Source: Parapedobacter luteus (GTDB lineage: Bacteria > Bacteroidota > Bacteroidia > Sphingobacteriales > Sphingobacteriaceae). From it: DNA of 48,365 nt. The stretch spans positions 1 through 48,365 of the forward strand of contig NZ_FUYS01000016.1 of the NCBI RefSeq assembly GCF_900168055.1, given 5' to 3'. The notes beneath the pieces were generated by a model, which did not search any database, had not been told where the DNA came from, and saw only the letters and a list, made by a program, of their open reading frames with translations. This document shows, piece after piece, positions 1-48,365 of the stretch. The position numbers and the translations under genes were made by a program. Every line of letters starts with the position of its first letter. The first letter of the stretch is position 1.

Positions 1-1065
1 AACGAGACGGTGCTGAACGAGCTGATCGAGCAGTTGACCAATACCACCGTCGGCGGCAACGTGTACTACGACGGAAACCAGTTCACTTACGTTGACGGGA
101 ACGGTGATACACAGACCATCAACTTCGAGGAACTGGTGCAGGCCAACGAAACGGTTACCGCATTGGTGGACAACGGTGACGGCACTTACACCTATACGAG
201 CGAAGACGGCACCGAAACCATCGTAGACGTGCCTGCAAGTGTTGTAAACCGGTTCGAGGAAGTGGTCAACGGCGGCCCGGTCACCATCAACGGGGAGACC
301 TACAACACGGTAGAGGAATACATCCGGCATTTGGTTGAGGCCAACGAGACGGTAACGGCATTGGTGAATAACAACGACGGCACGTACACATATACCAACG
401 AAGCGGGTGATGCGGTGACGATCGACGTACCGGCGGATGTGATCAGCAATTTCGAGGAGATCATCAGCAACGAGACGGTGCTGAACGAGCTGATCGAGCA
501 GTTGACCAATACCACCGTCGGCGGCAATGTGTACTACGACGGAAACCAGTTCACCTACGTTGACGGCGACGGCAACACGCAGACCATCAACTTCGAGGAG
601 CTGGTACAGGCGAACGAAACGGTAACGACATTGGTGAATAACAACGATGGCACATACACCTACACGAGTGAAGACGGCACCGAAACCATCGTAGACGTGC
701 CTGCAAGTGTTGTAAACCAGTTCGAGGAAGTGGTCAACGGCGGCCCGGTCACCATCAACGGGGAGACTTACAACACGATAGAGGAATACATCCAGCATTT
801 GGTTGAGGCCAACGAAACGGTAACGACATTGGTGAATAACAACGACGGCACGTACACATATACCAACGAAGCGGGTGATGCGGTGACGATCGACGTACCG
901 GCGGACGTGATCAGCAATTTCGAGGAGATCATCAATAACGAGACGGTGCTGAACGAGCTGATCGAGCAGTTGACCAATACCACTGTCGGCGGCAACGTGT
1001 ACTACGACGGAAACCAGTTCACTTACGTTGACGGGAACGGTGATACACAGACCATTGATCTGAGT
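1..1065 (+). repeat. 468-bp tandem coding repeat, about 2.3 copies
   Basis: The block beginning AACGAGACGGTGCTGAACG occurs at 1, 469 and 937, an exact period of 468 bp (156 codons). The copies differ at only scattered positions, and the third breaks off near 1065 where the protein switches to unique sequence. The period is a multiple of three, so changes in copy number keep the frame. More copies probably lie upstream of the window. Confidence 0.95.
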
Positions 1066-2157
1066 GAAATCGCCATAGAGCCCTGGCTAAACCAGGCCGA
1101 TGGCACGAAAGCAACCGAAAACACCCAGGATATTTATCAAATGGGCAAGGTCGCCATCAACACGGCCATCACAGACAAGCAATTGGAAGTGAAGGGCGAT
1201 ATGACAGCTACCTATAGTGGCGCCGGTATTTACAATATTATCGATAATAATTATACTCCTTTTGGAGGAGGTAATGTGGTATTGAGCGCTAATGCCGAAA
1301 ATCCTGTCGATGCTTCACAGTATACTTCGTTTTATACACGTTTAGAAGCCGCAGGCCTTACGAGTCTGGATGGGGATAAAGTCGCCAGCGTAGTAGCGTA
1401 TTCAGGGGAGATTGACCACAGGTTTAGACATCCGGGGGGAATGATGACGAATTATACCTTCCCGAGGGATAACGGTTCGGTTAATCACGTGTTGACGACA
1501 GATGGCCACCCGACTTCTGCCCAACTTTCCTGGAAAAGCATCAGCGACCTATTGGAAGTGACCGCCTCCAACGGGGTAAACATCGATGCCACCTCCGGTG
1601 ATATAAAGCTGGGAGGTAATCTTACGGAGGCCACCACCATCACCAATGACGGATATCCGCTGACCATCGCTACCGGGGGAACGGCCACATCGATTACCGG
1701 GCTTCCGCAGACGGAACAGGCAGACTATAATGCCATCACCGGCGCTACAGGTGATCAATTGGTATCCGTGGATGCCGATGGCCTGCTTAAACAACTGAAA
1801 GCAGCCATGCCAAAGTTCTTTTATATGCCCTCGGTGATTATCCCCATAGCCAGCGACCAACTGGAAGATCCATTGACCGGGGAGAGTTTCAATGACGGTA
1901 CAAGGCAGGGGACGATTGATCTATACGGCCGGTATGCAGCGCAGTTCGGCAGCCCCATGGCTTCCAATGCAGGTGCCACGACAATCCTGCCGGTACTGCC
2001 CGCAAATGAACTGGACTATCATATCGCCTGGTACAACAGCAGCGTTTTCGAAAATGTATCGGTGAGCGACGCAGGTATATTGACCTATACAGTCAAAGCT
2101 GATGCTGACGTCACCGTAGGTTCATTCATGAACGTCGTATTTGCCATTAAGCCATAA
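1..2157 (+). CDS. Repetitive surface protein, 5' end outside the window
   Basis: The frame is open from the first base, so this is the C-terminal 718 residues of a longer protein. Residues 1-355 are tandem copies of a 156-residue unit built from short beta-type modules, with recurring motifs such as NGDGTYTYT, VDVPASVVN and NGETYNT. The remainder, from about IDLSEIAIEPWLNQ onward, is non-repetitive and ends in VVFAIKP without a visible T9SS sorting domain. Repeats of this kind are typical of large Bacteroidota cell-surface or adhesin-like proteins. The gene is followed at 14 bp by a GEVED protein and then by T9SS genes, which supports an outer-surface location. No enzymatic motif is visible, and the exact role, adhesion or stalk, is inferred. 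Confidence 0.8.
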   Translation, partial: NETVLNELIEQLTNTTVGGNVYYDGNQFTYVDGNGDTQTINFEELVQANETVTALVDNGDGTYTYTSEDGTETIVDVPASVVNRFEEVVNGGPVTINGETYNTVEEYIRHLVEANETVTALVNNNDGTYTYTNEAGDAVTIDVPADVISNFEEIISNETVLNELIEQLTNTTVGGNVYYDGNQFTYVDGDGNTQTINFEELVQANETVTTLVNNNDGTYTYTSEDGTETIVDVPASVVNQFEEVVNGGPVTINGETYNTIEEYIQHLVEANETVTTLVNNNDGTYTYTNEAGDAVTIDVPADVISNFEEIINNETVLNELIEQLTNTTVGGNVYYDGNQFTYVDGNGDTQTIDLSEIAIEPWLNQADGTKATENTQDIYQMGKVAINTAITDKQLEVKGDMTATYSGAGIYNIIDNNYTPFGGGNVVLSANAENPVDASQYTSFYTRLEAAGLTSLDGDKVASVVAYSGEIDHRFRHPGGMMTNYTFPRDNGSVNHVLTTDGHPTSAQLSWKSISDLLEVTASNGVNIDATSGDIKLGGNLTEATTITNDGYPLTIATGGTATSITGLPQTEQADYNAITGATGDQLVSVDADGLLKQLKAAMPKFFYMPSVIIPIASDQLEDPLTGESFNDGTRQGTIDLYGRYAAQFGSPMASNAGATTILPVLPANELDYHIAWYNSSVFENVSVSDAGILTYTVKADADVTVGSFMNVVFAIKP

Positions 2158-2171
2158 TAAAGGAAGTTGAA

Positions 2172-3713
2172 ATGCGGAATTTATCAAAATACTTTATTTC
2201 ACTGGTAGGGTTATGGGCTCTCCTTTATGTGCAAAGCAGCGTCGCCCAGCCCTGTTACCCCGATCAGGTGGTGACCGCAGCATACGCAACCGGAGGAACC
2301 AGCCCATATAAAGATCAGGTGCTGTGGCTGACCTGGGGATCTTCCAACCAGACAACGGACCCTTACGGTAAACGTGATGTAACCTTGTCGGTAGGCGACA
2401 AATCATATGCATCCATTCCGTTGGGTGGCGACAAATATTTATGCGTTGAAGCGGAGATTATTGCTATAGCGGGAGATCCGGTCACCAGTTATGCTCCAGG
2501 AGACTATTTTGGAGATACGTTTGATGATTGGTACAACATAGGAGGGGAGAGCTATACGTATTGGGATGAGGCTATTAACGATTGGGTGGATGTTAACCCT
2601 AATCAATTGGTTGCCGGCATCATCAACCGAGACCAGGGAGGGAGTGCCGAATTGACGCTTCGGTGCAAGGCAACCATAGACGGTGAGCCAATCCGCATTG
2701 CGGGAATGGTCGTTGCAGACGCCGAATCTTTATCGTGGTTAGAGCATATTTACGCAACGGCTGATGGCAATTGGACTTTGGTGGAAGTACAGAAAAACCC
2801 GAATCCTTACGAGCCATCGCATACAAACTACCGGGTCAGAAAGGAAAATGTAACGGGGACAACCGAACAAGCAATGAAATTCCTGTATGGAAACGATGAT
2901 AATACCGCTGCGGTAGCTTTTCTTTCCTTTAATGAATCGGCGTATAACACGGCCGGCCCCAATCCCGATTTTTCAGTCGAATTCACCGCGGAGCTTCAGG
3001 GGGGAGGCAAGACAGCTTTGGCATTGGGATTACTGACGCCGAATGCCGATCTGGGTGATGCCCCGGAGTCATATGGCAGCCCGGTTCACTTGTTGCAGAA
3101 TCTTACGCTAACCGACGATGGGATCGCTCCGGTTCCCCAAGGGAATACATCCTATACGAATGTTAATACTCCCAGTTATGAGGCGGGCGCCTTGGTAAGT
3201 ACCGACGGCAGTTACTTGGGGAGCACTGCTCCCGATGCGGATAACGGGCCGATGTTTTCAAAGGATGCCCTGGGCGATGACCTGTCCGGCGATGCGGGTC
3301 CGGATGAAGAGGACGCTTGGCCAGAAGCGTACAGGCGGTTTTCTTATAAGGCACATTACATGCCGGGGAATGCGATCGTTGCAGAGATTCCCTATCGTGG
3401 GGCAAAAGCAGGTGCGCGGATATCGGGATGGATTGACTTTGATCTTAATGGCGTATTTGACGAAGACGAAAGGCAAACTGCAACGATTCCCGCTGACGGG
3501 GATGGGAGTGTTTCCCTGACGTGGACGGTGCCTGCGTATAGAAGACCTTACAGTACCTACGTACGGCTGCGCTATTTCGATCCGATAGAGCCGGATGCGA
3601 CAAGCCCGGATAGCAATGTAAATTTCGGAGAAGTGGAAGACCATAGAATACATATTCTTGGGCCAGCAATCACCAACCCCATGTTGCCGAGCAAAGCTAG
3701 GAACCGGGAATAA
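2172..3713 (+). CDS. Secreted GEVED-domain protein
   Basis: This 513-residue protein has an N-terminal signal peptide ending near VQSSVAQ. The C-terminal third carries the pattern of the GEVED family: LGDAPESYGSP, a PDEEDAWPE stretch, ARISGWIDFDLNGVFDEDE and finally FGEVEDHRIHI. GEVED domains are found in large Bacteroidota secreted and surface proteins. The N-terminal half is not recognised and has no catalytic motif. The gene lies between two surface or cargo genes and is co-oriented with short gaps (14 bp and 11 bp), so it is probably part of one exported-protein operon. No CHU_C or Por-type sorting domain was seen at its C-terminus. The start at 2172 gives a complete signal peptide. Confidence 0.8.
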   Translation: MRNLSKYFISLVGLWALLYVQSSVAQPCYPDQVVTAAYATGGTSPYKDQVLWLTWGSSNQTTDPYGKRDVTLSVGDKSYASIPLGGDKYLCVEAEIIAIAGDPVTSYAPGDYFGDTFDDWYNIGGESYTYWDEAINDWVDVNPNQLVAGIINRDQGGSAELTLRCKATIDGEPIRIAGMVVADAESLSWLEHIYATADGNWTLVEVQKNPNPYEPSHTNYRVRKENVTGTTEQAMKFLYGNDDNTAAVAFLSFNESAYNTAGPNPDFSVEFTAELQGGGKTALALGLLTPNADLGDAPESYGSPVHLLQNLTLTDDGIAPVPQGNTSYTNVNTPSYEAGALVSTDGSYLGSTAPDADNGPMFSKDALGDDLSGDAGPDEEDAWPEAYRRFSYKAHYMPGNAIVAEIPYRGAKAGARISGWIDFDLNGVFDEDERQTATIPADGDGSVSLTWTVPAYRRPYSTYVRLRYFDPIEPDATSPDSNVNFGEVEDHRIHILGPAITNPMLPSKARNRE

Positions 3714-3724
3714 TCCATTCAGGA

Positions 3725-5287
3725 ATGAAGAAGAGAATACACTACATATTGTTTGCGGCCGGGTTGGTATTTTTTGTGGCGTTTGATGGCCACGCCCAGC
3801 GGGGCGCTGGCAGTTCCACGCTGGATAACTCGACAGTCCGCGTGGGGGCGGGAACGGCCGAACTGATTTTTTCCGAGAGCCTGTACCTCGGGCCGGATGC
3901 GGACTGGGAGGTGCACGGCACGCTGGAGGTGTGGAGCCGGAACATCTGGATCGCGCCCACCGCGCGCCTGCACGGTACGGGAAAACTGATCATCCATAAC
4001 CCCGGAGACAACATTTATTACGAGGAATGGGCGGACTCACCCACGCGGATTGATGGCAACGGCGGATTGCCCATCGGGCTGGATATCGAGCTGCGCAATG
4101 CCCATAACCTGGTGTTTGACGATATCGCCGACCCGGGTTTCGGCACGGAAAACGGAACGGGTTCCCGCGCGGCGGCACTGCACATCGACGGGGGCTTCAC
4201 GTTCGGCGTGGATGGGGGCGACGTACTGCTCAACGGGCATGACCTCATCCTGTCGGCCCGAGCCAGCTTCACCGGGTACAACAGCAGCCGGATGGTGGTG
4301 ACGGGCAACAGCGTGACGGGCCATGTCATCAAAACATTCGCGAATACGCAGCCATTCGTGTTTCCGGTGGGTATCGACGAGGGCGATTACACCCCGGCCA
4401 CGCTGGCTCCTGCGAGCATGACCACGCTATACGTGAGTGTGCAGGACTACGGTGCAGCGGGCATTGAACTGCCCGATGCGGAACGCGGCATGGACCGGAT
4501 CTGGCACATCTTCGCGGACGCCGGGGTGCAGGCGGCCTACACCCTGCAGCACAACACCGTGACCAACGGCAATGCTTATGTGGATGCCCAGGCGCAGATC
4601 GTGCAGTATGCGGGCGGGACCAACTGGCTGGGCGATGTGACCGTGCTGGAAGCGGAGGGCATCCACACCCGGGCGGATATCCTGACGGCGACGGGTACCG
4701 CGGCCGACGGCAGCTGGTTCACCAAATACGCCTTTGCGGAAGACGTAGGGCCTACGGTAAGGAACGATGCCGCAGCGGTTGAGTCGGGCGCATCCGTGCA
4801 GATCGACGTGCTCCGCAACGACGAACCGGGCAGCAGCCCGATCCTGGTGGGCAGCATCCGCATCACGCAACAGCCACGCAACGGCACTGTAACGGTAAAT
4901 CCGGATGGCAGCATTACCTACACACCCGATAAAGGCTTTGTTGGTGAAGATACGTTCGTGTACGAAGTGGCCGACGAGAACGGGCTGGTTAACCGGGCTA
5001 CGGTGTCGGTGACAGTGGCGCCGCGCAAACTCCGGATACCCAACGTCTTCACACCGAATGGCGACGGCCGGAACGATGTGTTCGAAATCGAAGGATCGGA
5101 AGGCTTTGACCGCATCGAGGTGACCGTGGTGAACCGCTGGGGTAACGAGGTGTACCGCAACGTGGATTACCGCAATGACTGGAACGGCGGCGACCTGAAT
5201 GAGGGCACGTACTATTACAGTATCGTCACGCATCAGGGTACTGTGCAGGAGCGTTACACGGGCTGGGTATTGATCAAAAGGCTATAG
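3725..5287 (+). CDS. T9SS type B cargo protein with cadherin-like and CHU_C domains
   Basis: The 520-residue protein starts with a signal peptide ending near FDGHAQ. A Tandem-95/cadherin-like domain occupies roughly residues 340-435, with VLRNDE, GTVTVNPDGSITYTPD and GEDTFVYEV. The last ~85 residues (IPNVFTPNGDGRNDVFEIEG, VNRWGNEVY, WNGGDLNEGTYYY) form the gliding-motility-associated C-terminal domain (CHU_C), which targets proteins through the type IX secretion system as type B cargo. Type B cargo is often encoded next to a PorP/SprF-like protein, and here that gene follows 4 bp after the stop codon. The central region is not recognised. Confidence 0.9.
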   Translation: MKKRIHYILFAAGLVFFVAFDGHAQRGAGSSTLDNSTVRVGAGTAELIFSESLYLGPDADWEVHGTLEVWSRNIWIAPTARLHGTGKLIIHNPGDNIYYEEWADSPTRIDGNGGLPIGLDIELRNAHNLVFDDIADPGFGTENGTGSRAAALHIDGGFTFGVDGGDVLLNGHDLILSARASFTGYNSSRMVVTGNSVTGHVIKTFANTQPFVFPVGIDEGDYTPATLAPASMTTLYVSVQDYGAAGIELPDAERGMDRIWHIFADAGVQAAYTLQHNTVTNGNAYVDAQAQIVQYAGGTNWLGDVTVLEAEGIHTRADILTATGTAADGSWFTKYAFAEDVGPTVRNDAAAVESGASVQIDVLRNDEPGSSPILVGSIRITQQPRNGTVTVNPDGSITYTPDKGFVGEDTFVYEVADENGLVNRATVSVTVAPRKLRIPNVFTPNGDGRNDVFEIEGSEGFDRIEVTVVNRWGNEVYRNVDYRNDWNGGDLNEGTYYYSIVTHQGTVQERYTGWVLIKRL

Positions 5288-5291
5288 ATAA

Positions 5292-6305
5292 ATGAAAAGG
5301 ACAATCATAAAGGCGATGATATGGGTAATGGCGCTGGGCGGGTGGACCTCCGCCCGCGGCCAGCAGAACATCCAGTTCACCCAATACATCTTCAACTCGA
5401 TGAGCGTGAACCCGGCCTATGCCGGTTACAAGGAGGAATGGTTCCTGCAGTTGGGACTGCGGAGCCAATGGGTAGGCCTAGACGGGGCACCACAAACGGG
5501 CCTGCTGTCCGTCGATGGTATCGTTGACCCCGTCAATAAACGGCACGGGCTGGGGCTGCAGGTTACCGCGGACCGGCTCGGCCCGCAGTCGGCCACCTCG
5601 GCCTATGCCAACTATGCTTTCCGGCTGCGGCTAAATACGGAGGACACGCACCGGCTGAGCTTCGGCGTCGGTGCCGGCGTAACGCAGTACAGCCTGGACG
5701 GCACCAAGCTGGATCCCTACAGTTCGGGTGATCACATACTGCCACCCAGCAGGGTCAGCAATTACGTGCCCGATGTGCGCTTCGGCATCTATTATTACGC
5801 CCCGCGCTGGTATGCGGGGGCATCGGTGATGGACCTGCTGTCGGGCGACCAGAGCAATAACATCTTCCGGTGGGACAACACCACAACCGATAACATCCGC
5901 CGGAGACGGCACATCTATTTTATCGGCGGGGCACTGGTGGACTTTGACAGCGGACTGAAGCTGCGGCCGAGTGTGCTGGTGAAAGAGGATTTCAGGGGGC
6001 CGACGAGCCTGGACGTGAACATGATGTTCATTTTTGCCGACAGGTTCTGGATCGGAGGCGGCTGGCGCACGGGGGTGACGGTGTTCGAACGCGATTACCA
6101 ACGAGTGACGGGAAATAGCCTGAGCAACCGGAATTCGTTTTCGGCGGTGGTGCAGCTTTATGCCACGGAACGGCTGCGGATCGGGTATTCCTACGACCAC
6201 ATCGTAAGCCGGCTGGGCAGCGTGCAGAACGGCTCGCACGAGGTGACGCTCGGCCTGACGTTCGGCCAGCGGTATAACCGGTTGCTCAGCCCGAGGTTTT
6301 TTTAA
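5292..6305 (+). CDS. PorP/SprF-family outer-membrane protein
   Basis: The 337-residue protein has a signal peptide ending near SARGQ, followed by the family hallmark QFTQYIFNSMSVNPAYAGYK. The rest alternates short beta-strand segments, as expected of an outer-membrane barrel, and the C-terminus contains EVTLGLTFGQR. PorP/SprF proteins assist secretion or surface anchoring of type B T9SS cargo. Its position 4 bp after a CHU_C protein and just before a PorE-like OmpA protein matches the usual cargo-SprF-OmpA arrangement. This is probably a paralogue dedicated to the upstream protein rather than the core PorP, because the other core T9SS genes (porK, porL, porM, porN) are absent from the window. 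Confidence 0.9.
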   Translation: MKRTIIKAMIWVMALGGWTSARGQQNIQFTQYIFNSMSVNPAYAGYKEEWFLQLGLRSQWVGLDGAPQTGLLSVDGIVDPVNKRHGLGLQVTADRLGPQSATSAYANYAFRLRLNTEDTHRLSFGVGAGVTQYSLDGTKLDPYSSGDHILPPSRVSNYVPDVRFGIYYYAPRWYAGASVMDLLSGDQSNNIFRWDNTTTDNIRRRRHIYFIGGALVDFDSGLKLRPSVLVKEDFRGPTSLDVNMMFIFADRFWIGGGWRTGVTVFERDYQRVTGNSLSNRNSFSAVVQLYATERLRIGYSYDHIVSRLGSVQNGSHEVTLGLTFGQRYNRLLSPRFF

Positions 6306-6330
6306 TAATCAAGTGTTTCATCCAATCGTC

Positions 6331-6603
6331 ATGCTATTGAAGAAAATCGCGGAATACCTGGATGATAAAAGGATTGATTTTTCCTACATCAAGGACGGCC
6401 CCCGTATGGAAATCTGGGTAGCTGGAAAGGAATGGTTGCCGATACTGGTTTTCAAAGGGAACAACGACGGGTATTTCATATCATGGTGTGGGATTGAATA
6501 CCGAATTGCGGATGAGATAAAGGCCTATGTGTACGTGTTGCGGATTTTCACCGCCATCAATGAACTGAGAATCCAGGAAAAACAAACGAATAGAATCTCG
6601 TAG
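6331..6603 (+). CDS. Small hypothetical protein
   Basis: This is a 90-residue reading frame of unknown function beginning MLLKKIAEYLDDKRIDFSY. An in-frame GTG at 6313 would extend it by six residues, but the ATG at 6331 gives a more natural N-terminus. No signal peptide, membrane span or known motif is visible. The sequence is charged with mixed alpha/beta character (ISWCGIEYRIADEIKAYVYVLRIF). It sits between the PorP/SprF-like and OmpA-like genes in the same direction with an 8-25 bp gap on each side, so it is probably transcribed with them. Its small size means it could still be a chance frame, but it fills the whole gap. Confidence 0.5.
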   Translation: MLLKKIAEYLDDKRIDFSYIKDGPRMEIWVAGKEWLPILVFKGNNDGYFISWCGIEYRIADEIKAYVYVLRIFTAINELRIQEKQTNRIS

Positions 6604-6620
6604 CCAAAAATAATATACCG

Positions 6621-8603
6621 ATGAAAGAGAATTTACCAGCGAAGCCGTGCGGTTCCATTGCTTTCAAATTGCTTGGCGGCGTGGCGTGCCTGCTGTCGGC
6701 GATCTTGCCTGCCGTTGCTCAGGAACAACCAAGTCTTCGCGACCGTGCAGATGAATTATACCACCGATACGAGTATGCCAACGCTGCCGCGGTGTATGTA
6801 AAGCTTGCCGACAGCCGTAAGCCGCGGCTGCATGACCTGGAGCGGCTGGCCGAATGCTACCGGCTGATGAACGACTACGAATCGGCCGAAAACTGGTATG
6901 CGCGAGTCATCCAGCACGCGGAAAGCGGTGCCGGAAACCTGCTGGCATACGGAGAAGTGCTGAAGGCGAACGGGAAATACGCAGAAGCCAAGCACCAGCT
7001 GGAAATGTATGCCGACCGGACGGGTGACAAAGACGCCGTAGCCCTGCAACTGGCCGGGTGTGACTCGGCCATGCGCTGGATGGCGCACCCGACCTCACAT
7101 AAACTCCGCAACGAGCGGAGCGTGAACACGCAATATGCGGAGTTTTCCGTGTTCCCAGTCGGAGATAAGGTCGCCTATGCGGGTGAACCGGACCCCTTGA
7201 TGGACGGGCAGTCCCGCTCCGGCCGGACCGGCAACGCGTACCTGCGGGTGTATACGGCCGACCGCGGGTCGGACAACGGGTTGAAAAACGGCGTTGTCGC
7301 CGAAGGGCATATTAACAGTGGGGACTACCACGTGGGCCCGGTGGCTTCGCCCGATGGCGGACGGACACTGTATGTGACCCGCACCCATTCGGGCAAGCCG
7401 GGCGGAAACGAGAAAGAGGGGAAATACCGGTTCCGCACACACCGGCTGGAACTGTACATCCTTACGCACACAGACGGGGAATGGCAGTCCGAACCCTTTG
7501 CGTACAACAATGTCGAAGCGTATTCGGTCGGCCATGCCGCGTTCAGCCCAGGCGGGGATACGTTGTACTTCGCCAGTGACATGCCGGGCGGCCACGGCAA
7601 AACGGATATCTGGTACTGTGTGCAACAGGCCGATGGCAGCTGGGGGGCGCCCGCCAACTGCGGCCCGGTTATCAACAGCGCGGGCGACGAGCTGTTCCCG
7701 AACGTAGGACCGGACGGCAGCCTGTACTATTCGAGCGACGGTTTTGCGGGGATGGGCGGTCTGGACGTCTTCAAAGCCACGGGAAGCGGCCGGGCGTGGG
7801 ACGTGCCGCGCAACATGCGTTATCCGGTCAATTCGGCGGGCGATGATTTCGCCTATGTGGTGAATTTCGATAGCGAAGCGGGCATCGCGGGTTACCTCTC
7901 GTCCAACCGCAAAGGCGGTGTGGGCAACGACGATATCTATTCCTTCACGTTCGAAAAGCCGAAAATCATCATCATCCTGAAAGGCACCACCTCTGACAAG
8001 GCTACGGGCGAGCGCCTGCCTGTTACCGCAGTGACCCTATATGACGGTAGCCGCGAGATTGTGGCGAAAAAATCCAGTGATGGGAGCGGCCGGTTTGAGT
8101 TTACACTGCATCCAGGCCAACGCTATACGGTACTGGGGCAGAAGGAGGGCTACCATGCCGACTCGGCTAAGGTAACTACCGAAGGCGTCACCAAATCCGA
8201 CACCCTGGAAGTGGCCCTGTTGCTGGCACCGGTGTTCAAGCCGGGTGACACGTTTGAGCTGGAAGACATTTATTACGATTTCGATAAACACGACATCCGT
8301 CCGGATGCTGCGGTAATCCTTGATGAGCTGGTGCGTACGATGCGCGACAATCCGACGCTGAAGATCGAGCTTTCCAGCCATACGGACAGCCGTGGCAGCG
8401 CTGCATACAATATGGCGTTATCGCAGCGCCGGGCGCAGTCGGCCGTGGATTACCTCGTGGGGCGGGGCATCGCGCGCGACCGGATGGTGGCCAAGGGCTA
8501 CGGCGAGACGCGGCTGGTAAACCGTTGCGCGGACGGCGTGCCCTGCTCGGTGGCCGAACATCAGGCCAACCGGCGTACGGAAGTGACGGTAATGGCTTAT
8601 TAA
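6621..8603 (+). CDS. PorE-like OmpA-family protein (TPR, PD40 propeller, OmpA)
   Basis: This 660-residue protein has an N-terminal hydrophobic signal (LLSAILPAVAQ), TPR-like helices at about 35-150 (ADELYHRYEYANAAAVYVKL), and PD40/WD40-like propeller strands at about 160-450 (AFSPGGDTLYFASD, LFPNVGPDGSLYYSSDG). A carboxypeptidase-regulatory-like fold lies at about 455-530 and an OmpA peptidoglycan-binding domain from about 545 (YDFDKHDIRPDA, SHTDSRGS, NRRTEVTV). This order matches PorE of the type IX system, which links the outer-membrane machinery to peptidoglycan. Together with the preceding PorP/SprF-like gene it forms a cargo-specific module. No lipobox cysteine is evident near the signal, so whether it is lipidated is unclear. 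Confidence 0.88.
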   Translation: MKENLPAKPCGSIAFKLLGGVACLLSAILPAVAQEQPSLRDRADELYHRYEYANAAAVYVKLADSRKPRLHDLERLAECYRLMNDYESAENWYARVIQHAESGAGNLLAYGEVLKANGKYAEAKHQLEMYADRTGDKDAVALQLAGCDSAMRWMAHPTSHKLRNERSVNTQYAEFSVFPVGDKVAYAGEPDPLMDGQSRSGRTGNAYLRVYTADRGSDNGLKNGVVAEGHINSGDYHVGPVASPDGGRTLYVTRTHSGKPGGNEKEGKYRFRTHRLELYILTHTDGEWQSEPFAYNNVEAYSVGHAAFSPGGDTLYFASDMPGGHGKTDIWYCVQQADGSWGAPANCGPVINSAGDELFPNVGPDGSLYYSSDGFAGMGGLDVFKATGSGRAWDVPRNMRYPVNSAGDDFAYVVNFDSEAGIAGYLSSNRKGGVGNDDIYSFTFEKPKIIIILKGTTSDKATGERLPVTAVTLYDGSREIVAKKSSDGSGRFEFTLHPGQRYTVLGQKEGYHADSAKVTTEGVTKSDTLEVALLLAPVFKPGDTFELEDIYYDFDKHDIRPDAAVILDELVRTMRDNPTLKIELSSHTDSRGSAAYNMALSQRRAQSAVDYLVGRGIARDRMVAKGYGETRLVNRCADGVPCSVAEHQANRRTEVTVMAY

Positions 8604-8625
8604 ACTGCTGGAGAGATGCACCGCT

Positions 8626-9081
8626 ATGAAAATGAACTTGATTATTAAAGATGAATATCCGGTTATACGAGTTGGGTTGAGCCGTTTGATTAAAAATCAT
8701 GGCTGTCGCAAAGTCTTGAGCTGCGCCAGCATTACTGAAACAAGGGATGCCGTGCTTGGGGCGCCAGCACCCGTTGATTTACTGATTTTCGGTATGCACC
8801 AAGACGAAGTGCGAGACATCGGAAAACTCATAACAACCGCCAACATACATTGGAAGGGCAATGGGTTGCGGGTGTTGGTTCTCTCTGAACTGTATGAGTT
8901 TCTATATGCCCCGCTTTGTATTTCAGCTGGCGCAAAAGGATTCGTATCGATGCATGAAAATCACAGAATGATTCTTTCTGCTGTGAAGGCAGTTTCCCTG
9001 AATGGCATATTTGTAAATCCCCTGCTGGAAAGTCATCCCATCATACAGTGTGCGGCAGGGAAAAGTGGATTGGACGGCTAA
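8626..9081 (+). CDS. Degenerate receiver-domain protein lacking output domain
   Basis: The 151 residues align by eye with the receiver half of NarL/FixJ-type response regulators: LIIKDEYPVIRVGLSRLI at the start, VDLLIFGMHQDE where the phosphoacceptor loop should be, VLVLSELYEF for beta 4, and AGAKGFVSMHENHRMILSAV at the end. The phosphoacceptor aspartate is replaced by glycine (IFGMH) and the conserved lysine position reads methionine. The LuxR-type DNA-binding domain is missing because the frame stops after the receiver. It is therefore either a phosphorylation-independent protein-protein module or a decaying gene. It follows the OmpA-like gene by 22 bp. Confidence 0.65.
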   Translation: MKMNLIIKDEYPVIRVGLSRLIKNHGCRKVLSCASITETRDAVLGAPAPVDLLIFGMHQDEVRDIGKLITTANIHWKGNGLRVLVLSELYEFLYAPLCISAGAKGFVSMHENHRMILSAVKAVSLNGIFVNPLLESHPIIQCAAGKSGLDG

Positions 9082-9118
9082 ATTGGTTACGCGGGTTGGA
9101 TGCGACATTAAAGCGTGG

Positions 9119-9148
9119 TTGCTCAAGCAGTGAATCGTAATATTTTCG
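9119..9148 (+). promoter_or_regulatory. Predicted promoter of cysS
   Basis: TTG at 9119-9121 is separated by exactly 19 bp from TATTTTCG at 9141-9148. This matches the Bacteroidota promoter TTG-N19-TAnnTTTG with one mismatch. It ends 13 bp before the cysS ATG, giving a very short leader. Confidence 0.55.
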
Positions 9149-9161
9149 TATTTTCGCAGCC

Positions 9162-10625
9162 ATGGACAACCAATTGGTGCTGTATAACACGTTAACAAGG
9201 AAGAAAGAAAAATTTGAGCCCCTGCATTCGCCCTTTGTGGGCATGTATGTCTGCGGGCCGACTGTATATAGCGATGTGCACTTGGGCAACTGCCGCACAT
9301 TCGTCTCATTTGACCTGATCTTTCGCTACTTGCAACACCTGGGGTATAAAGTCCGGTATGTGCGCAATATTACCGACGCAGGGCATCTTGAGGGCGACAA
9401 CGATGAGGGGGAGGATAAGTTTGCCAAGAAGGCCAAGCTGGAAAAGCTGGAGCCTATGGAAATCGTGCAGAAATATACCTTGGGCTTCCATGAGGTGCTG
9501 CGGCTTTTCAATACCTTGCCGCCGAGCATCGAACCCACCGCCACCGGCCATATCTCGGAGCAGATAGCGATGGTCCAACGGATCATCGAACAGGGATATG
9601 CCTATGTGGTAAATGGTACGGTGTACTTTGATGTAGAAAAATACGTCAAGGAATACGATTACACCATCTTGACCAACCGCAAGTTGGAGGACATGCTCAA
9701 CAATACGCGCGAGCTGAACGGGCAGGATGAAAAGCGTGGCCGGCTTGATTTTGCATTGTGGATCAAGGCAAAGCCCGAACACATCATGCGCTGGCCCTCG
9801 CCCTGGGGGGTGGGGTTTCCGGGGTGGCACATCGAATGTTCGGCCATGAGCAGCAAATACCTGGGCGATCAGTTTGATATCCACGGCGGCGGCATGGATC
9901 TGGCTGCCACGCACCATACCAATGAGATTGCCCAATCGCAGGCCTGCAACCATACCCAGCCTGCTAAATACTGGATGCATACCAATATGCTGACCGTCAA
10001 TGGCGCGCGCATGTCGAAATCTGCCGGCAACGGCTTCCTCCCGCACGAATTGTTCAGCGGAAACCATCCGCTCCTCAGTCGCGGCTATTCGCCGATGGCG
10101 GTGCGGTTTTTCATGTTGCAGGCACACTACCGCAGTACGCTGGACTTTTCAAACGAGGCGCTTGATGCTGCCGACAAAGGGTTCAAGCGGCTTATGAACG
10201 CCATGGCGCTGTTGCCGAAGTTGAAGGCAACAGCCAAAAAGGCCGCATTCAAGGTCGATGAGTTGCGGCAACGCTGCTATGCAGCCATGAACGATGATTT
10301 CAATAGCCCGGTACTTATTGCCGAATTGTTTGAAGCTGTGCGTATCATAAATAGTATCCACGACGGTAAATTGGCTGTAGATGAACAATCGCTTGCCGAT
10401 CTGAAAACATTGATGCAGCATTTCGTGCATGATATACTGGGGCTCATTGATGACAACACCGGTTCGGATGATTTTGAGAGACTGATGGAGATGATCATCG
10501 CGCTGCGGAACGAAGCCAAGCTGCAGAAAGATTACGCGACGTCGGATCGTATCCGGGAAGGGCTCAGTGCTATCGGTATCCAACTCAAGGATAGCAAAGA
10601 AGGCACACTTTGGAATAAGGTTTGA
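9162..10625 (+). CDS. cysS: Cysteine--tRNA ligase
   Basis: This 487-residue class I aminoacyl-tRNA synthetase charges tRNA-Cys in the cytoplasm. The N-terminus carries the zinc-ligand and nucleotide-binding region YVCGPTVYSDVHLGNCRT, with the HIGH-type motif as HLGN. Downstream lie GWHIECSAMS, the zinc-site segment GGGMDLAATHHTNEIAQSQA, and the KMSKS motif as RMSKSAGN. The C-terminal helical anticodon-binding part is complete, and the length is normal for the family. It is a housekeeping gene with its own predicted promoter and is not functionally tied to its neighbours. The ATG at 9162 gives the expected family N-terminus. Confidence 0.97.
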   Translation: MDNQLVLYNTLTRKKEKFEPLHSPFVGMYVCGPTVYSDVHLGNCRTFVSFDLIFRYLQHLGYKVRYVRNITDAGHLEGDNDEGEDKFAKKAKLEKLEPMEIVQKYTLGFHEVLRLFNTLPPSIEPTATGHISEQIAMVQRIIEQGYAYVVNGTVYFDVEKYVKEYDYTILTNRKLEDMLNNTRELNGQDEKRGRLDFALWIKAKPEHIMRWPSPWGVGFPGWHIECSAMSSKYLGDQFDIHGGGMDLAATHHTNEIAQSQACNHTQPAKYWMHTNMLTVNGARMSKSAGNGFLPHELFSGNHPLLSRGYSPMAVRFFMLQAHYRSTLDFSNEALDAADKGFKRLMNAMALLPKLKATAKKAAFKVDELRQRCYAAMNDDFNSPVLIAELFEAVRIINSIHDGKLAVDEQSLADLKTLMQHFVHDILGLIDDNTGSDDFERLMEMIIALRNEAKLQKDYATSDRIREGLSAIGIQLKDSKEGTLWNKV

Positions 10626-10640
10626 TAGCAACCCACATTG

Positions 10641-11504
10641 ATGAACTACACGATTCGATTAAGTATACTGTTTTTTTTCCTGGCCGTTTCCTCGAACACC
10701 TTTGCGCAAATTTTAGGCAAGGTGGGAAGCTTGTTGTCCGCAGACCGCACGGCGGCGCGGCTGTCAGCGACGGAGGGGCCGCATGCGGCGTTGCTGTCTA
10801 TAGTAGACCGCAATTCCACCTTTTTTACGCCGGCACCGACACCGGCCCTGGAATACCTGAATAACCGCCCCAACATTCCGGACGTACTGACGTGGAAGCC
10901 TACCTTTGCTGCCGTAGCGAAGAGCATGGAGTGGGGCGTCACGGCGGGGTCACTGTCGTTTCAGCGGGTTGGGGCAATACAACGGTACGGCGAGTACTTA
11001 GCGGTATGGCGGCGCGATCGGAAGGGAGTCTGGAAGATTGATCTCCGCGCGCAGGTGGAGCATCATGGCGGAAGTAGCGAGCCGGAGCTGCAATACATCG
11101 AACCCGATGATAAGGATTACACCAAGTTCCGGACCAAGGAGCGGATACAGCAGCGGAAGGAGATTGTGAGCAGCAATGACCAATTGCTTTCTGCCGTGCT
11201 GAAATCAAATGCGGCTATTGCCTACGAAGAGTTTTTGGCAGAAGACGCTCGTTTTTATTTTCCCTGGAAGACTCCTATTGTTGGAAAAAAAGCCATCCTT
11301 GCCTTTGCGAAAGAGCAAGATTTGGCGATACAGGCCGAATCGTTGGTGTCTAACCGTTCGTACAGCGGCGAGTTGGCCTATTCGTATGGCACCGCTACGG
11401 TAGCAGCCGGTGAGGAGCGCCTTAAGTGCAACTACGTACGGATTTGGCAATTACAGCCCGACTTTCAATGGCGTGTCGTTATCGAGATGTTGTTTGAGCG
11501 GTGA
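10641..11504 (+). CDS. Exported protein with two NTF2/DUF4440-like domains
   Basis: The protein is 287 residues when started at the ATG at 10641; an adjacent TTG would add one residue. It has a signal peptide ending near SSNTFAQ. Two segments each look like a SnoaL/DUF4440 (NTF2-like) fold. The second, from about residue 175, has the pattern LLSAVLKSNAAIAYEEFLAEDARFYFP, GKKAILAF, and a closing RIWQLQPDFQWRVVIEML. Such folds form pockets that bind or act on small molecules, and the ligand cannot be told from sequence. It lies 15 bp after cysS and converges end-to-end with the surA-like gene (no gap at 11504/11505). Confidence 0.6.
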   Translation: MNYTIRLSILFFFLAVSSNTFAQILGKVGSLLSADRTAARLSATEGPHAALLSIVDRNSTFFTPAPTPALEYLNNRPNIPDVLTWKPTFAAVAKSMEWGVTAGSLSFQRVGAIQRYGEYLAVWRRDRKGVWKIDLRAQVEHHGGSSEPELQYIEPDDKDYTKFRTKERIQQRKEIVSSNDQLLSAVLKSNAAIAYEEFLAEDARFYFPWKTPIVGKKAILAFAKEQDLAIQAESLVSNRSYSGELAYSYGTATVAAGEERLKCNYVRIWQLQPDFQWRVVIEMLFER

Positions 11505-12890
11505 TTACCGCTGCGCTACGGCATCCTCCCCGCTGTCTTTCAGCCATATTTTCAGATCATCGCAGTCGTAATACGCGTCGTTGATATCGATAAACGTCAC
11601 TTTCCGGCGGCCTTCAAACCACTCGCTGAGCTTGCGGTTGATTTTGTCTTCCAGGGCAGCTTCCTTGATTTTGGCAAAATCCTGTTCGAGGTTTGCCTGA
11701 TGCGGTGGCGTCCGTGACTTGAGGTAAGTAAACCGGTATCCGGTTTTTCCCATTTGATCGGTAAAGGGGGCCGGCCGCGAATACTGGCCAGGTTGCAGCG
11801 TATCAATGGCTGTAAAAATGGATGCGTCAAGCTTGTCCGCAGGAATCAACGTGGTCCGGCTTTGCTGGTTTTCCAGGTTCAGCAACATGCCTCCGTTGTA
11901 TTTGGTTTCTTTGTTGTCCGAATATAGGGTAGCGGCTGTATAAAAATCGACCTTTTTCGCCACCACGTTTTCATAGATGCTATCGATGTGTTTTTTCGCC
12001 CGTTCGAGGCTCGCTTGCGTCGGCTTTATCTGGATGAGGATGTGCCGTACCCGGGCTTCTTCGCCGCGCCGCTCGAGGACTTCCAGGAAGTGGAAGCCAT
12101 GTTCAGACTCGAATACCTGTGAAAGTTCGCCCGGTTTAAGCCGGAAGGCAACGGCTGAAAATTCCTTGACATAGCGGTCGCGCGTGCTGAATCCCAAATC
12201 ACCGCCGTACGGAGCCGAACCGCCGTCTTGCGAATAAAGACGCGCCACGGTGGCAAAGTCAGCACCATCAACAATCTGCTTGCGCAGTTCCTCGGCACGG
12301 TCGCGGTACTGTTGCTTCTCCTCCCGGGTAAGCTGGGGGTATACCACCAATTCACCTACCTCTACTTCGGTATTGAAATAGGGGAGGCTGTCCTTATCCA
12401 GCGACTCATAATAACGCCTTACCTCCAGTGGAGTCACGTCTATGCCCGAGACGATGTTCTGCTGCATTTTATTGGCCTTGAGTTGCTCATATACGCTGGG
12501 ACGCATTTCCTCCTTGTATTGGAGCAGCGAACGGTTGAGGAAGCGTTCAAGCCGTTCCTGGCCTCCGGCTTGGCTTGACATGTACCGCAGGCGGGCGTTG
12601 ATGTTGTCATCCACCTCGCCCTCGCCGACATCAATCGAGTCAATGGCTGCTTGCTGCGCCAGCAGCTTCTGCGTAAGCTGCTGTTGGAGGATATAGCACT
12701 TGAAGTCCTCATCGGCCTTATTGCCCTGGGCAAGGTATTGGGCGTATTGCATTTCGATTTCAGATTGCAGGATAATATTGGACCCTACCACTGCTGCGAC
12801 CTTATCGATGACCTGGGCTTGCTGGGCTACGGATAAGTTGAAGGCGCCCGCTATAATCAAAACAAGAAAAATGCCGCTATGTCTACTCAT
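11505..12890 (-). CDS. SurA-like periplasmic peptidyl-prolyl isomerase and chaperone
   Basis: The 461-residue protein has a signal peptide (LVLIIAGAFNLSVAQ), then the SurA N-terminal chaperone segment with the characteristic VIDKVAAVVGSNIILQSEIE. Two parvulin-type rotamase regions follow. The first contains DFATVARLYSQDGGSAPYGG and FESEHGFHFLEVLERR; the second begins RVRHILIQIKP. SurA-type proteins fold outer-membrane barrels such as the SusC and PorP-like proteins in this window. The gene starts exactly where the upstream lipoprotein gene stops, so the two are probably one operon. The length is typical for Bacteroidota SurA homologues. Confidence 0.9.
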   Translation of the reverse strand: MSRHSGIFLVLIIAGAFNLSVAQQAQVIDKVAAVVGSNIILQSEIEMQYAQYLAQGNKADEDFKCYILQQQLTQKLLAQQAAIDSIDVGEGEVDDNINARLRYMSSQAGGQERLERFLNRSLLQYKEEMRPSVYEQLKANKMQQNIVSGIDVTPLEVRRYYESLDKDSLPYFNTEVEVGELVVYPQLTREEKQQYRDRAEELRKQIVDGADFATVARLYSQDGGSAPYGGDLGFSTRDRYVKEFSAVAFRLKPGELSQVFESEHGFHFLEVLERRGEEARVRHILIQIKPTQASLERAKKHIDSIYENVVAKKVDFYTAATLYSDNKETKYNGGMLLNLENQQSRTTLIPADKLDASIFTAIDTLQPGQYSRPAPFTDQMGKTGYRFTYLKSRTPPHQANLEQDFAKIKEAALEDKINRKLSEWFEGRRKVTFIDINDAYYDCDDLKIWLKDSGEDAVAQR

Positions 12891-13733
12891 TTAGTTATAT
12901 ATTTCGATGTTATTTTTTTTGTGCGCATCATCCAGGATACGCTTCTGCATTTGATCAATCAGATCAATTTTGCGTTTGTTCAAAATCAGGTTACGGATAT
13001 TGGAGTGCACCAATGACAATGGCGAACGAGTATCCCTGAATTTAGAATCATGCAAAATTATCAGATATAATTCATTATTTTCAATTATTTCGAAAATTCG
13101 CCCGGTTTGGCTGTAATGGTCTTCGTTGATTTTCGAAATCGGGATTTTCCTGGCCAACTCATCGGCATAATACCACGCTGTATCGCGCAATGCATAGTGC
13201 AGCGCATACACGGCGCAGTATCTTTCAAGGAGATCCTGTTCTTCGAAATTTGTCGATCGGAACAGCCGCTTTACCCGTTCTATTTCGGGTGCATCCTGCT
13301 TCAACCGGATAAAGGACGCTTTGAGGATGGGCTGCTTAAGCAGGAACAGCTCCTCCCGCGAATCATAATACGCCTTGATTTCGTCATCGGTGACGACCGT
13401 GTCCAGCTTCCGGCTGACCAATGCTTGCTCATATTCGTACACAATAAGGCCGTTTTTATATTCCTCCACTTGTTTGGCGAGGTGTTCCGTATTGATATTG
13501 ACGTTTCGCTGTGCATGATGCAGCAGGGCCTGTTGGCGCGTCCACTGTTCGATATAAGCACGCACAAGCTGGATGCTGTCATCACCGGAAACACCCGGAG
13601 GGACCACCCCTTGCAGATCGTCCGGATAAAGGTATTGGTCAAACGACCGCGCAACCGGCGTCGGCTTTCCCTGTTGACAAGACATAAATAACGACGTAAG
13701 GACGGCGATAGCCAGTATATATACCCTAATCAT
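12891..13733 (-). CDS. SurA-N-like lipoprotein, probable chaperone partner
   Basis: Starting at the ATG whose complement is at 13731-13733, the protein is 280 residues long with a lipoprotein signal (LTSLFMSC, cysteine at about residue 19). A longer frame from 13802 would bury this signal, so the shorter start is preferred. The body (AYIEQWTRQQALLHHAQRNV, VTDDEIKAYYDSREELF) resembles the N-terminal helical region of SurA/PpiC-type isomerases, but no parvulin domain is recognisable. It abuts the SurA-like gene with zero spacing, and the two probably act together on outer-membrane proteins. The function is inferred mainly from context. Confidence 0.7.
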   Translation of the reverse strand: MIRVYILAIAVLTSLFMSCQQGKPTPVARSFDQYLYPDDLQGVVPPGVSGDDSIQLVRAYIEQWTRQQALLHHAQRNVNINTEHLAKQVEEYKNGLIVYEYEQALVSRKLDTVVTDDEIKAYYDSREELFLLKQPILKASFIRLKQDAPEIERVKRLFRSTNFEEQDLLERYCAVYALHYALRDTAWYYADELARKIPISKINEDHYSQTGRIFEIIENNELYLIILHDSKFRDTRSPLSLVHSNIRNLILNKRKIDLIDQMQKRILDDAHKKNNIEIYN

Positions 13734-13880
13734 TAGTTTTTTTATGCTTACCCAATACCTACTCGGTTGTTTCAATGGGCTAAAATACGTATTTGGGGCC
13801 AATGAGGCATGGATTTAACCATTTTTAACACATTGGTGCCATGCCGGAAGCAGCCGGAAAACAACAACACTGTCCATAGG

Positions 13881-13910
13881 TTGGAATATTAAATTTAATG
13901 ACTACCTTTG
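13881..13910 (+). promoter_or_regulatory. Consensus promoter of the ECF sigma gene
   Basis: TTG at 13881-13883 and TACCTTTG at 13903-13910 are separated by exactly 19 bp, a perfect TTG-N19-TAnnTTTG promoter. It overlaps the in-frame ATG at 13898, so that codon cannot be the start. The first usable ATG downstream is at 13931. Confidence 0.75.
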
Positions 13911-13930
13911 ACATAACCAATTGTAAAACC

Positions 13931-14497
13931 ATGTCGATGAAACCAGCGGAACTAAAGGCTTTGGTTGACGAAATGGCTGCGTCAAATTCAGAAAGTGCTT
14001 ACAGGCAGGTGTTTGATCAGTTATTTCTTCCGATACGGAAATTCTCCTATAGCATTGTCAAATCATGGGAGGTGGCCGAAGAGGTAGCAAGTGATGTGCT
14101 TTTTATGCTCTGGCAACAGCGCAGGCGGCTTGCCGACGTGACAAATATCAGGTACTATGCCTTCGTGGCGGCCCGCAACCATGCGCTAAACGCGCTGAAG
14201 AAGCAGGCGGGCAAAGAAATCATCTCGCTGAATGACATCGAAGTGGATATACAGTTGGCAACCCTATCGCCGGAAGCGATTTTTTTGCAGGGCGAGCTGC
14301 AGGCCAAGCTGGAGCATGCCATAGCCTTGCTACCCAAGCAATGCAAGCTGGTGTTCAAACTGATAAAAGAAGACGGACTTTCCTATAAGGAAGTGGCCGA
14401 CCTGCTGGGCCTTTCCCCGAAAACGGTGGATGCTCACCTGGTCAATGCCATGAAAAAACTGGCCGCCATTCTAAAGGCCGAGTTTAAGCTGGTGTAA
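13931..14497 (+). CDS. RNA polymerase ECF-type sigma factor
   Basis: From the ATG at 13931 the protein has 188 residues. Region 2 includes FDQLFLPIRKFSYSIVKSWEVAEEVASDVLFMLWQQR, and region 4 includes ALLPKQCKLVFKLIKEDG, LSYKEVADLLGLSPKTVDAH and the recognition helix. The layout is that of Bacteroidota ECF sigma factors that pair with FecR anti-sigma factors and TonB-dependent receptors. Its likely partner is the fecR at 17111, with two sugar-metabolism genes in between, which is an unusual order because the two are normally adjacent. It probably reads the promoter pair shared by fecR and the susC gene. Confidence 0.9.
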   Translation: MSMKPAELKALVDEMAASNSESAYRQVFDQLFLPIRKFSYSIVKSWEVAEEVASDVLFMLWQQRRRLADVTNIRYYAFVAARNHALNALKKQAGKEIISLNDIEVDIQLATLSPEAIFLQGELQAKLEHAIALLPKQCKLVFKLIKEDGLSYKEVADLLGLSPKTVDAHLVNAMKKLAAILKAEFKLV

Positions 14498-14649
14498 TCC
14501 CTGGCCGGTTGTGGCCTGTGCTGATGATTTGCGCAAAAATAATTGCGGCAATCCCATGAATTTTGTCACATTAATAATATTTTTGCGAAGCGGGCATCTT
14601 GCGGGTGCCAACGATAGCATTTCCATAGAAACTTATAAAATCAACTATT

Positions 14650-15825
14650 ATGAGCAACAACAGCATCAATCGTAAACTCAGGATGGGTATGGTAGGCGGT
14701 GGGCACGGTGCCTTCATCGGCGAAGTACACCGGATAGCAGCGCAATTGGACAACCGGATTGAACTGGTCTGCGGAGCTTTCAGCTCGGATGCCACCAAAT
14801 CGAAAGAGAGCGGGCGTTCCCTGTTCCTTCCTTCCGACCGGGTTTATGGGAGTTTTCAGGAGATGATCGAGCGGGAGCGGGCGCTTCCTGAAGGCGAGCG
14901 GATGGATTTTGTCAGCATCGTGACGCCCAACCACGTGCATTTCGCACCGGCCATGCTGGCCTTGGAAAATGGCTTTCACGTGGTGCTGGACAAGCCCATG
15001 ACCTTTGATTTGGAGGAGGCCAAGCAGCTGAAACAAAAGGTGGATGAAACCGGCCTGCTGTTTTTGCTGACGCATACCTATGCGGGCTACCCGATGGTAC
15101 GGCAGGCTCGGCAGCTGGTGCGCGACGGCGCATTGGGGGCCATCCGCAAGATTTATGTGGAGTACCCGCAGGGCTGGCTGAGTAAGTTTTCGGAGCAGGA
15201 TGGCAACAAACAGGCTTCCTGGCGCACGGACCCGACGAAATCGGGCAAGGCCGGTTGCATGGGCGATATCGGCACGCACGCATTGCACCTGGCCGAGTTT
15301 ATCTCGGGATTGCGTACGACGCACCTTTGTGCTTCGCTGCACACGTACGTGGAGGGCAGGAAGCTGGATGACGATGGCAATGTGCTGCTGCGTTTCGAAA
15401 ACGGGGCGAGTGGCGTACTCATTGCGTCGCAGGTCGCCGCTGGGGAAGAAAACGCCCTGAAAATCCGTGTCTATGGAGAAAACGGCGGTTTGGAATGGCA
15501 TCAGCAGGAACCCAACAGCCTGGTGGTAAAATGGCTTGACCAGCCCACGCAGATTTACCGGTCGAACAACGGCGGGTGGATCGCCGCGGAAGCCGCGTCG
15601 CTTTGCCGCACCCCGGCGGGGCATCCGGAAGGCTACCTGGAAGCGTTCGCCAATCTGTACAAGCTGTTTGCAGGCGCGCTGGCCGCCAAGGTTGCCGGCG
15701 TACCGCAGGATGCTGATGCGTACGATTACCCATCGGTGGATGACGGCGTGCGTGGCATGGCGTTCCTCGACAACGTTGTCCGCAGCAACGAAAGCAATGA
15801 AAAATGGACACCCTTCACGGTGTAA
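14650..15825 (+). CDS. Gfo/Idh/MocA-family oxidoreductase
   Basis: This 391-residue NAD(P)-dependent sugar oxidoreductase lacks a signal peptide and is probably cytoplasmic. The Rossmann nucleotide-binding loop is GMVGGGHGAFIG. The family EKP motif appears as DKPM (in VVLDKPMTFDLEEAKQLK), and the substrate-side motif as GDIGTHALHLAEF. The substrate is not predictable; relatives act on inositols, glucose derivatives and 3-keto sugars. It is followed by a TIM-barrel isomerase at 41 bp, a frequent partner in oxidised-sugar pathways. The upstream 152 bp hold a TATTTTTG box at 14578-14585 without a clear TTG partner, so a separate promoter is possible. Confidence 0.92.
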   Translation: MSNNSINRKLRMGMVGGGHGAFIGEVHRIAAQLDNRIELVCGAFSSDATKSKESGRSLFLPSDRVYGSFQEMIERERALPEGERMDFVSIVTPNHVHFAPAMLALENGFHVVLDKPMTFDLEEAKQLKQKVDETGLLFLLTHTYAGYPMVRQARQLVRDGALGAIRKIYVEYPQGWLSKFSEQDGNKQASWRTDPTKSGKAGCMGDIGTHALHLAEFISGLRTTHLCASLHTYVEGRKLDDDGNVLLRFENGASGVLIASQVAAGEENALKIRVYGENGGLEWHQQEPNSLVVKWLDQPTQIYRSNNGGWIAAEAASLCRTPAGHPEGYLEAFANLYKLFAGALAAKVAGVPQDADAYDYPSVDDGVRGMAFLDNVVRSNESNEKWTPFTV

Positions 15826-15866
15826 CAATAGAAAACGATTGTTTTATTTTAAAAAAATAAATAACG

Positions 15867-16922
15867 ATGCAAACCATAAAAGGGCCGGGTATCTTCCTGG
15901 CACAGTTTCTGGGCGAGCAACCGCCGTTTGACACGTTTGAGTCCATCTGCCGGTGGGCTAAGGAATTGGGATTCAAGGGTATCCAGATACCCACTTGGGC
16001 GACCTCCTATTTCGATTTGAAGCAGGCAGCGGAGAGCAAGACGTATGCCGACGAAATCAAGGGAAAAGTGAACGAACTGGGGCTCGAAATTACCGAATTG
16101 TCTACCCACCTCCAGGGGCAACTGGTGGCAGTACATCCGGCATATGACCAGCTATTCGACAGCTTCGCGCCTGCGGAATACCACAACAATCCCAAGGCCC
16201 GCACCGAGTGGGCCGTGCAGCAGCTGAAATATGCGGCACAGGCCTCGCGCAACCTCGGGCTGGATGCCCATGCCACGTTCAGTGGCGCCCTGTTGTGGCA
16301 TACCGTCTATCCCTGGCCGCAGCGGCCGCAGGGCCTGGTCGACACCGGATTCACTGAATTGGCCAAGCGCTGGCGTCCGATACTGGATGTGTTTGATGAA
16401 AACGGTGTGGACGTGTGTTATGAAATCCATCCCGGCGAGGACCTGCACGACGGGGTTAGCTACGAGCGTTTCCTGGAAAAGGTAGATAACCACCCGAGGG
16501 CGTGTTTGCTGTACGACCCGTCGCACTTTGTGTTGCAATGCCTGGATTACCTGGCTTACATCGATCATTACCACGAGCGCATCCGGATGTTTCATGTGAA
16601 AGACGCCGAGTTCAACCCGACGGGCAAGCAAGGCGTATACGGCGGCTATTCCGGCTGGGTAGAGCGGGCTGGCCGTTTCCGTTCGCTGGGCGATGGCCAG
16701 GTCGACTTCGGGGCGGTATTCAGCAAGCTTACGGCCTACGATTTCAAGGGCTGGGCGGTGATGGAGTGGGAGTGCGCACTGAAGCACCCCGAAGACGGTG
16801 CCCGTGAAGGGGCCGCATTCATCAACGATCATATCATCCGCGTCACGGAAAAAACCTTTGACGACTTTGCCGGCGGGCAGGCAGACGAAGCCAGCAACCG
16901 GCGGCTGTTGGGGCTTGATTAA
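15867..16922 (+). CDS. Sugar phosphate isomerase/epimerase-like TIM-barrel protein
   Basis: The 351 residues have the AP-endonuclease-2/xylose-isomerase-like TIM-barrel pattern, with metal-ligand strands CYEIHPGEDLHDG, LLYDPSHFVLQ, RMFHVKDAEF and VMEWECALKHPEDG. Such enzymes isomerise or epimerise sugars or keto-sugars using a divalent metal. No signal peptide is visible, so it is probably cytoplasmic like the oxidoreductase just upstream, and the two are likely co-transcribed. A hairpin follows the stop codon at 16937-16974. The exact reaction cannot be assigned from sequence. Confidence 0.9.
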   Translation: MQTIKGPGIFLAQFLGEQPPFDTFESICRWAKELGFKGIQIPTWATSYFDLKQAAESKTYADEIKGKVNELGLEITELSTHLQGQLVAVHPAYDQLFDSFAPAEYHNNPKARTEWAVQQLKYAAQASRNLGLDAHATFSGALLWHTVYPWPQRPQGLVDTGFTELAKRWRPILDVFDENGVDVCYEIHPGEDLHDGVSYERFLEKVDNHPRACLLYDPSHFVLQCLDYLAYIDHYHERIRMFHVKDAEFNPTGKQGVYGGYSGWVERAGRFRSLGDGQVDFGAVFSKLTAYDFKGWAVMEWECALKHPEDGAREGAAFINDHIIRVTEKTFDDFAGGQADEASNRRLLGLD

Positions 16923-16936
16923 CCACGATAATAAGC

Positions 16937-16974
16937 GGCAGTGGTACGAGCGAACCGAGCGTCGTACCACTGCC
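16937..16974 (+). terminator. Hairpin after the isomerase gene
   Basis: A perfect 13-bp inverted repeat has arms GGCAGTGGTACGA (16937-16949) and TCGTACCACTGCC (16962-16974) around a 12-nt loop, 14 bp past the stop codon. Only a short T run (TTTCATT) follows, so it may be a weak terminator or an RNA-stabilising hairpin. Confidence 0.5.
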
Positions 16975-17028
16975 TTTCATTACCCACCAGCGACCACCAA
17001 CCACCCACCATCCCCAAAAAATGTCACA

Positions 17029-17064
17029 TTCCATTAGGGAGATCCGTTAAAACTGTTGTCTATT
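17029..17064 (+). promoter_or_regulatory. Candidate ECF-sigma promoter of fecR
   Basis: TTCCATTAGGGA at 17029-17040 and GTCTATT at 17058-17064 recur, with identical 18-bp spacing measured from TTAGGG to GTCTATT, in front of susC (18274-18309). The bases between differ more. The box order and the GTC core of the downstream box are as expected for an ECF sigma -35/-10 pair. It lies 47 bp before the fecR ATG. Confidence 0.55.
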
Positions 17065-17110
17065 CTATCAAAGACTACAGTTATAAATCAATAAAGTCTT
17101 TACGGTTTTT

Positions 17111-18193
17111 ATGGATGATAAGCGAATCATCGTGTTGTTGACACGTAGGGCAGCTGGTGAAATCAGTGCCAGTGAGTCAGAAGAATTGGATAATTTATTG
17201 GCAAATCATCCGGATGCCGTATATTATGAAGAGTTTGTCGGTGAGCTATGGAAAAGCTCGCCGGAGGAAAACCACGGCGCACACTTTTTCGATTGGCATA
17301 AACGCCGGCACGGCAAAGCCCTGGCCTTTGAGGGAGAGGCGACAGCAACGCCATTTTTGGATAGACCTACGCAAAAGCTGTGGGGGCGTCCGGGAAAAAA
17401 ACGACTGGCCGTTTATGCATTGACGCTGGCCGTGTGCCTGACGGCGCTGTGGCTGATTTTCCCCCGTACGGCGGTGCAGCCCGATATGGTCGAAATCGTC
17501 GCCGAAAAAGGTGTGCGTAAGCAGTTTGTTTTACCGGATGGCACGAAGGTGTGGCTCAATGCAGACAGCAGGCTGTGGTACGATAGTAAGATGAAAACTC
17601 ATGCCACGAGGGCCGTGGAGCTGCAAGGGGAAGCGTTTTTTGATGTGACGGAAGACAGCAAGCGGCCATTTACCATCGCTACGGACAAAATCTCCATACG
17701 CGTGTTGGGCACAGCGTTCAACGTACAGGCTTATCCGGATGATAGCAAGACAGAAACAACACTCATCAGGGGGTCGATCGAGCTGTCCGTCAATGACCGG
17801 CCAAATGAAAAAATCCTGATGAAGCCCAATGAAAAAGTCGCCATCACCAATCATCCTGCCGCGGCCCCGGACGAAGGGGATGGCAAAACAAATGCGCTTA
17901 CATTGACCATCGGGAGCCTCTCCAAGGTACAGGTAGCCAATGAGGAGTACATCCAGGAAACTTCCTGGGTGGATGACAAGCTGGTATTCCGAAACGAAAC
18001 GCTGAAAGAGCTGATACCCAAAATAGAAAGGTGGTACAATGTCAACATCAGGGTAACCAATCCAAAGGTCATGGCTTACCGGTATACGTCCACCATTACC
18101 GAGGAAGACGATATTCACCAATTATTGGAAGCCTTGCAATTTATTCATTCGTTTAACTATAAAATCGAAAACCATGACGTGACGATCTATTAA
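17111..18193 (+). CDS. FecR-family anti-sigma factor
   Basis: The 360-residue protein has an N-terminal cytoplasmic domain (about 1-95), one membrane span at about 99-117 (LAVYALTLAVCLTALWLIF), and a periplasmic FecR domain (VEIVAEKGVRKQFVLPDGTK, VWLNADSRLWY, VELQGEAFFDV, GTAFNVQAYPDD). A C-terminal STN-like domain (LKELIPKIERWYNVNI) completes it. FecR proteins hold an ECF sigma factor inactive until a TonB-dependent transducer in the outer membrane signals substrate. The neighbouring SusC has the N-terminal signalling domain needed for this, and the likely cognate sigma gene lies 2.6 kb upstream. The last codons and 3' flank are duplicated ahead of susC. Confidence 0.93.
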   Translation: MDDKRIIVLLTRRAAGEISASESEELDNLLANHPDAVYYEEFVGELWKSSPEENHGAHFFDWHKRRHGKALAFEGEATATPFLDRPTQKLWGRPGKKRLAVYALTLAVCLTALWLIFPRTAVQPDMVEIVAEKGVRKQFVLPDGTKVWLNADSRLWYDSKMKTHATRAVELQGEAFFDVTEDSKRPFTIATDKISIRVLGTAFNVQAYPDDSKTETTLIRGSIELSVNDRPNEKILMKPNEKVAITNHPAAAPDEGDGKTNALTLTIGSLSKVQVANEEYIQETSWVDDKLVFRNETLKELIPKIERWYNVNIRVTNPKVMAYRYTSTITEEDDIHQLLEALQFIHSFNYKIENHDVTIY

Positions 18194-18463
18194 AAAAAAT
18201 GAGAAGTGCGCCAACACTTCTTCATCCAAAACCTTTAGTGAGCAGCAGCCGCTGCCCGGGTCAAAATGATCTTTTCCATTAGGGAATCTGGCGTAAAATA
18301 TTGTCTATTATTAGGAACGATCAGTATAAACCATCGGTGACTTTCATTTAGGTTGAACATATTAAACTGAAAACTATGACGTGACGATCTATAAAAAAAA
18401 TGAGAAGTGCGCCAACACTTCTCATCCAAAACCTTTAGTGAGCAGCAGCCACTGCTCGGGTCA
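18167..18463 (+). repeat. Direct repeat: fecR 3' end and flank copied into the susC leader
   Basis: The segment 18167-18263 (last nine fecR codons, stop and 3' flank) recurs at 18369-18463 with only three substitutions and two single-base deletions. Each copy holds a hairpin with arms ATGAGAAGTG and CACTTCTCAT; the hairpin is perfect in the second copy (18400-18425) and carries one bulge in the first. In copy 2 the fecR stop codon is lost and the frame is shifted upstream of the repeat. The second copy lies in the predicted 5' leader of susC. Confidence 0.85.
18274..18309 (+). promoter_or_regulatory. Candidate ECF-sigma promoter of susC
   Basis: TTCCATTAGGGA (18274-18285) and GTCTATT (18303-18309) repeat the two boxes found ahead of fecR with the same 18-bp spacing. 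The susC ATG is at 18491, so transcription from here would give a leader of roughly 175 nt containing the duplicated hairpin. Confidence 0.55.
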
Positions 18464-18490
18464 GATTTTTTAACGATAAAAGCCAAAATT

Positions 18491-21400
18491 ATGAAAAAAA
18501 AGGAACTAAGCAAAAGAGTTCTTTATCATCATTTCTTTGTCCAATTAAAACCAATTTTCTTTCTCTTGAACTACACGGTCATTTTAACGCTGATTTTGAC
18601 GTTGAACGTAACCGCCAGAACCTACTCCCAGGGCGAGAAGATCGATTTGGTCGTACAGGATGCCAGATTGAAGACCGTGTTCCCAATCTTGGAACAAAAG
18701 GGGAAAATCCGGTTGATGTACAGCGAAGATAACGGCGCATTGGACAAACTCGTGAGCATCAAAGTACGGAACACGCCCGTGCTGAAGGTGCTGGAAATGC
18801 TGCTTGCCAACACCAGTTTGGAGTATAAGGCGCTTGACAACAACTTGATTGTCGTCAGGAAAAAAGTGGTGCAGCAAGACATCACCGTCAGCGGTACTGT
18901 CACCAGCGCAGGTGGGCAGCCGTTGAGCGGCGTCAGTGTGTCTGTAAAAGGATCATCCACGGGCGGTACAACGGACGATGCGGGCAAGTTCGTCATTGAA
19001 GCACCGCCCAACGCCGTGCTGGTATTTTCTTATGTCGGATATCTGCCCCTGGAAATCCCTGTCAACTCGCGTAGTACGGTCAACGCCGAGTTGCAGGAAG
19101 ATACCAAAGAACTGGGGGAGGTGATTGTAACCGCCCTGGGTATACGGCGCGAAAACCGGAAGCTGGGCTATTCGGCGTCCGCCGTGGATACGGATCAGCT
19201 GACCGAGAGCCGCACCACCAACGTGGGCAATAGCCTGGTGGGTAAGGTTGCCGGACTGAACGTCTCGGGCATCCCCAGCGGGCCCGGCGGGTCTTCCAAA
19301 ATCAGGCTGCGCGGACAGTCATCCTTCGGCGGCAACAATTCGCCCCTGATTGTCGTCAACGGGATTCCCATCAACAACGCCCCCCAGGGTGGGGCAAATG
19401 CCTCGGGGCAGGGCAATACAGGCGAGATCAATACGGACCTGGGGGATGGCCTCCAGAGCATCAACCCCGACGATATCGAGTCCCTGACCGTGTTGAAGGG
19501 GGCCGCCGCAGCGGCGCTGTATGGGTTCCGGGCAAAGGACGGCGCCATCATCATCACAACCAAATCGGGGAGCAAGCAAGACCGGGGCATTGGCATCAGC
19601 TATGGGCTGAGCTACCAGGGCGACCAGCCCCTGGATTATACAGATTTCCAATATGAATATGGGCAGGGTGAGTACGGCATCCGCAACGAGACGCTGGCCG
19701 ATGTGCGGCGCACGGGCGTCTGGAGCTTCGGCCCCCGGTTTGACGGCCAGCCCATTATGCAGCACGACGGCGTGGAGCGCCCTTACCTGCCCAACGAAGA
19801 CCGCGTGAAAAACTTCTACCGCGTGGGCAACACGTTTACCCATATGTTGGCCGTATCAGGTGCCAACGAAAAAGGAAACTTCCGGGTATCGTTTGCCAAT
19901 ACCGATGCCAACAGCATCGTGCCCAATTCGGATTTTGATAAGAAAATCCTCAACATGGGCCTCAATTACATGCTCACCGAAGGGCTCTCTGTGCAGGTCA
20001 ATGCCAACTATTCGAATGAGTTTAATGACAATCCCCCAGCGCTGAACCAACAGGCTTATAACGTTAATCAAACGGTATACACCATGGCCAACAGCGTAGA
20101 CATCCGCTGGCTGGAAAACGCTTATAAAGATCCCGTGACGGGCAACGAAATCAATCCGGCCCGCTTTACCGACAGGACCAATCCGTACTGGACAATCAAC
20201 GAGCGGTTTGAAACCCAGAAACGCGATCGCCTGTTCGGCAATGTCACCCTGCGGTATGATATCGCGCCCTGGTTGTGGGTACAGGGGCGCGTGGGCCAGG
20301 ATTTCTTCACCAATGTGCGGCATGCCAACAGGCCTACCGGCACGGCTATGCTGCCCGTGGCGCCCAGCGGATTCAATGGCAATTATTTCCAAAATACGGG
20401 GACATTCCGCGAACGCAACGTCGATTTCCTGCTCGGGCTCAACCACACCTTTGGCGTTTGGGGCGTAGATGCCACCTTCGGTGCCAACTCCATGGATCAG
20501 AAGTCCGAACGCATGGGTACGTCGGTGACGAATTTCTTTATCCGCGACCTGTATACCGTGGACAATGGCCAGATCAAAAACCCCAACTATGCGTTTTGGC
20601 ACAAACGTGTCAATTCGGTGTTCGGTACGGTTGATTTCTCCTTTGGCGAATACCTGTACTTGAACCTGACCGGCAGGAACGACTGGTTCTCCACGCTGAA
20701 TCCGCAGTCCAACAGTGCGTTCTATCCGTCGGTGAGTACAAGCTTTGTGTTCAGCCAGCTCTTCCAGTCCCTGCCGGAGTGGTTCGGGTTTGGCAAGCTG
20801 CGGGCTTCGTACGCCGAAGTGGGGGGCGATACCGACCCATATACCAACACGCTGTACTACAATATTGAAAACAACCAATTCAACGGTGTGCCACTGGGTA
20901 TCATCACGTCCTCCATCAGCCCGAATGCCAACCTGAGGCCACTGACGGTCAAGGAGACGGAAATAGGGATTGATTTCAAGCTGTTTGACAACCGGCTGTC
21001 GGTGGATGCAGCGGTGTACAACAAGTTGACGGAAGACGAAATACTCAATGTCGATATTTCCAACGCCTCCGGCTACAGCCAGACGCTCGTCAATGTGGGC
21101 AGGCTGCGCAACCGCGGGGTCGAAGTGCTGTTGAACATCGTCCCGGTACGCAATGAACATTTCCAATGGGAAACCGCCTTTAACTACGCACTGAACCAGA
21201 GCAAGGTGCTGCAGTTGGCCGACAATCAGCAGCGATTTGACGTGGGTACCGGCGAATACATCGGCATCGTATCACACGAAGTGGGGCAGCCGATGGCATC
21301 GCTTCGGGGAGTAGATTACCTGCGCAACGAACAAGGGCAGATCATCACGTCCAACGGCTTGTTCCTTCCGGGCAGTTTGGTCACTTATGGGAGTGCCATA

Positions 21401-21919
21401 CCGCCCCATACCGGGGGGTGGCTCAATACGGTGACCTACAAGGGCATCAAGTTTTTTGCCCAGATCGATTTCAAGGCGGGACATAAGATGATTTCCAACT
21501 CCAACTTCAACTGGACAAGACACGGCCTGCACAAAAACAGCCTTGTAGGCAGGGAAAGCGGCGTGGTCTTCCCGGGCGTCAACACCGATGGTACGCCAAA
21601 CAGCACGCCAGTGGAGGCCGAGCTGTTTTACAGCCAGTACCGTTCGGCGAACGTGGCCACCCCATTTGTGTATGATGCTGGTTTCATCCGGTGCCGGACA
21701 CTCTCGGTGGGATACGACTTTTCGAGATTCTTCGGGCGGACGTTTGTCAAGGGAGTCAATGCCAACCTCTTTGTCAATAATCCATTCATCATCCGGAAAT
21801 CCATCGACAACCTCGATCCCGAAGTGCAGTATTCCGCATCGGACCTCCGATCGGGCCTCGAAACACACGCCCTGCCAACGACCCGGACATATGGCTTGAA
21901 CTTAAATGTTAATTTTTAG
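18491..21919 (+). CDS. SusC/RagA-type TonB-dependent transducer
   Basis: The 1142-residue outer-membrane importer starts at the ATG at 18491, which gives a normal N-terminus (MKKKELSKRV) and signal segment ending near NVTARTYSQG. Residues about 50-125 form an STN signalling domain (KIDLVVQDARLKTVFPILEQ). A carboxypeptidase-regulatory-like domain follows at about 130-215 (GTVTSAGGQPLSGVSVSVKG). Next come the plug (GNSLVGKVAGLNVSG, SPLIVVNGIPINNAP, ESLTVLKGAAAAALYG) and the barrel, ending in GLNLNVNF. The STN domain marks it as a transducer that signals to FecR as well as transporting substrate with SusD. The substrate is probably a sugar or sugar acid, judged from neighbours. Confidence 0.95.
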   Translation: MKKKELSKRVLYHHFFVQLKPIFFLLNYTVILTLILTLNVTARTYSQGEKIDLVVQDARLKTVFPILEQKGKIRLMYSEDNGALDKLVSIKVRNTPVLKVLEMLLANTSLEYKALDNNLIVVRKKVVQQDITVSGTVTSAGGQPLSGVSVSVKGSSTGGTTDDAGKFVIEAPPNAVLVFSYVGYLPLEIPVNSRSTVNAELQEDTKELGEVIVTALGIRRENRKLGYSASAVDTDQLTESRTTNVGNSLVGKVAGLNVSGIPSGPGGSSKIRLRGQSSFGGNNSPLIVVNGIPINNAPQGGANASGQGNTGEINTDLGDGLQSINPDDIESLTVLKGAAAAALYGFRAKDGAIIITTKSGSKQDRGIGISYGLSYQGDQPLDYTDFQYEYGQGEYGIRNETLADVRRTGVWSFGPRFDGQPIMQHDGVERPYLPNEDRVKNFYRVGNTFTHMLAVSGANEKGNFRVSFANTDANSIVPNSDFDKKILNMGLNYMLTEGLSVQVNANYSNEFNDNPPALNQQAYNVNQTVYTMANSVDIRWLENAYKDPVTGNEINPARFTDRTNPYWTINERFETQKRDRLFGNVTLRYDIAPWLWVQGRVGQDFFTNVRHANRPTGTAMLPVAPSGFNGNYFQNTGTFRERNVDFLLGLNHTFGVWGVDATFGANSMDQKSERMGTSVTNFFIRDLYTVDNGQIKNPNYAFWHKRVNSVFGTVDFSFGEYLYLNLTGRNDWFSTLNPQSNSAFYPSVSTSFVFSQLFQSLPEWFGFGKLRASYAEVGGDTDPYTNTLYYNIENNQFNGVPLGIITSSISPNANLRPLTVKETEIGIDFKLFDNRLSVDAAVYNKLTEDEILNVDISNASGYSQTLVNVGRLRNRGVEVLLNIVPVRNEHFQWETAFNYALNQSKVLQLADNQQRFDVGTGEYIGIVSHEVGQPMASLRGVDYLRNEQGQIITSNGLFLPGSLVTYGSAIPPHTGGWLNTVTYKGIKFFAQIDFKAGHKMISNSNFNWTRHGLHKNSLVGRESGVVFPGVNTDGTPNSTPVEAELFYSQYRSANVATPFVYDAGFIRCRTLSVGYDFSRFFGRTFVKGVNANLFVNNPFIIRKSIDNLDPEVQYSASDLRSGLETHALPTTRTYGLNLNVNF

Positions 21920-21932
21920 CAGCAAACCAGAC

Positions 21933-23480
21933 ATGAAACGAAATCTATTAATCGCCACAATGATGCTACTGGTGTTTGCAATGAGTAGTTGTGACAAAAA
22001 CTTTGAGACCATAAACATCAACCCATCGTTGGCCAATGACCTGAATCCGGTGTATTTGTTTTCGAACGCCCAGCGGCTTTCGGCCATTCCGTCGTACCAT
22101 TACCAGGGGGAGATTGTCCAGCAAATCAATACCCCGTACGGTGGCCAGCTCGCCGCCGGCAACCGCAATATCATCAATGACCAGCATGCCAATGCCGCGT
22201 TTAATTCGTTGTTTACCGAATCCATCCGGTACCTCATTGAGGTCATCAACAAGACGCAGGATGACCCCGACGCCAGCAACCTCCATAACATGGCGCGGAT
22301 ATGGAAAGCCTACTGCTTCCAGCTATTGGTCGACACATATGGTGATGTGCCATACAGCGAAGCCGGCCAGGGGTACTTAAGCGGTAATTTTCTGCCCAAG
22401 TATGACCCGTCTGAGGCCATATACGAATCCATCATCCAGGAGTATGTCCAGGCGACCGATGCATTGGATGCCAGCAAAGGCTCCATCGGTACCGGCGATC
22501 TTTTCTACGGCGGCGATATTGCCAAATGGAAGCGCCTGGGCAATGCCCTGCTGCTGCGTACCGGCATGCGCTACACCAAGATAGACGAGAGCAGGGCACG
22601 GTCGTTGGTCGCGCAGGCGGTCGATCCCGCCCGTGGCGGGGTGATGCTCTCCAATGACGACAATGCGCTCATCCAGTTCAACGCCACCTACACCAATGCC
22701 ACATCGAATGCATTACTCGGTGGCGAGCGTGCAAACTATTACATCGGCGAAGCGTTCGTCGACTTCCTGAAGGCCCACAACGACCCGCGGCTACGGTACA
22801 TCGCGGTTTTATATGAGAATCCTTCCAATCCGCTGGCCACGGCAGGCCATGCCAATACCGATCCGGACGACCAGCAGGGGATGCCCTATGGCTATGACGA
22901 AAGTTCCATCGAAGATGCACCCGGCTTCCCTGGCAAGATAGGCTCAGCCTTCCGCTACTCCCAGTTCAACCGGGCGACGGTGATGCGCATCGATGCCCCC
23001 GAATACCTGGTCAGCTATTCGCAGACCCAGCTGCTGCTGGCCGAAGCACGGTATCGGGGGTTCATTACCGCCGGTACTGCCGCGGAATATTACGAGCGTG
23101 CCATCATTGCGCACATGGAGCAGGCCAACCTCTACGGGAGCATGCCCGATATCTCCGCTGCGGAAAAGACCGCCTACCTGAGCAGTGCCGGAGTGGCATT
23201 TGATGAGGCGAATGCCCTGCAGCAGATCAATGAGCAATACTGGGTAAGTTCCTTCCGCAACTGGTCGGAGGGCTGGGCAAATTTCCGCCGGAGCGGTTAT
23301 CCGCAGTTGTCGCCGATAAACTTTCCCTCGCAGGATCCGTCGGTCGTTGCCGGCGGTGGGTTTATCCGCCGGCTGGTCTATCCCCTGCGTGAGGTGTCGG
23401 TCAACAGCGCTAACGTGAGCGAGGCCGCCAACCGCATGGGGGGCGACAATCTGGGCGTGCCGGTATTTTGGGACCGGTGA
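21933..23480 (+). CDS. SusD/RagB-family surface lipoprotein
   Basis: Starting at the ATG at 21933 (13 bp after the susC stop), the 515-residue protein has a lipoprotein signal with lipobox MSSC at about residue 19. The body shows the SusD-like 2 pattern: NPVYLFSNAQRL, ARIWKAYCFQLLVDTYGDVPYSEA, GDIAKWKRLGNALLLRTGMRY and the C-terminal WVSSFRNWSEGWANFRRSGYP. SusD proteins sit on the SusC barrel and capture substrate. Pairing with the upstream SusC is certain from order and spacing, but the ligand is not predictable from sequence. Confidence 0.94.
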   Translation: MKRNLLIATMMLLVFAMSSCDKNFETININPSLANDLNPVYLFSNAQRLSAIPSYHYQGEIVQQINTPYGGQLAAGNRNIINDQHANAAFNSLFTESIRYLIEVINKTQDDPDASNLHNMARIWKAYCFQLLVDTYGDVPYSEAGQGYLSGNFLPKYDPSEAIYESIIQEYVQATDALDASKGSIGTGDLFYGGDIAKWKRLGNALLLRTGMRYTKIDESRARSLVAQAVDPARGGVMLSNDDNALIQFNATYTNATSNALLGGERANYYIGEAFVDFLKAHNDPRLRYIAVLYENPSNPLATAGHANTDPDDQQGMPYGYDESSIEDAPGFPGKIGSAFRYSQFNRATVMRIDAPEYLVSYSQTQLLLAEARYRGFITAGTAAEYYERAIIAHMEQANLYGSMPDISAAEKTAYLSSAGVAFDEANALQQINEQYWVSSFRNWSEGWANFRRSGYPQLSPINFPSQDPSVVAGGGFIRRLVYPLREVSVNSANVSEAANRMGGDNLGVPVFWDR

Positions 23481-23536
23481 GTGTACGTTGTTGATGCCAC
23501 AAACGAACAGATAATAAAACCACTAATTTTTTGCTA

Positions 23537-24463
23537 ATGAAAACGACTATCATTTATTTGCTGTTTCTCTTTTCAGCCGTCCGAGTTGCCGGCCAGGAGG
23601 TAGCGCCATCCCGCGAAACGATCATCGGCCTCACCCCATTGTGGAAGGGCGATCGGTTTCCCGACGGCCGCCCCAAAGTACCCGACGAACTGTTGGAACG
23701 ACTCAAAAAAGTATCCATCGAAGAAGCATGGGGCGGGCTGCGTGCCAAAGGCTACCACAACCAGTTCGAGGCCGACTGGATGATCGTCAACCCCGATGAA
23801 GTCATGACCGGAAGGGCGGTGACGGCCCAATACATGCCATCGCGGCCCGATGTAGACAGTACCCTCCGGGCTATCGGCATCAAGGAAGGCCGGAACAGCG
23901 CCGGCGGTACCAATTCGTGGCCTATCGATGTGCTGCAAGACGGCGATATTTATGTAGCCGATGGTTATGGAAAAATTGTAGACGGCACCCTCATTGGCGA
24001 TATCCTGGCCAACGCCATCTATACCAACTCCAAGCGTGGCGTGATATTCTACGGGAGCGTGCGCGATTTGAAGGGGATCCGTGAGGTCGAAGGCTTCAAC
24101 GGCTGGGTCAAGGGGTATGACCCCTCGTTTATTCAGCAGATGATGCTCACATCCATCAATACCCCCATCCGCATCGGCCGGGCAACGGTCATGCCCGGAG
24201 ATGCGGTGCTTGCCAACCAATATGGCACCGTTTTTATCCCCGCGCATTTGCTTCATGAGATTGTCCTGAACGCTGAGTTCATCATGCTGCGCGATGAGTT
24301 CGGCAAGCAGCGCATCAAGGAAAAGAAGTATACCGCCGGTGACGTCGACAGCCGGTGGACAGCCCCCATCCGTGAAGATTTCCTGGGCTGGCTGCGGGAG
24401 AAAAAAGACCTGCCCATGAGCCGGGAAGAACTGGACAATTACATGAAACAACGCAATTGGTAA
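23537..24463 (+). CDS. Exported RraA/HMG-aldolase-family protein
   Basis: The 308-residue protein begins at the ATG at 23537 with a signal peptide ending near VRVAGQ. The core matches the RraA fold and has the D-X20-R-D arrangement of class II pyruvate aldolases of this family: aspartate in GTLIGDILANAI and arginine-aspartate in FYGSVRDL, with exactly 20 residues between. Family members cleave 4-hydroxy-2-oxo acids, while others (true RraA) inhibit RNase E. Here the signal peptide and the adjacent acid-sugar dehydratase favour an aldolase acting outside the cytoplasm. A C-terminal extension of about 70 residues goes beyond the core. It lies 56 bp after susD. Confidence 0.82.
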   Translation: MKTTIIYLLFLFSAVRVAGQEVAPSRETIIGLTPLWKGDRFPDGRPKVPDELLERLKKVSIEEAWGGLRAKGYHNQFEADWMIVNPDEVMTGRAVTAQYMPSRPDVDSTLRAIGIKEGRNSAGGTNSWPIDVLQDGDIYVADGYGKIVDGTLIGDILANAIYTNSKRGVIFYGSVRDLKGIREVEGFNGWVKGYDPSFIQQMMLTSINTPIRIGRATVMPGDAVLANQYGTVFIPAHLLHEIVLNAEFIMLRDEFGKQRIKEKKYTAGDVDSRWTAPIREDFLGWLREKKDLPMSREELDNYMKQRNW

Positions 24464-24497
24464 CGAACCTCATTATTAAACAGATTACTTGACAGCA

Positions 24498-25994
24498 ATG
24501 AAAACCATCATACAACAACTGAAAGCACAAACCCGAAAAGCAGAACAACAACAGCGTGCCGCGATGCAGGCCGAGCTGGCCAATCCGGCCACGACCTCCG
24601 CGCGCCGTGAATTTTTGAAAAAGGCGGCATTTGGCGGTTTAGCCTTAGGCGGTTTCATGAATATGTCTATCGAAGACACCTTAGCGCACACCACTTCGAA
24701 GGTCAACCGGCGGTCTGCCCCGTCGGACCTCCGGATTACGGACATGCGCTATTGCGTGACCCGCGTCCTGGGGCGCACAGCCATCATCCGCATTGATACC
24801 AACCAAGGGATCTACGGTCTGGGGGAAGTACGCGATGGAGCCGATGAGCGCTATGCCCTCTTTTTGAAAAGCCGCATCATCGGTGAAAACCCCTGCAATG
24901 TCGAGAAAATATTCAAGATGATTCGGCAGTTCGGCGGCCCGGCCCGTCAGGCCGGTGGCGTATGCGCCGTAGAAATGGCCCTGTGGGATATCTGTGGCAA
25001 AGCGTACGGTGTGCCCGCCTGGCAACTGCTCGGGGGCTTGTACCGCGATAAGGTCAGGCTCTATGCCGACACGCCGGAAGGCGGCTCGCCCGAAGAGCAG
25101 AAGAAACGAATCGAATACCGGGTGAACGAACAGGGGTATACCTGGCTGAAGATGGACGTATCCATCGGCGAGGTGCTTGACGTGCCTGACGCGGTGGTGA
25201 ATGCCGAGTTTTGGAAAAACGAACAAGGACGCCTGGCCCAGTGGGGCAACTACGGCTACATGTCTTACGCCAACCGGATGCACCCGTTTACCCAAATACA
25301 GATCACCGATAAGGGGCTGGATCACCTCGAGCAGGTTGTCGCCAACATCCGGAGCCTGACGGGGTATGAGATTCCGATTTCGACCGACCATTACGGCCAT
25401 TTCGACCTGAATAACGGTATACGCCTGGGCAGGGCATTGGAAAAATACCGGCTGGCATGGCTCGAAGACATGGTGCCCTGGCAATATACCGAGCAGTGGA
25501 AAACCATCACCGAAGCACTCGAAACGCCTACCATCACCGGCGAAGATATTTACCTGCTGAAAGATTTCAAACCGCTTATCCATGAGCGGGCGGTAGATAT
25601 CATCCATCCAGACTTAGCCTCATCCGGCGGATTGCTTGAAACCAAACGTATCGGCGATTACGCCGAGGAATTTGGCATTGCCATGGCCATGCACCAGGCA
25701 GGCACGCCCGTATCCTTCATGGCCAACGTACATTGCGCTGCAGCCACCGAAAACTTCCTTGCCCTGGAGCACCATTCGGTAGACCTGCCCTGGTGGGAAG
25801 ATCTGGTCGTGACCACCGATGGACGCAAGCTTATCGAAAAAGGATACGCCAATGTGCCACTTACCGCGCCGGGACTGGGTATCGAACTGAATGACGAGGT
25901 GGTGAAGAAATACCTGATTGACAAAGACAAGAGCTATTTCGAGCCCACCCCGCAATGGGACGACAGGCGCTCACACGACCGTACATGGAGTTAA
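24498..25994 (+). CDS. Tat-exported enolase-superfamily acid-sugar dehydratase
   Basis: The 498-residue protein has a long n-region followed by a twin-arginine signal (SARREFLKKAAFGGLALGG, arginines at 36-37), so it is probably exported folded. The rest is a mandelate racemase/muconate lactonizing-type enzyme. It has the catalytic-strand lysine in TWLKMDVS and metal ligands in STDHYGHFD, WLEDMVPW and ITGEDIYL (about residues 296, 322 and 348). The histidine is in MAMHQAGTPVSF near 398. Family members dehydrate aldonic or uronic acids to 2-keto-3-deoxy acids. The preceding gene is a candidate aldolase for that product, at a 34-bp gap. The exact acid is unknown. Confidence 0.87.
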   Translation: MKTIIQQLKAQTRKAEQQQRAAMQAELANPATTSARREFLKKAAFGGLALGGFMNMSIEDTLAHTTSKVNRRSAPSDLRITDMRYCVTRVLGRTAIIRIDTNQGIYGLGEVRDGADERYALFLKSRIIGENPCNVEKIFKMIRQFGGPARQAGGVCAVEMALWDICGKAYGVPAWQLLGGLYRDKVRLYADTPEGGSPEEQKKRIEYRVNEQGYTWLKMDVSIGEVLDVPDAVVNAEFWKNEQGRLAQWGNYGYMSYANRMHPFTQIQITDKGLDHLEQVVANIRSLTGYEIPISTDHYGHFDLNNGIRLGRALEKYRLAWLEDMVPWQYTEQWKTITEALETPTITGEDIYLLKDFKPLIHERAVDIIHPDLASSGGLLETKRIGDYAEEFGIAMAMHQAGTPVSFMANVHCAAATENFLALEHHSVDLPWWEDLVVTTDGRKLIEKGYANVPLTAPGLGIELNDEVVKKYLIDKDKSYFEPTPQWDDRRSHDRTWS

Positions 25995-26018
25995 TCACAC
26001 AAAAAATTAGGATATCAG

Positions 26019-26456
26019 ATGCGTAATCTATTCTTGCTTACTATAAGTATAATGATGATGACTGGATGCAATGAAAGCGAAAATGAATCAACGGCAGTGG
26101 CTGAAGTAGAAGCCGTTGTCGAATTATTCCGGCAGACAATGGTCGAGCCGGATGAATCGGTTTTCTACAAACTGACGTCGCCGAAGCTCACCTACGGGCA
26201 TTCCAGCGGGCTGGTTGAAGACCGCGACGCCTGCGTGGCTGCCATTGTATCCGGCAAAAACAAATTCCTGAGCCTGGAGTTGTCTGACCAGACGGTAGAC
26301 CTTTCCGGCAATACGGCGATTGTGCGGCACCGTTTTTTTGCCCACACGCATGACGAAGGAAAAGAACCCGGTACCGTCACCCTGCATGTGCTGCAGGTGT
26401 GGCAGAAAAGCAGCGAGGGCTGGCAATTGCTTGCCCGCCAAGCCGTAAGGATATAA
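26019..26456 (+). CDS. NTF2-like (DUF4440) lipoprotein
   Basis: This 145-residue protein has a short lipoprotein signal with lipobox MTGC (cysteine 17). The remaining sequence is a single NTF2/SnoaL-like domain (VEAVVELFRQTMVEPDESVFYKL, IVRHRFFAHTHDEG, LHVLQVWQKSSEGWQLLARQAV). Such domains bind small ligands or catalyse simple isomerisations. It sits 24 bp after the dehydratase and 12 bp before the transporter, so it is probably an operon member acting in the periplasm. No specific reaction can be assigned. Confidence 0.8.
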   Translation: MRNLFLLTISIMMMTGCNESENESTAVAEVEAVVELFRQTMVEPDESVFYKLTSPKLTYGHSSGLVEDRDACVAAIVSGKNKFLSLELSDQTVDLSGNTAIVRHRFFAHTHDEGKEPGTVTLHVLQVWQKSSEGWQLLARQAVRI

Positions 26457-26468
26457 CAGGGAGCAATT

Positions 26469-27752
26469 ATGGAAAGACAATTAGCAAGGTCGCGGTGGTA
26501 CCGCATTATTCCCGTTGTTTTCATCACGTATAGCCTCGCTTACCTCGATCGGGCCAACTTCGGCTTTGCCGCCGCGGGCGGCATGGCCGAAGACTTGGGT
26601 ATCACGCCCGGCATGTCGTCGCTATTGGGATCGCTTTTCTTTCTGGGGTATTTCTTTTTCCAGATTCCCGGTGCCCACTACGCTGCGCATAAAAGTGCCA
26701 AGCGGCTCATATTCTGGTCGCTGATTCTATGGGGTGCATTTGCCACGGCCACCGGTATGGTGAGCAATGCCGGGTGGCTCGTCGTCATCCGGTTCATGCT
26801 GGGCGTCGTGGAAAGCGCGGTGATGCCGGCCATGCTCATCCTGCTCAGCCAATGGTTTACCAAAGCAGAGCGCTCGCGGGCCAACACGTTTTTGATATTA
26901 GGCAATCCGGCCACGGTGCTCTGGATGTCCGTGCTTTCGGGATACCTCATCGATGCCCTGGGCTGGCGTTGGATGTTTATCATCCAGGGTGCGCCGGCCA
27001 TCCTATGGGCCTTCGTGTGGTGGCGGATGGTGGATGAACGGCCCAGGGAAGCAAGCTGGCTGAGCGTGCCGGAGAAATCAGCCTTGGAGGCCACGCTGGA
27101 GGAGGAACAGCGGGAAATCAAGCCGGTGAAAAACTATGCGCAGGCCTTCCGCTCACGGGCCGTCATCCTGTTGTGCCTGCAATACCTCTTGTGGAGCCTC
27201 GGCCTGTACGGTTTTGTGATGTGGCTGCCATCCATCATCAACGCAGCACCCAATATGGATATCGTGACCACCGGATGGCTGGCCGCCGTACCGTACCTGC
27301 TGGCGATCATCGCCATGCTCGGCGCCTCCTATCTTTCAGACAAAACGCTCAACCGGAAGATCTTCATCTGGCCCTTCCTGCTGCTGGGGGCACTTGCACT
27401 GTATGGGTCGTATCTGGTGGGCTCCAGCAATTTCTGGCTGTCATTTATCCTGCTGGTATTGGCCGGCGGCGCCATGTATGCACCGTATGGGCCGTTTTTC
27501 GCGGTCATCACCGAGATCCTGCCCAAGAATGTAGCGGGGGGTGCCCTGGGCCTTATCAACAGCATGGGAGCGCTCGGTTCGTTCGTAGGCGCATATATCG
27601 TCGGCTACCTCAATGGTGCCACCGGAGGGTTCGGTGCTTCGTACCTGTTGATGGCCTTCGCGCTGTTGTCTTCCGCCATCCTGACGATCATCGTGGTGAA
27701 ATCGCCCCGGCAGCGGAAAACCAGCCCGGTACTACCCTTATCGGCACCGTAA
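26469..27752 (+). CDS. MFS transporter, anion:cation symporter type
   Basis: The 427-residue integral membrane protein shows 12 hydrophobic segments in the major facilitator pattern. The start RSRWYRIIPVVFITYSLAYLDRANFGFA is typical of the ACS subfamily, which includes hexuronate, glucarate and galactonate importers. A motif-A-like loop, AAHKSAKRLIFWS, follows the second span. It probably imports the sugar acid, or the product of the exported enzymes encoded around it, across the inner membrane. Its stop codon overlaps the start of the PQQ dehydrogenase gene (TAATG). Confidence 0.92.
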   Translation: MERQLARSRWYRIIPVVFITYSLAYLDRANFGFAAAGGMAEDLGITPGMSSLLGSLFFLGYFFFQIPGAHYAAHKSAKRLIFWSLILWGAFATATGMVSNAGWLVVIRFMLGVVESAVMPAMLILLSQWFTKAERSRANTFLILGNPATVLWMSVLSGYLIDALGWRWMFIIQGAPAILWAFVWWRMVDERPREASWLSVPEKSALEATLEEEQREIKPVKNYAQAFRSRAVILLCLQYLLWSLGLYGFVMWLPSIINAAPNMDIVTTGWLAAVPYLLAIIAMLGASYLSDKTLNRKIFIWPFLLLGALALYGSYLVGSSNFWLSFILLVLAGGAMYAPYGPFFAVITEILPKNVAGGALGLINSMGALGSFVGAYIVGYLNGATGGFGASYLLMAFALLSSAILTIIVVKSPRQRKTSPVLPLSAP

Positions 27753-29938
27753 TGAAGCATTCATTCCGTAGCAGGGCACTGGTTGTTGCGGCCGCAATAG
27801 TCCTTGGCTGTTCGTCTTCGCATGACGAGCGTAATGACCATACGGGAGACGACTGGCCGGTTTATGGTGGTAATAATGCGGGGAACCGGTATTCACCGTT
27901 GGATCAGATTAACGTAGCCAACGTGAGCCAGCTGAAGGTGGCATGGCAATACCACACCGGCGAAAACAGCGATCCCAATGAACGCGGTTATGAGATCCAA
28001 TGCCAGCCCATTATCGTGGATGGCGTGCTGTATGCAACATCACCGAAGTTAAAGGTATTTGCTTTGGATGCCGCAACCGGCAAGGAAGTGTGGCGGTTCG
28101 ATCCATTCGAGTACATCGAACCCCGGTATCACCAGAACCGGGGCGTGGTATATTGGCGTGAAAACGGCGATGAGCGTATTTTCTTTACCGCCGGTTCCAG
28201 CCTCTTTGCGTTGAACGCCAAAACGGGCGAGCTGAAAGCAGATTTTGGCGAGGGCGGTATCGTGAGCCTATATACCGGATTGGACGAAGGGCTGGATCAT
28301 GACGTCAGTAAGCTGATGGTGATAGCCACTACCCCCGGCGTGGTGTATAAGGACATCCTCATTATGGGTTCCCGAGTCTCCGAGTTCGGTGACGCCGCAC
28401 CCGGCCATATCCGCGGCTTCAACACGCGGACGGGCAAACTCGAATGGCTATTCCATACCATTCCCCGCCCCGGCGAATTTGGATACGACACCTGGCCGCC
28501 CGAGGCCTACAACTATATGGGCGGCGCCAATAACTGGGCCGGAATGACGCTGGATACCAAGCGGGGCGTTGTCTACCTGGGCACCGGCTCGCCGTCCACC
28601 GACTTTTACGGCGGTGGCAGGCATGGCCAAAACCTATTCGGCAACTGCATCCTCGCTCTGGATGCGCTCACCGGCAAGCGCAAGTGGCATTTCCAAACCA
28701 TCCACCATGACCTGTGGGATCGCGATATCCCCAATCCGCCCAACCTCATCCAGGTGCGGCACGGAGGCAGGATGATCGACGCTGTAGCACAAGCCACCAA
28801 AGACGGGCTCATTTATGTGCTCGACCGCGATACCGGAGAGCCGCTTTTTCCCGTAGAGGAGCGCCCCGTACCGGTGGAAGGCGCCGTGCCGGGCGAAGCG
28901 CCCTGGCCTACGCAGCCCTATCCGCTGAAGCCTGAACCATTCGCCCGCCAGTACTTTACTGAAGCAGATATCAACGACCTCGACCCCGAATCCTACGAAT
29001 TCGTGAAAAAAAGGTTCCTGCAAACGCGCTCGGGCAACAAGTTTATTCCCCCAAGCGTAGAAGGCACATTGGTCTTCCACATCGGTGGAGGTGCCGAATG
29101 GGGTGGTACGGCAGCCGATCCGGACGGCATTTTTTACGTCAATTCCAACGAGATGCCGTGGGATCTCCGGATGCTGGATCTCGAAACCAGTATGAAAGAA
29201 CGCCGTAACGCACAATTGTCGCGAGGTGAAGCACTGTACGCGACCCATTGCGCGGTCTGCCACGGTGCGGATCTCCAAGGCGGCGGCAGCAACAACCCGT
29301 CGCTGGTGGATGTCGGAAAGCGCTTGCAGCGCAAGGATATCGCCGCCGTCATCCAGTCGGGCAAGGGGATGATGCCTTCGTTCCAGCATATGGATGAGTT
29401 CCGCAGGGAAGCCATCATCAACTTCCTGCTCAAAACTGACGAACCGGAAGATATGCACAACCGTTCAGCAGCCGGCGTTGAAGAAGACACCACAAGCCGG
29501 TTTCCTTATGTCGCGCCGTGGGTAAACAATGGGCAGGTGCAGTTCCGTACCCCAGCAGGGTATCCCGGGGTGAAGCCGCCCTGGGGCACCTTGAATGCGG
29601 TCGACCTGAATACGGGCGAATACCTCTGGAAGGTTCCTCTCGGCGAATTTCCCGCGCTCACAGCAAAAGGTATACCCCCCACAGGTACCGAAAACCATGG
29701 TGGACCTATCGTGACGGCCGGCGGGCTGCTGTTCATCGGTGCCACGCAAGACGAGCTGTTCAGGGCGTTTGACAAGAAAACCGGTGCGATCCTGTGGACG
29801 TATCAGCTTCCCGCGGGGGCGTTCGCCACGCCGGCGACCTATTCCGTCAATGGAAAGCAATACGTCGTCGTAGCGGCAGGAGGCACCAAGTATGGGCTCA
29901 AGCCAGGCGGATCATATATCGCATTTGCGCTTGAGTAA
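27752..29938 (+). CDS. PQQ-dependent dehydrogenase with inserted cytochrome c domain, lipoprotein
   Basis: The ATG at 27752 overlaps the MFS stop by one base and gives 728 residues with a lipobox (IVLGC, cysteine about 19). An in-frame extension far into the MFS gene is rejected. The body is an eight-bladed quinoprotein propeller (DWPVYGGNNAGNRYSPLDQIN, LFALNAKTGELKADFG, GKRKWHFQTIHHDLWDRDIP, GTENHGGPIVTAGGLLFIGA). A cytochrome c domain is inserted at about 485-570 with the haem site CAVCHG near residue 500. Relatives oxidise sugars or alcohols in the periplasm and pass electrons to the respiratory chain. A glucose-dehydrogenase-like reaction yielding a lactone would fit the lactonase downstream. 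Confidence 0.92.
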   Translation: MKHSFRSRALVVAAAIVLGCSSSHDERNDHTGDDWPVYGGNNAGNRYSPLDQINVANVSQLKVAWQYHTGENSDPNERGYEIQCQPIIVDGVLYATSPKLKVFALDAATGKEVWRFDPFEYIEPRYHQNRGVVYWRENGDERIFFTAGSSLFALNAKTGELKADFGEGGIVSLYTGLDEGLDHDVSKLMVIATTPGVVYKDILIMGSRVSEFGDAAPGHIRGFNTRTGKLEWLFHTIPRPGEFGYDTWPPEAYNYMGGANNWAGMTLDTKRGVVYLGTGSPSTDFYGGGRHGQNLFGNCILALDALTGKRKWHFQTIHHDLWDRDIPNPPNLIQVRHGGRMIDAVAQATKDGLIYVLDRDTGEPLFPVEERPVPVEGAVPGEAPWPTQPYPLKPEPFARQYFTEADINDLDPESYEFVKKRFLQTRSGNKFIPPSVEGTLVFHIGGGAEWGGTAADPDGIFYVNSNEMPWDLRMLDLETSMKERRNAQLSRGEALYATHCAVCHGADLQGGGSNNPSLVDVGKRLQRKDIAAVIQSGKGMMPSFQHMDEFRREAIINFLLKTDEPEDMHNRSAAGVEEDTTSRFPYVAPWVNNGQVQFRTPAGYPGVKPPWGTLNAVDLNTGEYLWKVPLGEFPALTAKGIPPTGTENHGGPIVTAGGLLFIGATQDELFRAFDKKTGAILWTYQLPAGAFATPATYSVNGKQYVVVAAGGTKYGLKPGGSYIAFALE

Positions 29939-29964
29939 AAACGATAGTTATAAACTTACAAAAC

Positions 29965-30098
29965 ATGAAAGCCAACAGAAGAGCGTTTATCAAAAACACC
30001 GCCGCGCTGGCAGCCATGACGGTAGGAGGGAGCGGGGCGAGCGGCGGGTAGCCCTGGCCAAGCAAGGTGTGGTCAAATCCGCAGCACAAGGAGGTTAG
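29965..30098 (+). pseudogene. Remnant of a Tat-exported protein gene
   Basis: From the ATG at 29965 the sequence encodes a clean twin-arginine signal (MKANRRAFIKNTAALAAMTV, then GGSGASGG), but a TAG stop follows at 30049, after 28 codons. In another frame the next bases read ALAKQGVVKSAAQGG and a stop at 30096, as would be left by the C-terminus of a lost protein. The Tat leader resembles those of Bacteroidota exported sugar isomerases and Gfo/Idh oxidoreductases. The best reading is a gene that lost nearly all of its body by internal deletion. A short hairpin (30088-30109) follows. Confidence 0.6.
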
Positions 30099-30153
30099 GC
30101 AATCTCCTTAATTTTATTTATTATTGAACATTATTATAAACTACGTTGTTTTG

Positions 30154-31266
30154 ATGAAGACATTAGCCACATTGTTAATCATATTGCCCGCCATGATTTT
30201 TGCCCAGCACCAACCGATTGATTTATTCATCGGTACGTACACAAACAATGGAAAGAGCAAAGGCATCTACGTCTACGCCTTTGATCCCGCCACCGGTAGC
30301 GCTACGCTGAGAAGTACGGCGGCCGCCAACAATCCGTCATTTCTCGCTATCAGTGCCGATAGGAAATATATCTATGCGGCCAATGAAAATGGAGACGGCG
30401 AAGGGGCGGTCAGCGCCTATGCATATGACGAGGCTACAGGGAGGCTGAGCCTGTTGAGCCAGCAGCTTACACAAGGAGATGCACCGTGCCATGTCGCCGT
30501 CGACCGGGGAGGTACGCACGTTGTTGTATCCAATTACGGTGGGGGCAGCATCAGTGTATTCCCCATCGAGCCCGACGGAAGCCTTGGCGCAATCAGCCAG
30601 CTTATCCAGCATACCGGCAGTGGCCCCGACCAAAGCAGGCAGCAAGCCCCGCATGTGCATTCCGCTTTTTTTACGCCCGATGAAAGACGCATCTATGTGC
30701 AGGACTTGGGGACAGATAATGTACACATTTACGACTTCCGGCCCGCCAGCGCAGACGGGCCGCTTATCCCTGCGGCGCAACCCGTTGCCAAGAGCTCACC
30801 GGGCGGTGGTCCCAGGCATTTGACCCAATCCGCCGACGGAAAATTTGTCTACCTCATTGAGGAAATGATTGCCAACGTGCTGGTCTACCGGCAGCAAAAC
30901 GGCCGGTTGGAAGCCATCCAAGAAGTGGAGATAAACGAAGCGGGCTTCGCCGGCAAAAACGGTGCGGCAGACATCAAGCTGTCGCCCGACGGCCAATTCC
31001 TGTACGCATCAAACCGGGGCGATGCCAACACCTTGGCCATCTACCGGGTGAACGCAACGGACGGCACGCTCACCAAGGTCGGCAATCAGTCCGTGCTGGG
31101 CCGTGGTCCCCGCAATTTCAACATCTCGCCGGACGGCAAGTACCTCCTGGTGGCCAACCAGAATACCGATGAGGTGGTGGTCTTCAGCAGGGATGCAGCT
31201 ACGGGGTTACTGCAAGATACCAGGCACCGCATCGCTGTGGGATCGCCGGTGTGTTTGGTTTTTTAA
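30154..31266 (+). CDS. Exported beta-propeller lactonase (6-phosphogluconolactonase-like)
   Basis: Started at the ATG at 30154, the protein has 370 residues with a signal peptide ending near AMIFAQ. The body has seven-bladed propeller repeats of the lactonase/YbhE family (IDLFIGTYTNNGKSKGIYVY, DAPCHVAVDRGGTHVVVSNYGGGSISVF, GGGPRHLTQSADGKFVY, FNISPDGKYLLVANQ). Cytoplasmic relatives hydrolyse 6-phosphogluconolactone. A secreted form next to a PQQ dehydrogenase is more likely to open the free aldonolactone made in the periplasm. An in-frame start at 30124 would hide the signal peptide and is not used. Confidence 0.88.
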   Translation: MKTLATLLIILPAMIFAQHQPIDLFIGTYTNNGKSKGIYVYAFDPATGSATLRSTAAANNPSFLAISADRKYIYAANENGDGEGAVSAYAYDEATGRLSLLSQQLTQGDAPCHVAVDRGGTHVVVSNYGGGSISVFPIEPDGSLGAISQLIQHTGSGPDQSRQQAPHVHSAFFTPDERRIYVQDLGTDNVHIYDFRPASADGPLIPAAQPVAKSSPGGGPRHLTQSADGKFVYLIEEMIANVLVYRQQNGRLEAIQEVEINEAGFAGKNGAADIKLSPDGQFLYASNRGDANTLAIYRVNATDGTLTKVGNQSVLGRGPRNFNISPDGKYLLVANQNTDEVVVFSRDAATGLLQDTRHRIAVGSPVCLVF

Positions 31267-31283
31267 TCCCCCAGTTTTACTTT

Positions 31284-31306
31284 CTTCTGGAATCCGGGTC
31301 CGGAAG
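31284..31306. terminator. Hairpin between convergent genes
   Basis: CTTCTGGA (31284-31291) and TCCGGAAG (31299-31306) form an 8-bp stem with one G-T pair and a 7-nt loop. It lies between the ends of the lactonase gene and the minus-strand gene at 31319. No strong T run follows on either strand, so termination is plausible but weak. Confidence 0.4.
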
Positions 31307-31318
31307 ATGTAACCTTAT

Positions 31319-32275
31319 TTATTGCTTTTTTTGCCTATTAAATACGTATTTATCGAGTATGTACGGCGTTACCGGCTTTAGCCTTTTATTGGTATCCAAT
31401 GGATAAAAGCCGGGAGCTGTATAAAACTCGATGCTGTCCACCGTAACCTTTACATACCAAACTTTTCCGAGGGCGTCTTTGGTCAATGTATCTGGCTGCA
31501 TGATTTTGCGGAAGTTTTTGGCCAGTTGCTTATTCAGGGGGATAATTTTCGCGTCTTCGATTTTTGTATGGCAAGCGATCGGTACATAGCGGTCGGTGCG
31601 CCAATACATACATTCCCGATCAAAGCTGTCGGCGAGTCGGTACGCACCGATTGTCGCCAAAAATGCAACCATTCCATACAATGCCGGTTTTTTGATTGTC
31701 GACCAAACTCCGGATTTGGCCTGTCCTTTACCCGAGCCTTCCTTGCCCGCATTTTCCGATGCCGAAGTCGATACCTCATTTTTTTGCCCCTTGGGCACAT
31801 CTTCGTTCTCTTTTATGGCCATATCCGCCTGGCATTCTTCCGCCTGATCAGCGGGCGGATCCGCGGCTGTTTCTTCTTGGTCTTCCTTTTGGTTTTCCTT
31901 TGAGTCGCTACGTTGTGCTTCCCGCCATTTATCAAAGGGGCGGGGCTGGAAGTCGATTAATATCGCCAGCAGCTTCACGATATTTTCACGAGGCTTGCTT
32001 GTCTTGCCGATTATAAAATTTTTTAGTGGTTTAAATCCATCCGTTCCAAACTTTCGAATAGCGGTCTCCAGATCGGCATGCTTATTATCAGCGTTAAAAA
32101 TTTTTAATAGGGTGGGAATATCTTGCTTTATGTCGCCCCTACGTAAAAGTACCAGGCAATACCTCATGAGCTGCGCCGGAGAAGGGCGTTCCAGTTCACT
32201 GGGCAGGGCATGCTTTTCTTTCTTTTCCCGATAGGTGTTTATCACCTCTTCCTTAAATTTATCAAATTCTGACAT
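31319..32275 (-). CDS. Hypothetical single-span membrane protein
   Basis: I do not recognise this 318-residue protein. Residues 1-115 are helical and charged (PAQLMRYCLVLLRRGDIKQDIP, LLAILIDFQPRPFDKWR). A long acidic low-complexity linker follows at about 118-190 (rich in E, D, K, S and A), then one hydrophobic segment at about 200-215 (ALYGMVAFLATIGAYRL). The C-terminal ~100 residues may be extracytoplasmic. The arrangement suggests a cytoplasmic domain tethered through a flexible linker and membrane anchor to an outer sensing or binding domain. Two copies of a palindrome lie 36-70 bp upstream of its start. Confidence 0.65.
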   Translation of the reverse strand: MSEFDKFKEEVINTYREKKEKHALPSELERPSPAQLMRYCLVLLRRGDIKQDIPTLLKIFNADNKHADLETAIRKFGTDGFKPLKNFIIGKTSKPRENIVKLLAILIDFQPRPFDKWREAQRSDSKENQKEDQEETAADPPADQAEECQADMAIKENEDVPKGQKNEVSTSASENAGKEGSGKGQAKSGVWSTIKKPALYGMVAFLATIGAYRLADSFDRECMYWRTDRYVPIACHTKIEDAKIIPLNKQLAKNFRKIMQPDTLTKDALGKVWYVKVTVDSIEFYTAPGFYPLDTNKRLKPVTPYILDKYVFNRQKKQ

Positions 32276-32310
32276 TGCAACAAAATTAGCTCAACCGACC
32301 AATCGGAATT

Positions 32311-32345
32311 TACGGAATCCCGTAATCTTTTAACGGAATCCCGTA
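32311..32345. promoter_or_regulatory. Two tandem palindromic sites upstream of the minus-strand gene
   Basis: TACGGAATCCCGTA at 32311-32324 is followed by AACGGAATCCCGTA at 32332-32345, within a 21-bp tandem repeat (32312-32332 and 32333-32353). Each has arms TACGG and CCGTA around four bases. The same palindrome recurs at 35959 and 39475 and inside the kinase gene at 34595. A tandem pair near a start is a common operator layout. Confidence 0.5.
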
Positions 32346-32542
32346 TTCTTTTATAAGTAAAAACACCATCGCCCAACACCGGAATTTCAAGACGTCCATC
32401 CGGAAAATCAGGAATAAGATGTTGAATAACGGAATCATCAGAATTTGCTGATGGTTAGGTATTTGCGCTCCATATTTTTGCTTCAGAAATCAGTTCAAGC
32501 ATTGATTCACAATGGAGGTAAATGTACGAAACAGGTTTCAAA

Positions 32543-32690
32543 ATGAGAAGAAATCGCGGTGGCTTATAGCCGGTTTGGGAAGCAGTTATTAGCTCCCGCG
32601 ATAGACGCTCGCACTTCCCAACAAATTCAGAAGGCCTTCTGAAAACCAACGTAGCAACCCCCGCGAACAGGTCGCGGGGACCTACCAAGT
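32543..32690. other. Intergenic stretch rich in inverted repeats
   Basis: Several inverted repeats are packed here: TTGGGAAG (32575-32582) with CTTCCCAA (32614-32621), ATCGCGG (32553-32559) with CCGCGAT (32596-32602), the perfect palindrome CAGAAGGCCTTCTG (32628-32641), and CCCCGCGA (32659-32666) with TCGCGGGG (32672-32679). A minus-strand frame (32455-32688, 77 codons) crosses it, but its codons run through the hairpins and no family is recognised. It could be a structured RNA or an interspersed repeat. The flanks from 32354 to 32542 show nothing further. Confidence 0.35.
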
Positions 32691-32713
32691 TTTCATGTTA
32701 AAATTTTTGAATT

Positions 32714-32893
32714 ATGTTGTATTACATTTTTGCAATACTAATGGGTTTGGTGTGTCCTTCAGGCAGTAATTCCGGTCAGGGCCAGCCCACCGTACAGACT
32801 ACGAACGGCGGTGGTGGAGACGGTGGCGGTTCAAGTAACGGAAACGGTGGAGAAACCGGACAGGTGCCTCCCAGGCCGCCCCAAAGTACGTAA
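32714..32893 (+). CDS. Small glycine-rich exported peptide
   Basis: This is a 59-codon frame. The N-terminus is hydrophobic (MLYYIFAILMGLVC), followed by a polar tail rich in glycine, asparagine and serine (TNGGGGDGGGSSNGNGG) and a proline-rich end (VPPRPPQST). The cysteine at 14 lies where a lipobox could be, but valine at -1 is atypical. The frame stops 17 bp before a strong terminator, which makes a real short transcript likely. No family is recognised. It precedes the TPR histidine kinase gene, so a signalling or secreted-peptide role is possible but unproven. Confidence 0.45.
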   Translation: MLYYIFAILMGLVCPSGSNSGQGQPTVQTTNGGGGDGGGSSNGNGGETGQVPPRPPQST

Positions 32894-32910
32894 ATACATA
32901 TCCAATCGTA

Positions 32911-32937
32911 AAAGGCAGCAAAGCGCTGCCTTTTTTT
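32911..32937 (+). terminator. Strong intrinsic terminator
   Basis: AAAGGCAGC (32911-32919) pairs perfectly with GCTGCCTTT (32925-32933) around a 5-nt loop, and the T run continues to 32937. It ends the small-peptide transcript and isolates it from the kinase gene. Confidence 0.85.
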
Positions 32938-32939
32938 AT

Positions 32940-32972
32940 TTGTATAAAATTTTATTCTGTTTTTTAGTTTTG
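32940..32972 (+). promoter_or_regulatory. Possible promoter of the sensor kinase
   Basis: TTG at 32940-32942 and TAGTTTTG at 32965-32972 match both Bacteroidota promoter boxes, but the spacing is 22 bp rather than 19. It lies directly after the terminator and 27 bp before the TTG start of the kinase. Confidence 0.4.
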
Positions 32973-32999
32973 CTAATTTCGAATAAAATTTGAATCCTA

Positions 33000-34691
33000 T
33001 TGAAACACCTAAGCATTCCGTTGTCATTCCTTATTTTTCTTTCGTGTTCGCGGGAGGAAACTCACGAGCCCCAGCCCATTGACAATCCGTACTACGATCA
33101 GGCATTTACATACTTGGACAGCGGCCCGGTAGACAGTGCTTTTTTCTATCTCAACCTGGCTAAAGACGTTTTTCTGGAAGCCAATGACAGCCTCAATGCG
33201 GCGTACTGTCTCACGCAGATGGCTATCATTTTGACCAATCAAGGTGATCATTTCGGCGGTCAGGAGACCTCGCTCCAAGCTGTTGCATACTTAAACCAGC
33301 AGAACCGGGCACACCACCATTACCTGGGCTCCAATTACAACAACCTCGGAATAGCCTCACGTAACCTAAAAGATTATAAGCGGTCGTTGGATTTCTACGA
33401 CTTGGCAATTAAATTTTCGGACGATTCGCTGGATACCCGTATTTACCTTAATAACAAAGCTGTCACCTACAAAGAGATGGAAAACTACAGCGAAGCCTAC
33501 AACATATACCAGCAAGTTGTAGAAGAAACCAGTAAGGACCCTCGAGAATATGCCCGGGTCCTTTCAAATATGACCATCCTGAAATGGCTTCAAGATCCCA
33601 CATACAACGCAATACCGGAATTTTTACGTGCACTCCGTATCCGGAAGGAAGAAAATGACCTTTGGGGCCTAAACGCCAGCTATGCACATCTTACCGATTA
33701 TTATCAAAAAAAGCGGCTGGATTCGGCCTGGTATTACGCCCGTAAGAGGTATGAAGTGGCCAAGCAAATCGAAAGTGCCGACGACCAAATTCTGGCCCTG
33801 CGACGAATGATTAGGTTGGGGCCGTCCGATTCGACCAAATTGTACTTTGCGACGTATCAACGGCTTAGCGACAGCGTCCAATCAGCCCGCAATGCTGCCA
33901 AAAACCAATTTGCCGTTATCCGGTACGAGGCGGAGAAGAACAAAGCAGACAACCTAAGGCTACAGAAAGAAAATGCCGAAAACGCCTACCAGATCAGCCG
34001 GCAGCGAATATTGACTACGGTCATTGCCATCATCGCTATCCTGTTGTTAGCCGGCAGTGTGTATTGGCACCGGAAGCGAAAACAGCGGCTGGAGCTCGAA
34101 GCCCAAAACCGGATAAAAGCGCATCAGCTCAAAACGTCCAAAAAAGTGCACGATGTGGTGGCCAACGGACTTTATCGCGTGATGACCGAAATCGAAAACA
34201 AACCCGATATCGATAGGGAAGGGATCTTGGACCGGCTGGAAGTCATGTATGAGAAGTCGCGCGATATATCCTACGATACCGAGGTCGATGTGCCGTCGGC
34301 CGATCCGCCGGACTTCAACGATAAGCTGGCGGGCCTGCTCACCTCATTCGCTTCAGACGAAACGAAAGTAGTCATCGTGGGAAACGACTTCGACCTATGG
34401 GAAACCGTATCGTTGGCAGTGAAGCATGAGATCGAGCACATCCTGCAAGAACTCATGGTCAACATGAAGAAGCACAGCTGGGCGAGCCACGTTGCCGTGC
34501 GTTTTGAACGAATCGGCCATGAGCTCCATATCCACTACAGCGATAACGGTGTCGGCCTGCCTAAAACGTTTACTTATCGCAATGGCCTTACCAATACGGG
34601 AAACCGTATAAAAAATCTTCGCGGCCTCATTACCTTTGACACCGAGGTCGAAAAGGGATTAAAAATACACCTCTCTTTTCCCGTCTTTTAA
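33000..34691 (+). CDS. TPR-containing lipoprotein sensor histidine kinase
   Basis: The gene starts with TTG at 33000, which is needed to give the complete lipoprotein signal (MKHLSIPLSFLIFLSC); no ATG lies nearby. The 563-residue product has TPR helices at about 25-285 (AFFYLNLAKDVFLEANDSLNAAY, YNNLGIASRNLKDYKRSLDFY), a coiled coil and a membrane span at about 336-352 (LTTVIAIIAILLLAGSVYW). A HisKA_3-like segment follows with candidate phospho-histidine H384 (KKVHDVVANGLYRVM). The ATPase domain has an N box in HILQELMVNMKKHS and a G box in SDNGVGLPKTF. It pairs with the response regulator 11 bp downstream. The sensory input is unknown. Confidence 0.9.
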   Translation: MKHLSIPLSFLIFLSCSREETHEPQPIDNPYYDQAFTYLDSGPVDSAFFYLNLAKDVFLEANDSLNAAYCLTQMAIILTNQGDHFGGQETSLQAVAYLNQQNRAHHHYLGSNYNNLGIASRNLKDYKRSLDFYDLAIKFSDDSLDTRIYLNNKAVTYKEMENYSEAYNIYQQVVEETSKDPREYARVLSNMTILKWLQDPTYNAIPEFLRALRIRKEENDLWGLNASYAHLTDYYQKKRLDSAWYYARKRYEVAKQIESADDQILALRRMIRLGPSDSTKLYFATYQRLSDSVQSARNAAKNQFAVIRYEAEKNKADNLRLQKENAENAYQISRQRILTTVIAIIAILLLAGSVYWHRKRKQRLELEAQNRIKAHQLKTSKKVHDVVANGLYRVMTEIENKPDIDREGILDRLEVMYEKSRDISYDTEVDVPSADPPDFNDKLAGLLTSFASDETKVVIVGNDFDLWETVSLAVKHEIEHILQELMVNMKKHSWASHVAVRFERIGHELHIHYSDNGVGLPKTFTYRNGLTNTGNRIKNLRGLITFDTEVEKGLKIHLSFPVF

Positions 34692-34702
34692 ACTGTTAGC
34701 GG

Positions 34703-35368
34703 ATGTTCAAAAAAGTATTGATTGCCGAAGACCACGAGATAGCGAATATTTCTGTACAAAAGACATTGGACGAACTTGGCATAGCTGACGCCAGGTATGT
34801 CTATTATTGTGATGATGCGTTTGCCTGGATACGGAATGCGTTGAAGGCCGGCGAGCCCTATGACTTACTCATTACGGACCTATATTTTGAAGAAGACCAT
34901 TGCAAGCAAACGCTCGTGGACGGGAAAGCGCTTATCCGGGCAGCGCGGGAAGCACAGCCAGACCTGAAGGTGATCGTCTTCTCGGCAGAAAACAGGGCAC
35001 CCATCGTGGACAATCTGTTTAAATCGCTCTCGATTGACGGCTATGTCCGTAAAGCGCGGCGTGATGCCCAAAATCTCAAGCAAGCCATCCACGCCGTTTA
35101 CCAGCACAGCACCTATCTATCGCCGGATTTGAAGCAAACCATCCAAGGGGAAAATTCCTATGAGTTTACCACTTTTGATGTGACCATCATCAAGCTCCTC
35201 TCGCAAGGCGTACTGCAAAAGGATATCCCGTATTACCTGCAGAAACAACATATCAAGCCTTCCGGGCTAAGCAGCGTGGAGAAACGGCTTAGCCTGATGA
35301 AGGAAGTGTTGGGGTTTTCCAACAACGCGCAGCTTATCGCTTACTGTAAGGATATTGAAATTATTTAG
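34703..35368 (+). CDS. Response regulator, receiver plus helix-turn-helix output
   Basis: The 221-residue protein has a receiver domain with the acidic pair at IAEDHE, phosphoacceptor D59 (LLITDLYFEEDH), the serine in VIVFSAEN and the lysine in GYVRKARR. The C-terminal part (about 148-215: TTFDVTIIKLLSQGVLQKDIPYYL, SSVEKRLSLMKEVLGFSNNAQLI) looks like a divergent LuxR-type helix-turn-helix used in Bacteroidota TPR-kinase systems. It is encoded just after the kinase and so is its likely partner. It is a candidate for the factor that binds the palindromes found in this region, but nothing in the sequence proves that. Confidence 0.88.
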   Translation: MFKKVLIAEDHEIANISVQKTLDELGIADARYVYYCDDAFAWIRNALKAGEPYDLLITDLYFEEDHCKQTLVDGKALIRAAREAQPDLKVIVFSAENRAPIVDNLFKSLSIDGYVRKARRDAQNLKQAIHAVYQHSTYLSPDLKQTIQGENSYEFTTFDVTIIKLLSQGVLQKDIPYYLQKQHIKPSGLSSVEKRLSLMKEVLGFSNNAQLIAYCKDIEII

Positions 35369-35401
35369 TGCCATGTCGTAATCTTCGTTAATTTTGGCAC
35401 G

Positions 35402-35944
35402 ATGCACGATTGCTTTAAGCAAATTCAATCCTATTTGATTAAGAAAGCTCCCATCTTCGTAGCCTTGCTCCTCGTTGTCTGCGCTGCGTTTGAAATCGCT
35501 GAACCGGCAGGCCAAAAACAAATATCGGCGCCGAAAGAAAAGTATGTCTATGTGACCAAGGTGATAGACGGGGATACCTTTTGGGTGAGGGACGGGGCGG
35601 ACGAGGTTAAAGTTCGCTTCATCGGGATAGATGCGCCCGAAACGCGCAACGCAGGCCGGAAGAAGAAAGGGCACTTCGGCGAAGAGGCCAAGGCGTACGT
35701 GACAAAATTGACGCTGCACAAACGAGTCCGGCTGGAACTGGACGTGCAGGAAAAAGATCGGTATCAACGGCTATTGGCCTATGTCTACCTCGAAGACGGC
35801 ACATTTCTAAACGCCCATCTGGTCGCCCAAGGCTACGCGGTGATGGCTACTTACCCTCCCAATATCAAATATGTAGACTTATTTGCTGACTTACAGCAGC
35901 AGGCCCGGCAGGCGGAGCGGGGGCTATGGGCTGAAATTTTTTGA
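35402..35944 (+). CDS. Thermonuclease-family (SNase-like) nuclease
   Basis: This 180-residue protein has an N-terminal hydrophobic segment (IFVALLLVVCAAFEIA, residues 18-33), then a staphylococcal-nuclease-like domain (VTKVIDGDTFWV, VRFIGIDAPETR, KDRYQRLLAYVYLEDG, ERGLWAE). Residues equivalent to the nuclease active site are present: R72, D77, E80 and R123. It should hydrolyse DNA or RNA with calcium and is probably anchored in or exported across the inner membrane. It lies 33 bp after the response regulator gene in the same direction and may be controlled by that system. Roles in nucleotide scavenging or defence are both possible. Confidence 0.9.
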   Translation: MHDCFKQIQSYLIKKAPIFVALLLVVCAAFEIAEPAGQKQISAPKEKYVYVTKVIDGDTFWVRDGADEVKVRFIGIDAPETRNAGRKKKGHFGEEAKAYVTKLTLHKRVRLELDVQEKDRYQRLLAYVYLEDGTFLNAHLVAQGYAVMATYPPNIKYVDLFADLQQQARQAERGLWAEIF

Positions 35945-35958
35945 AGTAATTGCGGCTT

Positions 35959-35972
35959 TACGGTTTCCCGTA
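35959..35972. promoter_or_regulatory. Palindromic site between the thermonuclease and the nuclease cassette
   Basis: TACGGTTTCCCGTA is the exact reverse complement of the 14-mer at 39475-39488 (upstream of cas9) and at 34595-34608 (inside the kinase gene). It sits 15 bp after the thermonuclease stop and about 170 bp before the nuclease cassette. Confidence 0.5.
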
Positions 35973-36015
35973 AGGAGCGGACACCTATGCCTTGTATTTT
36001 TGACATCGTAAGCAA

Positions 36016-36123
36016 ATGGCAGCATACATGAATAAGATTTGCAACACGATGAAAGCCTCCGTCACGATCTTGTTTCTTTTTTCAGCGTTGACGGCAATGC
36101 TGTTGCGTGGGTGGGAAGATTAA
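36016..36123 (+). CDS. Possible small membrane peptide
   Basis: A 35-codon frame encodes MAAYMNKICNTMKASVTIL, then a hydrophobic stretch (FLFSALTAMLLRGW) ending in ED. It fits one membrane span with a positively charged side. It fills much of the 200-bp gap before the nuclease cassette, ending 21 bp from it. Length and composition are compatible with a small toxin-like or regulatory membrane peptide, but such frames also arise by chance and no family is recognised. Confidence 0.25.
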   Translation: MAAYMNKICNTMKASVTILFLFSALTAMLLRGWED

Positions 36124-36144
36124 TTCAAAACTAAAAACCTAAAG

Positions 36145-37203
36145 ATGAACACCATGGATTTCAAAGAAGAAATTCGCCAATTCGGCAAACGTGTAGACCG
36201 GCTGTTGCCGCAGATAAACACAGAGGAGGCTACCAAGACATCCCTTATCATGCCATTCCTGAAAATCTTGGGCTACGATGTGTTTGATCCCTTCGAAGTA
36301 CATCCTGAGTTTATTGCAGATATCGGCATTAAGAAAGGAGAGAAGGTGGATTATGCCATTCTGCGTGAAGAAAAACCTGTCATCCTTATCGAATGCAAGC
36401 ACTATGCCGATGGGTTGGATCCGCACAATTCGCAACTCTTCCGGTACTTCCATACCACATCGGCCAAATTCAGTTTATTGACCAACGGGCTGGAATATCG
36501 GTTTTATACCGATTTGGTTACGCCCAATAAGATGGACGAAAAGCCTTTTTTTGAATTCAAGATTACCGATATCAAGGATAATGAAATTGCCGAGTTGCGG
36601 AAATTCCATAAATCAGTCTTCGACTTAGACAATATATCTTCAACGGCAAGCGAGTTGAAGTATTTCAATGAACTGAAGATATTGGTCACTAGTGAAATCC
36701 AGAATCCCTCTGAAGAGTTTGTCCGTTATTTCGCAAAGCAGGCCTATCCGAGTTTGGTTACCGTCAAGGTCCTGGAGCAGTTTACGCCCTTAGTTAAGCG
36801 GGTTTTCAGCCAGATTATAAACGACCAAATCAGTGAGCGGCTAAAGAGCGCGTTGAAGAAGGAAACCGAAGAAAGCGAATCCCCAGCACCGGCGCAAGAG
36901 CCAGAATCATTGGTAGTGACAACACAGGATGAAATTGACGGATATTTGATCGTCAAATCCATACTCCGTAAGGAGATTGAAGTCGGCCGTGTTTTCATGC
37001 GTGACAATCAATCCTATTGTGGTATCCTGCTTGATGATAATAACCGCAAACCGATATGCCGCTTCTATTTCACGCCCAATAGAATGCGGATTGGGCTGTT
37101 CGACAAGGAAAAGAAAGAAACCAAGCACGATATCGAACGGCTGGATGATATCTATAGCTATTCAGAGGCGATTTTGCAGACGGTGAATAACTATTTGTCC
37201 TGA
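36145..37203 (+). CDS. Stand-alone HsdR-N-type PD-(D/E)XK nuclease-like protein
   Basis: The 352-residue protein begins with a region like the N-terminal nuclease domain of type I restriction subunits (EEATKTSLIMPFLKILGYDVFDPFEV). The nuclease core is visible as D69 in KVDYAI and E83-x-K85 in VILIECKHY, followed by LFRYFHTTSAKFSLLTNGLEYRFYTDL. There is no helicase motor. A charged linker at about 240-258 leads to a second domain (QDEIDGYLIVKSILRKEIEVGRVF, YCGILLDDNNRKPICRFYF) that is common in this restriction-endonuclease-like family. It is the first gene of a four-gene cassette with 10-bp or smaller gaps. It probably recognises or cuts DNA, though the trigger is unknown. Confidence 0.85.
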   Translation: MNTMDFKEEIRQFGKRVDRLLPQINTEEATKTSLIMPFLKILGYDVFDPFEVHPEFIADIGIKKGEKVDYAILREEKPVILIECKHYADGLDPHNSQLFRYFHTTSAKFSLLTNGLEYRFYTDLVTPNKMDEKPFFEFKITDIKDNEIAELRKFHKSVFDLDNISSTASELKYFNELKILVTSEIQNPSEEFVRYFAKQAYPSLVTVKVLEQFTPLVKRVFSQIINDQISERLKSALKKETEESESPAPAQEPESLVVTTQDEIDGYLIVKSILRKEIEVGRVFMRDNQSYCGILLDDNNRKPICRFYFTPNRMRIGLFDKEKKETKHDIERLDDIYSYSEAILQTVNNYLS

Positions 37204-37213
37204 ACCAATTAAA

Positions 37214-37516
37214 GTGGCAAAGAATCCCATACTGCAGCTGCTTGATCAGGAGAACCATGGAGCCTACAGAGCAGCGTTATTTGATGAACGATGGAAGAAA
37301 AAACGGCAAGAGATTTTGGCGAGGGATCACCACCGTTGTGTTAACTGCAAATCCCAGGAAAATTTGCAGGTGCATCATCGCCAATATCATTTTCAGATAA
37401 AGCTCAGAAAATTCAAAGAGCCTTGGGATTACCCCAATACGTTGATGATTACATTATGTGAAAAATGCCATCAGCGTGGCCACCAGTTGTATAAAGTGCC
37501 TTCAATTGTTGTTTAA
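37214..37516 (+). CDS. HNH endonuclease
   Basis: The 100-residue protein starts at GTG 37214, ten bases after the upstream stop. It contains two zinc-knuckle pairs, C42-x2-C45 (HHRCVNCKSQ) and C82-x2-C85 (LCEKCHQRGH), around the catalytic histidine pair H54-H55 (LQVHHRQY), the full HNH layout. A stand-alone HNH of this size usually cuts DNA and often needs partner proteins for specificity. Its stop codon overlaps the next start (TAATG), indicating translational coupling with the unknown protein downstream. Confidence 0.9.
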   Translation: MAKNPILQLLDQENHGAYRAALFDERWKKKRQEILARDHHRCVNCKSQENLQVHHRQYHFQIKLRKFKEPWDYPNTLMITLCEKCHQRGHQLYKVPSIVV

Positions 37517-38091
37517 TGGACCGAAATATGGCAAGTATATTTAAAAGTATTTTCAGTAAAAACGGAAGCGCAAACTCCACTTTGGCAGTTAAGCATACCG
37601 AAGAGGTTGATAGAAAAGACGTAACCGAAGAATTATTCGTCGAAAAAAAACCTGTAATGGAGGACGGCTTCATGTCCAGCAACAAGGGGATACTCGCTAT
37701 CTATCATTACTTGGAAGGTGACTTTGAAAGTAAGGGTTTCAACGATGCTATGATCAGTCCGGATGAGAGTTATAAGCAAGAGAACATCCGCTTAATCAGG
37801 TATGATCTCGAAATAATTATTCAAAAAGTCCGCATTTATCATGATTCCCTGCTAAAGGAGATGGATTTCCATATAGCGTCCAGATCGCGTGCGGGCTTAG
37901 TAGATTTAGTTGAAGAGTTGAAAAGCCGGAAAACCGATCTGATGGAGCATATTCAGAAAGTCAACGCGATAGAAAGTTCGTTAATGTCGAATAGTGGCTA
38001 TTGCGAGAGAGCCATGTTGTCTTATCAACGCGGGTTTATGAAAGGCATGGCTTCCATCACCCAAGCAAGCCTATTGTCTAAAGCACTTTGA
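37516..38091 (+). CDS. Unknown protein of the nuclease cassette
   Basis: I do not recognise this 191-residue protein. Residues 1-55 look disordered and charged (KHTEEVDRKDVTEELFVEKK). The rest is strongly helical (NIRLIRYDLEIIIQKVRIYHDSLLKEMDF, LVDLVEELKSRKTDLMEHIQKV), suggesting a helical bundle or coiled coil. No membrane span or catalytic motif is visible. The start overlaps the HNH stop, and the end lies two bases before the next start, so the product is probably made in step with both. A scaffold or adaptor between nuclease and membrane protein is one possibility. Confidence 0.75.
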   Translation: MDRNMASIFKSIFSKNGSANSTLAVKHTEEVDRKDVTEELFVEKKPVMEDGFMSSNKGILAIYHYLEGDFESKGFNDAMISPDESYKQENIRLIRYDLEIIIQKVRIYHDSLLKEMDFHIASRSRAGLVDLVEELKSRKTDLMEHIQKVNAIESSLMSNSGYCERAMLSYQRGFMKGMASITQASLLSKAL

Positions 38092-38093
38092 CC

Positions 38094-39050
38094 ATGGACA
38101 AAAAGAGCGCATATCTCAGGTTTTGTTGTTTTCTGACAGGGTTAAGCTATCCCCTAATCAGGAATTCCAGCGAACAAAGTGTTAAGAATGCCAAGAAGTA
38201 TACAGGAGCTTTGTTAATCATCATGCTGGTGTGGTTTTTTATTGGCTATTGTTTTGCGACAAGATACCTGCATATGGGGATTGGGGGAGGGGTAATAGGA
38301 GGTGTGCTCATGTCTTTTGTCATCCTGCAAATCGAGCGGATTATCATCCTTTCGCATCACATCAGTTGGGGAGGTAAGCTATTCCGAGTCATATTGGGTT
38401 TGGTGATGGCTATCCTTGGGGCTTTGATTATGGATCAATTTACTTTTCAGGATGATATCGAGCTTAGGAAAGTTCAGGTGTTGGACATTCGGGTTAAGGA
38501 AGCGATTAAGACCAGTGAGAATGACATACGCATGCAAGTAGAAGAACTTGATTCTGTTCTTGAAATTTCAAACACCCGTTTATTTGCATTAAGCGAAGAA
38601 TTGCAGAAGCGCCCGGTTATTATAACCAACTACACCACAAGCAGCGTAACTAAAGACAGCTCAGGTAATAACGTCAATTCGACCACACAGCGAAACACTG
38701 CTATCGTAGATAACCCGCTGAAGGTTGAGTTTGATTTTTTGCAAGCGCAGATAACCGAGCTAAATGGCAAAAAATTTGAGCTTTTAAATTCCTTGACAGA
38801 TTTAAAACGGAAAAAAGAGGAGGAGTTAAAGTCGGCGACCGGCTTCCTGGACGAACTGACCCTTTTAAAGGAAGTTATCGCATCAAACTGGGTGGGCATG
38901 TTTGTGTATGCATTGTTCCTTTTCTTCTTTCTTGCATTAGAATTATTTATCCTAATTATGAAACTAAGCGACAAGGAGTCCGATTATGACAAGCTAGTAG
39001 ACCATCAAATGGATATCCGTATCGAAATGCTTCAACGGTTGAAAGCCTAA
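38094..39050 (+). CDS. DUF4407-type membrane protein
   Basis: The ATG at 38094 is used; an in-frame TTG at 38088 overlaps the upstream stop. The 318-residue product has three N-terminal membrane spans (about 37-56, 62-80 and 96-115: ALLIIMLVWFFIGYCFA, GGVIGGVLMSFVILQIERIII, LFRVILGLVMAILGALIMDQ). A long periplasmic or cytoplasmic coiled-coil region lies at about 125-250, and a last span at about 263-285 (VGMFVYALFLFFFLALELFIL). This matches the DUF4407 architecture, whose function is unknown. As the last gene of the nuclease cassette it could be the membrane sensor or effector. Confidence 0.85.
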   Translation: MDKKSAYLRFCCFLTGLSYPLIRNSSEQSVKNAKKYTGALLIIMLVWFFIGYCFATRYLHMGIGGGVIGGVLMSFVILQIERIIILSHHISWGGKLFRVILGLVMAILGALIMDQFTFQDDIELRKVQVLDIRVKEAIKTSENDIRMQVEELDSVLEISNTRLFALSEELQKRPVIITNYTTSSVTKDSSGNNVNSTTQRNTAIVDNPLKVEFDFLQAQITELNGKKFELLNSLTDLKRKKEEELKSATGFLDELTLLKEVIASNWVGMFVYALFLFFFLALELFILIMKLSDKESDYDKLVDHQMDIRIEMLQRLKA

Positions 39051-39366
39051 GACAAAACGATGTTAGGCTGGAAGGCGTTGGTTTCCAATTGAAGGCTCTG
39101 TGCGATTGTTTCAGGAGGTCCTTTGTTTTTTTTGACGCGATGTTGTATATTGCATATCCTAATACAATCGAAACACATGCATTAATGAACTGACCGTCAA
39201 CCAAACTACTAATTTTATTATGGAAAGAGCTGCCACGTTAAAATTCCATGTCGAAATCCTTCCGTTTATTAACTATCCTCCACGCCAAACGCAGATAGAA
39301 GTGTCCATTAGCAAGAACTTACTATACAAGTATATAAGCGTATCAGGGGATGAAGTGGTTGGGAAG
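39051..39366. other. Intergenic region before the tracrRNA, no convincing gene
   Basis: The 316 bases hold a 7-bp inverted repeat at the DUF4407 stop (AGCCTAA 39044-39050, TTAGGCT 39063-39069) without a T run. A plus-strand frame from 39220 (81 codons) runs straight through the tracrRNA and its terminator on the other strand. Its first 47 codons (from MERAATLKFHVEILPF) could be a decayed gene start, but the remainder is explained by the tracrRNA. Nothing else is recognised. Confidence 0.4.
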
Positions 39367-39440
39367 AAAAAAAGCCCCGAAGATAGTCGAGGCGCTAAAT
39401 GTTTTCACAACGGAATAATCCTTATTGTGATTTGCTTTCA
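39367..39440 (-). ncRNA. tracrRNA of the type II-C system
   Basis: Read on the minus strand, GAAAGCAAATCACAAT (39439-39424) pairs with the first 16 bases of the CRISPR repeat (GTTGTGATTTGCTTTC), giving a 17-bp duplex including one G-U when the next base is counted. It is followed by AAGG-ATTATTCC-GTTGTG, the expected nexus region. A terminator hairpin has arms GCCTCGA (39393-39387) and TCGGGGC (39380-39374) and a T7 tail (39373-39367). The predicted RNA is about 70-75 nt. This fixes the direction of the array: crRNAs must come from the minus strand. Confidence 0.88.
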
Positions 39441-39444
39441 GAAA

Positions 39445-39474
39445 CAAAGATATAGCATATTTTGAATTGAGCAA
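39445..39474 (-). promoter_or_regulatory. Consensus promoter of the tracrRNA
   Basis: On the minus strand TTG (39474-39472) and TATCTTTG (39452-39445) are separated by exactly 19 bp, a perfect TTG-N19-TAnnTTTG promoter. Initiation about 5-8 bp downstream places the 5' end at the start of the anti-repeat, so only the 17-bp anti-repeat core is transcribed. Confidence 0.8.
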
Positions 39475-39488
39475 TACGGGAAACCGTA
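39475..39488. promoter_or_regulatory. Palindromic site between the tracrRNA promoter and cas9
   Basis: TACGGGAAACCGTA directly abuts the -33 TTG of the divergent tracrRNA promoter and lies 49 bp before the cas9 ATG. It is identical to the sites at 34595 and (inverted) 35959. A protein bound here could control both cas9 and the tracrRNA. A weak -7-like box for cas9 (TACCTTTA) is at 39511-39518. Confidence 0.5.
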
Positions 39489-39537
39489 AAACATAATTTT
39501 TCTTGCAGATTACCTTTAATTGCTAAAATAAACTGAT

Positions 39538-42500
39538 ATGAAGAAAAGGATATTAGGACTTGATTTGGGTACCACTTCCATAGGCTTTGCACAAGTCATC
39601 GAAGGCGACACCCCAGAACAATCTTTTATCAAAAGAATAGGTGTGCGCGTAAATCCACTGACGACGGATGAACAAACCAATTTTGAAAAGGGTAAGCCGG
39701 TGTCTGTAAATGCAGACCGGACACTGAAACGGGGGATGAGACGCAATCTCGATCGCTTTCAGGACAGAAGAAGAAATCTGATAGAAGTATTGATACAATC
39801 AGGTTTGATTACAACCGAAAGCGTATTAGCTGAGGACGGCAAACATACTACGCACGAAACATGGCGGTTGCGTGCAAAAGCGGTTACAGAAAAAATTGAC
39901 AAAGAGCAATTCGCAAGAGTGCTGCTGGCCATCAACAAAAAGCGTGGCTACAAAAGCAGTCGAAAGACAAAAAATGAAGAAGAGGGACAGGCAATAGACG
40001 GCATGGCCACTGCGAAAAGGCTGTATGAGGAAAACATCACCCCTGGCCAACTTGCTTACCAACTATTAAAAGAGGGAAAGAAGACTCTTCCTGATTTTTA
40101 CCGTTCGGATTTGAATGCTGAGCTGGATAAAGTATGGAAGCAGCAACAGCAACATTATCCTGATATTTTTACCGATGAGTTTAAGAAATATCTGGAAGGT
40201 AAAGGGCAAAGGGCCACATCGACAAGCTTCTGGGGCAGATACCAAATCAACACCTCAGAAAATAAGGGTTCGAGGGATGAAAAGAAACTACAAGCCTATA
40301 AATGGCGGGCCGAAGCGGTGTCGCAACGACTGGAAAAAGAAGAGGCTGCTTATGTAATTACCGAAATCAATAATGACCTGAATAAGTCTTCCGGTTATCT
40401 TGGTGCCATATCCGACCGGAGTAAGGAATTGTACTTCAATAAGGAAACAGTTGGCCAATATCTATACAAGCAACTTCTACACAATCCACATACCCTTCTT
40501 AAAAATCAGGTGTTTTACCGGCAAGATTATATGGATGAGTTTGAGGCCATATGGAGCGAACAATCTAAACACCATGCAGAACTGACGGAGGAGCTGAAAA
40601 TAGAAATTCGGGATATCGTCATTTTTTATCAAAGGAAACTGAAGTCCCAGAAAGGATTGGTGAGCTTTTGTGAGTTTGAGAGCAAAGAAATCGAAATAGA
40701 GAGAAATGGGCAAATAGTCAAGAGAACCATTGGATTAAAAGTTGCCCCCAAATCTTCGCCCTTGTTTCAAGAGTTCAAGATTTGGCAGGTGCTCAACAAT
40801 TTGCTAATTCGCAAAAAAGGGAGCAGAAAGCGCACTGTAAAAAAGTCAGATAATTCAGGGGGAGAAGAACAAGAAATCTTTGCTTTCGACATGAACGCCA
40901 AGCAACTTTTGTTTGATGAGCTGAACATCAAGGGTAATCTAAGTGCTTCAAAAGCATTGGGTTTGTTGGGGTATAAGCCGCAAGATTATGAACTCAATTA
41001 CACCACAATAGAAGGTAACAGGACCAACAAAGCCCTCTATGATACCTACCTGAAAATATTGGAAATAGAAGGTTATGACGTGAAAGACTTACTGAAAGTC
41101 AAGAGCAACAAGGACGAAGTAGCCCTGGATGATATAGATGTGCCCGCTGTTGAAATCCAAAAAATGGTTCGGGATATTTTTGAAACATTAGGTATCAATA
41201 CGCAGATTTTGGAATTTAATGCCGAACTGGATGGAAAAGCCTTTGAGCAACAAGCCTCGTGTCAGTTATGGCATTTGTTGTATTCGGCGGAAGACGATAC
41301 CCGAAAATATAGCGAAGAGGATATTTTGGTTTTTGGTAATGAAAATATCGGTTTGAAGAAAAAGCTTTGCTCAAAATTCGGCTTCAAGCCCGAACACAGC
41401 AAGATATTGGTCAATGTCACCTTATCAGATGATTATGGCAATTTGAGTTCCAAAGCGATGCGTAGGATTTATCCGTATATCAAAGAACATCATTATTCAG
41501 ATGCCTGCGAACATGCCGGTTATCGCCACTCCAAATCTTCGCTCACAAAGGATGAAATCGCCAATCGGCCGTTGAAGGGGAGGTTGGAACTGTTAAAGAA
41601 AAACAGTTTACGGAACCCGGTAGTAGAGAAAATCCTCAACCAGATGGTAAATGTCGTCAACACTTTGATAGATGCCGAAAATGCCGAACGAAAGGCCCAA
41701 GGATTACCCGAAGATTTTCACTTTGACGAAATACGGATTGAATTGGCCCGTGAGCTGAAGAAGAATGCTAAGGAAAGAGCTGAGATGACCGCCAATATCA
41801 ACGCCGCTAAGCTCAAGCATGAAAGAATTGTGAGACTGTTGCAGACGGAGTTTGGCATAAAGAACCCAAGCCGTAATGATATTATCCGTTATAAATTGTA
41901 TGAAGAGTTGAAAAACAACGGTTATAAAGACCTGTATACAAATACATATATACCGCGGGAGATTCTGTTCAGCAAGCTGATTGATATCGACCATATTATT
42001 CCACAGGCTAAGCAGTTTGACGATAGTTTTTCCAATAAGACGGTTGTGTTTAGGCAAGACAATTTAGACAAGGGCAATAAAACGGCATATGACTACATTG
42101 AAAGCAAATATGGAGAGGTAGCAGCGGTGGATTTTGTTTTACGTGCCCAACATCTTTTTGAATTGGGACAAAAAAATTCCGAAGAAGGCATCTCAAAGGC
42201 TAAGTTCCAAAAACTGCAAAAACGGGAAAGTGACATCGGTGACGGCTTTATAGAAAGAGACTTGCGCGACAGCCAATATATTGCCAAGAAAGCAAAGAAT
42301 ATGCTATATGACATCACCCGTTCTGTGGTCAGTACATCAGGAAGTATTACGGATCGGCTGCGTGAAGATTGGGATTTGGTAAATATCATGCAGGAGTTGA
42401 ATCTCGAAAAATTCAGGAAGTTAGGCTTGACCGAGATGGTAGAAAAGAAAGACGGGACGTTTAAAGAACGTATTGTTGATTGGACCAAGCGCAACGATCA

Positions 42501-43890
42501 CCGACACCATGCGATGGACGCTTTGACGGTAGCTTTTACCAAGCATAATCATATTCAATATCTTAACTACTTGAACGCCAGAAAAAATGAACGCCATCGA
42601 TTGCATAGCAATATCATCGCAATTGAGGCAAAAGAAACAGAGTTGGTGATGGACAGCGATGGAAACAAAAAACGGGTACTCAAGTCCCCCATCCCCAACT
42701 TCCGCCAAGTGGCCAAAGCGCATTTGGAAAACGTATTGGTTTCGCATAAAGCAAAGAACAAAGTCGTCACCAAAAACAAAAATAGAACGAAGACCAAGTA
42801 TGGCGAAAGGGTGAGAACTGAATTAACACCACGCGGTCAGTTGCATAAGGAAACCGTGTACAGAAAGTACCGTTATTATCAAAGCAAGGAAGAAAAGGTC
42901 GGAGCTAAATTTGATAAGGAAACCATCCAAAAGGTTTCTAGCCCATTATACCGAAAATTGCTTTTAGAGAGACTGGCTGAAAACAACAATGACCCTAAAA
43001 AGGCTTTTACAGGAAGGAACGCGCTGAATAAAAACCCGATTTACCTAGACAATGCGAAGCAGAAAGTTTTACCCGAAAAACTGAAATTGGTCTGGCTCGA
43101 AGAAGACTATTCCATTCGTAAGGATGTAACACCCGAAAATCTGAAAGACGTTAAAACTATAGAGAAAGTACTGGATGGCAAAGCCAGAAACATCCTTTTG
43201 GAACGGTTGAACGAATATGGAGGCGATCCCAAAAGAGCGTTTTCCGATTTGGACAAAAATCCCATTTGGCTGAACCGGGAAAAAGGCATCAGCATCAAAC
43301 GGGTAACGATAAGTGGCGTGAAGAATGCAGAACCTTTGCATTACAAAAAAGACCATATGGGCAATGATATCCTAGATGACGAAGGCAAAAAAATTCCCGT
43401 AGATTTTGTCAGTACGGGTAACAATCATCACGTGGCGATATATCGGGATGAGAACGGCAATTTACAAGACCATGTTGTTTCATTTTTCGAAGCTGTCGAA
43501 AGAGTGAATCAGGGACTCACTGTCATTGATAAATCATACAACGCTCATTTGGGGTGGCAATTTTTGTTTACAATGAAGCAGAATGAGTATTTTGTCTTTT
43601 CCAATGATCAAATGGCATTTGATCCACGCGAAATTGATTTATTAGACCCTAAAAATAAAAAACTGATAAGCCCAAATTTGTATAGGGTACAGAAGTTATC
43701 TAAGGTCATTTACGGAAATTCCGCTGTAAGAGATTTTGTTTTTCGAAATCATTTGGAAACAACAGTAGAAGAAAAAAAGGAATTGAATGGCATCGCTTAT
43801 AAGCAATTAAAGAGCTTACCGTTTATGGAAAACATCATCAAAGTTCGCATCAATCATATTGGTGATATTGTAGGCATTGGAGAGTATTAA
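39538..43890 (+). CDS. cas9: Type II-C CRISPR nuclease Cas9 (large form)
   Basis: The 1450-residue protein has all nuclease motifs: RuvC-I GLDLGTTSIG with D9, an arginine-rich bridge helix (RTLKRGMRRNLDRFQDRRRN), RuvC-II with E735 (IRIELAREL), HNH with H819 (IDIDHIIPQ), and RuvC-III with H991 and D994 (DHRHHAMDALTVAF). It should be a crRNA/tracrRNA-guided double-strand DNA nuclease. The absence of csn2 and cas4, with cas1-cas2 after it, defines subtype II-C. It is longer than compact II-C enzymes (about 1000-1100 residues), as in other Bacteroidota. Part of the C-terminal region is internally repeated: RKLLLERLAENNNDPKKAF at 1139 and RNILLERLNEYGGDPKRAF at 1216. Confidence 0.97.
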   Translation: MKKRILGLDLGTTSIGFAQVIEGDTPEQSFIKRIGVRVNPLTTDEQTNFEKGKPVSVNADRTLKRGMRRNLDRFQDRRRNLIEVLIQSGLITTESVLAEDGKHTTHETWRLRAKAVTEKIDKEQFARVLLAINKKRGYKSSRKTKNEEEGQAIDGMATAKRLYEENITPGQLAYQLLKEGKKTLPDFYRSDLNAELDKVWKQQQQHYPDIFTDEFKKYLEGKGQRATSTSFWGRYQINTSENKGSRDEKKLQAYKWRAEAVSQRLEKEEAAYVITEINNDLNKSSGYLGAISDRSKELYFNKETVGQYLYKQLLHNPHTLLKNQVFYRQDYMDEFEAIWSEQSKHHAELTEELKIEIRDIVIFYQRKLKSQKGLVSFCEFESKEIEIERNGQIVKRTIGLKVAPKSSPLFQEFKIWQVLNNLLIRKKGSRKRTVKKSDNSGGEEQEIFAFDMNAKQLLFDELNIKGNLSASKALGLLGYKPQDYELNYTTIEGNRTNKALYDTYLKILEIEGYDVKDLLKVKSNKDEVALDDIDVPAVEIQKMVRDIFETLGINTQILEFNAELDGKAFEQQASCQLWHLLYSAEDDTRKYSEEDILVFGNENIGLKKKLCSKFGFKPEHSKILVNVTLSDDYGNLSSKAMRRIYPYIKEHHYSDACEHAGYRHSKSSLTKDEIANRPLKGRLELLKKNSLRNPVVEKILNQMVNVVNTLIDAENAERKAQGLPEDFHFDEIRIELARELKKNAKERAEMTANINAAKLKHERIVRLLQTEFGIKNPSRNDIIRYKLYEELKNNGYKDLYTNTYIPREILFSKLIDIDHIIPQAKQFDDSFSNKTVVFRQDNLDKGNKTAYDYIESKYGEVAAVDFVLRAQHLFELGQKNSEEGISKAKFQKLQKRESDIGDGFIERDLRDSQYIAKKAKNMLYDITRSVVSTSGSITDRLREDWDLVNIMQELNLEKFRKLGLTEMVEKKDGTFKERIVDWTKRNDHRHHAMDALTVAFTKHNHIQYLNYLNARKNERHRLHSNIIAIEAKETELVMDSDGNKKRVLKSPIPNFRQVAKAHLENVLVSHKAKNKVVTKNKNRTKTKYGERVRTELTPRGQLHKETVYRKYRYYQSKEEKVGAKFDKETIQKVSSPLYRKLLLERLAENNNDPKKAFTGRNALNKNPIYLDNAKQKVLPEKLKLVWLEEDYSIRKDVTPENLKDVKTIEKVLDGKARNILLERLNEYGGDPKRAFSDLDKNPIWLNREKGISIKRVTISGVKNAEPLHYKKDHMGNDILDDEGKKIPVDFVSTGNNHHVAIYRDENGNLQDHVVSFFEAVERVNQGLTVIDKSYNAHLGWQFLFTMKQNEYFVFSNDQMAFDPREIDLLDPKNKKLISPNLYRVQKLSKVIYGNSAVRDFVFRNHLETTVEEKKELNGIAYKQLKSLPFMENIIKVRINHIGDIVGIGEY

Positions 43891-43900
43891 TAAGCGCAGT

Positions 43901-44374
43901 ATGAACCGCACCGATTTCCTCAAATCCATTGGCCTTGGCGCAGGCGGGTTAATCCTGCCCGCTAAGGGTTTGATTAGCACGAAATCCGTAAAGATATACG
44001 ACAACTATATTCGTGGGCTGATGCATTATGACTTTAATGAAATCGAGGACAATATCCAAGCTGGCGATGAAGTGCATCTGGTGCGCGAGCCCACGAATAT
44101 CTATGACAGTTTTGCCATACAAGTGAATAGAGGTGACAAACGATTGGGGTATATCGCCGCCTATGAGAATATTGTGCTGGCCAATATGATGGATGCTGGC
44201 GTAGGTCTTAGCGCCTACATCAGTCATAAAGATCTAAAACGCCCTGCGCAGGAATGGTTGGCAATTGAGGTCTTTGCAGAGTTGGTTATCCCCAGTCAGC
44301 AACTGGTGGATAGCGTACTTGCCCAGCATCGCGCGGATGATGTTCCGGATGTGTATCGGCTAGGGGAGGTTTAA
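43901..44374 (+). CDS. HIRAN-domain protein between cas9 and cas1
   Basis: The ATG at 43901, ten bases after the cas9 stop, is preferred over an in-frame GTG/ATG-like start at 43877 inside cas9. The 157-residue product has a HIRAN domain at about 30-108 (IRGLMHYDFNEIEDNIQAGD, VHLVREPTNIYDSFAIQV, RLGYIAAYENIVLANMMDAG). HIRAN domains bind DNA ends, for example the 3' end of single-stranded DNA in HLTF/Rad5. The first 22 residues (RTDFLKSIGLGAGGLILP) resemble a Bacteroidota Tat leader, but the second arginine is threonine, so export is doubtful. Its place in the cas operon suggests a role in spacer acquisition or target processing; this is inference, as HIRAN is not a standard type II-C protein. 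Confidence 0.85.
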   Translation: MNRTDFLKSIGLGAGGLILPAKGLISTKSVKIYDNYIRGLMHYDFNEIEDNIQAGDEVHLVREPTNIYDSFAIQVNRGDKRLGYIAAYENIVLANMMDAGVGLSAYISHKDLKRPAQEWLAIEVFAELVIPSQQLVDSVLAQHRADDVPDVYRLGEV

Positions 44375-44387
44375 AAGCGGGCAGAAC

Positions 44388-45284
44388 ATGATCAAGCGCA
44401 CCCTTATGTTTTCCAATCCGGCTTATCTGAGCCACAGGAATAGTCAATTGGTAATTTCCTTTCCTGACAAAGAGAAAGATGACCGGACGGTACCGATCGA
44501 AGATATTGGCGTGGTAGTACTGGAAAATCAGCAGATAACCATTTCCCACGGATGCATCGCCGCTCTCGTACAGAACAACGTTGCCCTCATTTCCTGTGAC
44601 GCCAGCCACATGCCCACCGGACTGATTTTGCCTTTGGATGGCGGGAATACCCAAGCCGAACGATTCCGATACCAGATAGAAGCGTCGCTGCCCTTGAAAA
44701 AACAGCTTTGGCAACAAACCATCCAGCAGAAAATCTACAATCAGGCGCGTGTGCTGGAAAAGTTAGGGATAGCATCGGGCAACATGTACCGCTGGTCGAA
44801 GTCTGTCAAATCCGGTGATCCTGATAACTATGAAGGCCGTGCGGCTGCGTATTATTGGCAAAATATCTTTAGCGAATACCTCGAATTCAGCCGGAATAGG
44901 GGTGGAGAGCCACCCAATAATTTACTGAACTACGGTTATGCCATTTTACGGGCTATTGTCGCGCGCAGCCTGGTGTCTTCCGGGTTACTGCCGACATTGG
45001 GGATATTCCACAGGAATAAGTATAATGCCTATTGCCTGGCAGATGATATTATGGAGCCTTATCGTCCGTTTGTAGACTTAATCGTCTATGATATCGTCGC
45101 CAATGGAGGTGATTTTCAGGGGTTGGATACTGTGCTGAAAACCAAGCTACTGCAACTGCCACAGGTGGATGTGCGTTTTGACGATATGACCAGCCCGTTG
45201 CTGGTAGGTGCATCGCGGACGACTGCTTCATTGGCCAGGTGTTTCGAAGGCATATCCCGTAAAATCAATTATCCGTCTGTATAG
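44388..45284 (+). CDS. cas1: CRISPR integrase Cas1
   Basis: The 298-residue protein is a type II Cas1. It has the N-terminal beta domain (VPIEDIGVVVLENQQITISHG, ALISCDASHMPTGLILPL) and the helical catalytic domain with metal ligands E149 (NYEGRAAAYYW), H208 (LGIFHRNKYNAYCLADD) and acidic residues at about 219-223. With Cas2 it integrates new spacers into the array. It starts 13 bp after the HIRAN gene and ends 6 bp before cas2, so cas9, HIRAN, cas1 and cas2 form one operon. All expected residues are present, so the integrase looks intact. Confidence 0.96.
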   Translation: MIKRTLMFSNPAYLSHRNSQLVISFPDKEKDDRTVPIEDIGVVVLENQQITISHGCIAALVQNNVALISCDASHMPTGLILPLDGGNTQAERFRYQIEASLPLKKQLWQQTIQQKIYNQARVLEKLGIASGNMYRWSKSVKSGDPDNYEGRAAAYYWQNIFSEYLEFSRNRGGEPPNNLLNYGYAILRAIVARSLVSSGLLPTLGIFHRNKYNAYCLADDIMEPYRPFVDLIVYDIVANGGDFQGLDTVLKTKLLQLPQVDVRFDDMTSPLLVGASRTTASLARCFEGISRKINYPSV

Positions 45285-45623
<339 letters not shown>

Positions 45624-45636
45624 GAAAACCTTTTTA

Positions 45637-45671
45637 AAGTTCTCTTTTTGTGAACTTGTTTGCTATCTTTG
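45637..45671 (+). promoter_or_regulatory. Promoter and likely operator of higBA
   Basis: TATCTTTG at 45664-45671 is a perfect -7 box, although the -33 region is weak. Just upstream an inverted repeat AAGTTC (45637-45642) and GAACTT (45652-45657) spans the -33 position, a suitable HigA binding site for autoregulation. Transcription would begin only a few bases before the higB ATG at 45683. Confidence 0.55.
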
Positions 45672-45682
45672 TATATTATTAC

Positions 45683-46015
45683 ATGCGTGTACATTTAATA
45701 AAACGACAGACTATTGAGCAATTCGCTATCATGCATGCCAGAAGTAGTGTTTCATTAAGGGATTGGTTGGGAAAGATCAAATACGCGGATTGGGAGTCGC
45801 CGATGGATATAAAACATACGTTCAATAGTGCAGACCTGTTAGGTAACGGTAGTAATAGGGTGGTATTTGATGTTGGTGGTAATAATTATAGATTAATTTG
45901 TAAGTATGTTTTTGGTGCAACACAAATACACCTATTTATATGCTGGATAGGCACACACGCCGAATATGATAAGCTATGTGCATCAGGTACACAGTATATA
46001 GTAAACGATTATTAA
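45683..46015 (+). CDS. higB: HigB-type mRNA interferase toxin
   Basis: From the ATG at 45683 the product has 110 residues and matches the HigB toxin family: MRVHLIKRQTIEQFAIMH, LRDWLGKIKYADWESPMDIK, SADLLGNGSNRVVFDVGGNN, YRLICKYVF and the ending WIGTHAEYDKL. An in-frame GTG at 45650 lies inside the operator region and is rejected. HigB toxins are RelE-fold ribosome-dependent mRNA interferases neutralised by HigA. The gene is toxin-first, followed 4 bp later by higA, as in classical higBA. It lies between cas2 and the CRISPR array. Confidence 0.92.
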   Translation: MRVHLIKRQTIEQFAIMHARSSVSLRDWLGKIKYADWESPMDIKHTFNSADLLGNGSNRVVFDVGGNNYRLICKYVFGATQIHLFICWIGTHAEYDKLCASGTQYIVNDY

Positions 46016-46019
46016 GATT

Positions 46020-46463
46020 ATGGCAACATTAAAATATAGCGTCATCAAAGACAAAGCACAATACGACACCTATTGTAAAGAATTGGAGACGTTGCTTGAG
46101 GGTGATCCTGTCAATTACGAGGAAGTGGAGTTGCTTACTTTATTGATTGAACATTACGATACCACAAATAATAGTTTCAAGGAAATGGATCCTATCGAAC
46201 TATTGAAATCGCTCATGAAAGATCACGACATGCGACCCAAGGATTTGGTCAATTATTTGGGTATTAGCAAAGGATATATTTCAGATATCTTGAATTATAA
46301 AAAAGGGCTTTCTAAAGAAGTTATCCGTAAGTTGGCCAGCCGATTTAATCTGTCCCAAGAGGCATTCAACAGGCCCTACAAACTCCACGTTCCAGAGAAT
46401 CGGCATTTTAGAAATGCTAGTATGATGAATTTTCCAAAAGAAATCCATCCGTCGTTGGTATAA
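46020..46463 (+). CDS. higA: HigA-type antitoxin with XRE helix-turn-helix
   Basis: The 147-residue protein begins with a helical region (DTYCKELETLLEGDPVNYEEVELLTLLIEHYD) and has an XRE-type helix-turn-helix at about 70-115 (HDMRPKDLVNYLGISKGYISDILNYKKGLSKEVIRKLASRF, quoted in part by position). HigA proteins bind HigB and repress the higBA promoter. The inverted repeat at 45637-45657 is the likely operator. It is complete and follows higB at 4 bp, so the module looks functional. A bidirectional terminator separates it from the array. Confidence 0.92.
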   Translation: MATLKYSVIKDKAQYDTYCKELETLLEGDPVNYEEVELLTLLIEHYDTTNNSFKEMDPIELLKSLMKDHDMRPKDLVNYLGISKGYISDILNYKKGLSKEVIRKLASRFNLSQEAFNRPYKLHVPENRHFRNASMMNFPKEIHPSLV

Positions 46464-46551
46464 TAGAAAAAGTTTTCCACATATTCGTTTTGTAACAGAG
46501 CAGCAGCCAAGGGTTAGAAATAGGATAAGGAAAAATAACAAATCAATAAAA

Positions 46552-46580
46552 AATCCAAGCTATTTTGGCTTGGATTTTTT
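46552..46580. terminator. Bidirectional terminator between higA and the CRISPR array
   Basis: AATCCAAGC (46552-46560) pairs perfectly with GCTTGGATT (46568-46576) around a 7-nt loop. A T run follows on the plus strand (to 46580) and an A run precedes it, giving a T-rich tail on the minus strand too. It would stop both higBA transcripts and leftward pre-crRNA. Confidence 0.85.
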
Positions 46581-46633
46581 ATTTCTAATTTTTGAGTTAA
46601 TCCACTGATTCACATTGAAATACTTGATGGTAC

Positions 46634-47100
46634 GCTGTGCCTAATATCAGTAAATCAAAGAATGAAAGCAAATCACAACCGAAATGTACAATGAAAAAAA
46701 CATTGTCTCGCTGTGCCTAATATCAGTAAATCAAAGAATGAAAGCAAATCACAACAGGAAGCTACGGTGCTTGGCGCTCGGTCTGGCTGTGCCTAATATC
46801 AGTAAATCAAAGAATGAAAGCAAATCACAACTACCGATGCGCTTGGTTGCGCCAGTCGTCGCTGTGCCTAATATCAGTAAATCAAAGAATGAAAGCAAAT
46901 CACAACGACCTACATAATTATCACCACTGAAATTAAGCTGTGCCTAATATCAGTAAATCAAAGAATGAAAGCAAATCACAACCGAAATGGACTACTACAA
47001 AAACATTGATAAGCTGTGCCTAATATCAGTAAATCAAAGAATGAAAGCAAATCACAACCAAGTCCGTGCGCTTCAAGGCACTTCGGGGGCTGTGCCTAAT
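46634..47100 (-). CRISPR. Type II-C CRISPR array, six full repeats plus a truncated seventh
   Basis: Six identical 46-nt repeats start at 46634, 46710, 46786, 46861, 46937 and 47013. On the plus strand they read GCTGTGCCTAATATCAG at one end and GCAAATCACAAC at the other. A seventh starts at 47089 but is cut after 12 bases by the IS21 element. Five spacers are 30 nt and the third is 29 nt. Pairing with the tracrRNA shows that crRNAs are read from the minus strand (repeat starting GTTGTGATTTGC), so the promoter side is at the right, where the insertion lies. The repeat has no TAnnTTTG box of its own. Spacers at 46680-46709 and 46983-47012 are related. Confidence 0.97.
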
Positions 47101-47106
47101 TGAATA

Positions 47107-47149
47107 TTCCGGGGAAAGTACACCACCCGTTCCGGATGAAAGTACACCA
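47107..47149. repeat. Internal direct repeats at the IS21 terminus
   Basis: TTCCGG followed by GAAAGTACACCA occurs twice, at 47107-47125 (one G between the two halves counted in the run of Gs) and 47130-47149. Such multiple terminal repeats are IstA binding sites in IS21-family elements. Confidence 0.75.
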
Positions 47150-47196
47150 GTGAAGAGGCCAATAATCTGCGCAGCTGCGCCACTGGGTTTTCAAAG

Positions 47197-47928
47197 TTAG
47201 TGATTTTTTTTCTTCCTCATAGACTTGCCCTGAAGGGGTAGCCTATGTGCCGATGCTGTCAATCTGTCCATTATCGCGTCGGCCAGTGTAGGTTCATCGA
47301 TAAAGTTGTACCACGCCTCCACCGGTAACTGCGAAGTGATAATCACCGAACTGTTGCCATATCGGTCTTCCAGTATATCCAATAGTGCCAGCCTGGCGTC
47401 TGCATCGATCGCCTTCAGTCCGAAGTCATCGAGTATAAGTAATCTGTGGTTGGATATGGCTTTGATCCACTTAAGGTATGTACCGTCGAGCCTGGTCTGG
47501 GAGACCGTATCCATGAAACGGTTCATGCTGAAATACAATGTGCGGTATCCCAGCAGGCATGCCGATCGTCCCAGGGCACAGGCCAGGAAGCTTTTGCCGG
47601 ATCCGGTAGCCCCGGTGATCAGTACATTGTCACCCCGCCCGATAAAGGCCCCATCCGATAAGCGGAGCACCTGTTCGCGCGTGATCCCTCTTTCCGGGTT
47701 GCAGACAATCTCTTCGGGCAGGGCGTTGTAGCGCAGCCGGCTTGCCTTCAGGTATTTCTGCGTCCTGGTGTGGTCGCGGTATTCCACCTCGGCCTGCACC
47801 ATGGATGCCAATAGTTCATGTACGTTCTGTACTTCGTGCACGGGTAGTGCACTCACCGCTTCGTAACGTCTGGCCATCCCGGCCAGACGGAGCGTTCTTA
47901 GCTGTTCGATTGTCTGATCTGTATTCAT
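47197..47928 (-). CDS. istB: IS21-family helper ATPase IstB
   Basis: The 243-residue protein is the AAA+ ATPase that helps the IS21 transposase choose and bind target DNA. Visible motifs are the N-terminal IstB segment (QLRTLRLAGMARRYEAV), Walker A GATGSGKSF, Walker B LLILDDFGL and the sensor region SSVIITSQLPVEAWY. The length is normal and no disruption is seen. It starts 20 bp after the istA stop in the same direction. Confidence 0.95.
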   Translation of the reverse strand: MNTDQTIEQLRTLRLAGMARRYEAVSALPVHEVQNVHELLASMVQAEVEYRDHTRTQKYLKASRLRYNALPEEIVCNPERGITREQVLRLSDGAFIGRGDNVLITGATGSGKSFLACALGRSACLLGYRTLYFSMNRFMDTVSQTRLDGTYLKWIKAISNHRLLILDDFGLKAIDADARLALLDILEDRYGNSSVIITSQLPVEAWYNFIDEPTLADAIMDRLTASAHRLPLQGKSMRKKKNH

Positions 47929-47948
47929 TTCTGTCCAATGGTTTTATA

Positions 47949-48365
47949 TTATTTGTATTCTCCGGCACCGCGGATATTATCATGCAGGGGTATGGTGTAT
48001 TGTTTGGGTGCTTCCTTTTTTTCGAGCAGGTCCATATTGTTGTCCAGTATGTTTTTGATGGCCGTATAATTGAACCGCTGTCCTTTGAGCGCTCTCTTGC
48101 AGGCACCTTCAATGCGCTCGGGATAGCCGGTTGCCAGGCGCATGAGTCCCCGGCAGGCCTGGTAGGACTGGTCGATGATAAGCTTACTGTCCATGACCCG
48201 CTGGAAGTACTCCCGAGTAGCAGGGCCATATGTTTCCGCTTTGCTCAGGTAATAATCAGGGTTCCATGCCAGGCGCTCGCGCATGTGCCGGTGGTTTTCC
48301 GGGAGATGTTCCCTGTCGGTCGTATAACCGTGCTTCTTATAGCTGCGTCTGTGCAGGGCAATACG
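47949..48365 (-). CDS. istA: IS21-family transposase IstA, C-terminal part only
   Basis: The minus-strand frame is open to the window edge and encodes the last 138 residues of an IstA-type DDE transposase. This includes the C-terminal region (HMRERLAWNPDYYLSKAETYG, YQACRGLMRLATGYPERIE, YNTIPLHDN-like end before the stop). The catalytic core lies beyond the window. It precedes istB by 20 bp. An internal ATG at 48284 is only a methionine within the gene, not the start. Confidence 0.9.
   Translation of the reverse strand, partial: RIALHRRSYKKHGYTTDREHLPENHRHMRERLAWNPDYYLSKAETYGPATREYFQRVMDSKLIIDQSYQACRGLMRLATGYPERIEGACKRALKGQRFNYTAIKNILDNNMDLLEKKEAPKQYTIPLHDNIRGAGEYK

Follow-up and report, generated by a model that had tools for sequence, protein, structure and literature searches.

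A HIRAN-domain gene between cas9 and cas1 of Parapedobacter luteus, a candidate accessory gene of CRISPR-Cas loci

What could a small gene encoding a HIRAN domain be doing between cas9 and cas1, in the midst of a CRISPR-Cas operon? The question is raised by a locus of Parapedobacter luteus (Sphingobacteriaceae) contained in a window of 48,365 nucleotides (assembly GCF_900168055.1, contig NZ_FUYS01000016.1), the whole stretch of DNA that was analysed. The following features of the window are referred to throughout.

39538..43890, + strand, cas9, 1450 aa
43901..44374, + strand, HIRAN-domain gene, 157 aa, in the cas9/cas1 interval
43901..43972, + strand, Tat-like leader, aa 1-24, whose second Arg is replaced by Thr; pLDDT below 50
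44009..44230, + strand, HIRAN domain according to Pfam, aa 37-110
44096..44107, + strand, N66-x-Y68-D69, by alignment the counterpart of NPYD in the HLTF HIRAN domain
44333..44359, + strand, C-terminal tail ADDVPDVYR, aa 145-153, observed in the cas9-linked short clade only
44388..45284, + strand, cas1, type II family
45291..45623, + strand, cas2, start codon GTG
46634..47100, no strand assigned, CRISPR array with 46-nt repeats (six intact, the seventh stopping at 12 nt) and six spacers of 29-30 nt

The HIRAN gene at 43901-44374 is real and is the one HIRAN found in the P. luteus genome. With cas9 ending 10 bp before it and cas1 starting 13 bp after it, its position bears out the first-pass annotation, which had assigned it to the cas operon. 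Type II-C systems have neither Cas4 nor Csn2, and the P. luteus locus, with cas9, cas1, cas2 and an array and with csn2 and cas4 absent among the seven ORFs searched, is of this type. Elsewhere in the locus, a HigB-type toxin gene and an HTH partner occupy the interval between cas2 and the array (45650-46463), and spacers 1 (46680-46709) and 5 (46983-47012), CGAAATG...AAAAACATTG..., resemble variants of a single target. Beyond the broken seventh repeat lies a gene for an IstB/IS21-type ATPase (Pfam E 7e-53; both within window 47089-47928), and the array seems to have been truncated by an insertion.

The 157-aa protein matched the Pfam HIRAN family (PF08797) with an E-value of 1.5e-11 and 44.4 bits, against a curated cut-off of 24.7, and it likely adopts the HIRAN fold. 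HIRAN was the sole family found in Pfam at E up to 1 and NCBIfam gave no match at E up to 0.1, so that the protein belongs to neither the Cas4 nor the Csn2 families by these searches. Among its closest known counterparts is the human protein HLTF, a multidomain translocase with several HIRAN structures (PDB 4s0n, 4xzf, 4xzg, 5bnh), whereas the P. luteus protein consists of a single HIRAN domain flanked by a leader and a tail, is encoded in a cas operon and has no motor domain. According to passages of PMC11237066, the HLTF HIRAN domain binds single-strand 3'-OH ends, the isolated domain binds best to the Cas9 complex in which a 3' end is exposed, and its target in the Cas9 post-cleavage complex is the end released by RuvC. 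The same passages report that Cas9 removal was largely abolished by the N90A-N91A substitutions of HLTF and was inhibited by the HIRAN domain alone. Judging from the alignment together with these passages, N66 would correspond to N91, the second of the two HLTF asparagines; among the short cas-linked copies N66 is present in seven of eight and D69 in all eight. The HLTF results and the alignment of N66 suggest that the P. luteus domain would bind 3' ends as well.

The N-terminus had been read as a Tat leader that lost an arginine, and this reading held. Thr at position 4 of the P. luteus protein leaves it without the twin arginine that Tat substrates carry at the consensus position, and the second Arg is likewise absent from all 16 leader-bearing cas-linked HIRANs, which share the pattern M-x-[R/Q]-x-x-F-[L/I] (Arg at position 4 in 0/16; G642 and the unlinked G503, with RR present and then no hydrophobic stretch, were left out of this count). 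On the Kyte-Doolittle scale, the most hydrophobic stretch of 12 residues has a mean of 1.1-2.2 across the 11 leaders for which it was calculated. Two HIRANs unlinked to cas genes, G854 and G816, carry FTRRAFLK, a canonical Tat motif. Recruitment from an exported family, as proposed earlier, is thus plausible from the lost arginine and these canonical motifs; the present-day leader has probably left an export-signal role behind and would at most recruit the protein to the membrane.

To what extent does this arrangement recur? A scan in which each species was represented by one genome returned nine loci, of which three hold real relatives, each between cas9 and cas1: two assemblies of Pedobacter glucosidilyticus (L003, L004) and Olivibacter sitiensis (L005), in which the HIRAN gene is frameshifted near its end and is separated from cas1 by RhuM and RhuM/Fic genes. 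The other six matches (L006-L011) were set aside; they cover aa 1-57 only, and the one inspected, L009, has no HIRAN ORF. In a draw of 399 genomes of the family, all eight HIRAN matches lay in cas loci (G018, G097 and G037 being the same three loci as L003, L004 and L005). P. luteus-type Cas1 (E up to 1e-20) was found in 44 of these genomes, and all 44 loci, that of P. luteus and 43 others, were read. HIRAN is present in nine and absent from 35. The short form is intact in P. luteus, G018 and G097 and frameshifted in G037, a long form of 285-291 aa is found in G040 and G132, and remnants are left in G003 (spotted by eye, outside the eight profile matches), G086 and G113; four of the nine are therefore decayed. 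Since just nine of 44 loci have HIRAN, three of them as a remnant and one frameshifted, the gene is dispensable. Long HIRANs (244-291 aa) with a C-terminal part of their own represent a second kind, which was also seen between cas9 and cas1 in L070, L091 and L128; this C-terminal part gave no Pfam match above the cut-off in the two proteins checked.

Insertions have repeatedly entered the cas9-cas1 gap of the family II-C loci. No clear cargo was seen there in 19 of the 35 HIRAN-free loci (cas9 in the same direction in 14 and opposite in five), and unrelated cargo occupies the gap in the other 16: type III restriction-modification genes or a remnant (five loci), DUF6036-type nucleotidyltransferases or a remnant (four), a 208-aa family with the motif MPNHFHLLVR (three; no Pfam match for the one searched), DUF6155, alone or together with PRiA4_ORF3 (two), RhuM/Fic (one) and a 244-aa gene in G263 (one). 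On its motif, the 208-aa family presumably belongs with proteins resembling REP-associated transposases. MazF-like and AAA-ATPase genes likewise occur among the gap cargo of the 44 loci. HIRAN is the commonest occupant of the gap, by a manual sorting of ORF readings in which Pfam was run on representatives only. In G332 (L061) cas9 is split into two ORFs, and the cas1 downstream of them is intact.

Beyond the family, profile A3, built on the leader and HIRAN domain, gave 36 matches, spread over 35 of the 395 genomes drawn from the class. Up to 20 kb around the 35 matches besides P. luteus were searched for Cas1, Cas2 and Cas9, and 23 of these regions were read ORF by ORF. Cas genes adjoin 11 of the 36 matches, ten of type II (P. 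luteus, G620, G746, G644, G436, G643, G621, G560, G716 and G642) and one of type I-C, where one of the two HIRAN copies of G603 lies 85 bp from a divergent cas3 in an operon with Cas3c, Cas8c, Cas7c and Cas1c (PADLOC) and Cas4 (Pfam). A draw of 334 genomes from the phylum gave 25 matches, of which 11 were read with long flanks. In G867 a type I-B cas6-cas8b-cas7-cas5-cas3 operon lies directly downstream of HIRAN, and in G997 HIRAN stands beside a WYL regulator gene and a cas9 that runs off the contig, both oppositely oriented. The association thus recurs in other loci, other families and types II, I-C and I-B, and confinement to the P. luteus locus, which was part of the refutation set out earlier, is ruled out by the eight of eight family matches and 11 of 36 class matches in or by cas loci. 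The position itself varies. G436 and G643 carry HIRAN ahead of a codirectional cas9 (by 94 bp and 20 bp), and their cas9 and cas1 are 2 bp and 58 bp apart, which argues that HIRAN is more than a passenger of the cas9-cas1 gap. In G746 the HIRAN start and the stop of the preceding cas9 (1122 aa) overlap by 4 bp, with cas2-cas1 inverted further on; in G560 HIRAN follows cas2 by 3 bp and contains an in-frame stop; in G716 it is divergent from cas9.

Outside CRISPR loci, genes for type IIG enzymes were found about 1 kb (G519) and about 3 kb (G577) from unlinked HIRANs, and HIRAN may therefore be a general companion of DNA-cutting defence. Regulators matching WYL/WCX, some near the cut-off, are close to HIRAN in seven loci (L144, L227, L219, L218, L148, L129, L226), three of which are CRISPR loci, and a HIRAN-WYL pair is possible. 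Plasmids and phages gave no match to the P. luteus HIRAN protein by tblastn, nor did viral_contigs with alignment A4. Family and order searches around G620, G643 and G436 brought one new genome, G787 (E 5.6e-9), and no new member having both leader and tail.

Is the linkage to cas genes more than chance? A Cas9 match was found in 96 of the 395 class genomes (93 above the cut-off), namely in 17 of 35 genomes with HIRAN versus 79 of 360 others (Fisher p = 0.0014; p = 0.0026 without P. luteus). No more than about 3 kb separates HIRAN from cas9, cas1 or cas2 in nine of the 16 genomes other than P. luteus with both Cas9 and HIRAN matches; our rough estimate of chance proximity is about 0.4% per genome, for an expectation far below one, with the loci being partly related. 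On a tree of 46 HIRANs, 18 of them cas-linked, a sample biased towards cas-linked copies because the search profiles were made from such copies, the linkage label changes nine times, at least seven of these on starred branches, compared with a mean of 14.5 for shuffled labels, and at most two of 500 shuffles were as low. Linkage to cas genes is therefore clustered on the tree and was gained or lost several times.

The P. luteus HIRAN falls into a supported clade (99/94) of ten short members, nine of them linked to cas9 and one, G585, unlinked; the G585 genome has no Cas9 match in the class draw. The tail ADDxx[D/E]xYR is found in all eight intact cas9-linked members of this clade compared with none of 28 unlinked HIRANs, and it is absent from the other cas-linked HIRANs and from ten further loci. 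The motif AYEN[I/V]xxAN is also common to the eight intact cas-linked members, at identities to the P. luteus protein down to 44%, and in the frameshifted Olivibacter copy the tail is matched in another frame. Within the clade HIRAN adjoins cas9 in nine of nine loci (G620 being known through tblastn only) and cas1 directly in only three. The distances among the short HIRANs of eight loci follow those of Cas1 (Mantel r = 0.79, p = 0.003) and Cas2 (r = 0.78, p = 0.004) and not those of Cas9 (r = -0.09), with a partial r of 0.83 for Cas1 when Cas9 is controlled. With the long HIRANs included, over 11 loci, the correlation is gone (rho 0.22 for Cas1, p = 0.11; 0.03 for Cas2; -0.08 for Cas9).

The two loci labelled Pedobacter glucosidilyticus (L003 and L004) provide a natural replacement of cas9 in which the HIRAN-cas1-cas2 unit was retained. 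Their DNA is 95% identical upstream and 93% identical over HIRAN-cas1-cas2, whereas the cas9 DNA is unalignable and the Cas9 proteins are 37% identical; the right edge of the exchanged part lies 46 bp before the HIRAN start. These two close HIRAN copies are under purifying selection, with a dN/dS of 0.08 (dN 0.07 and dS 0.53 over the first 27 codons).

Cas4, Csn2 and DnaQ-like exonucleases are adaptation accessories, and they would act at the same step as the P. luteus HIRAN if the adaptation reading is right. Simple replacement of Cas4 was rejected as an explanation, since the type I-C locus beside the G603 HIRAN has a cas4 as well; the earlier suggestion that HIRAN fills a step for which II-C systems lack Cas4 and Csn2 is for the same reason incomplete. 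Among bacterial relatives, lp_0118 of Lactobacillus plantarum (PDB 3k2y, a structure of 103 residues) is listed as an uncharacterized protein. The HIRAN half of the PADLOC profile PDC-M03B matches the P. luteus protein (E 1.1e-14) over just positions 131-234 of 250; this profile probably represents the HipI-type HIRAN of HipA loci, HipI being named in PMC11706625. An antitoxin of the HipI kind was rejected for P. luteus, where no HipA was found among the seven ORFs searched and the neighbours are cas genes and the HigB/HTH pair.

Our preferred reading, held tentatively and at somewhat under an even chance, is that of a small accessory protein of CRISPR loci whose HIRAN domain binds DNA 3'-OH ends and which captures ends where cutting meets adaptation. 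The domain would bind 3'-OH ends of DNA, either a 3' end left by the cutting of invader DNA (for Cas9, the non-target-strand end that RuvC sets free) or a prespacer's 3' overhang; the protein would keep the captured end accessible for Cas1-Cas2, and the conserved C-terminal tail would contact the Cas machinery. Counted against end capture are the presence of HIRAN in only nine of 44 family loci, the other cargo in the gap, the cas4 of G603, the loss of correlation over 11 loci, and a P. luteus protein without a motor while the HLTF domain alone inhibits Cas9 removal. A rather unlikely rival treats the gap as a cargo site where genes for defence and toxins gather; HIRAN would be one of these, acting independently as a DNA-end or defence protein, or else cargo in decay. 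Its main argument is the unrelated cargo (type III restriction-modification, DUF6036, RhuM/Fic and others) in the same gap of the 44 family loci, to which the HIRAN remnants and the type IIG enzymes near the unlinked HIRANs of G577 and G519 can be added. Speaking against a mere passenger are HIRAN genes upstream of cas9, after cas2 and beside type I operons, a tail peculiar to the cas9-linked clade, and co-divergence with Cas1 and Cas2.

The constant adjacency to cas9 in the short clade favours the Cas9 side, and a factor for product release or end handling could bind the freed 3' end of the post-cleavage complex and speed turnover or expose the break to host nucleases, with adaptation uninvolved. 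This we consider unlikely; HIRAN upstream of cas9 in two loci and the stop overlap in one agree with it, as does the HLTF precedent (passages of PMC11237066), but the HIRAN sequence tracks Cas1 and Cas2 rather than Cas9 in the eight loci, it outlasted the replacement of cas9, its relatives adjoin type I-B and I-C operons, and the P. luteus protein lacks a motor domain. Co-divergence with Cas1/Cas2, the cas9 swap and the presence in type I loci lead us to favour adaptation, or a general handling of Cas-made ends, over a role with Cas9 only; the adaptation role is favoured here, not shown. It is improbable that HIRAN instead protects or tags 3' ends of the chromosome, once the CRISPR system has targeted its own genome or while a spacer is being integrated, and so limits the damage by that system. 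Such protection or repair would suit a domain that accompanies several DNA-cutting systems and that in HLTF is proposed to work on incised DNA and where nascent strands end at forks (work cited in PMC11237066), yet loss of HIRAN is common in the family loci. End capture may also be stated in a bolder and more doubtful form: a dedicated bacterial HIRAN family would couple interference to adaptation by gripping the 3' ends that Cas nucleases, chiefly Cas9, produce and passing them through the tail to Cas1-Cas2, as a natural prokaryotic counterpart of the HLTF HIRAN domain at Cas9 breaks in human cells, with several recruitments of its relatives into loci of types II-C, I-B and I-C.

The idea that such a factor had not yet been described agrees with our literature search, in which no open-licence PMC paper was found that brings HIRAN together with either cas1 and spacer acquisition or cas9 and type II-C. 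Among the matches listed there, which cover the texts of open-licence articles, no paper treats HIRAN genes in CRISPR loci, and HIRAN gave no hit in PMC10281378 or PMC10910872; large accessory-gene surveys could carry a HIRAN gene in a supplement. Bacterial HIRANs are known next to HipA and diDNase genes according to PMC11706625, and prokaryotic HIRANs are termed uncharacterized in a passage of PMC11090510. The HIRAN domain itself is thus already known, and what looks new is an undescribed accessory gene of CRISPR-Cas loci.

To our knowledge, the choice and preparation of prespacers in type II-C systems is poorly understood. A conserved protein that likely binds 3' ends, encoded in some II-C operons, gives this question a named gene. 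It offers two sites open to point mutation, N66/D69 and the ADDxx[D/E]xYR tail, and ready pairs of loci with and without HIRAN. Furthermore, it connects biochemistry done on Cas9 and human HLTF with a protein that occurs naturally in bacteria, for which the HLTF work is a testable precedent, and it may provide a compact handle on Cas9 product release.
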